Below, one piece after another: positions 1 through 64,000 of a stretch of DNA of 64,000 nt. The stretch is from Myrmaecium sp. VS I D KN 1 (lineage: Eukaryota; Ascomycota; Dothideomycetes; Valsariales; Valsariaceae), in contig JADQAV010000001.1 of NCBI GenBank assembly GCA_019775845.1, positions 124,001 to 188,000 on the forward strand. The letters run 5' to 3'. A program made the translations under genes and the position numbers. Under the pieces are notes generated by a model. It was not told the DNA's origin and made no database searches. It was given only the letters and a program-made list of their open reading frames with translations. Position 1 is the first letter of the stretch. Each line of letters begins with the position of its first letter.

Positions 1-294
1 CGCCTTGCAAGAGTTCACAAAGGACATTAAGAGAAGCATCCGAAAGACGCGAATGTCGTTCCTCTCGGCGGTGACTGTCTTCAGGCGGAAATCTGAGCCG
101 GGACCCTTGTCGACGCGGCGGTCAGTCGCGGCAGAACTCGCCGCGGGCGGTGAAGGAGAGCTTTATAACATTTGTGCACCACCATCGCCGACTCCCCGCA
201 CTGCTGCTCGGGATGATATGGTACATATGTGATCCCCAGGAGTGAGTAGGACCTGAAACCTTCTGACAGGCCCAGGACAGTGCTCACGCCGATA
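1..294. other. Left edge, upstream region of the NUFIP1-like gene
   Basis: No supported gene lies here. Short reading frames exist on both strands but show no recognisable domain. The stretch probably holds the promoter and 5' UTR of the + strand gene that starts at 295, and possibly the edge of an unseen neighbour. Confidence 0.4.
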
Positions 295-2291
295 ATGAGT
301 GCGCCGTTCTCATTCCCGCCACCTCCACCGCCGCCTCCTCGAGCTGCTGCCTCTCACAGCGGCCCCGACCTCACTCAAGATACCGCCGGGGGAAGCCGAG
401 GAGGTCGCGGTCGTGGCGGCTTTCGTGGAGCACGCGGAGCACGCGGAGCACGCGGCAGGGGCTCTGCTTACAATCACAATCAAAGAGGAGGATCGGGCAG
501 AGGAGGCTATCAGCACAACGCTCCCCTTCCAAACCACGGCTCTCATGGAGGTACCGCTCCGAACGGAGCTGTGTCGATGACCGGAGCCCTTCCTCAGCAG
601 TCCATACCCACTTATCCCTTTCCGCAGCCGTCGCAGCTGTCGTATGCTCCAAATGTATCCTACCAACAATCTACGTATCCAGTGATCAATCCGGCCGTTC
701 AGTCACAATGGAATCCCAATATGTTTCAGCCAGTAATGAATGCGGGCATCATGTCCCAGCAATCGTACTCTGAAAGTGGTTTGGTGAACTCAACTGCGGG
801 ACGAATGACCAATCAGAGCCAGCAGACCAGTCGAAGGCCTTCTCTCGAGTCTCCCGGCTTGAAGCGCAAGCGTGAAGAGGGTTCTCAAGGTAAAGCCCTA
901 GCTGCCTATTCTCCGCCCCTCGTCTGTCAACCTAACAGATAGTCTCTAGGAGTCAAGCCGAGGCAGAAAGCAAAAGCAGAGGTTGCACCGCCTATACCTG
1001 CTTTCGGATTTTCTTTGCCTCCTAAACCGGACTCCAACACCAAGCCGCATCAGCTACAGGATACACCGAAAAAGAAGCCGCGCAAATATAACCAGCTTGG
1101 ACTGACGCCACGGGGGGAGGAGCACGTGGGCAGTGATGAAGACGTGGATGAAGAATCTGTCTTGGCGAAGCAGGGAAGCGAGTAAGTGCACGACTATCCG
1201 CAGACCTCCAGGTGTGGGTCGGTGACCACTCAAGAGCTGACGTGGTTACTAGACTTAAGTTTGAGTACAGAGGACGAACAGCTACTCTAAAGTCTCCCGC
1301 TGAAATAGCAGCGTGGATCGAAGAACGAAAAAAGAAATTTCCCACCAAGGCTCGAATAGAGGAACAGAAGAAGATACAGGAGCAAAAGCAGGAGGAGATG
1401 AGAAAAAAACGTGAAGACGCACAAGCAGCCAGACAAGCGGCTTTGGAAGCTCGCCGCCAGGACCAAAAACCCCGCAGTGATATGAAAGAGCCGAAGAATG
1501 ATGCCCCAGATGCTCAGAGGCTGGCTTTGGAGAAGCAGCTTAAAAAGGTGGAGAAGCTGAAGAAGAAACTCCGCAAAAGCGAGGAGAAGGCAGCAAGGGC
1601 AGCAGAGGCAGCAAAGGCACTTCAGAGCGCCGCCGACCGCTCAGCATACTCCGGTAATACCAAAGATGGATCGGAAACCCACGCTCAGGAACCATCGGTA
1701 AGGGGAAATATGCTAATGACTGAGAAAGTTACGGCACCCTCAAAAGTTCTCTCGCTGGGCATCAACTACGCCTCCGACAGCGACGAGGAGAACGAAGCCG
1801 CGACCAAGGCAGCAGCAGATGTAGTAGTTGAATCACGGACTTTGCCTGATTCGGGCTCCGAGCTCTCCGACTCCTCGGCTCTCTCGGATTCTTCCAGCAG
1901 CTCCGTCGATGATGTAACTTCCTCGGATTCGGACTCGGGCACCGATTCTGATTCGGATTCGGACAACGCCCCGGAGGAGGAATCGTCCAAAACCAGCCGA
2001 CCGCCCCGGGTCGCGCCGCCGAATCACGCGAGACGAGAGAAGGATCAGGCGGCAAAGAAACAGAAGCAAAGCCAGCCGGAGTCGCGCGTCTGCATTTCGT
2101 GGGAGCAGAAGGGGTACTGCCCGCGCGGCCGACACTGCAAGTTCCAGCACCCGGAGAAGCGCAAGACGCTGATGGAGCGGCTGGTGGAGCAGGAGCAGGC
2201 GGCCGAGGAGGCCCTGGCTTTCCGGGCCATCCTTGCGTTGGGTGATATGGGCATGTTCAAAGAAGACGAAGATGCGGAAGCGCACTCTTGA
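295..2291 (+). CDS. NUFIP1-like nuclear RNA-binding protein (RGG and CCCH zinc finger)
   Basis: Exons 295-889, 950-1181 and 1253-2291 give 621 aa. After a poly-proline stretch, residues about 28-85 are rich in RGG/RGA. The exon 2/3 junction carries the NUFIP1 core (LKFEYRGRTATLKSP, then AAWIEERKKKFPT), followed by a long basic coiled coil. A Ser/Asp-rich acidic tract comes next, and then a C-terminal CCCH finger (C-x8-C-x5-C-x3-H, about 2090-2145). In yeast and human the family (Rsa1/NUFIP) acts as a platform with Snu13/15.5K and the R2TP chaperone for box C/D snoRNP assembly; that role is inferred here. The ATG at 295 is preferred over an in-frame start at 280 because the protein then opens with the proline-rich run. 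The gene is convergent with the Pta1 gene. Confidence 0.85.
428..454 (+). repeat. 9-bp tandem repeat (GGAGCACGC x3) in RGG region
   Basis: Three exact copies of GGAGCACGC sit in frame and encode repeated Arg-Gly-Ala. They enlarge the RGG-type region of the NUFIP1-like protein and are a likely site of length variation. Confidence 0.8.
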
Positions 2292-3209
2292 GGAATATCC
2301 CACCCCCGGCGCAGACCAGACAGACGGATGTACGTTAGGAGCGTGGATATATGGATCTACACCATCTCGTTCGTTTACGTCGATGGTTCGTACAATGCGC
2401 GTTCCGGTCGTGATGGATCTAGATTGCCAAGACGGCAACCAGTCGCCGTCCGCCGGTTTCGCTTCCGGTTGGAGAAAGGAATTTGAATTGCTCAAAAGCT
2501 CGAGGTGACGAGGAAGCACGGAGCAAGAAATTGCCGTGATGGCGAGGGCGCGCGAGATGACGGGAATGAAGCTAGTTTACCAGAGGAAACCCTCAAGGTG
2601 TGGGCCATGCAGTGAGTCGTCTAGCAGGAAAGTGGGGGAGGGGATGGATCTTGGACAGGGACCAGGGAGCCGCGGTGGATCCGGAAGATCCTTCACAGGA
2701 TCGCGGGATCGCGTGCGGGAGATCGACACGCTTCCGATCGTGGAGGAGGAACGGGACGATGGACTGATGGGATTGGGACGGGATCCGGTCACGGTTCACC
2801 TGATGTCGCATACTAGTTGCCGACGCTTCGAGAACTGATCCCAGTGCGCACCGCAGGATGACACCAGTCGCCTCGGCTTTTGACAAATATTCCACGGAAA
2901 ACCGATCCAGAACAGTTATCCGTGTATTTGCCTATACTGGCTCCTTCTTTGGTGTATCCACATTCCGTCCGCTTGGAAAATCAATATCCCCTCTCCCCCA
3001 CTTTTCATCATTCATCACGGTACTACATTAGATCACCGTGAGCCAGACACAGCACGAACGCCATCTAAACAAACCAAAACCACCCGATTCCTTGCCACCT
3101 CGACGTAGGATCCTCCCTGAAAGGAGACTGTGACTTGAAGATCGTAGACATACAAAGTTTTAGGGGTATAGCAGAAAAATCAGAGGCCGAATGATCGTAT
3201 CCTTCCGGA
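2292..3209. other. Convergent intergenic region, NUFIP1-like / Pta1
   Basis: No supported gene. The 3' UTRs of both neighbours should lie here. Bases 2640-2780 are unusually rich in GGATC/GATCC words, giving local imperfect palindromes. Reading frames in the region look random. Confidence 0.5.
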
Positions 3210-6004
3210 TCAAGCTTTCTGCGCCTCGCTCGCTGTGTGAGCGCCGTTGGCGACGTCTTGTAGAACATGTGGTCGAAACCTGGCCAAAGGCTTCGAGGTG
3301 AGCGGCTTAGCACCGTCATCTAAGGCGGTCGGTCAGCGTTGAGATGGAAAACCAGCATGTGTGGGACATCTTACAGTTGCGCCACAAGTCCTCCAAAGCA
3401 TCCAAACCGATCTCGCGCACCGGTGGGCGCAACAACACAAGGTAACTATCAGACAGGATATGTTAGAAGAGTATCGGGAGGTTCGCCGATTGAACATACA
3501 ATATTGCGTTCACCGCCAGTGAAACCCTCTCCGGGTCCCGCGCCAGAGATTTCACCCTCTCCAACATCTCTGCGTCAACCGCAGGTAGTTCTGAGAGGAA
3601 GCGGATGAGGATCTTATCCTTTGCATCAAGGTACGGCAAGAATCCATCCATGAGTTTGAGCGCCCATTTCCGGTAATGCAAAACCGGCGGATTAATGTCC
3701 TCCGAGTTTTGCGTATTGATCCGATCATTGTACCATTCCTCAGTCAGCCAGGACACCGCAACATCGATGCGTCTACGGAAATCCTCCATAATATAGAGAT
3801 GCAGGTTCTCGCGGATGCTGTTTCCAAGGAAAGATTCGCTTGGTCTGTTTTGGCCCTCAGCCTTCACGGCTCCTTCCTCCAGGCCAGCAGATGCACGTGT
3901 AGCGAGACGCGTTAGGATAGTGACCCACGCATCACGGTCATAAGTACTTGCGGCAAGTCTATTGAATCCTGCCTTTGGCGCTTTTCCACGTGCGGGATCG
4001 TCCAATGCCCCCATCATGCCGAACACGCGGTTTACGGTGCCTTTACCGCAGTCTCGAACTTCCTGCTCTGTCAGGGGCGGAGGCGGTGGCAGAGTGAACG
4101 GGCCCAAGGCTACTTCTGGTAGCTTCGCGGCGTCATATTCCTCTGGTGGCGCCTGATCAAGTTTATTGATGATTTGTTCCGCATCCTCGGGCTGGTAGTC
4201 CGGGTCGTAATCATCGTCATCGTCAGCAACAGGAGCTGCTTGGGCGGCTGTGGGTGCTATTGCTGCTGCTCCCGACTGGGCGCTAGCAAGTTGGAGATAT
4301 CGAGCGCGCACAGCCTATCAAGGATAGGATTAGCAAACAGTTTGAAACAACACGAACACGGAACGCCAGTTGACTTTATGCGCACAGAGCGCTTGATCGT
4401 TTCAGTGCATATGTATAAGGCGCATTCGAATGGTAGGGCATGGGCTGGTGGGATAGATGCAGGAGGAACCACGTACACTAATGGCAGTCTGAAGACGTTG
4501 CTCGTCTGTGTTTTGTAGCAAAGGCACGAGTACTCTAGCAACAGTGTCGAGAGGTATTGCCTGTACATCAAACTGCATACCCTTATCCTGTGTCAATGTA
4601 TAGAGTTGGGCGTAGCTGATCGGACCTTGTGGCAGCGGCGGAGCAACGAAGGACTGCTGCCCCTGGCCCGGAACCTCCGCACCAAGCCGCTGCCGTTTTG
4701 CGTGATCCAAGCCGTCAACTGGCTCGGTGGGAGCAGGCCTTTTTCGGTTAGTATCATCGAAAAGCTCTACCCTCATACGATGGATGCGGTCAATGTATGC
4801 ATGGATCCGTTGGTTAAGCGGGTTATCGGGATTCCTAAAAGTGATAAGTCAGGGCGAACATAGCGAGGAGCCTGGTAGACGTACTTCTTCAGTACATTCA
4901 TAAGAAGAGCTCTGGTCGTCCTCTCCAAGGACTTGACCACAACTTTGGTTTTCGGGGTCATTGATGAACCGGCTAATTTCAATGGGTTGAAATTCAACAC
5001 CGCAGCAATGACTTTGTTAGCAATCGCCGGACGGAGCCGTATGAGGCTGCCTAAGCTATTAAGCATAGCGGAGACAAGCAGAGGATCACTGCAGAAGGTT
5101 AGAAGCTTTTCGATACATGTTTTATTGGACAAGCTGACTCTGTATCTTCCTGTAGGATGCCTAACAGACGATCCAATAGGCCGGACGTCTCGGCCTGGAT
5201 CTTGGCGGGGGGGATGATAGGATGATCTCGCGGTACCAATGCGAGAGATATTTCATTGTTCTCAGGGCGCTGTTTGCAAGATTAGAATCGATTCACATTA
5301 TACAGAGTTGATGCGCACCCTTGGATCTGCTATTAAGCCGGGCGTCTGTGTTTGCACTACGCGCTGAACAAATTTGATGCAACATATGCGTACTCCCGCC
5401 GGCGCAGTGTCCATCCTTCGCAGGATGTTGGACTTGATCGCAGTCATCTTCTGCCATGTCGATTCGTCGCCGGGATTGTGGATGCTGGAGTAATGGAATG
5501 CATGAGACACGGTTCAATGAGCAGTTCTATGGCTTTGGGCGGTGATCCGATAGAGCGAACATGTCGCGTATAGCGGACTCGGCATTGCTGCGCCGTGCGA
5601 CTTCGACTTCACGCTCCCCATCACTGGTCGTCTATGCTGGGAATGGAGATTGCAACTTACATATGACGGAACAGGAGTGGATAGATGCTGGCAGCAGCTT
5701 GCACCACGCCCTTCGTCACGCCGGTGTCCTCCACAGAGACCTCCAAGTACTCCCTCAGCAGGTCCAGCACCAGCAAGCTCAACTTCTGCTTTTCTTCAGG
5801 AGGTAGCGCAGGGGAAGCGAACGTCTCTGCCAGAAACTCTGCACCCCACCTCCGAATATCTATCGTAGGATTTGCCTCATGGCGTAATATGGGCAGAACG
5901 CCGGGAACGATCTGGGCGTACAGACTGGGATCGCGCAACGCGACCTCACGGGCGGAATGCAGTTGCCTGAGCGTGTCGATGGAGGGGCCTTTCGCAGATG
6001 CCAT
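3210..6004 (-). CDS. PTA1: Pta1/symplekin, scaffold of mRNA cleavage and polyadenylation factor
   Basis: Eight exons join in frame: 6004-5661, 5484-5319, 5269-5139, 5088-4885, 4834-4477, 4314-3500, 3445-3375 and 3319-3210 (732 aa). The N-terminal half is the HEAT-like Pta1/symplekin domain (DUF3453), with typical stretches such as AAIKSNILRRMDTAP-like and LERTTRALLMNVLKK. A KRPAPTEPVDGLDHAKRQR nuclear-type basic stretch and a DDDDDYDPDY acidic linker follow. The protein scaffolds CPF: it links the cleavage endonuclease, the poly(A) polymerase module and the Ssu72 phosphatase in the nucleus. The ATG at 6004 is the first in frame. The upstream in-frame start at 6022 is TTG. The gene is divergent from COA3. 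Confidence 0.92.
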
Positions 6005-6449
6005 GGCGACTTCAGGCACCAAATAGACAGCAGGGTCTCGCTTTTGTTCTATGGCGCGTGCTCAATCACGGAACTATCTCGACTGCCAACAATGAAGATC
6101 CGAACACGCCAGAGCATCCGTCATGCCCATGCCAACCCTGAGCAGGCCAGTAATCCGTTATCGAGCCAGAGTGGATTCGAATGAAGTTTTGCGAGTTCGA
6201 AGACAAGGGGTTGGCGTTGTCAACAGCGAGATGTAGGAGCAAGAAGTAGTAAGGTATGAACGGATGAAAGAAGGCTAGATGGGCAGCAGCTCCGGGCAAG
6301 AAGCTCAGGTCCGTTTCCCGCAACCATGGGATTTTCCGTGCCAAGACCATGACCATCCCGACGTCCATCCATCTTACGAACGCCTACCCTATATACTCAC
6401 AGGACTGTGATCGATCGCACACCCAGCAAAGAGTTCATATAGCGCAACA
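6005..6449. other. Divergent promoter region, PTA1 / COA3
   Basis: This 445-bp gap separates the two start codons, so both promoters and 5' UTRs must fit here. No strong TATA box or long repeat is visible, and no reading frame resembles a protein. Confidence 0.55.
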
Positions 6450-6813
6450 ATGCCGTAGGTTATTCTCATATCATTTCTGACACATTCGCACCGCTGACAC
6501 CTGGACCAGGATTCCGAGGTCCACCTACTACGACGAGCACTTCAGACAGGGCTCCGCCCTCATCCGCGCCCGCCAGCCCTATCTCATCAGGAACACTCTA
6601 ACGGGTCTCGGGATTGTTGCCTTTACGCTCGGAGTTTGTATGCTATTGGAGAAAGAGGGGGCGTTGCGCTGGCCGTACGGAGCGTGCTAACAGCTGTCAG
6701 ATGCCTTCACCATACGCGCAGTCGCTCAGGATGAATTCGAGGACGTGAAGGTTCCGGAGAAGCCCGTTCAACCACCGCACGCCCCAAACGCGAGCATGAA
6801 CAAGGCGGCTTGA
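6450..6813 (+). CDS. COA3: Cytochrome c oxidase assembly factor 3 (Coa3), mitochondrial inner membrane
   Basis: Exons 6450-6454, 6510-6637 and 6701-6813 give 81 aa, the usual size for the family. Hallmarks are STYYDEHFRQG near the N-terminus, LIRARQPYLIRNTLTG, one transmembrane helix (about residues 35-55) and the conserved YAFTIRAVAQDEFEDV that follows it. Coa3 is a single-pass inner-membrane protein. With Cox14 it binds newly made Cox1 and couples its translation to complex IV assembly. The first coding exon is only 5 nt (ATGCC), so automatic gene callers may miss the start. No similar peptide arises without the splicing given here. The gene is convergent with the MscS channel gene. Confidence 0.9.
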
Positions 6814-7197
6814 AAGACACTCATTGGTGGGAAGGCGATAGGGACGCCGAGGGTTGGCGCGCCATAGGTTGATGCTGTGTATTTTATGCATAGGGACGGC
6901 GTTGATATGGAGTATTGCATACACTGTACTCGAGGTACATTACCATCTGTGAGCTATTAGCACTGCCGGAATTAGGTAGGCAATATCTACTACTTTTTCT
7001 TCAATATCCTGCATTGAAATTGGCTATGGAGAATCCAAAATACCGGTGTCTAACCGGCAGTCTATACTCTAATCTATAGAAACTTTCCCGTGAACGCCCG
7101 GCAAGAATTATACAAGAATTTTAGAAACGAATTTGAAAGCGATTCCATATGTACCCCGATCGCGCAAACCTACAGGTCCATGTGATAAGCCTCGAAT
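6814..7197. other. Convergent intergenic region, COA3 / MscS channel
   Basis: AT-rich 384-bp gap with no supported gene. It should hold the 3' UTRs and poly(A) sites of both convergent neighbours. Confidence 0.5.
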
Positions 7198-10075
7198 TTA
7201 GGTGAAAGTGCCCGAGGGGGGAGGCGGGCGTGGAATAGTCTCGTCTGTGCTCATACGCACAGCAGCTGGGCTGACGACACCCGTCCGCGCATCTATGCGA
7301 TGCGGGTCCGATACGTTGCCTTCCGGTATATCTGCCATGGCAGATTCAGGATCAGGCTCCGATGAGCGCGGCCTTCCGAAGAATCTGTTTCGATGACTGG
7401 GGCGGTGGCGAATTTCAGAGCCTTCGGCAGAGGTAACGCTTAGATGGTCACCGTGGGTGTCGGCAAGTGAAGAGGACCTTCCAGTTTCGTGTGATCTCCG
7501 CGCAGACTGGCCTTGAGACCGTGACGGAGAAGTGATTCTGATGGCAAGCTTCGCACGGTCACGCTCACGGTCTTCATATACGTCGCCAGTCATATCCATG
7601 GCAGCGACGTCCTTCATGCCCAAGGAAAAGTCCACCCGGCGGCCCATAGCAGCCAACGACTCCCCACGAGGACGACTGCCATGCCTGAGTATGGAAGGCG
7701 GACGATTCATAAGTCCATGATGGGACTGGTTCTCACCCATAGGTGCCACAAACGGGGGATCTCGAGATTCTGAGGCGTCGTTGTGCCAGCCCTGCGGGTT
7801 ATCAGGGTGCCCGCCATGGCCAGTCCCCGGAGTACCAATGTGCGGGACATTTTGCAAATAGACGGGGAAGGATTCCTTTTGACCAGGGAACCGCATGCGG
7901 GGTCCTTCGATTCCGACTTCTTGCATCGTCACCATCAAAGCACAGATGAACTTGTTCCTGCGCTGGAGGCGGAGCAATTCATTCTGCCAGTTCGACTTGT
8001 AGAAGAAGATGACATTTAGCGTGATCGAATGCGCCTCTGTGACAGCGCGCAATTCGGTAAGAATGTTGGCCTGATATTCCCGTTTTTCGGCCGTCACAAA
8101 CTCCAACAGCCTGGTCCGGAGTGCTTCGATCTGTTCAAGCGTAGTCCCGAACTTAATGACCACCGGGACAGCTTCGGCAAGGCCTCCGGATCTTCGTTGG
8201 TTGAGAATAAACAGGGTGTTGAGATAACTGTTGGGTGCTTGGACGACATGCCCCTCCATCTTCTTGAACTCAGTGTAAAGGAGTGCGATTTCCTTCACGA
8301 AGTAATCATCACCTAGACCAGCGCTGCCGGTATTGCCGTAGATGCTCACGCGGTCTCCAACATCAAAAGGATGTTTGACGAAAACGAAGACGATGGACTG
8401 GAGGAATTCCGTGGCTGTGGTGGAGAACAACCAGGACAGCGCGAGCAAGGAAGAGCCGAGGGAAGTCAGCACACCGGATGCGGATGTCGATATCAGCGAG
8501 ATCAGCACCACAATGGTGACGACCAAGACCATGAACATAAGGACGTTGTCAAGCTTCCGAATCACCGAATCAAGGTCTTTGAGCGAAGCGGTGATAGACT
8601 TTCTCTCGCGTCCGATCTCAACGCATACGGCTTCAAGCTCCTCCATCGATATGTCACCGTTCATATCTTTGTCAAACATCTGGAAAGCGGCGTCGGCTTC
8701 ATCCTGATTTTCGAAAGCATCTTTCAGGTCTTCTTCATGCACCGTCTCGGTATCCTCACGTCCGAAGGTACGATATAGTCGCCTGGCAAGCACCTGGCTT
8801 CCCCTAGTCGTACTCAACAAGGTTAGAACGACCTGGTGTGGATGTGTACTTCTCGCAATTTGACGGCCCGTGAAGTCGCCAGCGATCTTTCCCGCAATAT
8901 CGCCAACCTTGTTTAGGGCGTCTTTTGTTTGTCTCTGGGCTTCCTTGACCAAAAATCCTGGCGTTAGAGCACCTGAGGTCTGTCCTTGCTTTTCTTCAAA
9001 TTCGTGATCATCCATGGCAATCTTCTTCCTGGAGAATGTGTAGAGCTTTACCAAGCTTTGGATCTGGAATTTGTTGAGCTCGATGCGGTCCTGGTACGTA
9101 CGCAGATGGAAACTCATGGCAATTAACTGAATGATCACCTTCTCCACCAGGTTAAGGATCATCCCCACGAAAATGGCGACAAGAACTTTGTTCATGGTCC
9201 TCTCCCACTCCCTAGTGGCAGTGTTGCCATCCAGGTGCTTAGACTTCATGATGGGTAGGAAAGAGACCTCGATGGCAAGCCACCAGAAGAACAGAGTCGC
9301 CGGCAGCTCAAGCTGCTTGCCCATATCTCTCCACTTCTTGCTGTTGTTTGTGAATAAGCTAGCAATTACACCAATTGGGTACGGCAGGCACTTTGCGAGG
9401 ATCTGTATGGTATGAAATTAGCAAGTGTCGCGGTGTAACTGAGAATGAAAAGGGATTTATTACCCTTCCGGCCCATAATGTGAGCCACACTATCTCCAAC
9501 CAAATGCAGAACCACACCAATCGAACACCGCCGACCGTGGACCGCTTGTATTTCAGTGCCCCAACAAGTAGAGGGATAAGAATGACCAGAACCAATGGAA
9601 CGATGTACGTCAGATAACGCACGAGAAAGCTTGAGGTATGAAGCTTCTTGAAAAATTTCGCCGCGCTGGTAGACGGGTTATCCGGAGGTTTGTAGATGGC
9701 AGCGCTCATGTGCAGTGGGTTGGTCGCCGCATCGAATTCATCCACAGGCTCTTCCAATCTCGACCTTGACCTGTACAGCGACCTTTCGGCATCATGGTCC
9801 TCAGATTCCGCCTGCTTGGATACCTGACGTTCGATTTGAAGCACTTCAAGGTCGTCTTGCAAGCGAGAAGCTTGTTCCCTTGACTGAGAAGGCGACCTGA
9901 TTGACATATTCGCGTCAGATCCGGGATAATCTGTGTCGAGACCTAGATGACTTCGGTTCCGGGCCTGGTGGGCTTGGTGGTGGTGTTGTTGCTGGTCCTC
10001 ACCGACGACGGTTCCGTCATCGGATGACTGATGTTGAGGAGCATTGTGACGAGGCTCATCTGCCGGCGTAGACAT
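7198..10075 (-). CDS. EF-hand MscS-family mechanosensitive ion channel
   Basis: Exons 10075-9464 and 9402-7198 give 938 aa. An N-terminal polar, Gln/His-rich cytosolic tail is followed by about four hydrophobic helices, from [18 protein letters not shown] to [18 protein letters not shown]. An EF-hand loop ([12 protein letters not shown], about residue 449) comes next, then the MscS pore helices and the signature [13 protein letters not shown] basic disordered tail ends the protein. This layout matches the fungal and plant MSL channels such as fission yeast Msy1/Msy2, which sit in the ER or cell-cortex membranes and control Ca2+ during hypo-osmotic shock; location and role here are inferred. 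The ATG at 10075 (MSTPADEP) opens the protein. An in-frame upstream extension lacks a convincing start. Confidence 0.9.
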
Positions 10076-10820
10076 GTTCTTCTGCCGAACGCGCCAGAGT
10101 AGTTGAGGCTGCACAGGGCCAACTTGAGAACCGGCAAGGAAAAATGGAACAGCAAACAGCGAAGGCAAATACGGCCGTCTCCTTAGGTAGGGCCGGTACC
10201 GGTGAAGGACGTGAACAAAGAATGAAAAGACACAGAGGCGATCGGTGCGTGAGTAGGAAAGAGGGGGGCGGGCGTGGACCGGGAGGGCAAAGGGAAATAT
10301 TCACAGCCGAGCAGAGCGAACGGGGATGGGCGACGAGGCCGTGGGGAATCAACGAGTGGAGCCGGGACGATGTCAATCGCCGGACTGTGACGATCGATTA
10401 TGGGGCAATGAGGGTGGGGAACGAGGGTGCAGTGGGTGCATGTCCGGATATATCCCAAGCCGAGTTTGTAGTAGTTGAGGCGGCTCCCGTCGATAAGAGC
10501 CTGAGGGTCCATCCACGGGTGAAATCCAGTATGGACTGTCGTATCGGCTGGCTGTGATGGGTCACCTTGAGCCCCTTGCCATGGTGTACAGGGAGGCGAC
10601 CGCCAAGGCAAGGTACGCATGCTGAAGGAAATCGCGGGATGCAGGGTGCGAAGGTTTCCCTCGTCGAGTGACGACAGTGGCGCACTTAGAGCTTTCTTAA
10701 AGGGCGCCCTAACCACGCGTCCGCCCTCGAAAGGGTCCGACGGATGCGACGGGGAGTGGGTTGAGGCTTGCTTGGCCGGCTGCATTGTTTAAGAATCCCG
10801 TTGAAAGGTGCGGTGTAGCG

Positions 10821-10856
10821 GTTGGTGGTGGTGGTGGTGGTGGTGGTGGCGGCGGC
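10821..10856. repeat. (GGT)n microsatellite
   Basis: A run of about eleven GGT triplets passes into GGCGGC. It creates artificial poly-His, poly-Pro and poly-Thr reading frames on the minus strand and lies in non-coding DNA. Confidence 0.9.
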
Positions 10857-12225
10857 CATGGTTGATAATGCGGTACGTACCTCCAGAGATATCTTTTGAA
10901 GTACATACATATTCACATGTATTTACACACTGTATATAGGTGAGTCTGTAAGTCACTGCCGTTGATTCGACATTGCCAGGCCGTGACACAATCAAGCAAA
11001 CCTCCCGTATGTTCATTTCCTTTTCCTTCGCCTGTGCTTTCGACCCAGTTGAAGTCCGCGATGAACTTGGCATACAGCAACAAGCTTACAATGATGAGCG
11101 ACCTTACCATGATAACGGTAGCGTGCTGGTAGGAGCACATCGCATCGCGCACCTGCGCTCGGCTCCAGATGCGCATGCGGATGTTGTTTCGTGTTACCGT
11201 GTACGACCTCCTTGCCGGTCCTTTCGTCGTCGCCTTCGACCACCCGTTCACGCATCCTTCTTCATCTTGCACCACCACTGTCGACCTATGACCGCCCATG
11301 ATTGCTGCCCGTACCCTGTATTGTACAGGTGCACATTGCGTTTCACGACTGCGCCCAGTGGGGCCTCCTTGAAGCGAGGAGTGGGACCGGCCGACGCTGC
11401 GCAACTGTGGAGGAACCTCCGAGTCTCTCGGACCCCTTTTTGACCTTTTGAACAACCTGGAAGGTAACTAAAATCACGGGTCCCTGTGCTCCCGGTTTGT
11501 CGTTGAGACTACTGTACAAACACAAACAATATTTATCCATATGGCCGCCCCTTGGTCCGGTCGTTCGCAGGTGAACATCAGTGGTTGATATCGCCCTGAA
11601 TCATGCGGATGGCAGGTCCGAACGCAACGCGAGCGCATATACCGAAGCAACAACAAGAGATGCCAATGCTTCAACATGCAAGCGAGTGGTGATCCATCTT
11701 GATTTCCTGCTCAGCGCGTGCGCTCCTTTGGTCCCTGCGGTCGATCGCTTCTCTCATTGATATTTCCAGGTTGTTGCAGTTGGACCGAGAGGGCAGCCTG
11801 CAGCCTGACTGCCTAACCGTGTATGGTGCGACATGAAAAGTGGCCCGCAATCCAACCTTGGTACTCCCATCTGTCCGTCACGGGATAGCCCACCGTTGAT
11901 TAACGTTCAACTACTAGTACAGTAGTAACTACAGTACATAGGTTCCTAGACACACATGCCACTGCAAGCTTGCAGTACAGCAATGCCAGCTCCCATATGT
12001 CCTCTCGACGGAACAACGCCATATCGTTTGCCACCCAGGGGCAGGATATCTAGCACATACACGCATCCGCCGCTATTCTGCCATATCCAGGACCGCCGGT
12101 TGCTGGTGATGCTTTTTCGGGGGGAACTGTTTGCGATCAGGCCTGCCAATGCTTGACCATGGTCGATTTCAGACGTACGCGTCCCAGGGCACCTCAAACG
12201 TAATTACCTTCGAACGTGGAATACG

Positions 12226-12252
12226 TATCATATAGTTTTATGCTATATGATA
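12226..12252. repeat. Perfect inverted repeat with 10-bp arms
   Basis: TATCATATAG at 12226-12235 is followed by a 7-base loop and then its exact complement CTATATGATA at 12243-12252. The AT-rich palindrome could form a hairpin or cruciform. No gene borders it closely, so its role is unknown. Confidence 0.75.
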
Positions 12253-12951
12253 TGTACTGCAGGCGTGCCTGTTTCCACGCAATGGACCTCTGTCAATCTG
12301 TAGCCGCAGGTCTGGCAACGTCGTTCAGCAATCGTACAACTATGGTTGGCAGAGCTGTTTTGTTTCCTTTCAAACAGTCTTCTCCTTATCACCGACCTCA
12401 TCTCAAGCCAGCCATGCTGTATGCCATGTTCCGCTTAGCATACTTATCGTTCCTTATACGTGTAACCACTGGTTATGGAATTCCTCGTCATGATTGTATT
12501 TCCTGATTATCTGACTTGTTGAGAAAATAATGATGGCCCGGTGAAGCCTTTAAGCATGATTCCAGGTTGTCTTTGCACTCTATAGTAAGTAACTGTAGGT
12601 TTCCATCTCTGTAAGTCTCGATTCCACCTGCTGTCTCTAAGCTGTTGTAAACCGACACTGGACCTTTTGCATATCAGTCCGTTTGCACTTCCTGAACGAG
12701 TGCTTGCCTAAGAAAGCTATACATTCCCGGCACTCCCGTCATAGGAAGGCACGGGCGGCGACCTTCTGTTGTTACGCGCTGATGCAGTTCCTGCCACGTT
12801 TGCTTCCAAACCAATACTGGGTATAAGTAAGGATCTCACTGCAATTGTCAACCATAGTTCTTCCACACCACCTTCATTGCCGCGAGCATAAACCGATCTA
12901 CGAATCTCACATCTTCTCCCTCGCTTGTATTGACTTGCTGCCTAAACCAAT

Positions 12952-13951
12952 ATGTGCACCGAAGCCCAGCATGCTCCAGGCACTTCCGCCAAGCAAGCAT
13001 CCAAGGAGAATGACCACACCGTGGAGCCAGCCATTGTAGAGATTATGGAGAAGGCCGAAAGTGGTTCTATTGAGGAAGACGAGGCCTCTCTCATTCAGAG
13101 CATTCAGCAAAAGGAACTGGGCGGCGCTCGCCCACCTAGCGGCAGTGCGGCAGCTGAATCTCAGTCCCTCGTTGCAATCAAAGAGGTGAGTTCTAGGGTC
13201 CCTCGTCCAAGTTTCATGGCTCGTTGAGCTGATGGAGCAGAACTTCTACGAGGTAGCAAAAGAGATTGGTGACAAGCTCTTGCACAATCCCGACTCCATC
13301 TCTTTCGACGATATTCGTCTCCTTCAGAGCCGCCACGCAAAGCTTACCGACGCCAAAAACAGAGGGTCCGCGATCAAGGAAAGTTTTGATAAGGCTACCT
13401 CCACCCAGCGCAATGCCGCGACACCTGGCGGTAGCAACAACAAAGAGAGACCCGCTATCCCGAGCGATGGGAACGCCGTACGTCTTGATCCTTCCGAGCA
13501 ATCCCATCGTGATCGTGAGAGGAACTTTCAGCATATAGCGTCTCACGTCAAGGACGAGTTGGAACATCATCCGGAGGATCTCACCAAGGAAGAGGTTCGC
13601 TCTCTTGAGAGAGCTGACCATCGAGCCCATGGTGCTATAGAAAAAGGGAACATTACCGCCCAGGCACAGAGCTTCATTGACAAGAAGGAAGTAGAAGCAC
13701 AGCAACATCATGTGCCGGCCGAGACTGAACCTGCTGAGCCTACGGGGCAAACTGCAAGGTCTGACCAGGCTGCCCAAACAGAATTTCAAGAAGCTGCCCT
13801 GGCAATCCGTACTAAATTGAACGAGGATTTTAATGGTGTTTCTCCTGATGAAGCGAATTACCTTCACGGGCTTGAACAGCGTGCTCAAGGCCATACTGCT
13901 AAAGGTGGCATCACTGCTGAGGCCATGAAAGCCGTTGCCAGCAAGGAATAG
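12952..13951 (+). CDS. LEA-like protein with three SMP-type repeats
   Basis: Exons 12952-13185 and 13241-13951 give 314 hydrophilic residues with no signal peptide or membrane helix. Three related units of about 54 residues are visible at about 79-131, 173-226 and 259-312. Each opens with an aromatic F plus an amphipathic helix (NFYEVAKEI, NFQHIASHV, EFQEAALAI) and closes with a Gly/Ile/Ala segment such as KGGITAEAM. The KGGITAEA form resembles the seed maturation protein (SMP, LEA_5-type) domain, known from plants and annotated in some fungi. The predicted product is a desiccation- or spore-associated cytosolic protectant; this is inference. A shorter, weaker unit may lie in residues 25-70. 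The start is the first ATG of a clean coding exon. Confidence 0.75.
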
Positions 13952-14556
13952 TTGCACATCTGATGATTCCTGCCGCTCATACAAGAGCTGTAACAGCTTG
14001 AAGCAGAGGGGAGGGGGTTCGTTAAGACTCCAGTGTAATCGAGAGGAAGATAGGGCAAAGTACTAGCAGATACTATGATGACTTCAGTTCGATTATATGC
14101 TTTTCAATTGCTGATAGAGGTGATTTTCATGAGAAACCGTACGCGACCTTCTCAATCCTCCATTCAGCGTTGGCTATTCAGGTTGTACACATACCAGTCG
14201 CCCTGGAAGATTCTCCCACCGAGCCTGCCTCAAGCTGTCCGCAAACAGGCCGTTAGCGGGCCGTTGGACAGCTTCATGTCAGTCGAGCCGCCGTAGCGTG
14301 GATGCGCCTCATGAACTTTTAGCCGACACCTGGACAGGCTGGGCGGATTATTTAGCAGGACCCTTGACCGGGTGTGAAGGCCTTTGTTTACTTTTGGTTA
14401 GTCAAGCTGAGGGCGGGGACCTGAGCTCCACCTTTCCGCGACACCGCCTATTCCATCACCTTCACAAGCTCTCCAGAACCACAGCTTGATCGCATTTCTG
14501 TCTTCATTGTTCCTATCTTCTTCGCAGAGAAACGGCGCCGCGCTTAGAGATACACA
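13952..14556. other. Intergenic region, LEA-like / alpha-tubulin
   Basis: No supported gene. It should contain the 3' UTR of the LEA-like gene and the tubulin promoter. The last 100 bases before the tubulin start are pyrimidine-rich, as is common in fungal promoters. Confidence 0.5.
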
Positions 14557-16383
14557 ATGAGGGGAGAGGTAAGAGCGAATTTGCGCACCCGGCGCGTTTA
14601 TTTGATTGCTTCAAAACCCCACATTAGCTGTCTAGCACGCTGGCCCCTGACGAAGCGCTGGGGGACAATTACAATGCCCTTACTGACAAGCTCGATCAAC
14701 TAGGTCTGTCACATTCACATTGGCCAGGCTGGTACTCAGCTTGGAAACAGCGCTTGGGAACTGTAAGGCTACATAATCACCGGAAACTTGACCTTTCTGC
14801 TGCGAAGCTAATCGCCTCCTTAACCCAGGTACCTTCTTGAGCATGGTCTGAAGGCGGATGGTCGTCCCGACCCCGATAACAAGGAACACCTCGAAGGTGG
14901 TTCGTTCGAAACTTTCTTCACGGAGACTGGCAGCGGGAAATACGTGCCTCGATCGATATTCGTGGATCTCGACCCATCGGTAAGGCGGCCTTTGACCGGA
15001 CTCAAGGTCGTTTCACGTACTGATACGTCAGCTAGCCCGTCGATGAAATCCGCACCGGCCCTTACCGACAATTGTTCCATCCCGAACTTCTTATTAGCGG
15101 CAAGGAGGATGCTGCGAACAACTGTGCGATCCAAAGACGCCTTGGCTGTGCCGGACAATGACTCGCTAACGACGTAAATCCAGACGCTCGAGGACACTAC
15201 ACGATCGGCAAGGAACTTGTCGATAGTGTGATTGATCGCATCCGCCGTGTTGCTGGTAGGTAATTCGCACACGGGGTGCATCGCCAACGACCTCTAATGC
15301 GAAACAGATAGCTGCTCTTCACTCCAGGGCTTCCTTATTTTCCACTCCTTCGGTGGAGGTACTGGTTCTGGTTTCGGTGCGCTCCTCCTTGAGCGTCTCG
15401 CTACCGACTACGGCAAGAAGTCGAAGCTCGAATTCGCTGTGTACCCCTCGCCCCGTACTTCTACTTCCGTGGTGGAGCCATACAATGCTGTCTTGTCCAC
15501 ACACAGCACCATTGAGAACTCCGACTGCACGTTTTTGGTTGACAATGAGGCGGTCTACGATATCTGCCGTCGCAATCTGGATATTCCCCGCCCTGACTAC
15601 GAGCACCTGAACCGCCTGATCGCTCAGGTTGTCAGCTCTATTACCTCGAGCCTCCGGTTTGATGGCGCATTGAACGTGGATCTGAACGAGTTCCAGACCA
15701 ACTTGGTCCCATATCCCCGTATTCACTATCCATTGATCAGTTATGCGCCAGTAGTCTCGGCTAAGAAGAGTTCTCATGAGAGCTTCAAGACAAGTGAACT
15801 AACCTTTCAATGTGAGTTGTTCTAGCCAGATCATGGTTGGCGAGTGGACTAACGTATCTAGGCTTTGAGCCTAACAACCAAATGGTTGTTTGCGATCCTC
15901 GCAACGGCAAGTACATGGCTGTCGCTTTACTGTACCGCGGTGACGTGGTGCCTCGCGACTGCAACGCCGCAGTTGCTGCGCTGAAAGCTAAAGCCTCCTT
16001 CAACCTCGTTGAATGGTGCCCTACTGGTTTCAAGATCGGCATTGTGAGTGATGTTTCGAGACCTGATCAGGAGCCAAGCGAATGCTTACAAAGGACAGAA
16101 CTATCAAAAGCCAGTCCGCGTCCCCGGCGGCGAACTTGCGCCTGTTGATCGCTCCGTGAGCATGTTGTCCAATACAACTGCGATCGCCGAGGCTTGGAGC
16201 CGCCTGGACCACAAGTTCGACCTCATGTACTCCAAACGTGCGTTCGTTCACTGGTACGTCGGGGAGGGTATGGAGGAGGGTGAATTCTCCGAGGCTAGAG
16301 AAGACCTTGCTGCTCTTGAGAAAGACTATGAAGAGGTCGCTAGCGACAGCCTCGAAGAGGGTGAAGATGAGGGCGAGTACTAG
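14557..16383 (+). CDS. tubB: Alpha-tubulin, TubB-type isoform
   Basis: Eight exons (14557-14568, 14704-14762, 14829-14979, 15036-15123, 15184-15255, 15308-15811, 15862-16043, 16099-16383) give 450 aa, the standard tubulin length. It begins [20 protein letters not shown], carries the tubulin GTP loop GGGTGSGFG, the alpha-specific [20 protein letters not shown] region and the conserved [20 protein letters not shown], and ends in an acidic tail with a terminal Tyr (EEGEDEGEY). Alpha-tubulin pairs with beta-tubulin to form microtubules. The [14 protein letters not shown] form resembles the second alpha-tubulin (TubB) of Aspergillus nidulans, which is needed in sexual development, rather than TubA; the isotype call is from memory of family sequences. 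The first coding exon is 12 nt. Confidence 0.95.
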
Positions 16384-16824
16384 TCGAAAGCTATACCCTT
16401 CGAGTAACGCAGCAATAATGCGTTTCCTTTCTTGAATTAGCTACATGCTTGGCGCATTGAAGCGCTGCCACAATTGAATTCAATCATTTGAATGAATGCA
16501 ACCCTGTCCAAAAGTGTAAATGCGTATCTCTTTGATGCAGCTATGGTTGTCCTAGAGTGTTGGTCACTAGTATGGGAGTACCTACCTAGTATCAGCCGGC
16601 CGAGGGGATGCCGACATTTGCTAGTAGGTCCGTGGAGCCGCTCGGGGGTTCAGCAAACTGTTGGGGTTTGGAACCGTTGGAGCTCAGCCATGGTGCCATG
16701 TCATCACCCCACTCCGCTTGCATCGAAAAGTCGAAGCTCCATTGAGCCTCCAACAGCTGTTGCGATGCGATGTGCATGAGTACTCATTGCCTACAGCTAT
16801 AGCTAGGTGTCTTCAGAGTACAAC
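16384..16824. other. Intergenic region, alpha-tubulin / questin-oxidase-like
   Basis: No supported gene in 441 bp between two genes on the same strand. It should hold the tubulin 3' UTR and the downstream promoter. Confidence 0.5.
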
Positions 16825-18274
16825 ATGTTCTCCTCCTTCTCTTTCAGCATTCCCCAGTTCTCTCTCCGATCTGATACCCGAGACGCCATCAAACTTCCCT
16901 CTGTCGAGATCCACGACGTAGAGGAGTCGGCGGAGAAGAGAGCGCGAACACTGAAGCACCTCGTCCGCGCGAATCATGTCAACCATTCGATCATATACCA
17001 CAGCCTCCAAAAGCATAATCAAGTTCCACATGTAAGCGCCGTGCTAGGTCTATAAAATGCAGGCGTGCCCGATCTGACTTCCTAGGTCCTGGGCTCAGCC
17101 TATCTACTCGGAGCTACATCCGAGCACCTGACGAAGATTTACGAGAACGAAGTCGAGAAGCTCGAACCATGGCACGACGCCCCCGGCGAGATTTCAAAAG
17201 AGGACTGGAGGGAGTTCATAGGGAAAAGAGAGTGCGTTGTCCTGCCTAAGCATGGCGTCGTATAGGCTGACGGGGCCAAAGGTATCAGCGCGCATTCATC
17301 GACTTCTTCGAGGACCAGCTCGTCCTCTATAAGTATGACTGGAAAAGACTACTACACGACTATCTCTTCGAAGGGCCGGAACCCTTGGTGAACAATCTAT
17401 TCGCAGGACGTACGTACGCTAAACCCAAGCAGCGGCCAATGAATTAGGGCTAACAGGGGAACAGTCGGACATCCGTTAATACATCTCGCATATGCTTATG
17501 AGTTGTCCTCGCATACCATAGGAATGGAAGCGTTGGCCCTGTCAACATGCTTCCAAGATACCCTCCATAAATACGTAGACGAGCCTTCCTACACCAGGCC
17601 TTCGAGCTTCACGTCCACGTCTGTATTGGAGCTCCTGAACAGGATCGCGGAGGATCGGACCTTGGACAAGCTGTTCGACCAACCCGGGGTCAACAATGTG
17701 GACACACTCCTTGGATCGCATGAAGACATAATACTGGACTACTGGAACGCTTGGGATCTGGATCAGCCGGTGAAGCAATTCGAGGAGTCTCAGAAAGCAG
17801 CTGTCGCATTGCTGGTAGCGACGCATGAAGCTGGGAAGAAGCATGACTTCTTCCTGGAGCATCTCCTCACGACATCGCATGCCGTTCGCGTATTGCTTCC
17901 CTTGATCCCGCCGAAATTCCATCTATCACTGGTCCGGCAGTGGTGGCTATTCACGATCATCATTTACCTCTCGCAGCTACGCCCTGCGATTCGCGTGGAA
18001 GAGATTCAGGGTTATGACGTGCAAGGGAGAGATTGGAAGTATGTCGTGCACCAAGCCTTCGAATCGGCTCATAGCTTGGACTCGCACTATGTGAAAGGTT
18101 CGTGCAATTGGCTCAAGACCATGTCAAAACATGCATACTGACCATATTCAAGCTCTTCGCGCGATCAAGGAAGCTGCCAGCACCTGGGGTGACGAGGATT
18201 TGTTCTATCTTAAAGCCGCGCTTAAGTTTGCAGACGAGTTCGAAGGATGGGGTGGGTTTGGTGCTTCGCAGTGA
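16825..18274 (+). CDS. Questin-oxidase-like (AflY/DUF4243) protein
   Basis: Exons 16825-17031, 17086-17231, 17282-17409, 17465-18097 and 18153-18274 give 411 aa. Family features include HVNHSIIYHS near residue 55, GSAYLLGATSEHLTKIYE, the central LGHPLIHLAYAYEL, and a C-terminal FLEHLLTTSHAVRVLLP helix rich in histidines. The family contains Aspergillus AflY (aflatoxin) and GedK-type questin oxidases, Baeyer-Villiger-like enzymes that open anthraquinone rings without flavin. Many members, including this one, occur outside any polyketide cluster; no PKS or tailoring enzyme lies nearby, so the substrate is unknown. The ATG at 16825 is used; the in-frame GTG at 16807 is not. Confidence 0.82.
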
Positions 18275-20058
18275 ATTCAGCGGTGATGTCAGGCACTTCA
18301 AAGGGCACAATATGTGACGCAGCGGACCGCAACGAGCCGGGAGGGGGTAGAGGACGGGTCACACATTGTCTGTGCTACTGTCATGATGCGCGGGCGATGA
18401 TGACGGGATGAAGAGTGGTGAGAGTGACAGGGTGTGCCTTGAACGTTGTTTCAGATCCCGCTGGAAATTACGAAAGCCCAGCGAAAACCTGCCCATCACC
18501 ACGTTGCTGCAGCTTATGTAATTGTGCCGTCTGGTTTTAGTGTGGCAGCCAAAGACGGGACGACCCTTGAGATTACTTCCCTGGCTTCTTCTCTGAATCC
18601 CATGTGCCATGCGTGGAGCACCATCAGTAAGCCGGCCGGCCATGCAGCATCAGGATGCCCTCAGAGGAAATGGAACCTAACGAATGGAGGGAGAGTAACA
18701 TTCCGCGTTGGGCGGGACGTTATCGTCAGTTTGCAGTATAATATCGTATGTAATAGAGTAATTAATCTGCATGTGGAGTGATATTCCATGGTAAAACTAT
18801 CCGTTCCGTTGCGGAGGCCTTGTTTACTAGGTGGATGTTCGTTTCCTTTCCGAGCAGAACAATAGAGATGCTACCTAGTTGAATGGGAGGACAGTGCGCG
18901 CATCGATACATATTCACGGGTGCCCAACCTACCTTATCCTTATATATACTATGCAGTATTATACTTAGGTACCTAAACACCGCTCGAACCAAGGGGCCAG
19001 GACCTTATAGGGACGTGAAATGTTCCCGCGGTCGCTACGTCCGTCTTGCTCCGTATCCTCCGTAATGCTGCTCTACACTCCGGTAGGTACCTAGAAGCCT
19101 GGAGTTAACTCGTCGGCGCGTCGCGCACATGTTAACGCCGGCGACCCTTCGCTAGGTCGGATGTTATCTTGGGGGACGGGCCCCGGCCCTGTCCTTTCAG
19201 CCACCCCGCCTCCCCTCCATTATCGCCGCTCCGCGACGGCATTTCGGATGATCCGGTTTCCGTCGTCATTTCCAGTCCGCCCGAGAAGCTTGTCCTGCTC
19301 CCCGCCCCGCGCTCCATCGCACAGCGTTCCGACCGTGCGCTCCTCCATATGGGTCCCGGATCGGTCATGATCGCGGGGAACCGTGCGTGCGTGCGCGAAT
19401 GAATACGGCATGTCAGGTAATGTTACGTGCAGTAGGTACTCCTGATAGGAGGGAGGATGGACTGGCGTTGGGTTCGACCTCAGTGAGCGTGCCCTGAGGT
19501 GCGCGGCTATAGCTACTAGTAGCAGTGCTGATTTTAAGGTTCACACGTGTAGGTAAGGTAGTTACCTACACCAACAACATGAAGTTGTGACTAGCCGTCG
19601 GTATCGTACGTGTCAGTACAGATGGCCAGTACGTGTACAGTACAGTACTAGACATGCTGTGCGGTATGGAACTGTACCGTTACCGGCGTTCCTGCCCTGT
19701 GCCCGCCCGCACCGGCCTTTGATTTCCAATTGCACCCGATGATGTCAGGTCCCCCGGTCGCGCTTGTCCACTGACTGGGTCGCTTCTCGCCGAACTCCTC
19801 GCCCGGGACAAGCTCAAAAGCCAGATTGCCCGCCGTGCGCTTCTTCCATCATTATCGTCAACCCGCTCGCCTATTCCCCACTCTTCCCAGCCTTCCCTCA
19901 TCCTAAAACCCCATTCCCCTCGCTCCTTCGCCCTTCCTATCCCGCCTGCTCGGTTTGCCGCCTTGTTCCGACCGTCTTACCACCGCCTCCTCCACTTCTG
20001 CTGCGACTCTGCTCTCGTCGTCGTCTAACCCGGGAGTTCCGGTCGCATCCTCCCCACC
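18275..20058. other. 1.8-kb intergenic region upstream of the AspRS-DUF2156 fusion
   Basis: No supported gene. AT-rich DNA around 18.9-18.97 kb is followed by a GTAC-rich stretch at 19.55-19.65 kb. The last 200 bases are strongly C/T-rich and probably form the core promoter and 5' UTR of the fusion gene. Minus-strand frames here have no recognisable domain. Confidence 0.5.
19550..19652. repeat. GTAC/CAGTAC-rich low-complexity segment
   Basis: The words GTAC, CAGTAC and TACGTG recur, including a short run of CAGTACAGTAC form, next to a TACCTACAC stretch. A smaller segment of the same character lies near 11.92-11.94 kb. Function is unknown; it may be a decayed short repeat. Confidence 0.45.
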
Positions 20059-23000
20059 ATGTCCCTGAAGAGAGCTCTCCACAAGCTCAAGCCTGGAAGT
20101 TCCAGTGCACCTGCAAGCGATGACGAGCACAATCCGCGCAGCCCTACCGGCGACGCAGCCAGCGGTGCTCTTTCTCCCACTGGCAGCTCGCCTCGCAACA
20201 GCGGTACCTTTGTCCGCTCCAGTGGCACCTTCGGTCGCACCAGTGGTACCTTCAATGTCCACCGCACGAGCGGAACCTTCGGTCCTCTCAGTCACCGCGG
20301 TACCAGCCACAGCCCTATCAGGGCCGTGAAAGAGAAGCTGGGCCTCGGCGACGAGTCTTCCTCCTCCGACGAGCGACCGCTTAACCGCGACGGTGAGAAG
20401 ATGAGCAAGAATCAGGTAAAGAAACACGAACGACAAATCCAGGAAGAACAACGCAAGAGAGAGATTGCCGAACGCGAGGAGGAGCTCCGGAGACAGCGGA
20501 GAGAGGCAGATGAACGCGCTCAGAGAGAGGAGCCCCCGGAGGTCAGAGCCAAGTATGGCGTATACCCGGTCAACAAGTACGCCGGTGAATGGAAACATGA
20601 AGCTCGCACGAACATCCTGGAGCTTTCATCAAAAGACATTGGGAAGGAGGTCTTGTTTAGGGCTAGGATACATCACTTGCGCAAGATGAGCTCGCACCTG
20701 GTCTTCTTTGTTTTCCGCCAGCAGACGACCACCATACAGGGCGTTTTATCCGAGCATGGCCACATCTCGCACCACATGGTCTACTGGGCGGAGCATCTCG
20801 ACGTGGAAACGGTTGTTCTTGTCAGAGGTATTGTGCAAGAACCCAAGGCGAAGCAGGGCGAAATCATCGGGGCTACGGTTCATGACGTCGAAATCTCAGT
20901 GCATGAGCTCCATGTTGAAGGGAAAGTCACGGAACCCCTACCCTTCAATGTTTACGAGGCCGAAGTAACTAAGGAGGTTGTTCCTGATGAGAAAGGAGGA
21001 AACCATCGGACTATCATCTCCGACCGAACACGCTTGAACAACCGAGTCATCGACCTCAGGACCACAACGTCACAAGCGATATTTCGTGTCCAATCCGGTA
21101 TCTGCAACTTGTTCCGGAGTTACTTGGATAGCCAAGGTTTCATCGAGATCCATACCCCGAAGCTGCAGGGCGGTGCGACTGAGTCTGGTGCGAGCGTTTT
21201 CAAGATCGATTACTTTGGCCGTCCGGCTTTTCTAGCCCAAAGCCCCCAATTGGCAAAGCAAATGTGTATCTCTGCCGACTTTGGCCGGGTGTATGAAATC
21301 GGAGCTGTCTTCCGTGCTGAAAACAGCAACACCCACCGCCATCTTACCGAATATACTGGCCTTGATATCGAAATGGCTATCGACGAGCACTATCACGAAG
21401 TTTTACGCATGCTAGACAACACATTCAAGGCGATATTCAAGGGCATCTATGAGCGATACCGTCATGAGATCGACGTCGTCAAGGTTCATTTCCCTCATGA
21501 GGACCTGGTGTGGCTTGAGCAGACTCCCATCATCCCGTTTGCTGAGGCTGTCAGGATGTTGAACGAATCTGGATGGAGAGATGAAGATGGAAACCCTCTT
21601 CCTGAAAACGAAGACCTCGGTACGCGAGACGAGATACAACTGGGTAAGGTGATCAAGCAAAAGTTGGGTACGGATTACTACGTCCTGGATAAGTTCCCCA
21701 GGTCCGCCCGGCCATTCTATGCGATGCCGGACCCAAACAACCCGGATATCACGAACTCGTTTGATATCTTCCTCCGAGGTCAAGAGATTCTCAGTGGTGG
21801 TCAGCGTATACACGACGCGACCACCTTGTTGAAGAACCTCGAAGCTGCCAAAATAGACAGGAGTGTTATGGAAGATTACGTGCAGGGCTTCGAGTGGGGT
21901 GCACCTCCCCACGGAGGCGGTGGCATAGGCCTTGAGCGTATGCTTATGCTTCTGCTTAACCTTGGCGATATCCGACACGGATCCTTGTTCCCCAGAGATC
22001 CTAAGAGCTTGCCCGCTAAGCCTCCTCTCAAGCAACTCAGGCATCCGGAAGCCAGTACCATGCATCCCCCCTGGGAAGGTCAAGATCGCGCAGCAGCCCA
22101 AATCGACTATCAACCCTTGGAGAAGCTCATCGCCAATTACGGCGACGCATCGAATACGTCTTGGCTGGAGCCTCGCACAGAGATTTGGAGGGACGACCAA
22201 ACCGGTGCTGCTGTTGGCTATGTGCCTCAAGATGGATTCGCTATCACCGTTGGCAACCCTCTCTGCCACGAATCGCAATATCTCAGGACAATTGCCGGGT
22301 TTCTCAGGTATATCCGCAAAGAGCGTGGTCTTAAGCCTCTATGGCTTCTGGTGGGTCCTCCTGTCGAAGAGATCTTGGCTACCAAGTTCAACTGGCGGAC
22401 GTTCTCAGTGGTGTCTGAGCAGCGCCTAGATCCGTCAAACAATCCTGCCGCGCATGATAGCGAGATTCAGCGTAAGATTCGCCACGCACAGAAGGAAGGC
22501 GTCAAGATCCACGACATCCCCATCGGGACTAAGGTCCCAGAAGATATCAAGAAACGCATCGATGATCGCATCCAGGACTGGCTTTCCAATCGCAAAGGCA
22601 AACAGGTCCACCTCACGAACATTCGCCCCTGGCAAGACATGGAGCATCGACAATATCACTATGCGGTCGACAAAGACGGCAACATTTGCTGTCTCGTCGT
22701 CATGGCCCAGCTGTCGCCTGACCATGGCTGGCAGGTCAAGTACAGCCTGGACTTTCCTGGTGCCCCGTCTGGCTCCATCGAATGGATCGTGACGCACGCC
22801 CTAAAATTCGTTGCCGCTGCTGGTGCTACCAGCGTCACATTCGGCGGCGGAGCTAGCTCGAAATTCACACCGGGCCACAATTTGAAGAGCACCAAGGTCA
22901 AAGTGCTCAGCCGTACCTACCATGCCATCGCGAATGAGCTCAAGCTCACCAACAAGAGCGAGTTCCGAGAGAAGCTTGGCGCACAGGAAGACCCTGTGTA

Positions 23001-23076
23001 TGTCTGCTATCCTCCACACGGACTTGGACCGTTAGGCGTCAAGGCTATCATGAACTTCTTCGAGGATGACGACTGA
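20059..23076 (+). CDS. erdS: Aspartyl-tRNA synthetase fused to DUF2156 (ergosteryl-3beta-O-L-aspartate synthase type)
   Basis: One exon, 1005 aa. Residues 1-90 are a low-complexity lead with four SGTF repeats, then comes a charged coiled coil (about 115-165). An anticodon-binding OB-fold spans about 180-290 (HLRKMSSHLVFFVFRQQTTT). The class II AspRS core carries motif 2 (FRAENSNTHRHLTEYTGLD, about 417) and motif 3 (GGIGLERMLMLLLNLGDI, about 622). From about 680 to the end is a complete DUF2156 aminoacyl-tRNA transferase domain (LPLWLLVG-type strand, FGGGASSKFTPGHNLKS, FFEDDD terminus). Fungal ErdS enzymes of this exact architecture charge tRNA-Asp and pass aspartate to the 3beta-OH of ergosterol, making ergosteryl-aspartate. 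Core motifs of both halves look intact. A separate housekeeping AspRS gene would be expected elsewhere in the genome. Confidence 0.93.
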   Translation: MSLKRALHKLKPGSSSAPASDDEHNPRSPTGDAASGALSPTGSSPRNSGTFVRSSGTFGRTSGTFNVHRTSGTFGPLSHRGTSHSPIRAVKEKLGLGDESSSSDERPLNRDGEKMSKNQVKKHERQIQEEQRKREIAEREEELRRQRREADERAQREEPPEVRAKYGVYPVNKYAGEWKHEARTNILELSSKDIGKEVLFRARIHHLRKMSSHLVFFVFRQQTTTIQGVLSEHGHISHHMVYWAEHLDVETVVLVRGIVQEPKAKQGEIIGATVHDVEISVHELHVEGKVTEPLPFNVYEAEVTKEVVPDEKGGNHRTIISDRTRLNNRVIDLRTTTSQAIFRVQSGICNLFRSYLDSQGFIEIHTPKLQGGATESGASVFKIDYFGRPAFLAQSPQLAKQMCISADFGRVYEIGAVFRAENSNTHRHLTEYTGLDIEMAIDEHYHEVLRMLDNTFKAIFKGIYERYRHEIDVVKVHFPHEDLVWLEQTPIIPFAEAVRMLNESGWRDEDGNPLPENEDLGTRDEIQLGKVIKQKLGTDYYVLDKFPRSARPFYAMPDPNNPDITNSFDIFLRGQEILSGGQRIHDATTLLKNLEAAKIDRSVMEDYVQGFEWGAPPHGGGGIGLERMLMLLLNLGDIRHGSLFPRDPKSLPAKPPLKQLRHPEASTMHPPWEGQDRAAAQIDYQPLEKLIANYGDASNTSWLEPRTEIWRDDQTGAAVGYVPQDGFAITVGNPLCHESQYLRTIAGFLRYIRKERGLKPLWLLVGPPVEEILATKFNWRTFSVVSEQRLDPSNNPAAHDSEIQRKIRHAQKEGVKIHDIPIGTKVPEDIKKRIDDRIQDWLSNRKGKQVHLTNIRPWQDMEHRQYHYAVDKDGNICCLVVMAQLSPDHGWQVKYSLDFPGAPSGSIEWIVTHALKFVAAAGATSVTFGGGASSKFTPGHNLKSTKVKVLSRTYHAIANELKLTNKSEFREKLGAQEDPVYVCYPPHGLGPLGVKAIMNFFEDDD

Positions 23077-23648
23077 AGCACCATGGTGAGAAGAATGAAG
23101 TGAGCTGATGGTAGCCGGGTGAGCGTCGGTGTTCCCACATGTCTTACGATCTGATATTTCGTTGGCGGTATCGTGTTTTCGTCGTGATTTCGCTTCATAA
23201 CCTCATTGTCCAGCGCATCATGGTCACTATCCGTTCCAGTCCCTCGGCAGGTCGGGTTCGTTTCGAGAACTTCAATCTGCACGTCGTCGCTTGAGATTTT
23301 TGCCGCCGCTTCAGCCATCGTCCCTGGCCGTGCTCATGAAAAGCGGGTCGGGCCGGAGTTGGCTACGTTGTCAATGATCGTCATGTTACGCACGGTTGGA
23401 GTTTTCTGAGGCATGCATGATTCCCGGTGGACTGTTAATGTTAGACATCCCCCCTTTCCCCTTTCAATTTGCTGGTTAGAGAAATACATAGTTCCTTGGA
23501 TACCACTTTCCAATAATAAAGCGTGTTTTGCGATGATACCCTCAGTGAATCTCGCTCTGGAATTCGATGGTTCCTTCAATGACCTACCTGGTGACGGGCT
23601 CGGTCTATCGAAAGAAAAACACATACAGTAAGGTTGAAGGATGAGGTT

Positions 23649-23680
23649 GCAAAGCTGCAAAGCTGCAAAGCTGCAAAGCT
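23649..23680. repeat. 8-bp tandem repeat (GCAAAGCT x4)
   Basis: Four exact head-to-tail copies of GCAAAGCT, followed by GC-rich decayed copies and then a CCCGCTR-type repeat that runs to about 23729. A young, length-variable minisatellite in non-coding DNA. Confidence 0.9.
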
Positions 23681-24419
23681 GCAGGCTGCTGGCTGCAAGA
23701 TGCCGCTGCCCGCTACCCGCTGCCCGCTGCAAGGCTCCTTCTTCACGTGCGTGGGATGTCCAATCGGGAATGGCATGACGGGTAGGGAAAGTGGTACCTG
23801 ATGATGTGCATTCCGATGACAGGGCCAAGCCTCCCCTCCTTCCCTCCCCGGACGGACGGACGGGCCACAGGGGACTCCTTTGGGCAGCATGTCCACATCC
23901 GGCGTACCTCCCGACTCTTGCTTTGGATCGTTTGTAATGGATGATGGTTGGCCGCTGCGATTGGACGACCGACGGCTCAGTCTCCCCGTACATTCCAGGG
24001 CTTGGACCCTGATGACACCATCCCCTTCCCATCTCGCCCCTTCCTTCTCCGCGCCTCCCGTCAACCCCATACTACACCTCCATGGCGGGTTGTGGGTATA
24101 CACACGGGACTGAGGTGGGCTGGATCGGCGTGGGTGATGGATGCCCGAGCATAGGTAGTGGAGAGGCCCGGGGATCTTCAGGGAGCATTGCAGTCCTGAG
24201 TTAGTAGGAGATCTTGACCATCACCCACTCCCGTCCCTCTTCGTCATGTCATCATCCTATTCCATTCATGGCATTTAGGTACGGAAGGGACCGATTTAAA
24301 CGTCGGCAGATACCCACCTCATCCACCCTTACAAGTATGTGCCTGCTTGCTTCCAGTTGCCTTCCTCGCTCTCTCCCTCTGTTTGCTGTGCCTTAAAAAA
24401 GCACTCCCCGCTTGCAACG

Positions 24420-24484
24420 TTAGGTCGTTAGGTCGCACCTGCCCTGCCACAGCACCTGTCACCTGCCCGCTACCTGCCCGCTAA
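24420..24484. repeat. Short direct repeats (GTTAGGTC x2; ACCTGCCCGCT x2)
   Basis: GTTAGGTC occurs twice in a row, and ACCTGCCCGCT occurs twice after several CACCTG words. They lie about 260-325 bp upstream of the first GPI-anchored protein and could be promoter elements or simple slippage products. Confidence 0.6.
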
Positions 24485-24745
24485 GGTATGTATTGTGCCT
24501 TCCCTTAACCTATCCCGAGAGCGGCCGCCACCCGCGAGAACGTTCCTGCCAGTTCTGCCTTCCTCCATCTTTCGTCTCATCCGTTCTTTGTTTGAACTCC
24601 GTCGCCTCTACTTCTTCACATTACTTGCTGTGCCGCCGCCTCGCTCACATTGAAGCGCAGTCGGAGCCAACGAGAACATTACAGTCGATATCTTCTAGCC
24701 GCGCATACTCCATTGCTCTTCCATTGATTCTCCCCGCCTGTCGCC

Positions 24746-25730
24746 ATGCGTCTGCTGCAGTTTGCCCTCGCAGGCGTGTTCGCCGCCGTCGCCTTGGCCC
24801 AGACCCTTGCGATCACTGACGCTCCGTCGACCGTGGAAGTTGGGCAGACCTACCAGGTCACCTATCAGGGAGGCAGTGACCAGGTGAGCTTCTACGTACC
24901 AACTTCAGGCCTGCATTCGTCCACCCACTGACTTGATCCTCTGATACAGCCGGTCACCTTTATCCTCCGCAAAGGCAACACTGCCGATCTCGAGACCATC
25001 GGAACGATCGGTACGCAGACAGCAAGACCCACGAACATTTAGTCATCGTTGTTGCTGACCAGCCACAGGCACTGCCACCGACGGAGTCTTCTCGTGGACC
25101 GTCTCATCTGATCTAACCGACGGCTCGGATTACGCGCTCGAAATCCAGCAAGGCAGCTCGACCAACTATTGGGGCTCCATCTCTGTGACGGGCTCAACTG
25201 CTGTAAGCTCTGCTGCTTCTACCGCATCCGCGTCGACGTCAGCGTCAGCTTCAGTATCGACATCGGAATCAGCATCGGCATCAGCATCTGCATCTGCTAT
25301 CGCTGCGTCCACATCTGCCCAGACCGTGTCCGCATCCTCTCAAGCAGCCTCTCAATCCTCTCAGTCAACTTTCTCCACCGAGTCGAGCCAGCCTACGGCA
25401 TCGGCGCAGTCCACAGCGCAGTCCACTGACTCAACCCAGTCGGCTCAGTCTACTGAGACAGCCTCGCAAAGCTTGACAAGCGCCGCAGCGTCGTCCTCGG
25501 CGGCGGCATCGCAGTCTTCGCAGTCCGCCTCGTCGTCCGCCCAAACTACCAGCGGATCTTCCACTCGTGCTGCGACGAGTGGTGCTCAGTCCACTCAGTC
25601 ATCGTCGTCGCCCACGGCGAGTGCATCCGCCAGTTCGGTCATGGCAAGTGAAGGAAAGTCGGATGGCCTGTCTTCAAGCCCGTTCGCGCTGATTTCCTGC
25701 ATCTTCGTTGCTCTGGCTTATTTGAACTAA
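24746..25730 (+). CDS. GPI-anchored Ser-rich cell-surface protein, Kre9/Knh1 N-terminal domain
   Basis: Exons 24746-24883, 24950-25010 and 25069-25730 give 286 aa. A signal peptide (MRLLQFALAGVFAAVALAQ) is followed by a compact beta-sandwich of about 100 residues (EVGQTYQVTYQGG, VTFILRKGN, GVFSWTVSSDLTDGSDYALEI), the Kre9/KNH N-terminal Ser-Thr-rich GPI family. A 130-residue Ser/Ala/Thr/Gln-rich stalk ends in a hydrophobic tail (SPFALISCIFVALAYLN) that looks like a GPI-attachment signal. The product is probably O-glycosylated and bound to the plasma membrane or cell wall; relatives affect beta-1,6-glucan, but no enzymatic role is shown. The second gene 1.8 kb downstream is a paralogue. Confidence 0.85.
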
Positions 25731-26162
25731 GTCTTTGCGGCTGTGATGCTTCGTTATCTGGTATTTCATTGGTACACACGCTTTCGCTCCCCTACAGCTC
25801 TGTATCACCTCACGCGGCGCGTGTCTTAGTAGCCTCGTCATAGCTCTTAATGTATCAATACAATGACTGATCCATACATGGAAGTATGTGTCTTCACCGT
25901 CTTCACCGTCTTCGCTCGGGAACAAGCTCCTTGTCCTGGGAGGGAAGGAGAACCTGCAGGACTGATGGACTGGTCGACGATGGGATGGGATGACGTATCC
26001 GGTGTGGGTGAAAGCTTAACGGTCAAGCATAACATGCCTTGGGTCGGGTAACGCCATCCGGGGGTTCCCCTGGCAGCAACAGCAGCAGCAGCGAATGCTA
26101 CAGGGATGTTTGCTGTCATTGCCCTCGTTCCTGGCGTTTCACCCCCTGGCTGCCTGCCAGAT

Positions 26163-26220
26163 GCCGACGTTCCTGCGTTCCTGCCTGCATTCCTGCGTTC
26201 TTGCATGGATTCCTGCACTT
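26163..26220. repeat. Degenerate TTCCTGC minisatellite
   Basis: Repeated TTCCTGC followed by G, C or A, about five copies (for example GACGTTCCTGCG and GCATTCCTGCG). Non-coding. Confidence 0.7.
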
Positions 26221-26246
26221 CTGTCAGTGGGCGGGTGTCAGTTCAA

Positions 26247-26292
26247 GGATGGATCGGATGGAATGGATGGAATGGATGATTGGATGGATGGA
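26247..26292. repeat. GGATGGAAT-type minisatellite
   Basis: GGATGG and GGATGGAAT units repeated about seven times with small changes. This is a pentamer-like slippage array in non-coding DNA. Confidence 0.75.
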
Positions 26293-26469
26293 CTGTGCAC
26301 CACCACATCTCATCAGATCCCTGCTCCTTTTCTTTGCGCGCGGAAAGGCGCGGCAATAACGAATCAGAAATATGGATGCGACTCGTAGAAACCTCGGCAG
26401 AACGCGCTCTCTCCTCCATTAAACCAGGTTAGTAACGTACCCTTTACACGCACGGTGTTTATTGACCTG

Positions 26470-26507
26470 AATTGGTTGGGTGATTGGTTGGTTGATCGGT
26501 TGGTGTT
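26470..26507. repeat. GGTTGRT-rich simple repeat
   Basis: Repeated GGTTGG/GATTGG/GATCGG units. Several ATTGG words (CCAAT on the other strand) arise simply from the repeat. Confidence 0.65.
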
Positions 26508-27520
26508 CTGCAGACTTATGCAAGGTACAAGACGGGGCACTGACACCCTCCCTATCACCGGGAGTTGAGAGAGTCCCAGGCACACAGGCACACACACCAA
26601 TCCAGCCCAGCCCAGCCCACACCGATCTCATTTTCCACGTTCCGGCGGCGGCGTCTCGAGTGAGGTCACCTGGGTCGGTGGTTGTTGTTATGGTCCTTGT
26701 CATTTCGACTTGGACCTCTGACAGGGAAGGAATAATGTACATATACCTACTATTTATTCATAAAACACGCGCTCCTGCGCGACTCGAGTAGGGATGGATA
26801 GATAGACAGATAGTTCATTTACCCGCCGGCCAGCTGGTCTGGATCCATCTTTTTTTCAGCCGCGACATGACTACGAACTGCGCGCGCCGCTCCAGGCCCT
26901 CAGCTAATAATAAACACTTTTGAAGATGGGGCCGGCGGGAGAGGGCAAAAGCGTGAGAGGAGAGGGATGATAAGAGGTTAGGAGAGAGGAAGGAGCCAAG
27001 CATGGCGGCCCCCGTTAAGTTCTAGTTGGTCGGGTCGGGCGGCGCATGGCATTGGCGGATGACCTTGCGTGCCTGGTAGGGCGTTCGCTAGATTGGCATT
27101 GCTTTTCCTTTTCCAGGCACGGACGGACTGGGCCGGCCCATTCGGAGGTGAGAGGAGCGGAGGAAGAGGAAGAGGGGGGGGCCCCGTTTAATTGCATTTC
27201 CCTGACTCTGCTGGCTGGCTCCCCTTTGGCGCGTCAATGGAGGATGGATGTGATTGATGTACACAAAGTAGTAGTAGGTGGTAGTAATTTTCATTTGACC
27301 GTTGGAGAGATGAGCTGCCATCCTACATAAAACCGCCCCGCGCCTTTTCTTCCCTTCTTTCTTCCGCTTCTTCTTTTCCTCCCTCGCTTCCTTCGCTGCC
27401 GCCCTCTCCGCTCGTTTCAAACAACCTCACCCCAGTCATTCTTTATTGTTGTGGTGCTTCGTTCCGCGTTCGAGAAGCTTTCGAGAATACTCCGAGTCCC
27501 ACTCACCTCCCCCACGCTCT

Positions 27521-27530
27521 TTATATATAA
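27521..27530 (+). promoter_or_regulatory. TATA-like element before second GPI-protein gene
   Basis: TTATATATAA lies 30 bp before the start codon at 27560. If it is a working TATA box the 5' UTR would be extremely short. An alternative is the CATAAAAC near 27325 with a CT-rich leader of about 200 nt. Confidence 0.3.
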
Positions 27531-27559
27531 TTTTATTCCCAATCCAAACATCAGTCACG

Positions 27560-28430
27560 ATGAAGTTCACCACCGTCGCTCTCGCCCTCTCCGCCGCTGC
27601 GGTCGTCTCCTGCGCGGAGAACCCGTTCATCATCCCGTCTGGCGGGTTGAACTTCACCGCCGGTGAGACGAGCGAGATCCGCTGGTCGCCCACCACCAGC
27701 GGCACCGTCTCCATCCTCCTCCGCAGCGGCGCCGCCGATGACCTGGACAGCGGCAGCACCATCGTCGGTACGTCTTCCGATCCTCTCCTATGCCTGTCCT
27801 ACTGCGGTCATACTGATTTTCCTTTCTTCCACAGCCAACACCACCAACGACGGTTCGTACGAGTGGGCCGTCCCCTCCGACATCGTCCGCGGCAGCGACT
27901 ACGCCCTCGAGATCATCTCCGACTCCAACCCGGACGAGGTCAACTACACCCCCCAGTTCGTCATCGACTCCGACGTCGTCGCCGCCGCTGCCACCACCTC
28001 CTCCTCTACCTCCAGCGCCGCCGCCACCTCCACCTCGAGCGCCAGCTCTTCCTCTTCCTCCTCCACCTCCTCTTCCGCAAGCGCTAGCGCGACCGCATCC
28101 GCTTCCGCCTCCGCCTCCGCCTCCTCCTCCATGACCGCCACCACCCTGAGCTCCAGCATCGTCACCAAGTCCAGCTCCGCCACGGCCTCCGCTTCTGCCT
28201 CCGCCAGCGCGTCCGGCTCCGCCTCCAGCAGCGCCTCTGTCGCCGCTTCCTCCAGCGCCGCCGCCTCTTCTTCCTCTTCCTCCGCCTCTTCTTCTTCCGC
28301 CGCCGCCTCCGCCTCCTCGACCTCCTCCGCGACCACCGTGCCCCAGGCCAACGGTGCCGTCCGGATGAACGCGTTCGGTCCCGCTGCGGCCGTGCTCGCT
28401 GGCTTCGTCGGCGTCGCGTGGGCGTTGTAG
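27560..28430 (+). CDS. GPI-anchored Ser-rich cell-surface protein, Kre9/Knh1-type paralogue
   Basis: Exons 27560-27767 and 27835-28430 give 267 aa. It has a signal peptide (MKFTTVALALSAAAVVSCA), then the same Kre9/KNH-type domain as the gene at 24746 (TAGETSEIRWSPTTSGTVSI, YEWAVPSDIVRGSDYALEI). A very long Ser/Ala/Thr stalk follows, then a hydrophobic GPI-signal tail (FGPAAAVLAGFVGVAWAL). The conserved stretch GSDYALEI and an intron at the matching place (splitting a glycine- or alanine-type codon at the end of the first half-domain) show that the two genes arose by duplication. Third codon positions are almost all C, which suggests high expression. The product is probably an abundant wall or membrane glycoprotein of unknown activity. 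Confidence 0.85.
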
Positions 28431-29552
28431 TTGGAATGTCGAGGACTGTTTCGTTTCAGCGCTGGATTGGCGGCGGGATTTGTCGATGGGCCTTTGCCCT
28501 CGACTATCTCGCTTGGTGACATGGCATCGGAGTTTCTTGTTCTTCTTCTTTTCGCTCCGACCGCGAGTTTTTTCTTCGTTCTAATCTTCTCGATTTTCCG
28601 ATTGGTTTGTTCCTCTTCTTGTAGCTACTTTACTTTACCTCTTTCTTGCATCTTTTATGGATCCTTCATGACCGCGTTTTTAGCTTATGACGGTGTTTTT
28701 CTCTTCCCTTCGGCTTGGTTTGGTTTGGTTTGGTTTGAAGATGCGGTAGAGGTTTCGATCGAATACAGTGGCTAGGGTTTAACTGGGCTCCATCGGACTT
28801 GAATAGCTTGGATTGATTGATCGATTTTTGACTTCGTTCCGCACCGGAGATATTCATGTTGAACACTCCGGAGAGAGAAAGCTATGAGGATGATAACCTT
28901 CATCCTCTCCTCTCTTTTCATATTTTCTTGTCCTCTTTGGTTACCGGATGACAGGATTCCAGAGAAAAGCGATCGTGCACGAGTTGTGCGCCATATGTAT
29001 AATGGCAACCCCTTGCTTATTCCCGACTGTCTCCGGAGGACGCTTAGACTACGGCTTGGCAGCCAGCCTTGCAGCCTTTCTTGCATGCGACCACCCACGG
29101 TGGACATCCAACTTCATGCCGTGCTCACAACATACGTCCCATTCCTAACCTAACTCCAACCCAATCGACCTGGAGTGGAAAGCCAACCGCTATGGACACA
29201 GCAAAGGAAGAAAAAAAATCCATATATGTGTGTCGTATGTGCTGTGCTACGCCAGTCTATGTGATGCAGCGATGTCCTCCCTTCGAAATTAGGTTCGACA
29301 GAAAATTGAAAAGAAAAGAAAGAATGAAATCGCAAAAAAGCACGACAACTCTCTCCGTACCTGGACCATTTTCTTTCTCCGCTTTTAAAAATCTACCCTA
29401 TCCACCAATTGAAACGAAGAAAAAAAAATCTCCAGGGTATCAGTGAAATACTCTATAGCTGCCTGTTTGCAAAGAGGAAAGGAAAACGAAATAAGGGATT
29501 TCACCCAACATCGAATGCTGCAGATTCCCGCGACCACAACGACTGCCACTTC
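28431..29552. other. Convergent intergenic region, GPI protein / TPC1
   Basis: No supported gene. It includes a (GGTTT)5 run at about 28714-28738 and A-rich DNA near 29.2-29.45 kb. The 3' UTRs of both convergent genes are expected here. Confidence 0.5.
28714..28738. repeat. (GGTTT)5 microsatellite
   Basis: About five copies of GGTTT (TTTGG register) in the probable 3' UTR region of the second GPI-protein gene. Confidence 0.8.
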
Positions 29553-30779
29553 TCAGTCGTCGTCCTCCCCCGCCAGATGGCGGTCCATGGCAATCATGAC
29601 GGCCATGGCCCGCTCGTACGTCCACATGGTGATGGCGGAGGTAGGCGCAGCCTTGAGCAAGCTGACAGGGAGACCGCGGTAGAGGCTGCGAACGCCCTCG
29701 CGGCGAGCGATGCCGACGACGGTCCCGACGACGCCGCGGTCGAGCGGGAGGCCAGTGCCGTTCGCAGCACCGTGGCGACGGTAGAGGGGGCCCTGCACCT
29801 GGAGCCGCTTGCGCGCGGTGTCGAGCGGGTAGACGGCCGACTTGGCGAGGACGGAGGCGAGGGTGCCGGCGACGGCGTCGCCGGAGCCGAAGGGCAGGTG
29901 CAGGTCGGCGAGCGGGAGCTTGAGCGCCTCGTACGAGGCGAAGAAGAGGCCCATGTAGGGGATGATCTGGCTGACGCCGGCGCTGAGGCCGCGGAAGAAG
30001 CCCGCGGGCCCCTCGGTCGCGTGGATGCTGCGGATCGAGTGCGCGAGCGAGTCGTAGATCCGGTCGGTGCCCTGGGCGGCGAAGCGGGTGCGGAGCAGGT
30101 CCAGGGGGTAGGTCGTCGTCGTCGCGACCGTCCCCGCCACCGCGCCGGAGATGAAGTTGATGGCGGACTCGGGCGGCCGGTAGGGGTCGGGCAGGGTGCC
30201 GAGGGCGTGCGAGGAGATCCGGTACGAGCTGAACTGCATGCCGCCGTAGCAGATGTACAGCGCTTCGGCGGGGACGTTGCCCTTCCACAGACCCTATCTC
30301 GGCGCGTTAGCGATCCATGCTGCCCTGCCGCGTTTTATGAGGAGACTAGAGGAGAGGCGCTCACGGTAATGCCTTCGTCGCGCAGGATCTGCTTCAGCGT
30401 CCCCAGCGTGCCGTTGTACCGGGGACGCTGGCGCACATGAGTGTCGAAGGGGTCGGATAACGAGTGTATCTGCAGCTGCAGGCGGATCTTGATGACGTCG
30501 AGGGGCGCGATCACGAACCTGGGCGCGCCTGTCAGAAGGAACAGTCGATTGGAGGGAAGAAATGGCTGCGCGCTGGAAGCTGGGATGGGTACGTACCTCG
30601 ACACCAGACCGGCGATGGCGCCCGCGGCGATCGCTTGTCCGTGAGAGCCCTAGGTGAAGAAAGAAGAGGCGTCAGGGTCGGCGGAAAAATAATTGGTGGA
30701 GGTGGAAGAGGAGGACAGAAGCTGTCCATGAGGCAGGTAAGTTTACCTCATCCTTGAGCTTCTCAACATCTCGCGCCAT
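29553..30779 (-). CDS. TPC1: Mitochondrial thiamine pyrophosphate carrier 1
   Basis: Exons 30779-30747, 30649-30597, 30518-30365 and 30293-29553 give 326 aa, normal for a mitochondrial carrier. Three carrier repeats each carry the PxD/ExxK/R signature: [33 protein letters not shown] and [15 protein letters not shown]. The phrases ITGLWKGN and [14 protein letters not shown] fit fungal TPC1. The carrier brings thiamine pyrophosphate across the inner membrane for pyruvate and 2-oxoglutarate dehydrogenases and other ThDP enzymes in the matrix. The first coding exon is short (33 nt). The ATG at 30779 ([11 protein letters not shown]) is the only plausible start. The gene is divergent from the GBBH-like gene. 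Confidence 0.9.
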
Positions 30780-31170
30780 GAGACGGTAAGGGGAGGGCCG
30801 CCAGCGAAGCGATGGTCTGTCTGATGACGGGACGAAAGGTTGGAAAGTGGACGGCGCAGAGGAATGCGAAATTCGGAAAACCTGAGGCCGCGATTGGTTG
30901 CGACAGCTCGATGAAGCTCGGGCCAAACTCCCCAGGTCCTCCCCTCCACGTCCCCGCAACCCCGGCCGATACCCGAGCGTCGCCCATTCCGCCGGAGGAG
31001 GGGCAGGCTGGTGCTGGTGCTAGTAATTCACCAGCTGGAGCTCGGGATTCATATAAATCAGTCTCCACCATTCTCTCCGGTGCTCCGAGGGCACCCTCCA
31101 GCGTTTACCCCTTCTTGTGTCTCTCACGTCAGCTTTCCAGCTTTCGTTCTTTTGCTCGTTTGTTTACTTC
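30780..31170. promoter_or_regulatory. Divergent promoter, TPC1 / GBBH-like gene
   Basis: 391 bp separate the two start codons of two mitochondrial-metabolism genes. A CCAAT box (read on the minus strand; ATTGG at 30893-30897 on plus) sits near the middle, as expected for HAP/CBC-type regulation of respiratory and mitochondrial genes in fungi. A pyrimidine-rich leader precedes 31171. Shared control is inference. Confidence 0.5.
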
Positions 31171-32653
31171 ATGTCGTCTGCTCTGTTTCCCCAGCGGCTT
31201 TCTAGGTCGCCGTCTCTGTTCTCCGTTCCCTTTAAGCTTCAAGTCACACCCTCTTCTCCCCAATTTCGAGGCTTGAGTTCGACCAGGAATGTCAGAAGTC
31301 TGTCTAGAGGACAGGTCGGGGCACATCAGCTAGCGCGACCACATCAAATATGCCCAAGGAAAACCAAAGAGTGCCTGCGGAGCTTGTCGACAACTCCACC
31401 CAGCCAGCCTGGAACCACAGACATTGAGCTCAAATTAGGGGGCGCTCAAACCCTCCGATTCTCCCCAATAGCCCTCAGAGATGCTTGCTCGTGCCCGAGA
31501 TGCGTGGACCCCTCCAACAAACAGAAACTGTTTCAAACTTGCGATATACCACCGACCATCCATGGGATACCACAGCTCAGAGGCTCCTACGTGGACATCA
31601 AGTGGTCCAACGATATCCTAGGCTATCCAGAGGATCATACCACCACGCTTCCGGCGGACTTTCTGCTTGGGCGAAGTCGGGCCAAACTACCGAACTTTGT
31701 CCCGTGGGGCGCCGAGGTAATCGCCCAGAAGAACGTGTGGCTAGACTACGGCGATTGGATGAAGGACGACGAGGCATTGCACCGCGGTCTTGAGTACCTG
31801 CACACTTACGGCCTGCTCTTCATCCGTAACGTGCCCGAGTCGGAGCAATCGGTGGAGCATATAGCTGGCCGGGTGGGCGTGCTCCGTGACACCTTCTACG
31901 GCCGGACGTGGGACGTCAAGTCGAAACCGGAAGCCAAGAATATCGCTTATACCCATCAGTTCTTAGGATTTCACATGGACCTTTTGTAAGTATAGGGAGA
32001 GTTCCAGCAGGCACATCTGCTCCTCTGACACAGTTGCTGATATCCATGGCAGATATATGAAAGATCCCCCTCATCTCCAGCTGCTACACTCTCTCCGCGC
32101 GCGGACACCAGGGGGCGAATCGTTATTCTCGGATGCGTTCAGAGCATACCAGCAACTAAGCCCCGAACATCAGGAGGCCTTTGCCACCATCCCGGTGACT
32201 TACCATTACGACAACGACAACCAGTTTTACGAGTGTTCCCGACCGAGCATCGAAGGCCCCGGGACTGCGAAGGACCACACTGTTCAGATCCAGCCTGTAG
32301 ACAGCCGACATAAGCAGAGACTCCATTTCAACTGGTCACCACCCTTCCAGGCCCCATTCCCGCTAGGCCAAATCAATGCAGTCGGCCGATACCATCAGGC
32401 GGCGAGGGCGTTCAACGAGATCATCACCAGACCCGAGAGCATCTTCGAGTATCGGTTGCAGGAAGGCGAATGTGTCATCTTTGACAACCGACGCACCCTC
32501 CATGCGAGGAGAGCGTTCGATGCTACCAAAGGGGAAAGATGGTTGAAGGGTGCCTATGTCGATGCGGACGTTTACTATAGTAAATATCTGGTGCTGCGCG
32601 ATCAATATGTGAAGGATACGGAAAGTGGACGTCATGAGGCATATGATGCGTAG
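31171..32653 (+). CDS. Gamma-butyrobetaine dioxygenase-like Fe(II)/2-oxoglutarate enzyme (carnitine synthesis)
   Basis: Exons 31171-31985 and 32053-32653 give 471 aa. A basic, Ser-rich N-terminus suggests mitochondrial import. The GBBH N-terminal domain has the zinc motif DACSCPRCVDPSNKQ (C-x-C-x2-C) and a WSNDILGYPEDHTT segment. The TauD/TfdA core has a metal-binding H-x-D in FLGFHMDLLYMKDPPHLQ and the distal His in FDNRRTLHARRAF. The family hydroxylates gamma-butyrobetaine to carnitine, or trimethyllysine in the sister enzyme TMLH. The EGECVIFDNRR form favours GBBH. The ATG at 31171 is the first in frame; an earlier GTG is unlikely. Confidence 0.8.
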
Positions 32654-32954
32654 TATAGATACAATTTGACTTTTGTCCAAGGAGGACATGAAAGAGGTTT
32701 CGTAAGCAATAATTGTAAGAGAACTACCAGGGCAATGTCTTCTCTACAATGCATTAGTTGTACCCATTTGGCAGTGGTTCACTATGCCGCGGAAGCCTAT
32801 GAAGCCTGAGGCATCGACGGAATCGGGGAAATGTATATCCGACCAAAAGTTCGCGGTCCTGTCGGCTTCCCCCGACCTCTGGGAGCGGACATCAACTCCA
32901 GTTCAAGCTCCCTACTGCCCGCCATCCGACGATTCCCCCCGAGGCACACTCACT
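32654..32954. other. Short intergenic region, GBBH-like / mL54
   Basis: No separate gene in 301 bp; the mL54 promoter and leader should lie here. An open frame upstream of 32955 is continuous with mL54, but its N-terminus lacks an import-like character. Confidence 0.45.
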
Positions 32955-33727
32955 ATGATATGCAATCGCTGCCTGCGGGTCGCATCGCATCGCCTTGGAG
33001 CGGTCGATCCGTCGCCGCTCTCTCGCTCCGTCCGGTTCCTTAGCACCAGCACCTCCGCTCGCGCCGCAATCAACTCGGCCGCACCCCGCGCAGGCGATTC
33101 GACCCACCAACACCCGGCCGCGACCTCGACGTCCGCCGCACAGCCGTTCAGCACTCCCGCGACACCATCGCCGAAGGCGGCGGGCGTGGGATCTGGGAAA
33201 CCCTCGGCCCCGCCGGCCATCGCGCTCTCGTCCGTGCCGGCCGGGACGCCGCTCAAGGGCCTCAACTTCCTCAAGAACAAGACCGATCCCGTCGCCCTCG
33301 AGGACTCGGAATACCCGCCCTGGCTGTGGGATGTGCTGAAGAAGGATAGCAAGGCGGGGGCGGCCGATGACGAGGGTGACCTGTTCTGTATGTGGATGAT
33401 CCCAGCTTGGAATATACCTCCTTGCTGCGCACTGCTTGCTCAACCTGAGCTCGTGGGTAATGGATGCGCTAACATGTGAGAACAGCAAAATCGAAGAAGC
33501 AGAGACGGCTGGCCGCGAAGCGTCTTCGAAAGCAGGCCCTGCTGAACCCGGATCTCTTGGTGCCGAAGGTTCCGATATACGAACAGAGTATCGATCTGCC
33601 CGCGGGCGACGGTACGCTGCAAGGGGCTAAGGAAGCGAGTGAAGCGCGGGATGCGCTGAGGAAAGCGATGAGGGACAAGAGAAGGAGTAAGATCAAGGAA
33701 ACCAACTTCCTTAAGACGATGGGTTAA
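32955..33727 (+). CDS. MRPL37: Mitochondrial large-subunit ribosomal protein mL54 (MRPL37)
   Basis: Exons 32955-33387 and 33486-33727 give 224 aa. Residues 1-40 (MICNRCLRVASHRLGAVDP, then RSVRFLSTSTSARA) look like a mitochondrial presequence with a cleavage region. After an Ala/Ser/Pro-rich linker comes the mL54 core: GLNFLKNKTDPVALEDSEYP, PWLWDVL, then the basic KSKKQRRLAAKRLRKQALL tract. It ends in KIKETNFLKTMG. mL54 is a structural protein of the mitoribosome large subunit, lacking a bacterial counterpart. The linker is longer than in yeast. The start at 32955 was chosen for the presequence. Confidence 0.87.
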
Positions 33728-34335
33728 TGTGCTATCACGGATGTCGCGTGTCGGATTACGTTATCCGGGTCCCGAAAGCGGGTGTTTTGGGACAGGATTC
33801 TCGCTGTACTTTATATCGGCTATGCGATATAGGCTATTAAGATATCAATGCATGATATTGACATCAAGCACTTCAACTCAATGCTCGTTGAACTACATCT
33901 ACTCAAGGTAAAGGAAGATAAGCCATGTTAGGCAAGGCTAAAGACACATAGAGCCTGTAACCAGGTATATTAAGGCTTAACGAATTTGCCTATTGTATAG
34001 TCAGCCCTACTAGTGTATACCGTATCCTTTCTCATCTTCTGTTGAGTTTGGGAGTGCGAATCAGGCGGCCGTAGTACTCCGAGTGTAGGCAACCTCGGAA
34101 CGCCAAGCCCGCTTCACTTCATCCAGACCTTCCATGGAACTTCTTTCACCTCAACTACAACTACCTTACCTACCCACGACTTTAGCAACCCACGGTTCCG
34201 ACGGACTGTGGTCGTTGATCCTTCAACTGCAGACAACGCCAGTCGCTGTTGTTGACCGCTCCATTCCGCTTGCCTTGTTGTTACGGACCGATCAACACAC
34301 GCCGGCTGTTGTCTTCGCAGTTTCAAACCGTCGGC
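33728..34335. other. Intergenic region, mL54 / Mex67
   Basis: AT-rich mL54 3' UTR region (33.73-34.05 kb) followed by the C/T-rich Mex67 promoter. No supported gene. Confidence 0.5.
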
Positions 34336-36339
34336 ATGGCGCCCACGAGCGCAAAGCGCAGCGACCCCAGTGCCTCCTCCAAAGGAGCTGCCAGCAAACG
34401 GCGCCGCGGCCTCCGCACCGACAAAGATGGCGACTTGGTGATGGATGCTGGGCCACGCGACGTCAACCGCATCGGAAAGAGCAGAGCGAAAGGCGCAAAG
34501 GCAGGCAAGGCGAACTCCTCTGCATCAACGCGGAACTCGCTCAACAGCGCGACAGCGGAACGCGAGTTTTTACGACACGTGGCATCCGGCGAAGGTTCCG
34601 CCCGCCCTCGCAACGCGGCTCGTACGGCGGACCGAGGTTTACAGGAGCTCAGGGTTACGGGATGGGCCAAGAGTACTGCTGCTTCAAGCGAAGACCGCGG
34701 AATATCCTCCCTCATTACCTTCCTCGAAAAACGCGCGACGATCGGCATGAAGAAGAAGCCGCCGCTTCCGGGAGGAAAGGCGCGCGACCCTGCCAAAGTC
34801 AAAAAATCCCGAGTTGAAGAGGACACCCTGTTCATTTCCGTTCCGGCAGACCAGGTCGCTTTGTTCCTCCGTATCGATGGTTGGGTGTTTGCTGGCACGA
34901 ATCTCAAGGTGGCGCGAGCCTCAGCACCGGATCAGGAGGATACCAGCGACACAGCCAAGGAAATCAAGGAGAAATTCAAGAACTTCCTCAGTCGTCGCTA
35001 CAACCCCGAATTGAAGCTGCTCGACCTCAATTCGATGGGCACCGATGCCGAACTCAACTCTCTTGGGCTTTTCAACACCACCTCCACCCAATCGAAGTTT
35101 TTTCCGGCACTGATGAAGGTCTGCGACAGCCTCTTCAAGAGTGCTCAGGAGAAGCGAGAATTCGTCGAAAGCGTGACTTTGTCCAGCAATGAGTTACCTT
35201 CCGTTGCGCCCGTCACGCAGCTTTCTCAGACATTTCCCGACCTTAAGAATCTGGATTTATCGAACAACAAGCTCGAAAATCTGGACTCCCTCAGCAATTG
35301 GAGACATAAGTTTCGCCACCTGGACCATCTAATCCTGAGCGGCAACCCACTCGAGCAAAACTGCCCTGACTATCATCTGGAGATCGCCAAGTGGTATCGA
35401 ACTCTGCGTCTTCTCAACGGCATCCAGATACGGTCGGACGAAGAGGCCGCAAATCCTGCCTTGGGCGTGAAGAGTGGACCTTCAGCAGCCCCTCCTGTGT
35501 TCATAGATGATGGTGGCATCGCTGCCGATTTCATCAGGAACTTCTTTGCTGGCTTCGATAGTGACCGTGGTGCGCTAGCTGACCTGTACTACGATGCCAC
35601 GTCGACATTCTCTCTCTCAGTCAACAATGGTGCGCTGCGTGACCCGTCTCAAACAGACAAGAAGCAACCTCAGGACTGGGACGTGTACATCAAACGAAGT
35701 CGAAACCTCAGGAAGGTCACCCACCAACCGGCCCGGATGGCCAGGAAATTCAAAGGAACAGAACAAATCCAAGAAGTGTTCTCTTTGCTGCCTGCATCAC
35801 GCCATCCTAATCTCGCGGACCTTGAAAAATGGTGCATCGAGTGTGTTCCCCAGCCGGGAGTTCCGGATCCAACCGGTCAGATACCTGGTGGAGTCGGAGG
35901 TCTACTCATCACCATCCATGGAGAATTCGAGGATATGGATATTTCGACTGGTCAACCGAAAATGCTCCGCAGCTTCGATCGCACTTTCATTCTTGGACCC
36001 GGTGGCAAGTCAGGAGTTCGCGTTGTGAATGACATGTGGACAATCAGGCCTTACGGAGGAAATGCAGCGTGGAAGCCGGAGCAACCAGTGGGGTGTGTCC
36101 AGCAGGCCGGACCGGTGGTACCACAAGATATCCAGCAGCCGGTACAACCTACAATCACGCCCGTACAGCCGGTACCGGCCCTGACTCAGGAACAGATGGT
36201 GGCAGAAGTATCGCGTTTGACGGGAATGAAGCCGGAGTTTTCTAGGCAGTGTTTGGAAAGTGGAGGATGGGACATGGAGAAGGCTGGCATTGTCTTTCAG
36301 CAAGCAAAAGATCAGTTGCCCCCGGAGGCATTTCTGTGA
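34336..36339 (+). CDS. MEX67: mRNA export receptor Mex67 (NXF1/TAP family)
   Basis: Single exon, 667 aa. A basic N-terminal tail (KRRRGLRTDKDGDLVMDAG) is followed by an RNP-like fold (about 160-220; EEDTLFISVPADQV). Leucine-rich repeats follow (about 295-370; LKNLDLSNNKLENLDSLSN, HLILSGNPLEQNCPDYH), then an NTF2-like domain (about 386-570; FIRNFFAGFDSDRGALADLY). A C-terminal UBA-like TAP-C domain (about 615-667) contains SGGWDMEKAGIVFQQ. Mex67 pairs with Mtr2 through the NTF2-like domain, binds mRNA adaptors through the N-terminal half, and contacts FG nucleoporins through NTF2-like and UBA-like surfaces to carry mRNPs out of the nucleus. The ATG at 34336 (MAPTSAKR) starts the basic tail; a longer in-frame lead lacks family character. 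Confidence 0.92.
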   Translation: MAPTSAKRSDPSASSKGAASKRRRGLRTDKDGDLVMDAGPRDVNRIGKSRAKGAKAGKANSSASTRNSLNSATAEREFLRHVASGEGSARPRNAARTADRGLQELRVTGWAKSTAASSEDRGISSLITFLEKRATIGMKKKPPLPGGKARDPAKVKKSRVEEDTLFISVPADQVALFLRIDGWVFAGTNLKVARASAPDQEDTSDTAKEIKEKFKNFLSRRYNPELKLLDLNSMGTDAELNSLGLFNTTSTQSKFFPALMKVCDSLFKSAQEKREFVESVTLSSNELPSVAPVTQLSQTFPDLKNLDLSNNKLENLDSLSNWRHKFRHLDHLILSGNPLEQNCPDYHLEIAKWYRTLRLLNGIQIRSDEEAANPALGVKSGPSAAPPVFIDDGGIAADFIRNFFAGFDSDRGALADLYYDATSTFSLSVNNGALRDPSQTDKKQPQDWDVYIKRSRNLRKVTHQPARMARKFKGTEQIQEVFSLLPASRHPNLADLEKWCIECVPQPGVPDPTGQIPGGVGGLLITIHGEFEDMDISTGQPKMLRSFDRTFILGPGGKSGVRVVNDMWTIRPYGGNAAWKPEQPVGCVQQAGPVVPQDIQQPVQPTITPVQPVPALTQEQMVAEVSRLTGMKPEFSRQCLESGGWDMEKAGIVFQQAKDQLPPEAFL

Positions 36340-36702
36340 GGAGGAAGAATTTCCCTAGGATACCCAAAAATTATGCTCGCACAGAGAGCACCGAGAAACT
36401 ACTACAGCGACAGGCGAATGGATTTGATGTGGGGGGACACAGCATCAGTTGAGATTTCACGGAAAGCAATCACGGACGCCTCAGCGTCTGATCATGTGTA
36501 TAATTTTCTTTTCGACAGCTCGCTTTCTCGCCAAATCAAAAGGAAGAGAATTGAGATAGTCGACGACGGACAACCCTTGATTTCTCTGGTGATGATGACG
36601 ACATCATGCTTACAGCCTCGGTTCCCCAACATTGCCTCGACGCTGCATCCCTACGCATTGCTACCTGACCTTTACTTGCACTGTTTCCCTTCGCAATGAC
36701 CC
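36340..36702. other. Intergenic region, Mex67 / Nudix hydrolase
   Basis: No supported gene in 363 bp; holds the Mex67 3' UTR and the Nudix promoter. Confidence 0.5.
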
Positions 36703-37943
36703 ATGCATCATGGCAGCCCTCTCCCCAGCATCAGCGGTACGGCCACTGCCAAATACCATCCTCCCGCGAGAGATCATGAAAAAGTAGAAGAAGACTCACG
36801 GTTCCCCAAGGCTGCGATCGCGCGCCTGCGCGCCTACGTGCCCCCGCCGACGAACTACTACAACCTCCCGCTGGCGCGCCGGGCCGCCGTCCTGATCCTG
36901 CTTTTTGCCGACCGCGCCGGCGATCTGCGCGTCGTCCTGACCATGCGGTCGAGCAGCTTGAAGTCATGTGAGTGTCGTCGCTCTGTCAGCCTCCGACGTT
37001 TGGAGGGAGGAGGGGATTTCTTGCTAACGTAGTCCCTCTCCAGATGCGGGACATGCTGCGCTGCCGGGAGGTAAAAAGAATGCCCTGATCCCACTTTTTG
37101 AATTCGGGAACGATGGTGTCCCCTTTGCTGACTCCCGTCTGAACGCGCGCGCCCCCCGCAGGGAAGGCGGACTCCCTCTCGGAAACCCCATGGCAGACGG
37201 CTCGACGCGAGGCGTACGAGGAGATCGGTCTGCCGCTCCACGACGACAAGCTGCCGCCGCCCTTCCGCGTGGAGCACCTCTGCCAGCTACCCGCGAACCT
37301 CGCCCGGACCGAGTTGGGCGTCCGGCCGTGCGTCGCTTTCCTGTCCGCGTCCGCCGCGGCAGCCATGGTTAATGACCCCGCCTCACCGGAGGCGCCGCGC
37401 GGGGCTTCCGTTCCCTCGGCGGAGGACGTTCTGATCCCCCGCCTCGACCCCAAGGAGGTCGCCGCCGTCTTCACCGCGCCCTTCCACAACTTCCTCCGCG
37501 CCTCGGACGAGCACACGACCGCCTCCGCCGAGCCGGAGGTCGGCGTTGAGGCCGCCGGCTTCCCCGCCGCCTGGTACCGGGGCGCCTGGACCGACTGGCA
37601 TGAGAGCCGGTGGCGAATGCACAACTTCTACGTGCCCGTCTACCACCGCACCGTCCGGAAGCCCACGCGTCGGGGGCCGCAGGGGGGTGAGGCGTCGCCG
37701 AAGGAGAAGACGGCGGATGCGCTGGAGGGCTTGGCTCGGTACCGGGTCTTCGGCATGACCGCCCGGATCCTGGTGGACGCAGCTCGCGTGGCGTACGGGG
37801 AAGAACCAGAGTTCGAGCACAACAGCCACTTCGGGGACGAGGAGATGATCGCGCGGCTCTTGAAGATGGGAAGGCTGAGCGCGACGAGAGGCCTGAAGGA
37901 TCAGTTGACGAGGGAGGATCTGAGGGCAGCCGCGAAGCTCTGA
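36703..37943 (+). CDS. Nudix hydrolase, Pcd1/NUDT7-like coenzyme A diphosphatase
   Basis: Exons 36703-36967, 37044-37070 and 37162-37943 give 357 aa. The N-terminal helix AIARLRAYVPPPTNYYNLPL and RRAAVLILLFADR precede the Nudix core. The 27-nt middle exon encodes YAGHAALPG, directly before GGKADSLSETPWQTAREAYEEIGL, in which the metal-binding REAYEE is intact. The spacing between the first Gly and Glu is slightly longer than in the textbook Nudix box, as in CoA-type members. Pcd1 enzymes cut CoA or oxidised CoA to phospho-pantetheine forms, often in peroxisomes. No clear PTS1 is seen at the C-terminus (AAAKL). The start is uncertain: ATGs at 36696 and 36710 lie in other frames that close soon. 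The gene is convergent with PSO2, 115 bp away. Confidence 0.82.
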
Positions 37944-38058
37944 AGTGTGGCAAGTCTATCTATACACATAAAGAGTCACATATTGTAATGATCATGCTGA
38001 TGATACCATGTGAACCCAATAAGGTGGTATTCTTCTCATTTCCGTGTGTTAAGCGCTC

Positions 38059-40866
38059 TTACCAGCCATCCACCTTGAACAACCCGTTCTTCTTCTTCTC
38101 CATGGCCCACTTCTCACACCACGCCTTCATCCGCTCCCGCGACTTGGCGCTGCCCACGTTGACGGTCGGGATGATCTTGTCGATCCGCAGCGCGCAGCAG
38201 AACATGGTCAGCTCCCGGAACGAGGAGTGCTCCGAGTAGGGGACGCCGAAGCAGCTCGCGCGCTGATTGCTGCCCCGCTGCGGCACCAGCTCCTTCATCG
38301 AGTAGCTGCTCTTCCAGTTCTGGCTGTGCAGGACCGTCTGGACGGACGGGCTCTCGACGAACCGGCTGTTCGGCGGCCGGTAGTTCCAGCCGGAGGGCCG
38401 GAAGCCGACCGCGCGGGAGAAGACGTCCCGGTAGTCCTTCAGGTAGTCCTCGAGAGTGTCGGCCCGGATCTCGAAGAGCGGGGTCATGTGCACCTGCGCT
38501 GCGCGCGGGTCCCGGGTGAGCAGGGCGGACAGCTCCGGGTCTTCGAGCGCGGCGCAGATGCGCTGCTTGCCCGGGGGCGCGAAGATCTTGCTCCCCAGCG
38601 CGCGAGCGATTCCGACGCAGATGTTCTCCTTGCCTATGCTGTACGTGCCCACGACGACGAGGAGACGGCCACGCGGCCCAGGAGCGCTCGGGGAAGCGTT
38701 GCTTGAGTCCTCCTTGGCCGGACTGGCGTCTTTCCGGACGAACTTGACCATCCCTTGACCGGCTCGCTCCCGCTTCATCGTCTCCCAGCCATCGTTCTGA
38801 TCGATCGTGGCTTTGTTGAGGCTGACGCACATGTCGGCGCAGGCCTTGATGACCTCTTCCTGCTTCGGAAAGGCGTACTTGGGATTCAGGTAGGTCGTAT
38901 CCAGGTAGCAGACGTCCAGCTTCTGCTGCCTTGAAGCTCCGGATACGGCGTCAACCACTTCCGGCCGGAGCAGCGGATGCTCGATGTGGGCCTTGCATGC
39001 TCGAAAATCGCCACAGTGCAAGATACGGTGAACCTTCGGATTCTTCCCTTTTCCAACTTCCTTCTCGAACAGAAAGAGCGAGCTTCCAGGACAGTGATTT
39101 GCTGAGATCATGGTTACATGCACGCCGTTGGTCCCCGGAACCTCCACCTTGGTCTCCCAGTCTAACGGAACGATCCATTTCGGATCAACGCGCAACTGTT
39201 GCTTGACAAGGTTTGCTGTGACTTTGCTACAATATATCGGTCCATGACACCAAGACGCCGTGAGGCCGATGTAGTGGTCGCTATGGAAGTGGCTGAGAAA
39301 ATAGGCCTGGCAATCCTTCACTGCCCCGTAGCGAAACGCATCTACGCAAATGAAGAAACCAGGGAGAATCTTGTAGAACGGACACGTCCGAGTATAGGCC
39401 GGCTTTCCACGCGCCGCGTTCTCGGCGGCCGCTGCCGATGCCCACGCGGCATCTTCTGCGTGACTGGACATGAGTTTGGAGAAGGCTGATGACGCTGTTG
39501 GCTCGGTCTTGCCCAATATGAAGGGCATCTTTTGGCCCGGCTTTGCGGGCCTCGCAGGTCGCTTCGATGGGGAATCATCTTGGGGGTCATTCTTCGAAGG
39601 TAACGGCTTTGTCTCAGCTTCAGCCTTCGGCAGCGGTGACGGTTTGCCGTCGAGGCAATTGTTGACGTGTACGGAGGCGTCTTGATCGGAAATCCCATCC
39701 AGACTGATGCTGCAGATTGGACAGGACGCGCTGAAGTTGCCAGCAGCTGGAGCGCTCCCATTTTCATCGTCGAAACCCATATTATCCGCACCATCCGCCC
39801 GTTCATCCCACTCCCCCGGTCCAACCCCTCCTGCGAGTTCCAGCTGTTCTTGTTCCCTGACCCATCGCTGTTCGCTGAGCTCGCCCTCCCAAAAATCGTC
39901 GTCTTCCAGATCATCGTAGCCTTCAAACTCTTCGAAGTCCTCGTTCGTAGCAAAACTGGTAGACGCCCGTCGGAGCAAGGGCGGCGCTTGTTGTCGTATC
40001 GGCTGTATTGATCCTAAATCTTCCGTCGTTTGAGGCTCCATTTCCTTTTTGATATCGATACCGGCATCCTCTCCCTTGATCGTACTCACATTGTCTGGTC
40101 GTATCGGTGGTACCGGCGCGCTCTTCGGCCCTCCTCCGTCTTCATCCTCGCTATCACTGTCTTCGATGAATGGTCCAACCTTCTTCTTATTCTTCATCGC
40201 TGGTGCCTTTACCGTTTCTGCGACCGTGGCATCCTCCTTTTCCGCTACGGGGATCTCACCGGGCGGAGGAGGAGGAGGAGTGCACCCCGCAGCACCAGCT
40301 TCTACCTCCCTCTCCACGCTCAATTTCCTCCTCTTCACACTTCCAGGCACTTCATTGAACCTGTTCCCTTCCTCTTCCGCCCCCATCGCCTCCGCCTCTC
40401 CACCATCACCGTCATCCCACCCCAAATCCTCACCATCTTCTTCCCCATCCTTGCTCTGCCCACCCTGCGCTCGCGCGCCTCGCGCCTCCAGGAACAACCC
40501 GCTCGCCGGGCTCGGCTCGTCCGACTTCTTGAAGAAACTCAGGATGCTGCCGTTCGGCTTCGCTTTCGACTTCGCGCCGGTCCCGCCGCTCTTAGCCCCC
40601 GACGCGGCGCCCTTGCGGAAACTGTGCGGCACCAGCATCGTCTGCTGCGGTTTGGCGGGCTTCCGCGGCGTTGGCAGGACCTTTGCGCCGGCCGCCATGG
40701 CGACAGTGGTGGTGGTGGAAGAAGGTGGAGAGGTGCTGGCCGAGGTATTGGTGGTGGTGGTTCGGGTGGTGGTACCGGAGCGCGGTGGCGAAGGCGGGCG
40801 GCCGGTCGAAGGAGCTACTCTGTCGGAGGGCGGGCGTCGTGCGTTCTCTCGTGGGTTGCGAAACAT
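38059..40866 (-). CDS. PSO2: DNA interstrand-crosslink repair nuclease Pso2/SNM1
   Basis: Single exon, 935 aa. Residues 1-380 are mostly disordered and Thr/Ser/acid-rich, with a PIP-like IGSILSFFKK-type stretch (NGSILSFFKK) near residue 105. A UBZ4-type zinc finger (CPICSISLDG...HVNNC) lies near 400. The metallo-beta-lactamase core contains HFHSDHYIGL (motif 2), ANHCPGSSLF (motif 3) and ILHCGDFRA (motif 4). The beta-CASP/DRMBL part ends with GVPYSEHSSF. Pso2 is a nuclear 5' exonuclease that trims unhooked crosslinks. All metal-binding motifs look intact. The gene runs in tandem (minus) with LSM2. Confidence 0.94.
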   Translation of the reverse strand: MFRNPRENARRPPSDRVAPSTGRPPSPPRSGTTTRTTTTNTSASTSPPSSTTTTVAMAAGAKVLPTPRKPAKPQQTMLVPHSFRKGAASGAKSGGTGAKSKAKPNGSILSFFKKSDEPSPASGLFLEARGARAQGGQSKDGEEDGEDLGWDDGDGGEAEAMGAEEEGNRFNEVPGSVKRRKLSVEREVEAGAAGCTPPPPPPGEIPVAEKEDATVAETVKAPAMKNKKKVGPFIEDSDSEDEDGGGPKSAPVPPIRPDNVSTIKGEDAGIDIKKEMEPQTTEDLGSIQPIRQQAPPLLRRASTSFATNEDFEEFEGYDDLEDDDFWEGELSEQRWVREQEQLELAGGVGPGEWDERADGADNMGFDDENGSAPAAGNFSASCPICSISLDGISDQDASVHVNNCLDGKPSPLPKAEAETKPLPSKNDPQDDSPSKRPARPAKPGQKMPFILGKTEPTASSAFSKLMSSHAEDAAWASAAAAENAARGKPAYTRTCPFYKILPGFFICVDAFRYGAVKDCQAYFLSHFHSDHYIGLTASWCHGPIYCSKVTANLVKQQLRVDPKWIVPLDWETKVEVPGTNGVHVTMISANHCPGSSLFLFEKEVGKGKNPKVHRILHCGDFRACKAHIEHPLLRPEVVDAVSGASRQQKLDVCYLDTTYLNPKYAFPKQEEVIKACADMCVSLNKATIDQNDGWETMKRERAGQGMVKFVRKDASPAKEDSSNASPSAPGPRGRLLVVVGTYSIGKENICVGIARALGSKIFAPPGKQRICAALEDPELSALLTRDPRAAQVHMTPLFEIRADTLEDYLKDYRDVFSRAVGFRPSGWNYRPPNSRFVESPSVQTVLHSQNWKSSYSMKELVPQRGSNQRASCFGVPYSEHSSFRELTMFCCALRIDKIIPTVNVGSAKSRERMKAWCEKWAMEKKKNGLFKVDGW

Positions 40867-41685
40867 GAGCGAGTCCGACGTTGCATACCCCGGGAGAATA
40901 GTGGTAGAACTGTTGCCCGAGAGGGTGGTGGTTGTGCGGACGTTGTTCCGCTGCGGTGGATGCAGATGTAATGGATTGGGAGTGGTCGCGTCAAAGATTC
41001 AAAGGGCCTCGCAACCCCAAGCCGCGCTGACGAGACTAACATTGCCATTGAGCGTTCAAATCGAAGCATAACATGCTTATACTCTCAGGGACTGATCCTG
41101 GCCGTCTGGCAGTCTATCCAAGGTTCCCAGCTGCCAAAATCCTCACAGCAAGTGTCGCATTGGAATATGCCTACCATGAGGGCAGAAGATACACGGAGTC
41201 ACATGACGATAATTAAATTGAATCTTTATGCCTAAGGCATGAAACGTAAGGCATCAATGACAATCCCGGCATAACGTCAGGCAGAAAGTTACAGGTCGGG
41301 CCAAGCAGGAGGCTGCGATGACCCGGAAGCGATCGAGGAAACCAGAACTGTGTTCGTACCCATGGCCTTCAATGGCCATGCTAGGCTAACTAAGTAATGC
41401 CCATGTCTCATGAAGCCGCCTGAAGACGGGGTATCTCTGCCCTGTTCTCTGATATGGCGTCGCGAAGCTTCCCCTCCCTCCGACACCCGAAGGAGAACGA
41501 ATGGACTCCTCCCCTGGGCTATAAGCCCTTCTAATCCATATCGCGGGCACTGCCTGCTGGACCTGTCCCAATCGTTCAAGGTACAGCTCCCCGCACCAGC
41601 TCTATACGCCAGGCTTCGCCTCTCATCGCTCTGTCTCCGTTCCCGGCAGTTAAGTTCCTCCCCGTGGCCTTGACCGCTACATCAT
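40867..41685. other. Intergenic region, PSO2 / LSM2
   Basis: No supported gene in 819 bp. It should contain the PSO2 promoter and the LSM2 3' UTR. Short frames at 41.3-41.6 kb show no domain, and I saw no snRNA-like or tRNA-like signal. Confidence 0.45.
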
Positions 41686-42356
41686 TCATTGCTTCGCCTT
41701 CGCGCTTGCCTGTTCTGCCTCGCGCCGCGTCGCATCCTCCAGGAGCGCGGTGTCGACGGCGGCGGCGGGGAGGTGGATGTATCGTACGACGCTGCCGCGG
41801 ATGAAGACGTTCTTGACCGAGCTCTGTTTGATTCCGGGAGGTTTACAGTTAGCCAATTGCGTTCCACTTCAATCAAATGATGTGCATGTCCCTCGCAAGA
41901 TCGGACCGTGGATCTTAAAACTCCCAGACAGCCGTAAAAAAGAAAGCCGGCCATGATACTCCAAAAGAGCGACCAGACCGGTCAGGAGGTGGAGGGGTAT
42001 TTGGTGCGCATACCAAGTGGGGGTACTTGATTTCCTCAACGACGGAGATGTCGTCGAGCTTGACGTTCAGGTATTGGTCGACCGACTTGAGGGTGCCGCG
42101 GATCGAGATGTCGTTCTTGAGCTCCACCGTGACTTGGTGGTCGACCAGGGTTTTGAAGAAGCTGGGCGCGAGCTGAGTTAGCAGACAAGCTCTTGTTCCT
42201 CTTCCATGTTCGGGGCGAGGGAGGAATTAAGGGGGAGAGGTGGGTGAAAGGAATGCGACCCAGGATAGAGGCCGGGTGCGGTGACGAGCGATGCCACTGC
42301 TACAGGGTTGGAGAACTCGAAGTGCTATAGGACTATGCGTACCTGAAAAACAACAT
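41686..42356 (-). CDS. LSM2: U6 snRNA-associated Sm-like protein LSm2
   Basis: Exons 42356-42343, 42161-42014 and 41823-41686 give 99 aa. The spliced N-terminus reads MLFFSFFKTLVDHQVTVELK, then NDISIRGTLKSVDQYLNVKL (Sm1 motif) and SSVKNVFIRGSVVRYIHLPA (Sm2 motif), ending in a basic KAKQ tail. This is nearly the full eukaryotic LSm2 consensus. LSm2 is part of the nuclear LSm2-8 ring on U6 snRNA (splicing) and the cytoplasmic LSm1-7 ring (mRNA decapping). The first coding exon is 14 nt and the second intron is 190 bp. The start comes from the exact match of MLFFSFFK to the family. Confidence 0.93.
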
Positions 42357-42827
42357 CCTGGTAGTAGCAGCCGCGTGGGGTCGTGGCGAAGAGGCGGAAA
42401 GTGTCAAGGGACGAAGATGCTGTGGTCGGCGTGCTGGCGGGTTGGAGGCCGCTCTCCGATGATGTTGTTCGATGAGAGTTCATGCACGGGCCCCTGCACT
42501 CCCCGGTACAGAACACCGCACGCCTCAGCCTACTCCAGGGACTTTAACAATCTTGAACAGAGCAGATAAAATTAGATTTTCTTCCTTGATATTTCAGGTC
42601 ATTGGTCAGTTATGCTGCAAATTTGTAATGTCATTCTAGCTTGAGAAGTACTGAAAGAAACAAACGGGGCTTCTAAAGCCTGGTATATAATAATGTCCAA
42701 TCCGAGAAATCAAAATGGTGAACACACATCCACGATTGACCGAACGTTGCTAAGCAAAACCCCAGATACGCACGACCTATACCCATCCCAGACCCGACCC
42801 GACCCGTTCATGAACACGTCAAATCAT
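42357..42827. other. Intergenic region, LSM2 / methyltransferase-like
   Basis: No supported gene in 471 bp; AT-rich in the middle. Contains the LSM2 promoter and the 3' UTR of the methyltransferase-like gene. Confidence 0.5.
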
Positions 42828-45497
42828 TCAGTGCATTGGCTTCCTCGCCCAGCCATTCAGGCTCCTCCACGCGGAACCTTCTCTGGCACCTTCTTCCAAC
42901 ACCTGTACCACTCCGTCCAACGCCCTGCTCTCCTCGATGCCCCTCTCCAACTGTAGCTTCAACAACCACTTCTCCCATGCCCAAGCACCGACCATTCCAG
43001 TGATGCCCGCAGCTCCGGACGTGAGCCCTTTAAGAGGAGGGCGGCTGGAGCTCACCGTGCCATCCGCATCAATGGTCTTCTCCAGATCACCCTCAGCCCC
43101 AACGATCAAATTGTCATTCCACTTGGCGGCGGTCTCTCCAAAAGGCAATAGCATCCACGTGCGGCGGACATCGTTGAAGCCTGCCCTTCGTAACCGGGAA
43201 AGAAATGTCTTGGTCGGGTTCGACTCATAGCCCCGTGTTCGAAGGTTGTACGCAAACTCTACAGTCATGGCTTGGGTCCTAGTGCCAGGATGCAAGATCT
43301 CGGCGTCAAGCACAGAAAACTCCAGAATCCCTCCAGGCTTGAGGCAGCGGAAACATTCGGCGAGACAAAGGTCAAATTCATCATGGCCTTTTCCTTCTGG
43401 TCGTGTGCTTTTCAAGAGCATGTGCAGCGTGCGTGCCGAGATGACATCGAAATGCGCCGAAGGAAAGGGAAATGTCCAAAGGTTGGGTACTGTTGTGACA
43501 CGGTGGTTGATTGGCCCCTCGAGATCCGTTGAATGCATTTGGTCTGCAGTGTTGACTGTATAGACTGTGGTCGTAGGATTATCGATAGCAATTTTCCAAG
43601 CCCACGAGCATGCTGCTTCTCCTCCGACGTCAAGGAGGCGTGGAGACGATGTTCTAGCGAGAGCTCGGCATGATTGCTTGCTTAGCAGCCGGCCACCGTG
43701 CAAAAACTGCAAAGCCTGAAGAACCCAGACGGACGAACGGATCTGAGCAAGTGCCTGCTGTTCCAGTTGCGCACGAGCGATGCGCTCTTTAAGAACAGTC
43801 GGCTCATCGGTGTAAAAGCTTGACACGGGTCGAGGAGCCGAGGGACGCACGTAGTTGACAATGGAAAAGATACCCAGAAGCTGATTGCGATGTTCAGAGC
43901 CCGTACAGCGGCGGTTGAGATGGATATACTCTGCACGTGTCTGGCGATGAATGTAAACATCCGACTCGTGTATATTGTCCCAAAGGTATTCGAATCCTTC
44001 CACAAAAGTGTCGTTCTTCGTGATGGTCTTCTCAGATTCTGTCGGTGACTTCGGCAGATCGTCCATGAAGCGGACAGACTTCTTCGACGGTGACCCGTTG
44101 CAGCTATCCTGTGACTTCTTGCGACTATGGGGGGATTTGGGGGAAACACACTCCGCTGCTGGACGATCGGTGTCTCTCAGAGCCGCCAAGTATGCTTCCT
44201 GTGCTGACAACCAACTGGTAGTCCGGTCCAGGTTGATCACAGCGACTTCCTTGAGTTTTTGCTCATACCTCTCGTGGTACTCCACAACGCTCCTTCTTGG
44301 CTCAATCTCCTGAATTTCCAAGTTCTGCTCCTGCGGGGATGAAATGCCGCTGATATGAGTCGTGCCGGGGATAGTAGTGTCAAGCATGAGCTTATTCTCC
44401 TTCTCTGATTCAGTTGGGGAATCCTCCCATGGCACACCGTAAAAGTGTTCAGCGATGCTTGTAGACGGGGCCACATCCTCGGCTGGCCTCGGTGTGCACC
44501 AAGCATCCCTGGCTGGAGTCTCCAGTGAAGAGAAAAATCCTCCGGGCGAAGGTATTGATATTGGAGAGAAGCACTCCTCCGTATCAACGTCCTCCGGGGG
44601 TTCAATGAAGAAGACAAATTTCCGAGGTCCACGAATCTCTTGCATCTCAGCCGTTTCGCCTTCGGAAACCTCAACAACCGAAGAGGGTTCGCTCGCAACG
44701 CCTTCGTAGGAGATATGATGGAGGGTATCTAGAGCTCCCGGCTGCAGTTGAGCCGGCGGGAGCCACTCGGACTCTTGGTTCGCGAGCGTTTGAACGTCAG
44801 GCGTTGACGGACAACTAAGACTTGCCATCTCATCCGATGTAAGGCTTCCATCCAGCGAGGGGGGCGCGCTAGTAGCAGGGACTTGATTGCTATGAGCTGC
44901 AAGCAAGGACAGCACACCAGCCTTCGGCGTAAGCAAGGCGGATAATGGCGACTTCATCGGCGAGGTGGCCGACAGCGCGCCCATTTGAAACTTCTGGATT
45001 GTCGGCCACTTGGATGGAGAAGGAATCACAAGGGACGGATATCGATTCCGGCTGCTTCGAGCGCTGCTAGTTGTGCTGCTGTGAGCAGAATCTGCGTCCT
45101 TCTTGACAGATCGGGAACACTTCAAGGGAACTTCAGGCGCCTCGTCTTCAGAGACGTCGTAGAGGTCATCGAAGTAGCCTTGAGGCTCTTGTGGTGATCG
45201 CTGACCGGAGTAGTCCTCGGAAGAGTCGGAGACTGGCGAGGCGGCTTCCCTTTGCTCCTGCAGTCTTTGGAGGTCTTGAAGACCTCTCGGGGTTGGGAAG
45301 TCCTCGCTGAATGTCGGCGAGACCATCGCAGGCTTACCGAGGAGATGATAGGGGAATGAGGGCGAGGTGACCTGAGGCTCATCTTCAATTATAGTATTAA
45401 AGGTGTATCTCCGATCCAGCGGAGAAGATGGATGTGTGTGACCATAATAAGAAAGTCCTGGGTTAAAGACTGTGGTTGGCAGGGTGGAGGGACCCAT
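42828..45497 (-). CDS. Large protein with C-terminal SAM methyltransferase-like domain
   Basis: Single exon, 889 aa. About 600 residues are disordered, Ser/Pro/Glu-rich and dotted with possible proline-directed phosphorylation sites (SPTESEK, SPSPKSP-like). From about residue 610 a class I methyltransferase fold appears: LLDVGGEAACSWAW (motif I), FDVISARTLHML, CLAECFRCLKPGGILEFSV and FLSRLRRAGFNDVRRTW. Motif I is weak for SAM binding (D-x-G-G-E rather than the more usual G-x-G run), so activity is unproven. Such long-N-terminus methyltransferases are common and uncharacterised in filamentous ascomycetes. The ATG at 45497 (MGPSTLP) is the first in-frame ATG; an upstream TTG is not used. Confidence 0.7.
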   Translation of the reverse strand: MGPSTLPTTVFNPGLSYYGHTHPSSPLDRRYTFNTIIEDEPQVTSPSFPYHLLGKPAMVSPTFSEDFPTPRGLQDLQRLQEQREAASPVSDSSEDYSGQRSPQEPQGYFDDLYDVSEDEAPEVPLKCSRSVKKDADSAHSSTTSSARSSRNRYPSLVIPSPSKWPTIQKFQMGALSATSPMKSPLSALLTPKAGVLSLLAAHSNQVPATSAPPSLDGSLTSDEMASLSCPSTPDVQTLANQESEWLPPAQLQPGALDTLHHISYEGVASEPSSVVEVSEGETAEMQEIRGPRKFVFFIEPPEDVDTEECFSPISIPSPGGFFSSLETPARDAWCTPRPAEDVAPSTSIAEHFYGVPWEDSPTESEKENKLMLDTTIPGTTHISGISSPQEQNLEIQEIEPRRSVVEYHERYEQKLKEVAVINLDRTTSWLSAQEAYLAALRDTDRPAAECVSPKSPHSRKKSQDSCNGSPSKKSVRFMDDLPKSPTESEKTITKNDTFVEGFEYLWDNIHESDVYIHRQTRAEYIHLNRRCTGSEHRNQLLGIFSIVNYVRPSAPRPVSSFYTDEPTVLKERIARAQLEQQALAQIRSSVWVLQALQFLHGGRLLSKQSCRALARTSSPRLLDVGGEAACSWAWKIAIDNPTTTVYTVNTADQMHSTDLEGPINHRVTTVPNLWTFPFPSAHFDVISARTLHMLLKSTRPEGKGHDEFDLCLAECFRCLKPGGILEFSVLDAEILHPGTRTQAMTVEFAYNLRTRGYESNPTKTFLSRLRRAGFNDVRRTWMLLPFGETAAKWNDNLIVGAEGDLEKTIDADGTVSSSRPPLKGLTSGAAGITGMVGAWAWEKWLLKLQLERGIEESRALDGVVQVLEEGAREGSAWRSLNGWARKPMH

Positions 45498-46875
45498 ATT
45501 GGCTGAGCTCTGCTCCGCCGCGCCTTGAGACTGTGTGCGCTGCAAATTTGAGATCCCAAAGAAACAGACTGGGGTGCTAGTTGTATGGCAGGGGCCCTGA
45601 AGTGAGAGTGTATATGTTGCAACAAATGTATTAAAGCTGTATGTTCAAAGCCGATCAACGGTCTGGTAAATAGAATGGTAAGCAAAAGGGAGCACTTCGG
45701 TCAACGAAGGCCTTGGGTGGAAGGGAAAAAGAGGGTTGATAGAAGGAAGCAGCCGTGGCAGCAAAAGCGTAGGAAAGAAATGCGGCACGGGAAGGAGTTT
45801 GTTTATGAAGGCCAAACAGGCGGACCGCCACTGCTGCTCGGGTAGATCATGGTGTATTGCACCCAGCTGCCGAATCATGACTGCCCGGATGAAGACGTAC
45901 GATGGTGGACAGGCGGCTGGCGGAGCGGCTCTTTGGGCAGGTCACAGCATGGCGACCCAATTTTCTATCGCGTGGTTGGTTGATGAGGACATGGTACCTA
46001 AATTGGCACGGCTGAAATAGGGAGGCCAGCGAAGCGCCAACCAGATTCTTCCTGGCGGGCGCATATGGGACGCAGGCGCTGGCAGGGTGGAGGAGGTGAG
46101 CGGAGGGAACAAAGAAGGCGTTTCTGGGCCGTGATTGGTGCCGAGGCCTGCAACCGCCGGGAGGTGCGTCAACCTCCACTGGACGTTGCTCAGCGCTGGG
46201 CGCTAAGACGTCGCTGTGCCGCCATCGAGCTGTCTCCCCCCAGAGCATTAATATCGGCTCTGACCATGCCTTGGACGTGTTTCGATCCTGAGTCTGACTC
46301 TCGCTCCCGCTGGGCTCTAAGCCTCCACCGCCCTGGTACTACGACGACGACGACGTGAGTCAGTCATGATAGGAGAACCGGACGAGACAGCGAGCGAAAC
46401 AGAACAGATACCGTTTGCTAGACGGGAGTGGACGCAGATTGAGGCAGGGACGAAAGTAGAGAGAGACGTGGGCATGGCTTGACACATGTAAGAAAGCTGT
46501 GCGGAGAGAAGGTGGTATGTGGATGGGAGAGAGCGAAAGATGAAGACGATGTTAGGAACGAAACGGATGAGCTCAGATCGATTGATTGCTGCCTTTCTGC
46601 CTTTCTGCCATTCTGCCTTTCTGCCTTTCTGCCTTTCTGCCTTTCTGCCTGCCAGCCTTGCCCCGCTTGTTCAGGTGGGGTGGCCGGTTGGCTTGCTTGG
46701 CTCTTCCGTGCCCCTCCGCCCTATTCGAACAACGTCAGGGCCGGATTGACAACTTTCCTCCATCAATTACTTTGCGTTCTTTACAGCTCAGCGTCTTGTC
46801 TTCACGCCCATTACTTCCTCACGACCATACCGACCGTCCTCCGCCACACATCACAACCCGAACCGCTCGCCCAGC
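45498..46875. other. Divergent intergenic region, methyltransferase-like / RPE1
   Basis: No supported gene in 1.4 kb. It contains an ATTGG (CCAAT) element near 46136, a (CTGCCTTT) minisatellite at about 46588-46652 and a C/T-rich RPE1 leader. Frames across the minisatellite encode Leu/Pro/Phe/Cys repeats in all three phases, an artefact of its 8-bp unit. Confidence 0.5.
46588..46652. repeat. 8-bp tandem repeat (CTGCCTTT, about 8 copies)
   Basis: Eight near-perfect head-to-tail CTGCCTTT units, one with CCATT in place of CCTTT. The array lies about 225-290 bp upstream of the RPE1 start codon and may vary in length between strains. Confidence 0.92.
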
Positions 46876-48263
46876 ATGTCACCGCCCGCCATCATCGCCC
46901 CCTCCATCCTCTCCGCGGACTTCGCTGCGCTCGGGAAAGCATGCGCAGACACGATGTCGCAAGGCGCCGGTATGCTTGTCACTTCAACACCATCATCACC
47001 ACCACCGCCACCACCGGGAACGTTCGCAGCATGCAGGGGGAGAGTGAGCGTGGTGGAAATGAGAAGTGGGAAGAACATTCGCTGAGTCTCGATGGCCAGA
47101 CTGGTTGCACGTCGACATAATGGACGGTCACTTTGTCCCCAACATGACCTTCGGCGCTCCCGTCGTGACCAAGATCCGATCGCACGTCGAACGCCCCTCC
47201 AGCGCTTACGGACGGGGAACCTTTGACTGCCACATGATGATCGCCGAGGTACGGTTTGCATCCCTGTGAACACTTTTTTTCTTTCGTCTCCACCGTAACT
47301 TGCCTTACCCCTGCCGACGTGACAGTACCATGCAACTGCCGGTTGTAGCAGGCGCTTCGGCTTCTTTCTTTCACCACCATCACTGCATTGCCGCCCATTC
47401 TGGCCCTCAATATCTCGACTGCACCCCCCTTTAAGCTTGTTCCTCCTTGTCGTAATCAATTAATTGCACGTTTCCTTGCGCAAGCATGTGCCATAAGCGG
47501 ACTACGCTAACCTCACCGATTTCCATCTCCAGCCCAAGCGATGGGTACGCGACTTCAAGAAGGCCGGCTGCGACCTGTACTGTTTCCACTACGAAGCGGC
47601 CGTCAACAGCACTGCTGCCGACTCGCCCTCCGCGACCTCGGACCAGAAGACCAGCCCGAAGGAGCTGATTCGCTTCATCCACGAGGAGGGCATGCAGGCC
47701 GGCATCGCCATCAAGCCCTCCACCCCGGTGGATGTGCTCTGGGAGATCCTGGCGAACCCCAACGACGTTGAGAGGCCGGATGTGAGTCGCCACCCGATCT
47801 TCGAGAGGGACATGCGCAAGTGGTCACGAGGACGGGAAGAAAGCAAGGGCGATGAGACCGTTGCTGCAACAATATATTGCAGCGCTTAGCAATTCCATCA
47901 AAGCACCGGACAGCTTCTCCCTCCATCTGACCACTCCTCCAATCTTCCGACTGCCCCGGACCGCATGGGAGAAGAACGGATGCTAACTTGCTCGTCATGC
48001 AGATGGTCCTCGTCATGACGGTCGAGCCCGGCTTCGGCGGGCAGTCCTTCATGGCCTCGGAGCTGCCCAAGGTCGCCGCCCTGCGCGAGCGCTACCCGGA
48101 CATGCACATCGAGGTCGACGGCGGCCTGTCGGAGAAGACGATCGACCAGGCCGCCGACGCGGGCGCCAACGTCATCGTCGCCGGCTCCGCCGTCTTCGGC
48201 GCCCAGGACCCCGGCCAGGTCATCGCCAAGCTGAGGGAGGCCGTCAACTCCCGCCGAAGGTGA
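46876..48263 (+). CDS. RPE1: Ribulose-phosphate 3-epimerase
   Basis: Exons 46876-46969, 47100-47248, 47533-47781 and 48003-48263 give 250 aa, the family length. Signatures: [13 protein letters not shown] near the start, [40 protein letters not shown] and [10 protein letters not shown], with the metal and catalytic His and Asp residues in place. The TIM-barrel enzyme interconverts ribulose-5-P and xylulose-5-P in the cytosolic pentose phosphate pathway. Introns 2 and 3 are long for this window (284 and 221 bp). Coding exons are very GC3-rich, which fits a well-expressed housekeeping gene. Confidence 0.95.
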
Positions 48264-49162
48264 CTCGGATGCAGGATCGGTGGCCGGTTGTAGATATAGA
48301 GAGATGTTGTAGGCAGAAAATTTAATAGACCTTGTGATAGCAGACGGTAATCGACTTGCCAGCGTTAGCGTTCGTCCGAAGGGCTCGATTGTTGAGGGAG
48401 AAAACGCCCATGGCATGAGGTACATACAGTATATACTGTACAGTCCATATAAGATAATCCTTCCAACACCGAGTCCCTCGAACCCCAGCGATAGATTCCC
48501 CATTTTTCATTTATCCCTAATACTCCTCGACCCTACCCACGCTTTATATACAGAGCCAGACGTTCCGCCACCAGCAAGAAGGAGAAGAAGAAGAAGGAGA
48601 TCTCGTTTCGACGAGAACCCATCATGGGGGAAGACATGGAAGAGAACAGAGCGCGGGGAAATTGAAAATACATCCCACGCGTTCAACATGACCACATGGA
48701 AAACACCGCCATCATTTCATCCCGAACCGAAACACGTACCGAATCCCGCTCCAGCGATTCTGGATAGAAATAAGGGTGGAAGGGGAAGAAAGCAAAACGA
48801 GGAGGGGGATGCGAGATGCCGTGAACAACAAAATAGACAGAATACCGAAAATCTAGAACGCTTTTGGAGTGGAGGTGACAAAAGAAGAAGGAAAGAAGAA
48901 GAAAAGAGGGGGTTGAAATCATACGCCCGGCGGAACTCCTGGATATGTGTGCAATGCCGTATTTTCGCAGAACATCGATCCCGTCTCGTCAATAGAGATT
49001 ATTAAAAGTATACGCGCGATAGACGGTTGATCGTCCTCTGGGTTGTTTTTTATCGTCGTGAGCGGCTCTTAAGTCGCGGCAGTCTAACTCCAGAGGAGCG
49101 TGACTGATGCGCAGCGAATAGTCGTGATTCTTGCCTCACCGATCCCATCCCCACGAAGTGCA
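48264..49162. other. Convergent intergenic region, RPE1 / MFS transporter
   Basis: No supported gene in 899 bp. Contains A/G-rich runs (48.56-48.61 kb, 48.88-48.91 kb). An open frame at 48334-49005 is basic and low-complexity with no domain and is treated as chance. Confidence 0.5.
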
Positions 49163-51151
49163 TCACGGTTCGGGAGGCACGCCAGAATCGTTGAGTTTCC
49201 GCTGGGCCCGCTCGGCCTGCTTGGCTCGCCGTTCCTCATCCTGCTCCCGCTTGCGCTCCCGCTCGGCCTCGATGCCGGTCTTCGTCTCCTGGTGTGCGCG
49301 GGACAGCTGCTTCTTCCCGACCAGGAGCGACACCAGGATGCCAACGCCGCCGAAGGCGCAGAACATGATCCAGTCGCGGCTGAGCGACTCGGCGAACGCT
49401 TGACGGGCCACCGCCCGCTGGGCTGGGGGTAACGCCTGCACGATGCCGACGTTGGCTCCCGCGTTTCCACCGCCGAGCTCCGTGGCAATCTTCGACCCCA
49501 GCGCACGCACCAGCATCGACGCGTGGTTCTTCATCTCGTTCTGGAAGACGACCTCGCCGATGACCACGGAGATCGAGGTCGCCAGGTTTCGGGTGAAGCC
49601 GAAGGTCGCGGTCGCGGTGGCGATGTCTCGCGGATTGACCATGTTCTGCAGAGCGATGAGAGGAGCCTGGAAGTTCGGCCCGACGCCGATGCCGGCCACG
49701 ATTTGGTAGAAGATGATCTTGACCAGAGGAGAGGATTCATCGAAGTCAATGAACAAACCAAAGCCGGCGGTCATGATTGTCATGCCGAACCAGATCGCGT
49801 AGCGATACTGACCGGTCCGGCGGATCCACAAGCCGGTGAGTGCAGATGCGAAGGAAAGCGCCAGAGCGTACGGAAGCAGATGAACGCCTGATGAAAGCGG
49901 CGAATGTCCCAAGACCGCCTGGAAATAGAGAGGCAGATAGTACGAGCCGGAGATAAAGACGGTAGACTGGAAGAAGCAAACGCCCAGGGCGGCGAGGTTG
50001 CTGCGATGCTTGAAGATGCGGAGGGGCATGATGGGATAGATGGCGACCTTCCACTCAATCAGGACGAAGATGCCGAGCGTGATGGCGCCGAAGATGATGA
50101 GACAGATAACGGCCGCAGAATTCCATGGGTAAGTAACGCCGCCGAATTCGAGGCCGAACAAGAGCATAAGGGTACCGCCGATGACCGTCAAAGCGCCAAG
50201 CCAATCGATGGCCTTCAAACCCTCCATCAGCGGTGTCTTGGGCGTGTGCAAGTCCAGGACGAAGAGGAGGACAAAGAAGGCGAGGCCATCCAAGGGTAGG
50301 TTGATATAGAAACACCACCTCCACGAAACCTTCTCCGTGAAGGCGCCGCCGATAACCGGACCTACCGCACTGGCGAGAGCCCAAACGCCACCTGGTTTGC
50401 GTTAGACACATTTACGTCAATAGACGAAGAGTCGGAGGGATGACTAACCGATAATGCCATAGTAAGCGGCGCGCGACTTCATGCTGAAGATGTCGCCGAT
50501 GCAGATATTGACCAGGACAACAAGACCGCCGCCGCCGACACCTTGGATCGCACGGGCAGCGATGAGCATGGCGATGCTGTTCGACAGGGCCGCGATGAGC
50601 GAGCCGACCATGAAGACGACGTTGGCGACCAGGAGGACGGGTTTGCGGCCGAAGATGTCGGAAACCTTGCCCCAGACCGGCGTAGTCGCCGCGTTCGCGA
50701 GGAGGTAGCCGGATCCGATCCAGGTATACCCCGCGGTGGAGTGGAAATGCTCTGATATCGTCGGCAGAGCGGTTGTGATGATCGTCTAGGGGTATACCAA
50801 TCAGTTCTGCTTTGAGGCGCGCCTTTCGCAGGTACTACAACTACTCACAACATCCAGAGCGGCGAGGAAGACGGCCATGCCGAGGGCGCTCATGATGAGC
50901 GCGATCTTAGCTCGCGAGCGCGTGTGCGTTCCAGCATCCGGCGGCCGCTGGGGGAGTGCGGTCTCGTTGGGAACGGGCTCCTCTGGCTCCTTGGACTTGT
51001 CGGACACATCCTCAACGGGGATGTCGCGGTCGGTGTCCACGTCGGTGAAGCTGGCCTTGGGCGGCGGCACGCGGCCACTGTTGGTGGAGCGCGAGCCGAC
51101 GTCGTCGAGGTCATCGAGCTCGACGTCTTTGCCTTCGACCGCGGAAGCCAT
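49163..51151 (-). CDS. MFS exporter, DHA2 (14-helix drug:H+ antiporter) type
   Basis: Exons 51151-50849, 50785-50449 and 50391-49163 give 622 aa. An acidic cytosolic N-terminus (about 85 residues) is followed by about 14 hydrophobic helices. Motif A-like [10 protein letters not shown] and motif C-like SAVGPVIGG are present, with [12 protein letters not shown] before the extra central helices typical of the DHA2/DHA14 group. A charged Arg/Lys/Glu-rich cytosolic tail closes the protein. Members export toxins, fungal metabolites or basic amino acids across the plasma or vacuolar membrane. The substrate cannot be read from the sequence, and no biosynthetic cluster is adjacent. Confidence 0.88.
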
Positions 51152-52986
51152 CTGGGTGTTTTGGCAGGGGTCCTACGGGGGGAAGTGGCGGCGGTGACGA
51201 TGACGCCGAGGGTAATCCCCGGGGCTTCAGACGAGACGAAAAGATGGACTCGGCTGGGATGACCAGTAGCTCACTCTACAGCGGCGTGATGTGAAGACTA
51301 ACGGGCAATACACCGTGGTCCTAGACTAAGATATAAGAGCGTGTGATTCCCACCGCAGGCAAGGGAGTGGCGCTGAGGAGTCCGAAGGGAAGAAACCTTC
51401 ACCGACTGGAGTAGCAGTCCGCGAAGAAAGATGCTACGGGTCTAATCTGAACCCGGTTGGGGGAGAAGGAGGAAGAGGAGAAGAAGGAAGAAGAGCAGCA
51501 CACAACGTCTGGTATATGACTGGGACGAGTTAAGTCCAAGTCGGGGGGAGAAGAAAAGGCAAAGGGGAAGTCGGGTCGGTGATAGGACAGCAATGTCCGA
51601 GGGGGGGAAAAAGTACACACAAGTGTACAGAACGTTGAGTGGAACACAAAGTTCGACGAGGGCGGTGGGGAAGGCGAAGGGGGGCTAGCACTCTACCTAG
51701 CCCAGCCGACGGTTAGCGTGCCGTCGGGGGGATCTGGCCATCTGCCCGCCCAGGGAAACGGGAAGATGAGGGGAGCTCCAGCCTCCAGGGCTGCCTGTGC
51801 CGCGACCCGAGCAAGGCAGGCAAGTCCCTTCCGAGGAGGAGTGCGGGAAGCCTCCCCACCTCTCCACCTCTTCCACCTCCCCCACCTCTCCGCCTTTGCC
51901 CATCCTCACATCTGACGCACCCCACTCACTATCAATCTACGTTCCACTTCCTCAAGTCCATCTCTCGACGAAACAACGTCACGGTCTACCCCCCGGAGGA
52001 GGAGACGGACGACGAGTACAGCAAACCAACCTGGCGCAGAGGTCGTAAGTGAACTATGAACTACTAGTACTATGTATGCAATATACTAGGGGACCTGATG
52101 ACGTTCACGGTTGCATCGCAGCAATGGTGCAGTTACCAGTGCATGTCCCCGGCGGTCTGTGGCACTCCCTGGCAAGCACCTTTTGTGGGACGCACCACTC
52201 CATGTACACAATCAATCACTCCGCCTTTTCGTTCTTTTCACGGCCCCCCACAGAATTCGACTGCTGCTCGCCGCCTTGTCAGTCAGTGTAACAAAGCCCG
52301 ACAGAGAGGGGGTTGATGACCAAATGGAAACACTTATTCGGAAAAGCTCCGTGCAGTGAAATGTGCCCAAAGAAGAAGACAAAGAGAAGAGAAAGAAGAT
52401 GGCTACCTTGCCAACAGCTGCAAATCAATTGCCTTCTCAACTGGAACGCATGCGGACCAGTCCGCTGCCATCCCCTTTATCCTTTATATAGCACACAAGC
52501 TGCAAGAAGCGCTTCCACGCACCTTACCACCTCCTGCTAAACCCCCTCCCAAGTACATCTGTAACAATTACTAGAATCCCCCGCCTCGACGATGATAACG
52601 TTCCGTACCAAAACAAGGGGATCTGGGTATCTATCTGCATGTAGCCAAACAACGTCGTCGGACTCGGCGACAAGAAACATAAAAGAAGGGGAAAGGAAAC
52701 GAAAGAAAAACAAGAAACGGAAAACATATGAAAGCTCCTCATACCCATCCCGTCCCTCCCCCTCCCCAAAAGTAACTGCCGCCGCACAGCAGCACCGGAC
52801 AAAGGAAAAAATCCGAAGGGAAGTTAAATGAGCGAAGATGTTGTCGTCCCCAGGGACAAGAAAACCCACCAGGCAGGTCCTCCAAAGGCGCGGAGAAAGT
52901 CATACGTCATCTCCCAACAAATAGGAAAAGATATTAGAAGATGGTATCCAACCATGTAAACTCCTCCATGTGCGAAGAAACCCCCA
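51152..52986. other. 1.8-kb intergenic region, MFS / kinesin-3
   Basis: No supported gene. Holds the MFS promoter (right of 51152) and the kinesin 3' UTR (left of 52987). Purine-rich runs occur near 51.46-51.56 kb and 52.68-52.73 kb. Short frames show no domain. Confidence 0.5.
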
Positions 52987-55900
52987 TCAATCTTCAGGGG
53001 TCTCACTCCCGCTGCTGCCAAAATAGCTCTGGTCGATCTTGAGGATCCATTCGATCTTCTCCGTCTCCCGCCTCGCTCGGAACAGCCAGGAATTGCCCTT
53101 TCCCCAAATGGCCCACACGCACCCGGACAGGTTGCCCGTGGTCGACGTCTCGGCCAGCAGACGCGCTACCTGCGGCTCGTGGTCCACGCGCGCATTGCTC
53201 AGGTTGATCACGCAGAGCTCGTCGCCTTCGGGCACGCTGTAGATGTGCAGGTACGGCCGGCGAAGCTCGACGAACCGGCGAGCCCAGCGGGTGTTGTTCT
53301 GGTCCGGCATGAGGAGGTAGCCGGACTTCATGAGCACCGGGTTCTTCGGCACATGTCGTACGGTTGCGATCAGCGCGGGCGCCGTTGTCGGGTCGCCTGC
53401 TGGCGCTTGGGCGAAGGCCGCACCGGAAGGTGGAGGCTCGAGGTTGCGTGAGCTCAGAAGGATGTCCGGAACTGACGGCGTTCGCGTCTGCCAGAGCTTG
53501 AGCACACGATTGAGGAGTTCGGTTTGATTGGGCGTGTAGGTGCTGCTGTTGCCATTTGGTGTAGGCGAGGAACCGTTGGTCCGCGGCAGGATGAACGCAC
53601 GAGAGCTCAGCACGCTGCGTGCCGTTTCGATTTCTGCCATGCGGTACCGACGCTTGCGCGTGTTGATGAAGTCCTTCACCAGGGAGACGCCGCGGGGTGT
53701 CCACCCGCTGAGTAGCTCTTCCCCCTTTATGTAGTCCTCCCTGGTGTCCATGCGCCAGAGATCCACGACGCGCTTCGCGGAGGTTGGACGGATGGCCACG
53801 GCGAAAATTCCGACGGTGGAGTGGATGATCCTGGTTGCATTCCAGAGAGTAGCAAACATCGAGGTTTGTCGGATGTAGGAACGCCCCCGGATTTGCATGG
53901 CCAAATCGATGGAGAAGCCCATTGGTTTCGCCAGTTTCGGGCACGCGACATCCCACTTCAAAGTCACCTGCACCCGATATTTGTCCGGAGTCGTGCGATC
54001 GAGCATCAGAGAGTTGTGTATGCTCGAGTCCCATTGCGCCATTAGCGTCACGTTTCTGGTGCCGTCTGCGTTGCTTTTCACGACGGGAGATGTTACCAAG
54101 CCTAATGGAACCTCGAGCTCTGGACTATCGGAAGTGGGATTGTTGCCAGAAGCGTCGAGCAGACGCACTTGGCCGACGCGTAACCCTGTCACATCCTGCC
54201 AGCGTAAGGTGTCCCCAGACGTATGTGTAAGATTGATGACGATCCTCCGTTGAAGTCCCTGGTGAAGCTGGAATGCACCAGCATCCATGGCATTTGTCTG
54301 GATCACCTCCACAGGTTGATATGTGCCGTCTTCCGAGATCTCATGGATTTGAATCCGCGTGAAGATGTCATGGCTCTCTTCGGTGTAAAACTCGGACTCG
54401 GCGATACGAGCGTTGTGACGCTTCTGCTTCGGTCGGGGTGCGGAATCGCGCATGTCGTCCCAGCTGAGGAGCTTATCAAGGTGCATGGAGGTGACCTTGG
54501 CAAAGATGGACACGCGAAGAAACGATGTCCGCGGACTGGAGAGAGGCAGTCCCATGCTGTGGACGCTCTCGAAACGAATCGGACCCTCATCAAAGTCTCT
54601 GATCATTTGAGTTGTCGTGGCTCCACCCTCTTCGGATATCCCAGGGATGAACAGCTGCGCATGAACATCGGTTCCTTCACGCTCCGGAAAGCCCACAAAG
54701 TCATGCATGACCACGTTGAACTTCAGGGTCGAGGAAGGTGCTTCCGCCGACGAAGGTTCCAGGGAGAGACGAATGATACCGATGACCCCGGAAGTGTAAG
54801 GAGAGATCACCTCGAGGCCGAAGTCCTGAACCCGGTATTCGAACACGGCAGCGAGGGGCACATCGGCGTCCCCAATACGCGAATACTCAGGAAGGCAGGG
54901 CTCAGAGAACGGGTTCTCTACGCAGAAGTGCTGAAGGTACTCAGGCCTATTCAGATACTGGTGCATTTGGCGCATGAGCCTCACGCGGGCGCGGAGCTTC
55001 TGCAACGACCAGAGATGGACCACGTTGTTCTTGAAATCAACAACTCGGACCCCAACGCACGGCTTTGGCGTCGCGTCGAGATCTGGGTCGTCTTCTCCAG
55101 GGATGCCATTCAAGACCAGATCGTAGGAAGAAGCAAATGAATGCCCAGTGTCAACGATGCAGAACTGAAACACGACGTTCTTGTCCATCTGCTGGCTCAT
55201 GACCTGTGCTTCCTTCAGTGTGGCAGCGTTCTGAAGAATAGTCTCCGCCATGGCAACGTATTTGCGTTGTCTCCAGTGCGCGATAACTGAACGGGCCAGT
55301 GCGACATGCCGAGGGTCCGGATCACCGTTATGACCGTTACTCTGAAGCTGCTGCGGACGCTGAAGAACTTGGAGTTGGCGTTCATACTCGTCTTTCTGGT
55401 CTTGCAGCTGCTTTTGCATTTCCTCCTTGAGCTGACGTAGATTCTCCTCCATCTGGGCCTTCTCCGCCCTGATCTCCTCTATCTCCACGTTCTGCTCCTC
55501 CGCGGTTTGCAATTTCTCTTGATATTCGGACTTCTGCTTCTCCAGCTGGCCTTGCAGTTCCTCCCTCACTAACCGCAAACGCTGGTCTTCTTCACCTAGT
55601 TGCGGTGTCGAAGGAACGGTCAGGGAAGTGTCCAGGGAGAAATTGTCTATCGTTCCAGTGGAGGCGTACTTCTCTCGGAAAGGAAATGTGCTCACTGACT
55701 CCAAATCGTCCTCACCATCCACAAGGCGACTGTCCGGTCTGCCCTTGCGAACAGCACGAATTCTTTGCAGATCATCGAAAAGCACGTCTAACTCGTCGTC
55801 CGTGAGGTTGGATATCTTCTGATCAGGCCCTAGTATGGCGGTGACAGCCTCTCTGCGGGCGAATGACCAGTCGGAATCTCGGCTGTTCTTATGGAAGGGA

Positions 55901-57932
55901 GCGGGTGATCCTGCCCGTGGGCTGTCTGAGTCGAAATCAGATTCAGTCTTGCTGAGGCTACTCATTGTTCGCTCGTGGTTGTTCGAACGAGGCGAAGGAG
56001 AGCCGAGCTGGCTGACAGTAACGGAGTGTCGCAGCAAACTACTCTGTTCAGCACGCTCGGCTCGAGCCTCCTGAGGGTTATTGAAGCGGAAGATGTGGAA
56101 GTCGCCCAATATGATTCTGTATCCGCTCCGTAGTCGCTTCGGTTTCTCGATGCGAATACCGTTGACCATGACCCCTGCGTTCTCCTTCGGGACTACCGTG
56201 ACTGTGCCATCAACGTTTTCGAACGTGCAATGCTCCTGCAAAATCTTTGACCCATTCAACCGAATCTCAGCCGTTGTGGTAGTATCGACATTGCCCACCG
56301 TTGTCGTCCCAGGCTTTAAATTGTACACTAGACACTCTGCAAGCAATGGGTCATCGCTAAGGTTGACCAAATGAGGCATCTTCTTCGGCGTCGATAATCC
56401 GACGAATCCTTTCTCAATGCTGATGCCCAACTCCTCTAAAGCAGCCTCACGCTCTTTGTGTATTGTCTCGGTCTTTTGAAGCTTCTCTTCCCACGTTTGA
56501 TTGATTTCTTTATAGAGTTTCTCCGATTGGTTCAGTTGCTCGACGATCTCGGCCTTTGAGACCTTCTTGACGGTACCGTCCGGCTGAGTGATGGAAACCA
56601 GCTGTTTCTCGAGCGGCGTGTCTGGCGCATACTGTTCGTCTACGGGCACTCCACCAGGTGCTCCTGCCCCGCCGCTGCCAGCAACCGCACTGCCACCGCC
56701 AAGTTTAGCTCTCAACTGCGCCAGCTCCTCCTTCAGCTCTCTTATCATGCGAGCATTTGGATCCTCATTGACCACGGCATGGTTCCTTATACGCTTGGCA
56801 GAGTCGGCATACCGCAGCGTCGACAGCGTCTCTTCAAAGTTGATATCGGCGGGTGAGATGGCGGCTATCATGGCCGTTTGGCTGTTACCGCCCAGGGAAT
56901 CTTTCAGCAGCCACGTAAGGATGGAGTCGCGGTAGGGCACCATGGCACCCTTCTTTCCTTTCCCGGAAGACAAATCGGCCAATGCTGCGATGACACGCCC
57001 CAGAGTAGAAAGAGACCTGTTGATCTCAGCGCCTTCCTTCAACCGCGCGCCTGTTGCTCCTGTCGATGTGGCCCTTTCTGAACCTGCCAGATCGACAAGG
57101 CTGATTTTGGCAACTTTTTCGGAGTCCATGCTCGTCTCATCATCGTGGCGCTTTTGGCTCAGGGTCAACGTGAAGACCGCGTGGGATCTACTGGACGTCT
57201 CGTTCATGTTCGTCGCAGCAACAGTACGCGCTTTGTTACCCTCGTCCATCAGGTTCTCAATCTCTCCGAAGGAGCGGACCACCAGTTTCGCCAGATCTTC
57301 CACGTAGGGGCCGGTGGAGGGGTGCTCGCGGACCTTGAGGTTGCCTTTCGTTTTCGGGTTGAGCAGATCTCTGACACGCTCGTTATAGATTTCCAGGTAG
57401 GACACCTCCACTGTGCACGTCAAGTTTTTGTCCTGCTGTATCGCGGCGTCGATCCGCTCGAACATGTTCCTGCAGATCTTCGGGATGATGCCCGTCTCCT
57501 CGCCATAACCCATCATGGAATACGATTTGCCGGAGCCGGTCTGGCCGTAGGCGAAAATGCAGTTGTTGAAGCCGAGGAAAGCGTTATCCAGCAGCGGCTT
57601 GCCCAAGTCGTTGAAGAGGTCATCCTGACCGGCATAGTGGGGGTCGTTGCGGTCGAAGGACCAGTATGACTTGTCGAAGTTGAACGTCTTCGAGCCTTCG
57701 AGGGCGGCCTTTGCGGACTTGGACTTTGGGTCAATATTCTTCGGTGGGGTGAGGATGGTTTGGGTGTCTTTCATCCGGATGATGCATTGCGCGTTCCGGT
57801 CCTTTTCTGCGACGAGTCAGATGCCGTCCGTCCGGAAGAGGAGCACGAAAAAGCTGGCGGGACGATACCTCTGTTGTTGAACGGCCTCACCCTCACCACC
57901 ACCTTGATGTTTCCTCCGCCGGCCGAAGCCAT
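52987..57932 (-). CDS. uncA: Kinesin-3 motor protein (Unc104/KIF1A type, UncA)
   Basis: Exons 57932-57869 and 57806-52987 give 1627 aa. The motor domain (about 5-370) starts MASAGGGNIKVVVRVRPFNN and holds the P-loop GQTGSGKS (about 109), NETSSRSHAVF (switch I) and VDLAGSER (switch II). A neck coiled coil is followed by an FHA domain (about 515-605; EIRLNGSKILQEHCTF), a second coiled coil (about 760-840), long KIF1/DUF3694-type beta-rich regions, and a C-terminal PH domain (about 1510-1615; MKSGYLLMPDQNNTRWARRF). This is the kinesin-3 vesicle motor that moves early endosomes toward microtubule plus ends; Aspergillus UncA prefers a modified microtubule subset. The gene is divergent from TRM5. 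Confidence 0.95.
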
Positions 57933-58437
57933 GGTTGCCAGAGCTGCCCTGGACCGAGCACCCGATGACGACGGCGTTCACAGGAGAAGACAGGCGGGAT
58001 ACGTGTCTGAGGGAGCGCACTATGGCGACCTCATCGCTAAGCCGGGGGCGGGCGGAGAGCAGTTGCGTTGGGCGAGGAGCGAGAGTCGCGACGGGTGTTT
58101 TGTTTGTGGAGGGTGTTTGCGGGCGATCCTAGGATTCTTGGGGGTGCTCGGCCGCTCAAATTGTCTCCCTCAGGATGACGGACATGGGGCGGAGCCGATC
58201 CCTGCTCGCGCCGCTGCCGTCGCCGCTGGTCCCTGGCAGGTGCTGGCGCCTGGCTGGCTGGCGGGGGCCGCGCCGAACATTTTGAACCCAACCATCCCGG
58301 ACGAAAATTCCCCATCCTAAGCCGATCGACCATTTCCAGCATTCACACACCTGCGCTCCCCATCCTCCTCGCCTCCACCCTTCAAGATCTTGATATTGCC
58401 CCAGTGCGCTCAGACCGCGTGTGTCTGTGACTCCTCC
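57933..58437. promoter_or_regulatory. Divergent promoter region, kinesin-3 / TRM5
   Basis: 505 bp separate the two start codons. The last 100 bp before TRM5 are C/T-rich. No clear TATA box is visible. Both genes presumably have their promoters here. Confidence 0.5.
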
Positions 58438-59979
58438 ATGACCGACGAAATCATGCTGCGCCCTCCCATGAACCGGTATGTCCAGCCCAGTCCATCCCCG
58501 CGCCGGCGCATCCGCTGCTCTGAGCATCGCTGACTCGTCCGTCGCCCAGGGCCATGCGTGTGTTCGACCGCTCGCTGTTCAAGCAGATAATACCCACCTC
58601 CGCCGCCCGGATCTTCAAGAACCAGAACATCAGCGCATGCCGGAAGGCGCTGACCTCGAGCAAGGAGGTGCTCGACATCCCCCGCCTCCCCGCTGTGCAG
58701 GCGGACCCGGCCGACGCCAGTCGCAAGTGTTTGCTACTGAAGCCTGAGGTCAAGCATGATGGTAGGACGTTGCGCGCCGCTGGCTAGAGGCCTCCCGCTG
58801 ACGATAGCAGGCAGACTCGTCCACATGGAGCCCCACGTTGCGTGAGCTGCAGAAGGATGGCACGCTTGGAGTATTCCCTTACGAACTGGTCCTGGACTAC
58901 GACTTCTGGACGTACCCGGAGATCATACACTCAGTGATTGAAGAAGATGCGGGAGGCGAGATCCCGGTCGCGTACACCGCTGTCGGTCACGTTGGTAGGT
59001 TGACGGCGAACTGCCCCTCATTGCATGTTACTCCCACTGACCCACTGCAGCCCATCTGAACCTGCGCGAGAAGTATCTTCCCTACAAGCAGATCATCGCC
59101 GAAGTGCTCCGGGACAAAGCGAACAACATCAAGACGGTCATCAACAAGATCGACGACGTGGGCGAGGAGAGCGAGTTCCGAACGTTCAAGTACGAAGTCT
59201 TGGTCGGAGAGGACGATCTGAACGTGGAGGTGCGGGAGGAGGACTGCACATTCCGATTCGACTACTCCAAGGTCTACTGGAACAGCCGGCTGCACACCGA
59301 GCACCAGCGGATCGTGCAGACGTACTTCAAGGAAGGTCAGGCCGTCTGCGACGTCATGGCGGGCGTCGGCCCCTTCGCCGTCCCCGCCGGCAAACGGCAC
59401 GTCTTCGTCTACGCCAACGATCTCAACCCGGAGAGCTACCGGTACATGGTCGACGCGATCCGGATCAATAAGGCGGGCGACTTCGTCAAGGCCTACAACC
59501 AAGACGGCCACCAGTTCATCCGCAACGCCCTCGCCGACCTCCTCCGCACCGACCGGACCGTCACCGTCTACGCGAGGCCCTCGCGGAACGCGAAGAAGCC
59601 GCCCAAGGCCCTCAAGACGCTCGCCCAGCCCCGCCACTTCGCCCACTACGTCATGAACCTCCCCGCCACCGCCCTCACCTTCCTCCCCAACTTCATCGGC
59701 CTGTACAGCCGCCTCCCGACCGACGTGCCCGCCGAGAGGATCCCCCGCCGGGGCGAGGTCGAGATGCCCATGATCCACGCGTACTGCTTCAGCACCAAGT
59801 CGGACGACAACGTCGAGGAGACGAAGAAGATCTGCGAGGAGATCAGCAGGCAGCTGCAGTACGAGATCACGCCGGAGACACCCGAGCTCTGCGTCTATGA
59901 CGTGAGGGATGTCGCGCCGAACAAGAGGATGTTCTGCGCCAGCTTCAGGCTGCCCGAGGAGGTCGCATTCAGGGAGTAG
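58438..59979 (+). CDS. TRM5: tRNA (guanine37-N1)-methyltransferase Trm5
   Basis: Exons 58438-58475, 58550-58761, 58815-58994 and 59051-59979 give 452 aa. The N-terminal domain has FDRSLFKQIIPTSAARIF and STWSPTLRELQKD. The core has VGHVAHLNLREKYLPYK, then EDCTFRFDYSKVYWNSRLH-type, the SAM loop DVMAGVGPFAVPAGKR, YANDLNPES and VMNLPATAL (catalytic NLP). Trm5 makes m1G37, and in many eukaryotes the precursor step to wyosine, on tRNAs reading CNN and UNN codons; it prevents +1 frameshifting in cytosol and mitochondria. Exons give the full family length with no missing motif. The ATG at 58438 heads a short first exon. Confidence 0.94.
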
Positions 59980-60589
59980 TAAGATGTAGCGGATGGAGGG
60001 TGTAATCGCCAGGTCATCCCTCCAGGAGTCCGCCTTAATTGAATTAGGACTTCACTCTACAAACTGGAAACTTGTACTCTTTGATCTATGCTTCGACTTC
60101 GATTGACTTAGCCGCGAGCGAGAGGTCTGATAGAAACACGGAGTGGAGCAAGTATACCCCTCCTAAGCTACTATATCTTATAATCCGTTATCGGAATGTT
60201 CTCGCCAGCCCAAGTGACTTACATGCCCTTCGTAAATCTGTAATAAATCCTGACCGAACGAAGCTTGGCCACAGTATATCTCAGGGAGCAAATCATGACC
60301 TCTAGTCTCATATGTCACGTTGCAAAATGTCCTTTACACACGAACTTACCTTTTCACCAACAGAAAGGAAGCAAACTACCACCAGATACTGCAGTGTCAA
60401 TATCTAACACCATTACCAGGTTCGGCTAACATTGAGAGGTCGTCCTCCCAGCTGACTTTCTTCCCGACGCCCCGGTCAGTGGAAGGCGTCAGCGAGCCTA
60501 CAACGGAGTCGTGACGGTCGATCTAGAGCAAGTGTCGCATGTGAGGAAACGAAGAACGGTTTATTGCATTCGCGTCTTGAATATGTTTA
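59980..60589. other. Convergent intergenic region, TRM5 / DUF7918 protein
   Basis: AT-rich 610-bp gap that should contain both 3' UTRs. No supported gene. Confidence 0.5.
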
Positions 60590-63527
60590 TCAATTACACA
60601 CCTTGAGGTCCGCCATGGCCTTAGAAATCCCCTCGTCCCCTTTTCCAGCTGCTTCCTGTGGCTCCGGGGCGGCATCATCGTTGATCTTGAGTATCTCACC
60701 ATTCTCGCCGATCTTAATGTTGAGAGTCTGCTCAATTATCTCTGCGCAGAAGGGACTCGGCGTTAGTCTAAATAGGTTTCTGACTCGCTAACGCCTAGGA
60801 CGTACCTTTTCCTCGATACTTGAACTTGAAGACAGCGTAGGGAAGCATGCCTTCGCTAGGAGCGTCGAGATACACCGGGGCTTCTGTTCGATGTGCATAC
60901 TTCGCAGCAGGGCCTGCTTGAACTTGGTGATCGATGCCTATCTCTCTGGCGACTGTCTCGGGGACGGATAAAAGGGGTTCCTCTGGGGCGATATATGCAT
61001 CAGATAATGACTTCTTCGAAGCCTTGGATTCATCTCCTGCATGACGAGCGCCCAGAGAGTAGTATGGTTGAGTTGTCAGTTTCGGCGGTTCCAATGGAAT
61101 GCTGGAGCGAACTCTGCTCGAATTTGCCGGCATTGGGGTATGAGAGGATGATTCCTTGCTTTCAACGGGACCACTACTGCCTTTTGCTTCCTCTGCATCG
61201 GCCCTGTTTGCTGCTGCCTCATTCACGTTTGGAGGAATCTCATGGACATCCTCCTTGTTCGATTCACTAAGCCGGTCATTCCAAGCGAGCACCTTCGCCT
61301 CGAGCCACTGATCTGTCGGGTTTGGCATGAACAAGGAATTATTCGATTCCCAAATTGGTACGGCTGGCCGTTGAAAATGCACATGTTCTCGCGCTACCTT
61401 GGCGGGCTTCTCACCCTCTTCATAAAAATCGCCACCTAGGTGCTGACTAGCATGGGTGGCCCTTAGTATTCCCCTAGGCTCCTCAGGGATAAAATAATCA
61501 TCGTCTGAGGAAATACTACCATAGTCGTCACTCCAGCTCCCTGGGATGTGCCCACAGGTCCTCCTAGGGTGAAAGCTGTACGGGTACGGCGACGGATGAC
61601 GAGCAGCCGCAGGCGTAGGCAGTGCACGGCTGGCTCGTGTGGAGGGATCTGGAACTCTATATGACCGTAGGTACGGAGTACGGCCCCTATCATGGATCCT
61701 CTCTCGCGCAACATTGTCGGTGTGCTCGTTACTAGAGTCTACTAGACCATGGTGCGATGCGCGTTGAGTGCCACCCGGTGTATTGAACACAATGGGCTCT
61801 GGTGGTTCCTCCCTAGTCATGCCAGCCCCTCTCACGGCTGGGTCATACGGCCGCGGGTGAGACTCAGTACGGTCGATATGCTGTCCTCCACTCGATGACA
61901 CAGATTTCCCTCGCTTGGGGCCGCCTGGCGGAGTTCGAGAACCCCCCAAGGGCGATATGTGCCGGCAACGAGGGCTTCGGGGGATCGCATGTTCCGAAAC
62001 TCCTGTATCGTGATTTCGGAGGGGATCCTCGATAGGCCCCAGAGGCTTATCGGAAGAGTCATCCTCAGAGCTTTCTGGATAAGCGCCTGGGTAATTACGG
62101 TGAAAGTGCACATTTGCTCCTTGAACCGTGGCTCCATCATCAAACGCTTGCCGATACCTACGCGGTGGTGATGGAGTCAGTGTGTGTACGCGACCGCTAG
62201 TCACAGACGCCCTTGAATGCCGTTGACGACTATCGGAACGCCTTCGATATTGCGAGTCGATGCCAGGGTCGGCATTTTTTGCGCCACCGAAGTGACCGTG
62301 GAACGCTCTAGCTTGATGATCATGTTCAGGACCATAAGTATATCTTTCGCGATGTTGACTTTGGCCGCCGTAGTCAGCTTGCTGGCGGTTGCGGCGGGAA
62401 AATCGACGGTCCTCGTCTGTTTGCTCAACCTCCGCTTCATAATAAGTCTCTGGCCGGGGTTCCTCGCGTCTCCGGTCACGCGAGCTGAATCGCCAGGATG
62501 AGTAGTTCTCCTGGGTTCGTAAAGTAGGGCTGGTATTACGATGACATGTTGAAGAACCGCGCCGGCTGTCAACATAATTATAATCGTCACAGTTCTCGTA
62601 CCCATAGCTCCTTTGGCGACCGTCATTCCTGAACCCGCTGTATCGACGGTCATACAACCCAGAATACGGGTCATCCGCGTACTCTGAAGGGCCATCAAAT
62701 GTCACCAGCGCTTTCTCCGTAGGTCCTTCGGCAAAAACCTCTTCTGAGCTAGAGGGGACATCGTCCTCTGAAATGGAAGCAACGTTGTCTTCTGTGCTAG
62801 AAGCTACATCGTCCTCCGAGCTAGAGGAAACTGCTTCGTCTATACACCGACATCTAAGTTCAAGCTCAGGTTCATCGGCTCCATCATAGCTGTTCATCAA
62901 CCTATCGTTCTCGTCGTTGGGACTCACGAACTCCCGTTGCTGCTTGAACCGAAAAGACCTTAACCGTGCGAATGGGCGTCGGCGGAGGTCCTCGTTATGC
63001 AAACGAGCACGGCAACGATATACAACAACTTCAATGGTACCGAATGCTTCCCTGCGGTCCTTGAGAAAATCCGCCGCCTCGGCATCTCCAGAGACTAGGT
63101 CACATTCCAGCATGATTAGCTTCACGGTTCTGGACTATTTGAAGGGATGCACTTGCTTACCAAGTTTAAGCTTCTCGAAGAACAACTCACGGGCGTGGAT
63201 GATGCCAACCGGTTGGACCGTCTCCTCCTGGCGAAGGTACATGTCCAGCACGCTGCGATCCTTAGACGGGGTGGTATCCGCCGCAGGCTCGATGAGGCCA
63301 GTGCGAGTGCGGTTGCACAGGCGTTCACCATCCCGATACAGATACACCGCTAGACCCGGGGCAATGTAGCCGCTGGATGTAAGGTGGACGTGAAAAGGCG
63401 TGCGTTGCTCTGGCACGGGGACGAACGTCTCGACGAGACCATCACCATACACAGTGCCGAATTCAGGCAGAGGGGAGTTGGTGGGAGCCAGCTCGATGCG
63501 GCAGGTCAACTGCTTGAGAGTCGGCAT
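60590..63527 (-). CDS. DUF7918-type protein with long disordered Arg/Ser-rich tail
   Basis: Exons 63527-63161, 63094-60806 and 60741-60590 give 935 aa. The N-terminal domain (about 1-170) reads MPTLKQLTCRIELAPTN, YGDGLVETFVPVPEQ, GLAVYLYRDGERLCNRTR and, after the intron, GTIEVVVYRCRA. It matches the fungal DUF7918 family of unknown function. A four-unit acidic Ser/Glu/Asp repeat follows. More than 550 residues are then rich in Arg/Ser/Tyr with many RRY, SRDRR and SSDD clusters, and the C-terminus is short, ending DLKVCN. The first intron (66 nt) was placed by frame and a GCTAATC branch-point-like site. The function is unknown; an RNA- or chromatin-associated role is only a guess from composition. 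Confidence 0.7.
62746..62841 (-). repeat. 24-bp in-frame tandem repeat (four units)
   Basis: Four consecutive 24-bp units (62746-62769, 62770-62793, 62794-62817, 62818-62841; about 70-90 percent alike) encode the 8-residue acidic pattern SSSEDDVA with variants. They sit in the coding exon between the DUF7918 domain and the disordered tail. The 24-bp period keeps the frame. Confidence 0.88.
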
Positions 63528-64000
63528 CCTTGCGAAACGCAACGAAGCAAACCCTTGAGCGTCGTGGAAACGCAGGCGGTCGCAGGCAAAGACAGAAGTC
63601 AGAGGGGGAATTAGGAAACGATTTTGAATTTGAGACGGGTTGTGCGGGCCATGCGAACTCGTGACGAGCCCAACATGGTAGGTATGAAAAGGGTACTCGC
63701 GCGATAATAGCAAGCAAGAAGCGTGGAAGAAGACCAATGAGACAACGACACCAGAATGGAATAAACGCCCATCGGAGGTGAAAGTACCACTTGAAGAAGG
63801 CGAATGAAATTACTCTACCTACTATGAGTGCTTCCACCGCTACATAGGACGTGCTGTCAATCCAAAAATGGGCAAACATGATTGTCTATTCGGGTTGAGC
63901 CATGCCCGCATCCAGTGATGGATGGGTCACTGTGATGAAGATTGGCGTCGAGTCATTCTCGTCAGCTATACGATGTCCATGAAAGCAGAACAAGGAAGAG
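63528..64000. other. Right edge, upstream of the DUF7918 gene
   Basis: Upstream (promoter) region of the minus-strand gene ending at 63527. A minus-strand reading frame continues into it in places but has no recognisable domain. No other gene is seen before the window ends. Confidence 0.4.

Follow-up and report, generated by a model that had tools for sequence, protein, structure and literature searches.

An intact AspRS–DUF2156 fusion gene, very probably an ErdS orthologue, and its conserved N-terminal lead

The 64,000-nucleotide stretch of DNA analysed here (the window) was found to carry, at 20059–23076 on the forward strand, an intact gene in which an AspRS is fused to a DUF2156 transferase. 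This gene is very probably the orthologue of ErdS, ergosteryl-3beta-O-L-aspartate synthase, because of its architecture, its end-to-end similarity, the retention of its active-site residues and the existence of a separate, cytosolic-type AspRS gene in the same genome; the MprF-like fold of the modelled transferase belongs to the basis of this assignment as well. The ErdS-type reading made earlier from the sequence alone is upheld on the same grounds, and its further claim, that the window encodes an aminoacylated-sterol pathway, stands for the synthase, which is the only part of the full pathway in the window. ErdS is said to have been described by Yakobov et al. in PNAS in 2020. The enzyme is already known from moulds and an intact ErdS is common and ordinary in its group, so that the gene is ordinary as a find; with it, a Dothideomycete-type genome joins the fungi expected to make aspartylated ergosterol. 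The conserved lead is of moderate interest and may help the enzyme to reach membranes, the transferable point being its N-terminal segment and how an enzyme that uses tRNA reaches a membrane sterol.

Gene structure and assignment to ErdS

The fusion had been read as intact and in one frame, and indeed its 1005 codons run uninterrupted from the ATG at 20059 to a stop codon that ends at 23076, with both domains matched by Pfam in the order AspRS, then DUF2156. The ATG at 20059, set in the context CACCATG, is the first of the stop-to-stop frame, which opens at 20029; this start agrees with the MSLKKAL or MSSLKKAL beginning of many relatives. The frame is not a chance one, because it is 63–85% identical to the 61 relatives aligned. 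Its parts are as follows, the PF09924 match having a modest score over a nearly whole profile.

20059..23076 (+): ErdS-type gene, one open frame of 1005 aa, with N-terminal lead, AspRS and DUF2156 aminoacyl transferase
20059..20094 (+): basic amphipathic segment, residues 1–12 (MSLKRALHKLKP), candidate membrane anchor, suggested by conservation
20200..20280 (+): four SGTF copies within residues 48–74, motif SPRxSG(T/I)F, lineage-restricted
20308..20340 (+): second conserved short lead segment, residues 84–94 (HSPIRAVKEKL), P86 invariant in 62 sequences
20407..20529 (+): long charged helix before the OB-fold, residues 117–157, predicted by the structure model; Q119 identical in at least 99.5% of 238 sequences
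20650..20913 (+): OB-fold domain, residues 198–285 (Pfam PF01336, 31.3 bits, cut-off 27)
21022..21999 (+): class II AspRS catalytic core, residues 322–647 (Pfam PF00152, class II core of D/K/N synthetases, 249.3 bits), with QSPQ at 394–397, FRAENSNTHRH at 418–428 and GIGLER at 622–627
22105..23073 (+): DUF2156 / LPG_synthase_C transferase, residues 683–1005 by structure (Pfam PF09924, residues 698–984, profile 14–298 of 298, 38.5 bits, cut-off 27.5)

The three motifs QSPQ, FRAENSNTHRH and GIGLER, which we take to be the active-site motifs of AspRS, are all present as in the yeast enzyme and are nearly all identical across relatives. The transferase half looks complete and under strong constraint, with 66 positions identical in at least 99.5% of the 238 sequences of an alignment that leaves out 3 of 241 proteins, each shorter than 880 aa. 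These proteins comprised a Dothideomycete-type set (the query and the best 120 of 1054 relatives) and an Aspergillus/Penicillium set (the best 120 of 658). The invariant residues of the transferase half include R845, K846, D860 and H863. In the AlphaFold model (pTM 0.51) the transferase has an MprF-like fold, and fold searches found this fold to be common to MprF/A-PGS and to the aminoacyl-tRNA-dependent peptide synthases Sbb17 and Sba18. The AspRS active-site loops were modelled at low confidence, because the alignment is shallow and made of very similar sequences.

Among all PDB sequences the best three matches were 9w9f, 9w9e and 9w9g, which are labelled only ‘Aspartate--tRNA ligase, cytoplasmic’. 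The 9w9f alignment spans residues 84–1003 of the window protein at 1208 bits, and this chain shares QSPQ and FRAENSNTHRH and reads GVGLER for the third motif. Named Aspergillus proteins, that of A. felis among them, match the transferase part of 9w9f at 97% identity, and one more protein matches it at 99%; on this identity 9w9f is taken to be an ErdS, presumably from Aspergillus, and all three entries are Aspergillus-like. That the three are absent among the 50 matches listed in each of two fold searches carries no meaning. Compared over about 900 residues, the window protein shares 56% identity with the A. nidulans fusion and 58% with another relative; its identity to the stand-alone AspRS encoded in the same genome is lower, at 41% for exon 2 and 51% for exon 3. 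By pairwise identity the window protein is thus nearer the solved Aspergillus-like fusion than the stand-alone enzyme. We read the fusion as a probable old paralogue of the stand-alone AspRS that has been kept across classes. All of the best 120 of the 1054 relatives of the transferase part (120/120) carry PF00152 together with PF09924 and are 71–85% identical in that part, and one relative (P0073) is already annotated by its source as ergosteryl-3beta-O-L-aspartate synthase. Three named matches or neighbouring entries of this list belong to the Dothideomycetes, which is therefore the probable class of the genome.

By analogy with the family, the AspRS half would activate aspartate with ATP and charge tRNA-Asp, the 3′ end of the charged tRNA would move to the C-terminal DUF2156 half, and there the aspartyl group would be passed to the 3beta-hydroxyl of ergosterol, the presumed acceptor, with release of the tRNA. 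We would add that the conserved N-terminal segment may tether the enzyme to the sterol-containing membrane. In earlier work, ErdS charges tRNA-Asp and then passes Asp to ergosterol (PMC9437257), the 3beta-OH of ergosterol is the site of this attachment (PMC12186260), ErdS and ErgS form a subfamily of lipid-modifying transferases (PMC10449517), the erdS gene of A. fumigatus is AFUA_1G02570 (PMC11619415), and an Aspergillus niger AspRS fused to DUF2156 was already reported in 2014 (PMC4301749).

The transferase might instead aspartylate an acceptor other than ergosterol, for example a glycerolipid or a different sterol, and its fold is common to MprF/A-PGS, which use phosphatidylglycerol, and to the peptide synthases. 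We consider this very improbable, since the protein resembles the Aspergillus-type protein end to end and the MprF and A-PGS chains are just 11–15% identical to the window transferase; moreover, Pfam gives AspRS domains and no membrane flippase domain in the window protein. Two further comparisons were set aside on architecture. LysX, the bifunctional Lys-PG synthetase / LysRS, also joins a synthetase and an aminoacyl-lipid synthase in one chain, but its synthetase is for lysine and lies at the other end of the chain, whereas AspRS comes first here; the LysX model NF002821 scored 79.2 bits against a cut-off of 742. ErgS, ergosteryl-3beta-O-glycine synthase, is likewise a sterol-directed DUF2156-type transferase (PMC10449517). 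It depends on an independent GlyRS, whereas the DUF2156 domain of the window is fused to AspRS and not free-standing. ErdS itself matches in its single chain with AspRS ahead of DUF2156 and in its end-to-end similarity, as seen with 9w9f.

Other synthetases, transferases and hydrolases of the genome

The genome (G000; 25.66 Mb in 66 contigs) was searched by profile, and PF00152 gave 11 matches, which were assigned by NCBIfam and sequence as follows.

L001: LysRS
C1: the AspRS–DUF2156 fusion
L003: AsnRS
L004: second AsnRS
L005: second LysRS
L006 and L008: bacterial-type AspRS in two pieces, typed from the L006 piece
G000:C64:769594-770639: stand-alone AspRS, archaeal/eukaryotic type, split over two pieces; a short first exon was seen by eye
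C9: AsnRS-like fusion
C53: weak PF00152 match

The sequence-only reading had proposed a search for a second, stand-alone AspRS, the lack of any other AspRS gene being counted against it; two further AspRS genes were found, the eukaryotic-type gene on contig C64 and the bacterial-type one. The C64 enzyme and its yeast counterpart (1eov) have the AspRS core in common with the fusion, and unlike the fusion the C64 protein has no DUF2156 match. Saccharomyces cerevisiae is not known to have an ErdS. That the fusion is mainly a second AspRS for translation with an inert or regulatory DUF2156 half is scarcely credible: its AspRS core motifs are kept and TIGR00458 scores above cut-off (440.6 against 368.4 bits), but translation is already provided with a stand-alone eukaryotic-type and a bacterial-type AspRS, and the transferase half is strongly constrained at its 66 near-invariant positions. 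The NCBIfam name of TIGR00458, a non-discriminating AspRS, was not adopted for the core: non-discriminating activity is not needed because two AsnRS genes (L003 and L004) are present, and the stand-alone AspRS exon, too, has this prokaryotic model as its best match.

Within the limits that introns and assembly gaps set on such a search, PF09924 matched the fusion and nothing else across the genome, and the transferase half used as query matched itself alone. There would thus appear to be no sign of ErgS, the second DUF2156 enzyme for the glycine form, in this genome. PF10340, which we take to be the family of the hydrolase ErdH, gave two matches (61 and 36.6 bits) on contigs other than that of the ErdS-type gene; both proteins score higher with Abhydrolase_3 (143.9 and 86.1 bits). 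The two loci, G000:C57:460535 and G000:C10:1080014, are thus no more than candidates for ErdH.

The N-terminal lead

Residues 1–12 are basic and amphipathic, and these features are kept in both protein sets. Within the first 16 residues, 98 of 121 Dothideomycete-type and 115 of 120 Aspergillus/Penicillium proteins could be anchored on a basic pair with A/V and then L/F/I/V behind it. Because this anchor pattern itself requires a polar or basic pair, A/V and L/F/I/V, part of the agreement at these four places is imposed by the search, and independent conservation can be read only from the flanking places. The proteins left unanchored in the helix count (23/121 and 5/120) include several plainly truncated models. 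Just before the anchor, L occurs in 94% of the Dothideomycete-type and I in 99% of the Aspergillus/Penicillium proteins, and at offset +5 both sets have K (80% and 97%). At offset +6 the Dothideomycete-type set has L in 78%, and conservation is weaker in the Aspergillus/Penicillium set, with I or A in 43% each; past about residue 12 the leads of the two sets diverge. The mean moment of the nine-residue segment was 0.70 in both sets against 0.37 in shuffles. When all sequences were permuted in common, 58/2000 and 20/2000 permutations reached the observed moment, which is a moderate result, and the moment of the query over residues 2–12 (0.49) lies under the set mean of 0.56. By eye, the stand-alone AspRS of the same genome begins MADQAPANEAAG, unlike the fusion, and is without a basic amphipathic segment. 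Residues 1–12 are thus a candidate anchor that may hold the enzyme at the sterol-bearing membrane.

Residues 1–86 lack confident structure in the AlphaFold model; this is consistent with a disordered lead but does not prove an anchor. A PDB search with residues 1–214 alone gave no match at E 1e-10.

The lead contains SGTF at residues 48–51, 55–58, 62–65 and 71–74, and a tandem repeat of 2.9 copies of a 21-base unit (20193–20253) underlies this stretch. SG(T/I/V/S/M)F was found in 72/121 Dothideomycete-type and 1/120 Aspergillus/Penicillium proteins, both sets being best matches listed; a SPRRSIL-like segment is found instead in the Aspergillus/Penicillium ErdS (100/120, against 0/121 Dothideomycete-type proteins). 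In the 108 leads that remained after 13 of the 121 proteins without a recognisable lead were left out, the motif occurred 136 times, against a shuffle mean of 1.8 and a largest value of 7 in 500 shuffles, and the bodies of the same proteins held zero copies. R stands two places before the motif in 124 of the 136 copies, and the consensus is SPRxSG(T/I)FxR. The query alone has four exact SGTF copies, the most among the 108 leads; with a looser motif, two other leads have five copies each. Because of its occurrence in 72/121 against 1/120 proteins, the SPRxSG(T/I)F motif is best seen as a lineage mark at about class level with a variable copy number. The earlier suggestion that the repeats may be lineage-specific therefore holds for the lineage and not for this genome in particular.

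We tentatively propose, as one possible reading, that the lead is a conserved targeting module in which the segment of about 12 residues would hold ErdS at sterol membranes and the SPRxSG(T/I)FxR motifs would tune it, acting in Dothideomycete-type fungi as phosphorylation or docking sites of variable number. The segment could instead be a mitochondrial presequence and ErdS dual-localised. A short basic amphipathic stretch at the very N terminus would suit this, as would the scarcity of acidic residues, of which the 98 nine-residue segments from Dothideomycete-type proteins hold 14 in all and the 115 from Aspergillus/Penicillium proteins none. Nevertheless, K is preferred over R (333 K against 28 R in Dothideomycete-type, 253 against 135 in Aspergillus/Penicillium proteins), acidic residues are common within about 20 residues, and the separate bacterial-type AspRS suits mitochondria; a presequence is, on balance, rather unlikely.

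Gene surroundings and a second fusion outside the window

Besides the ErdS-type gene, 17 open frames were scanned of the 57 listed with at least 180 aa, many of which are antisense shadows. No sign of a sterol or lipid cluster around the gene was seen among these 17 frames, four of which are without a family. The families found include an MscS channel, a questin oxidase-like protein, a TauD/GBBH-like protein, an NXF-type RNA export factor, a mitochondrial carrier, a DRMBL nuclease, MFS, TRM5/TYW2 and others. Several frames in the window can be described further.

7198..9417 (−): beta-domain of an MscS-type mechanosensitive channel (31.8 bits); EF-hand matches fall slightly short of their cut-offs
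17503..18141 (+): questin oxidase-like protein (155 bits, profile 115–335 of 340)
25059..25730 (+): Ser/Ala-rich, secreted-looking protein with no Pfam match, similar by eye to that of the nearby 27651..28430
27651..28430 (+): Ser/Ala-rich, secreted-looking protein with a Kre9/KNH domain (39.7 bits)
52987..57816 (−): 1609-aa open frame, by eye a kinesin-3 motor with FHA and PH-like parts

The general-control element TGASTCA occurs 3 times in the window against 9.7 expected, with none within 2 kb of the ErdS-type gene, and the 5 kb surrounding the stand-alone AspRS also lack it; these counts allow no conclusion.

Outside the window, the AsnRS-like match on contig C9 (L016:2186-6943) belongs to a 1586-aa open frame in which a carnitine acyltransferase (138.6 bits), an asparaginase_2 (230.8 bits) and an AsnRS-like class II core (86.2 bits) are combined; a HIT-like stretch was seen by eye, and a Pfam HIT domain is reported in many relatives. 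From 7990 candidates scored, the best 120 of 215 relatives were viewed. They include very many fishes (si:ch211-256m1.8; about 37–40% identity where full length), Lingula and a scorpion, and the named fungi Talaromyces rugulosus (49%) and Amylocystis lapponica (39%), with others at 46–60%. A literature search for this architecture found no paper, and the relatives are mostly labelled ‘uncharacterized’ or ‘isoaspartyl peptidase/L-asparaginase’. The C9 fusion is a little-studied, patchy animal–fungus enzyme with a synthetase-derived domain.
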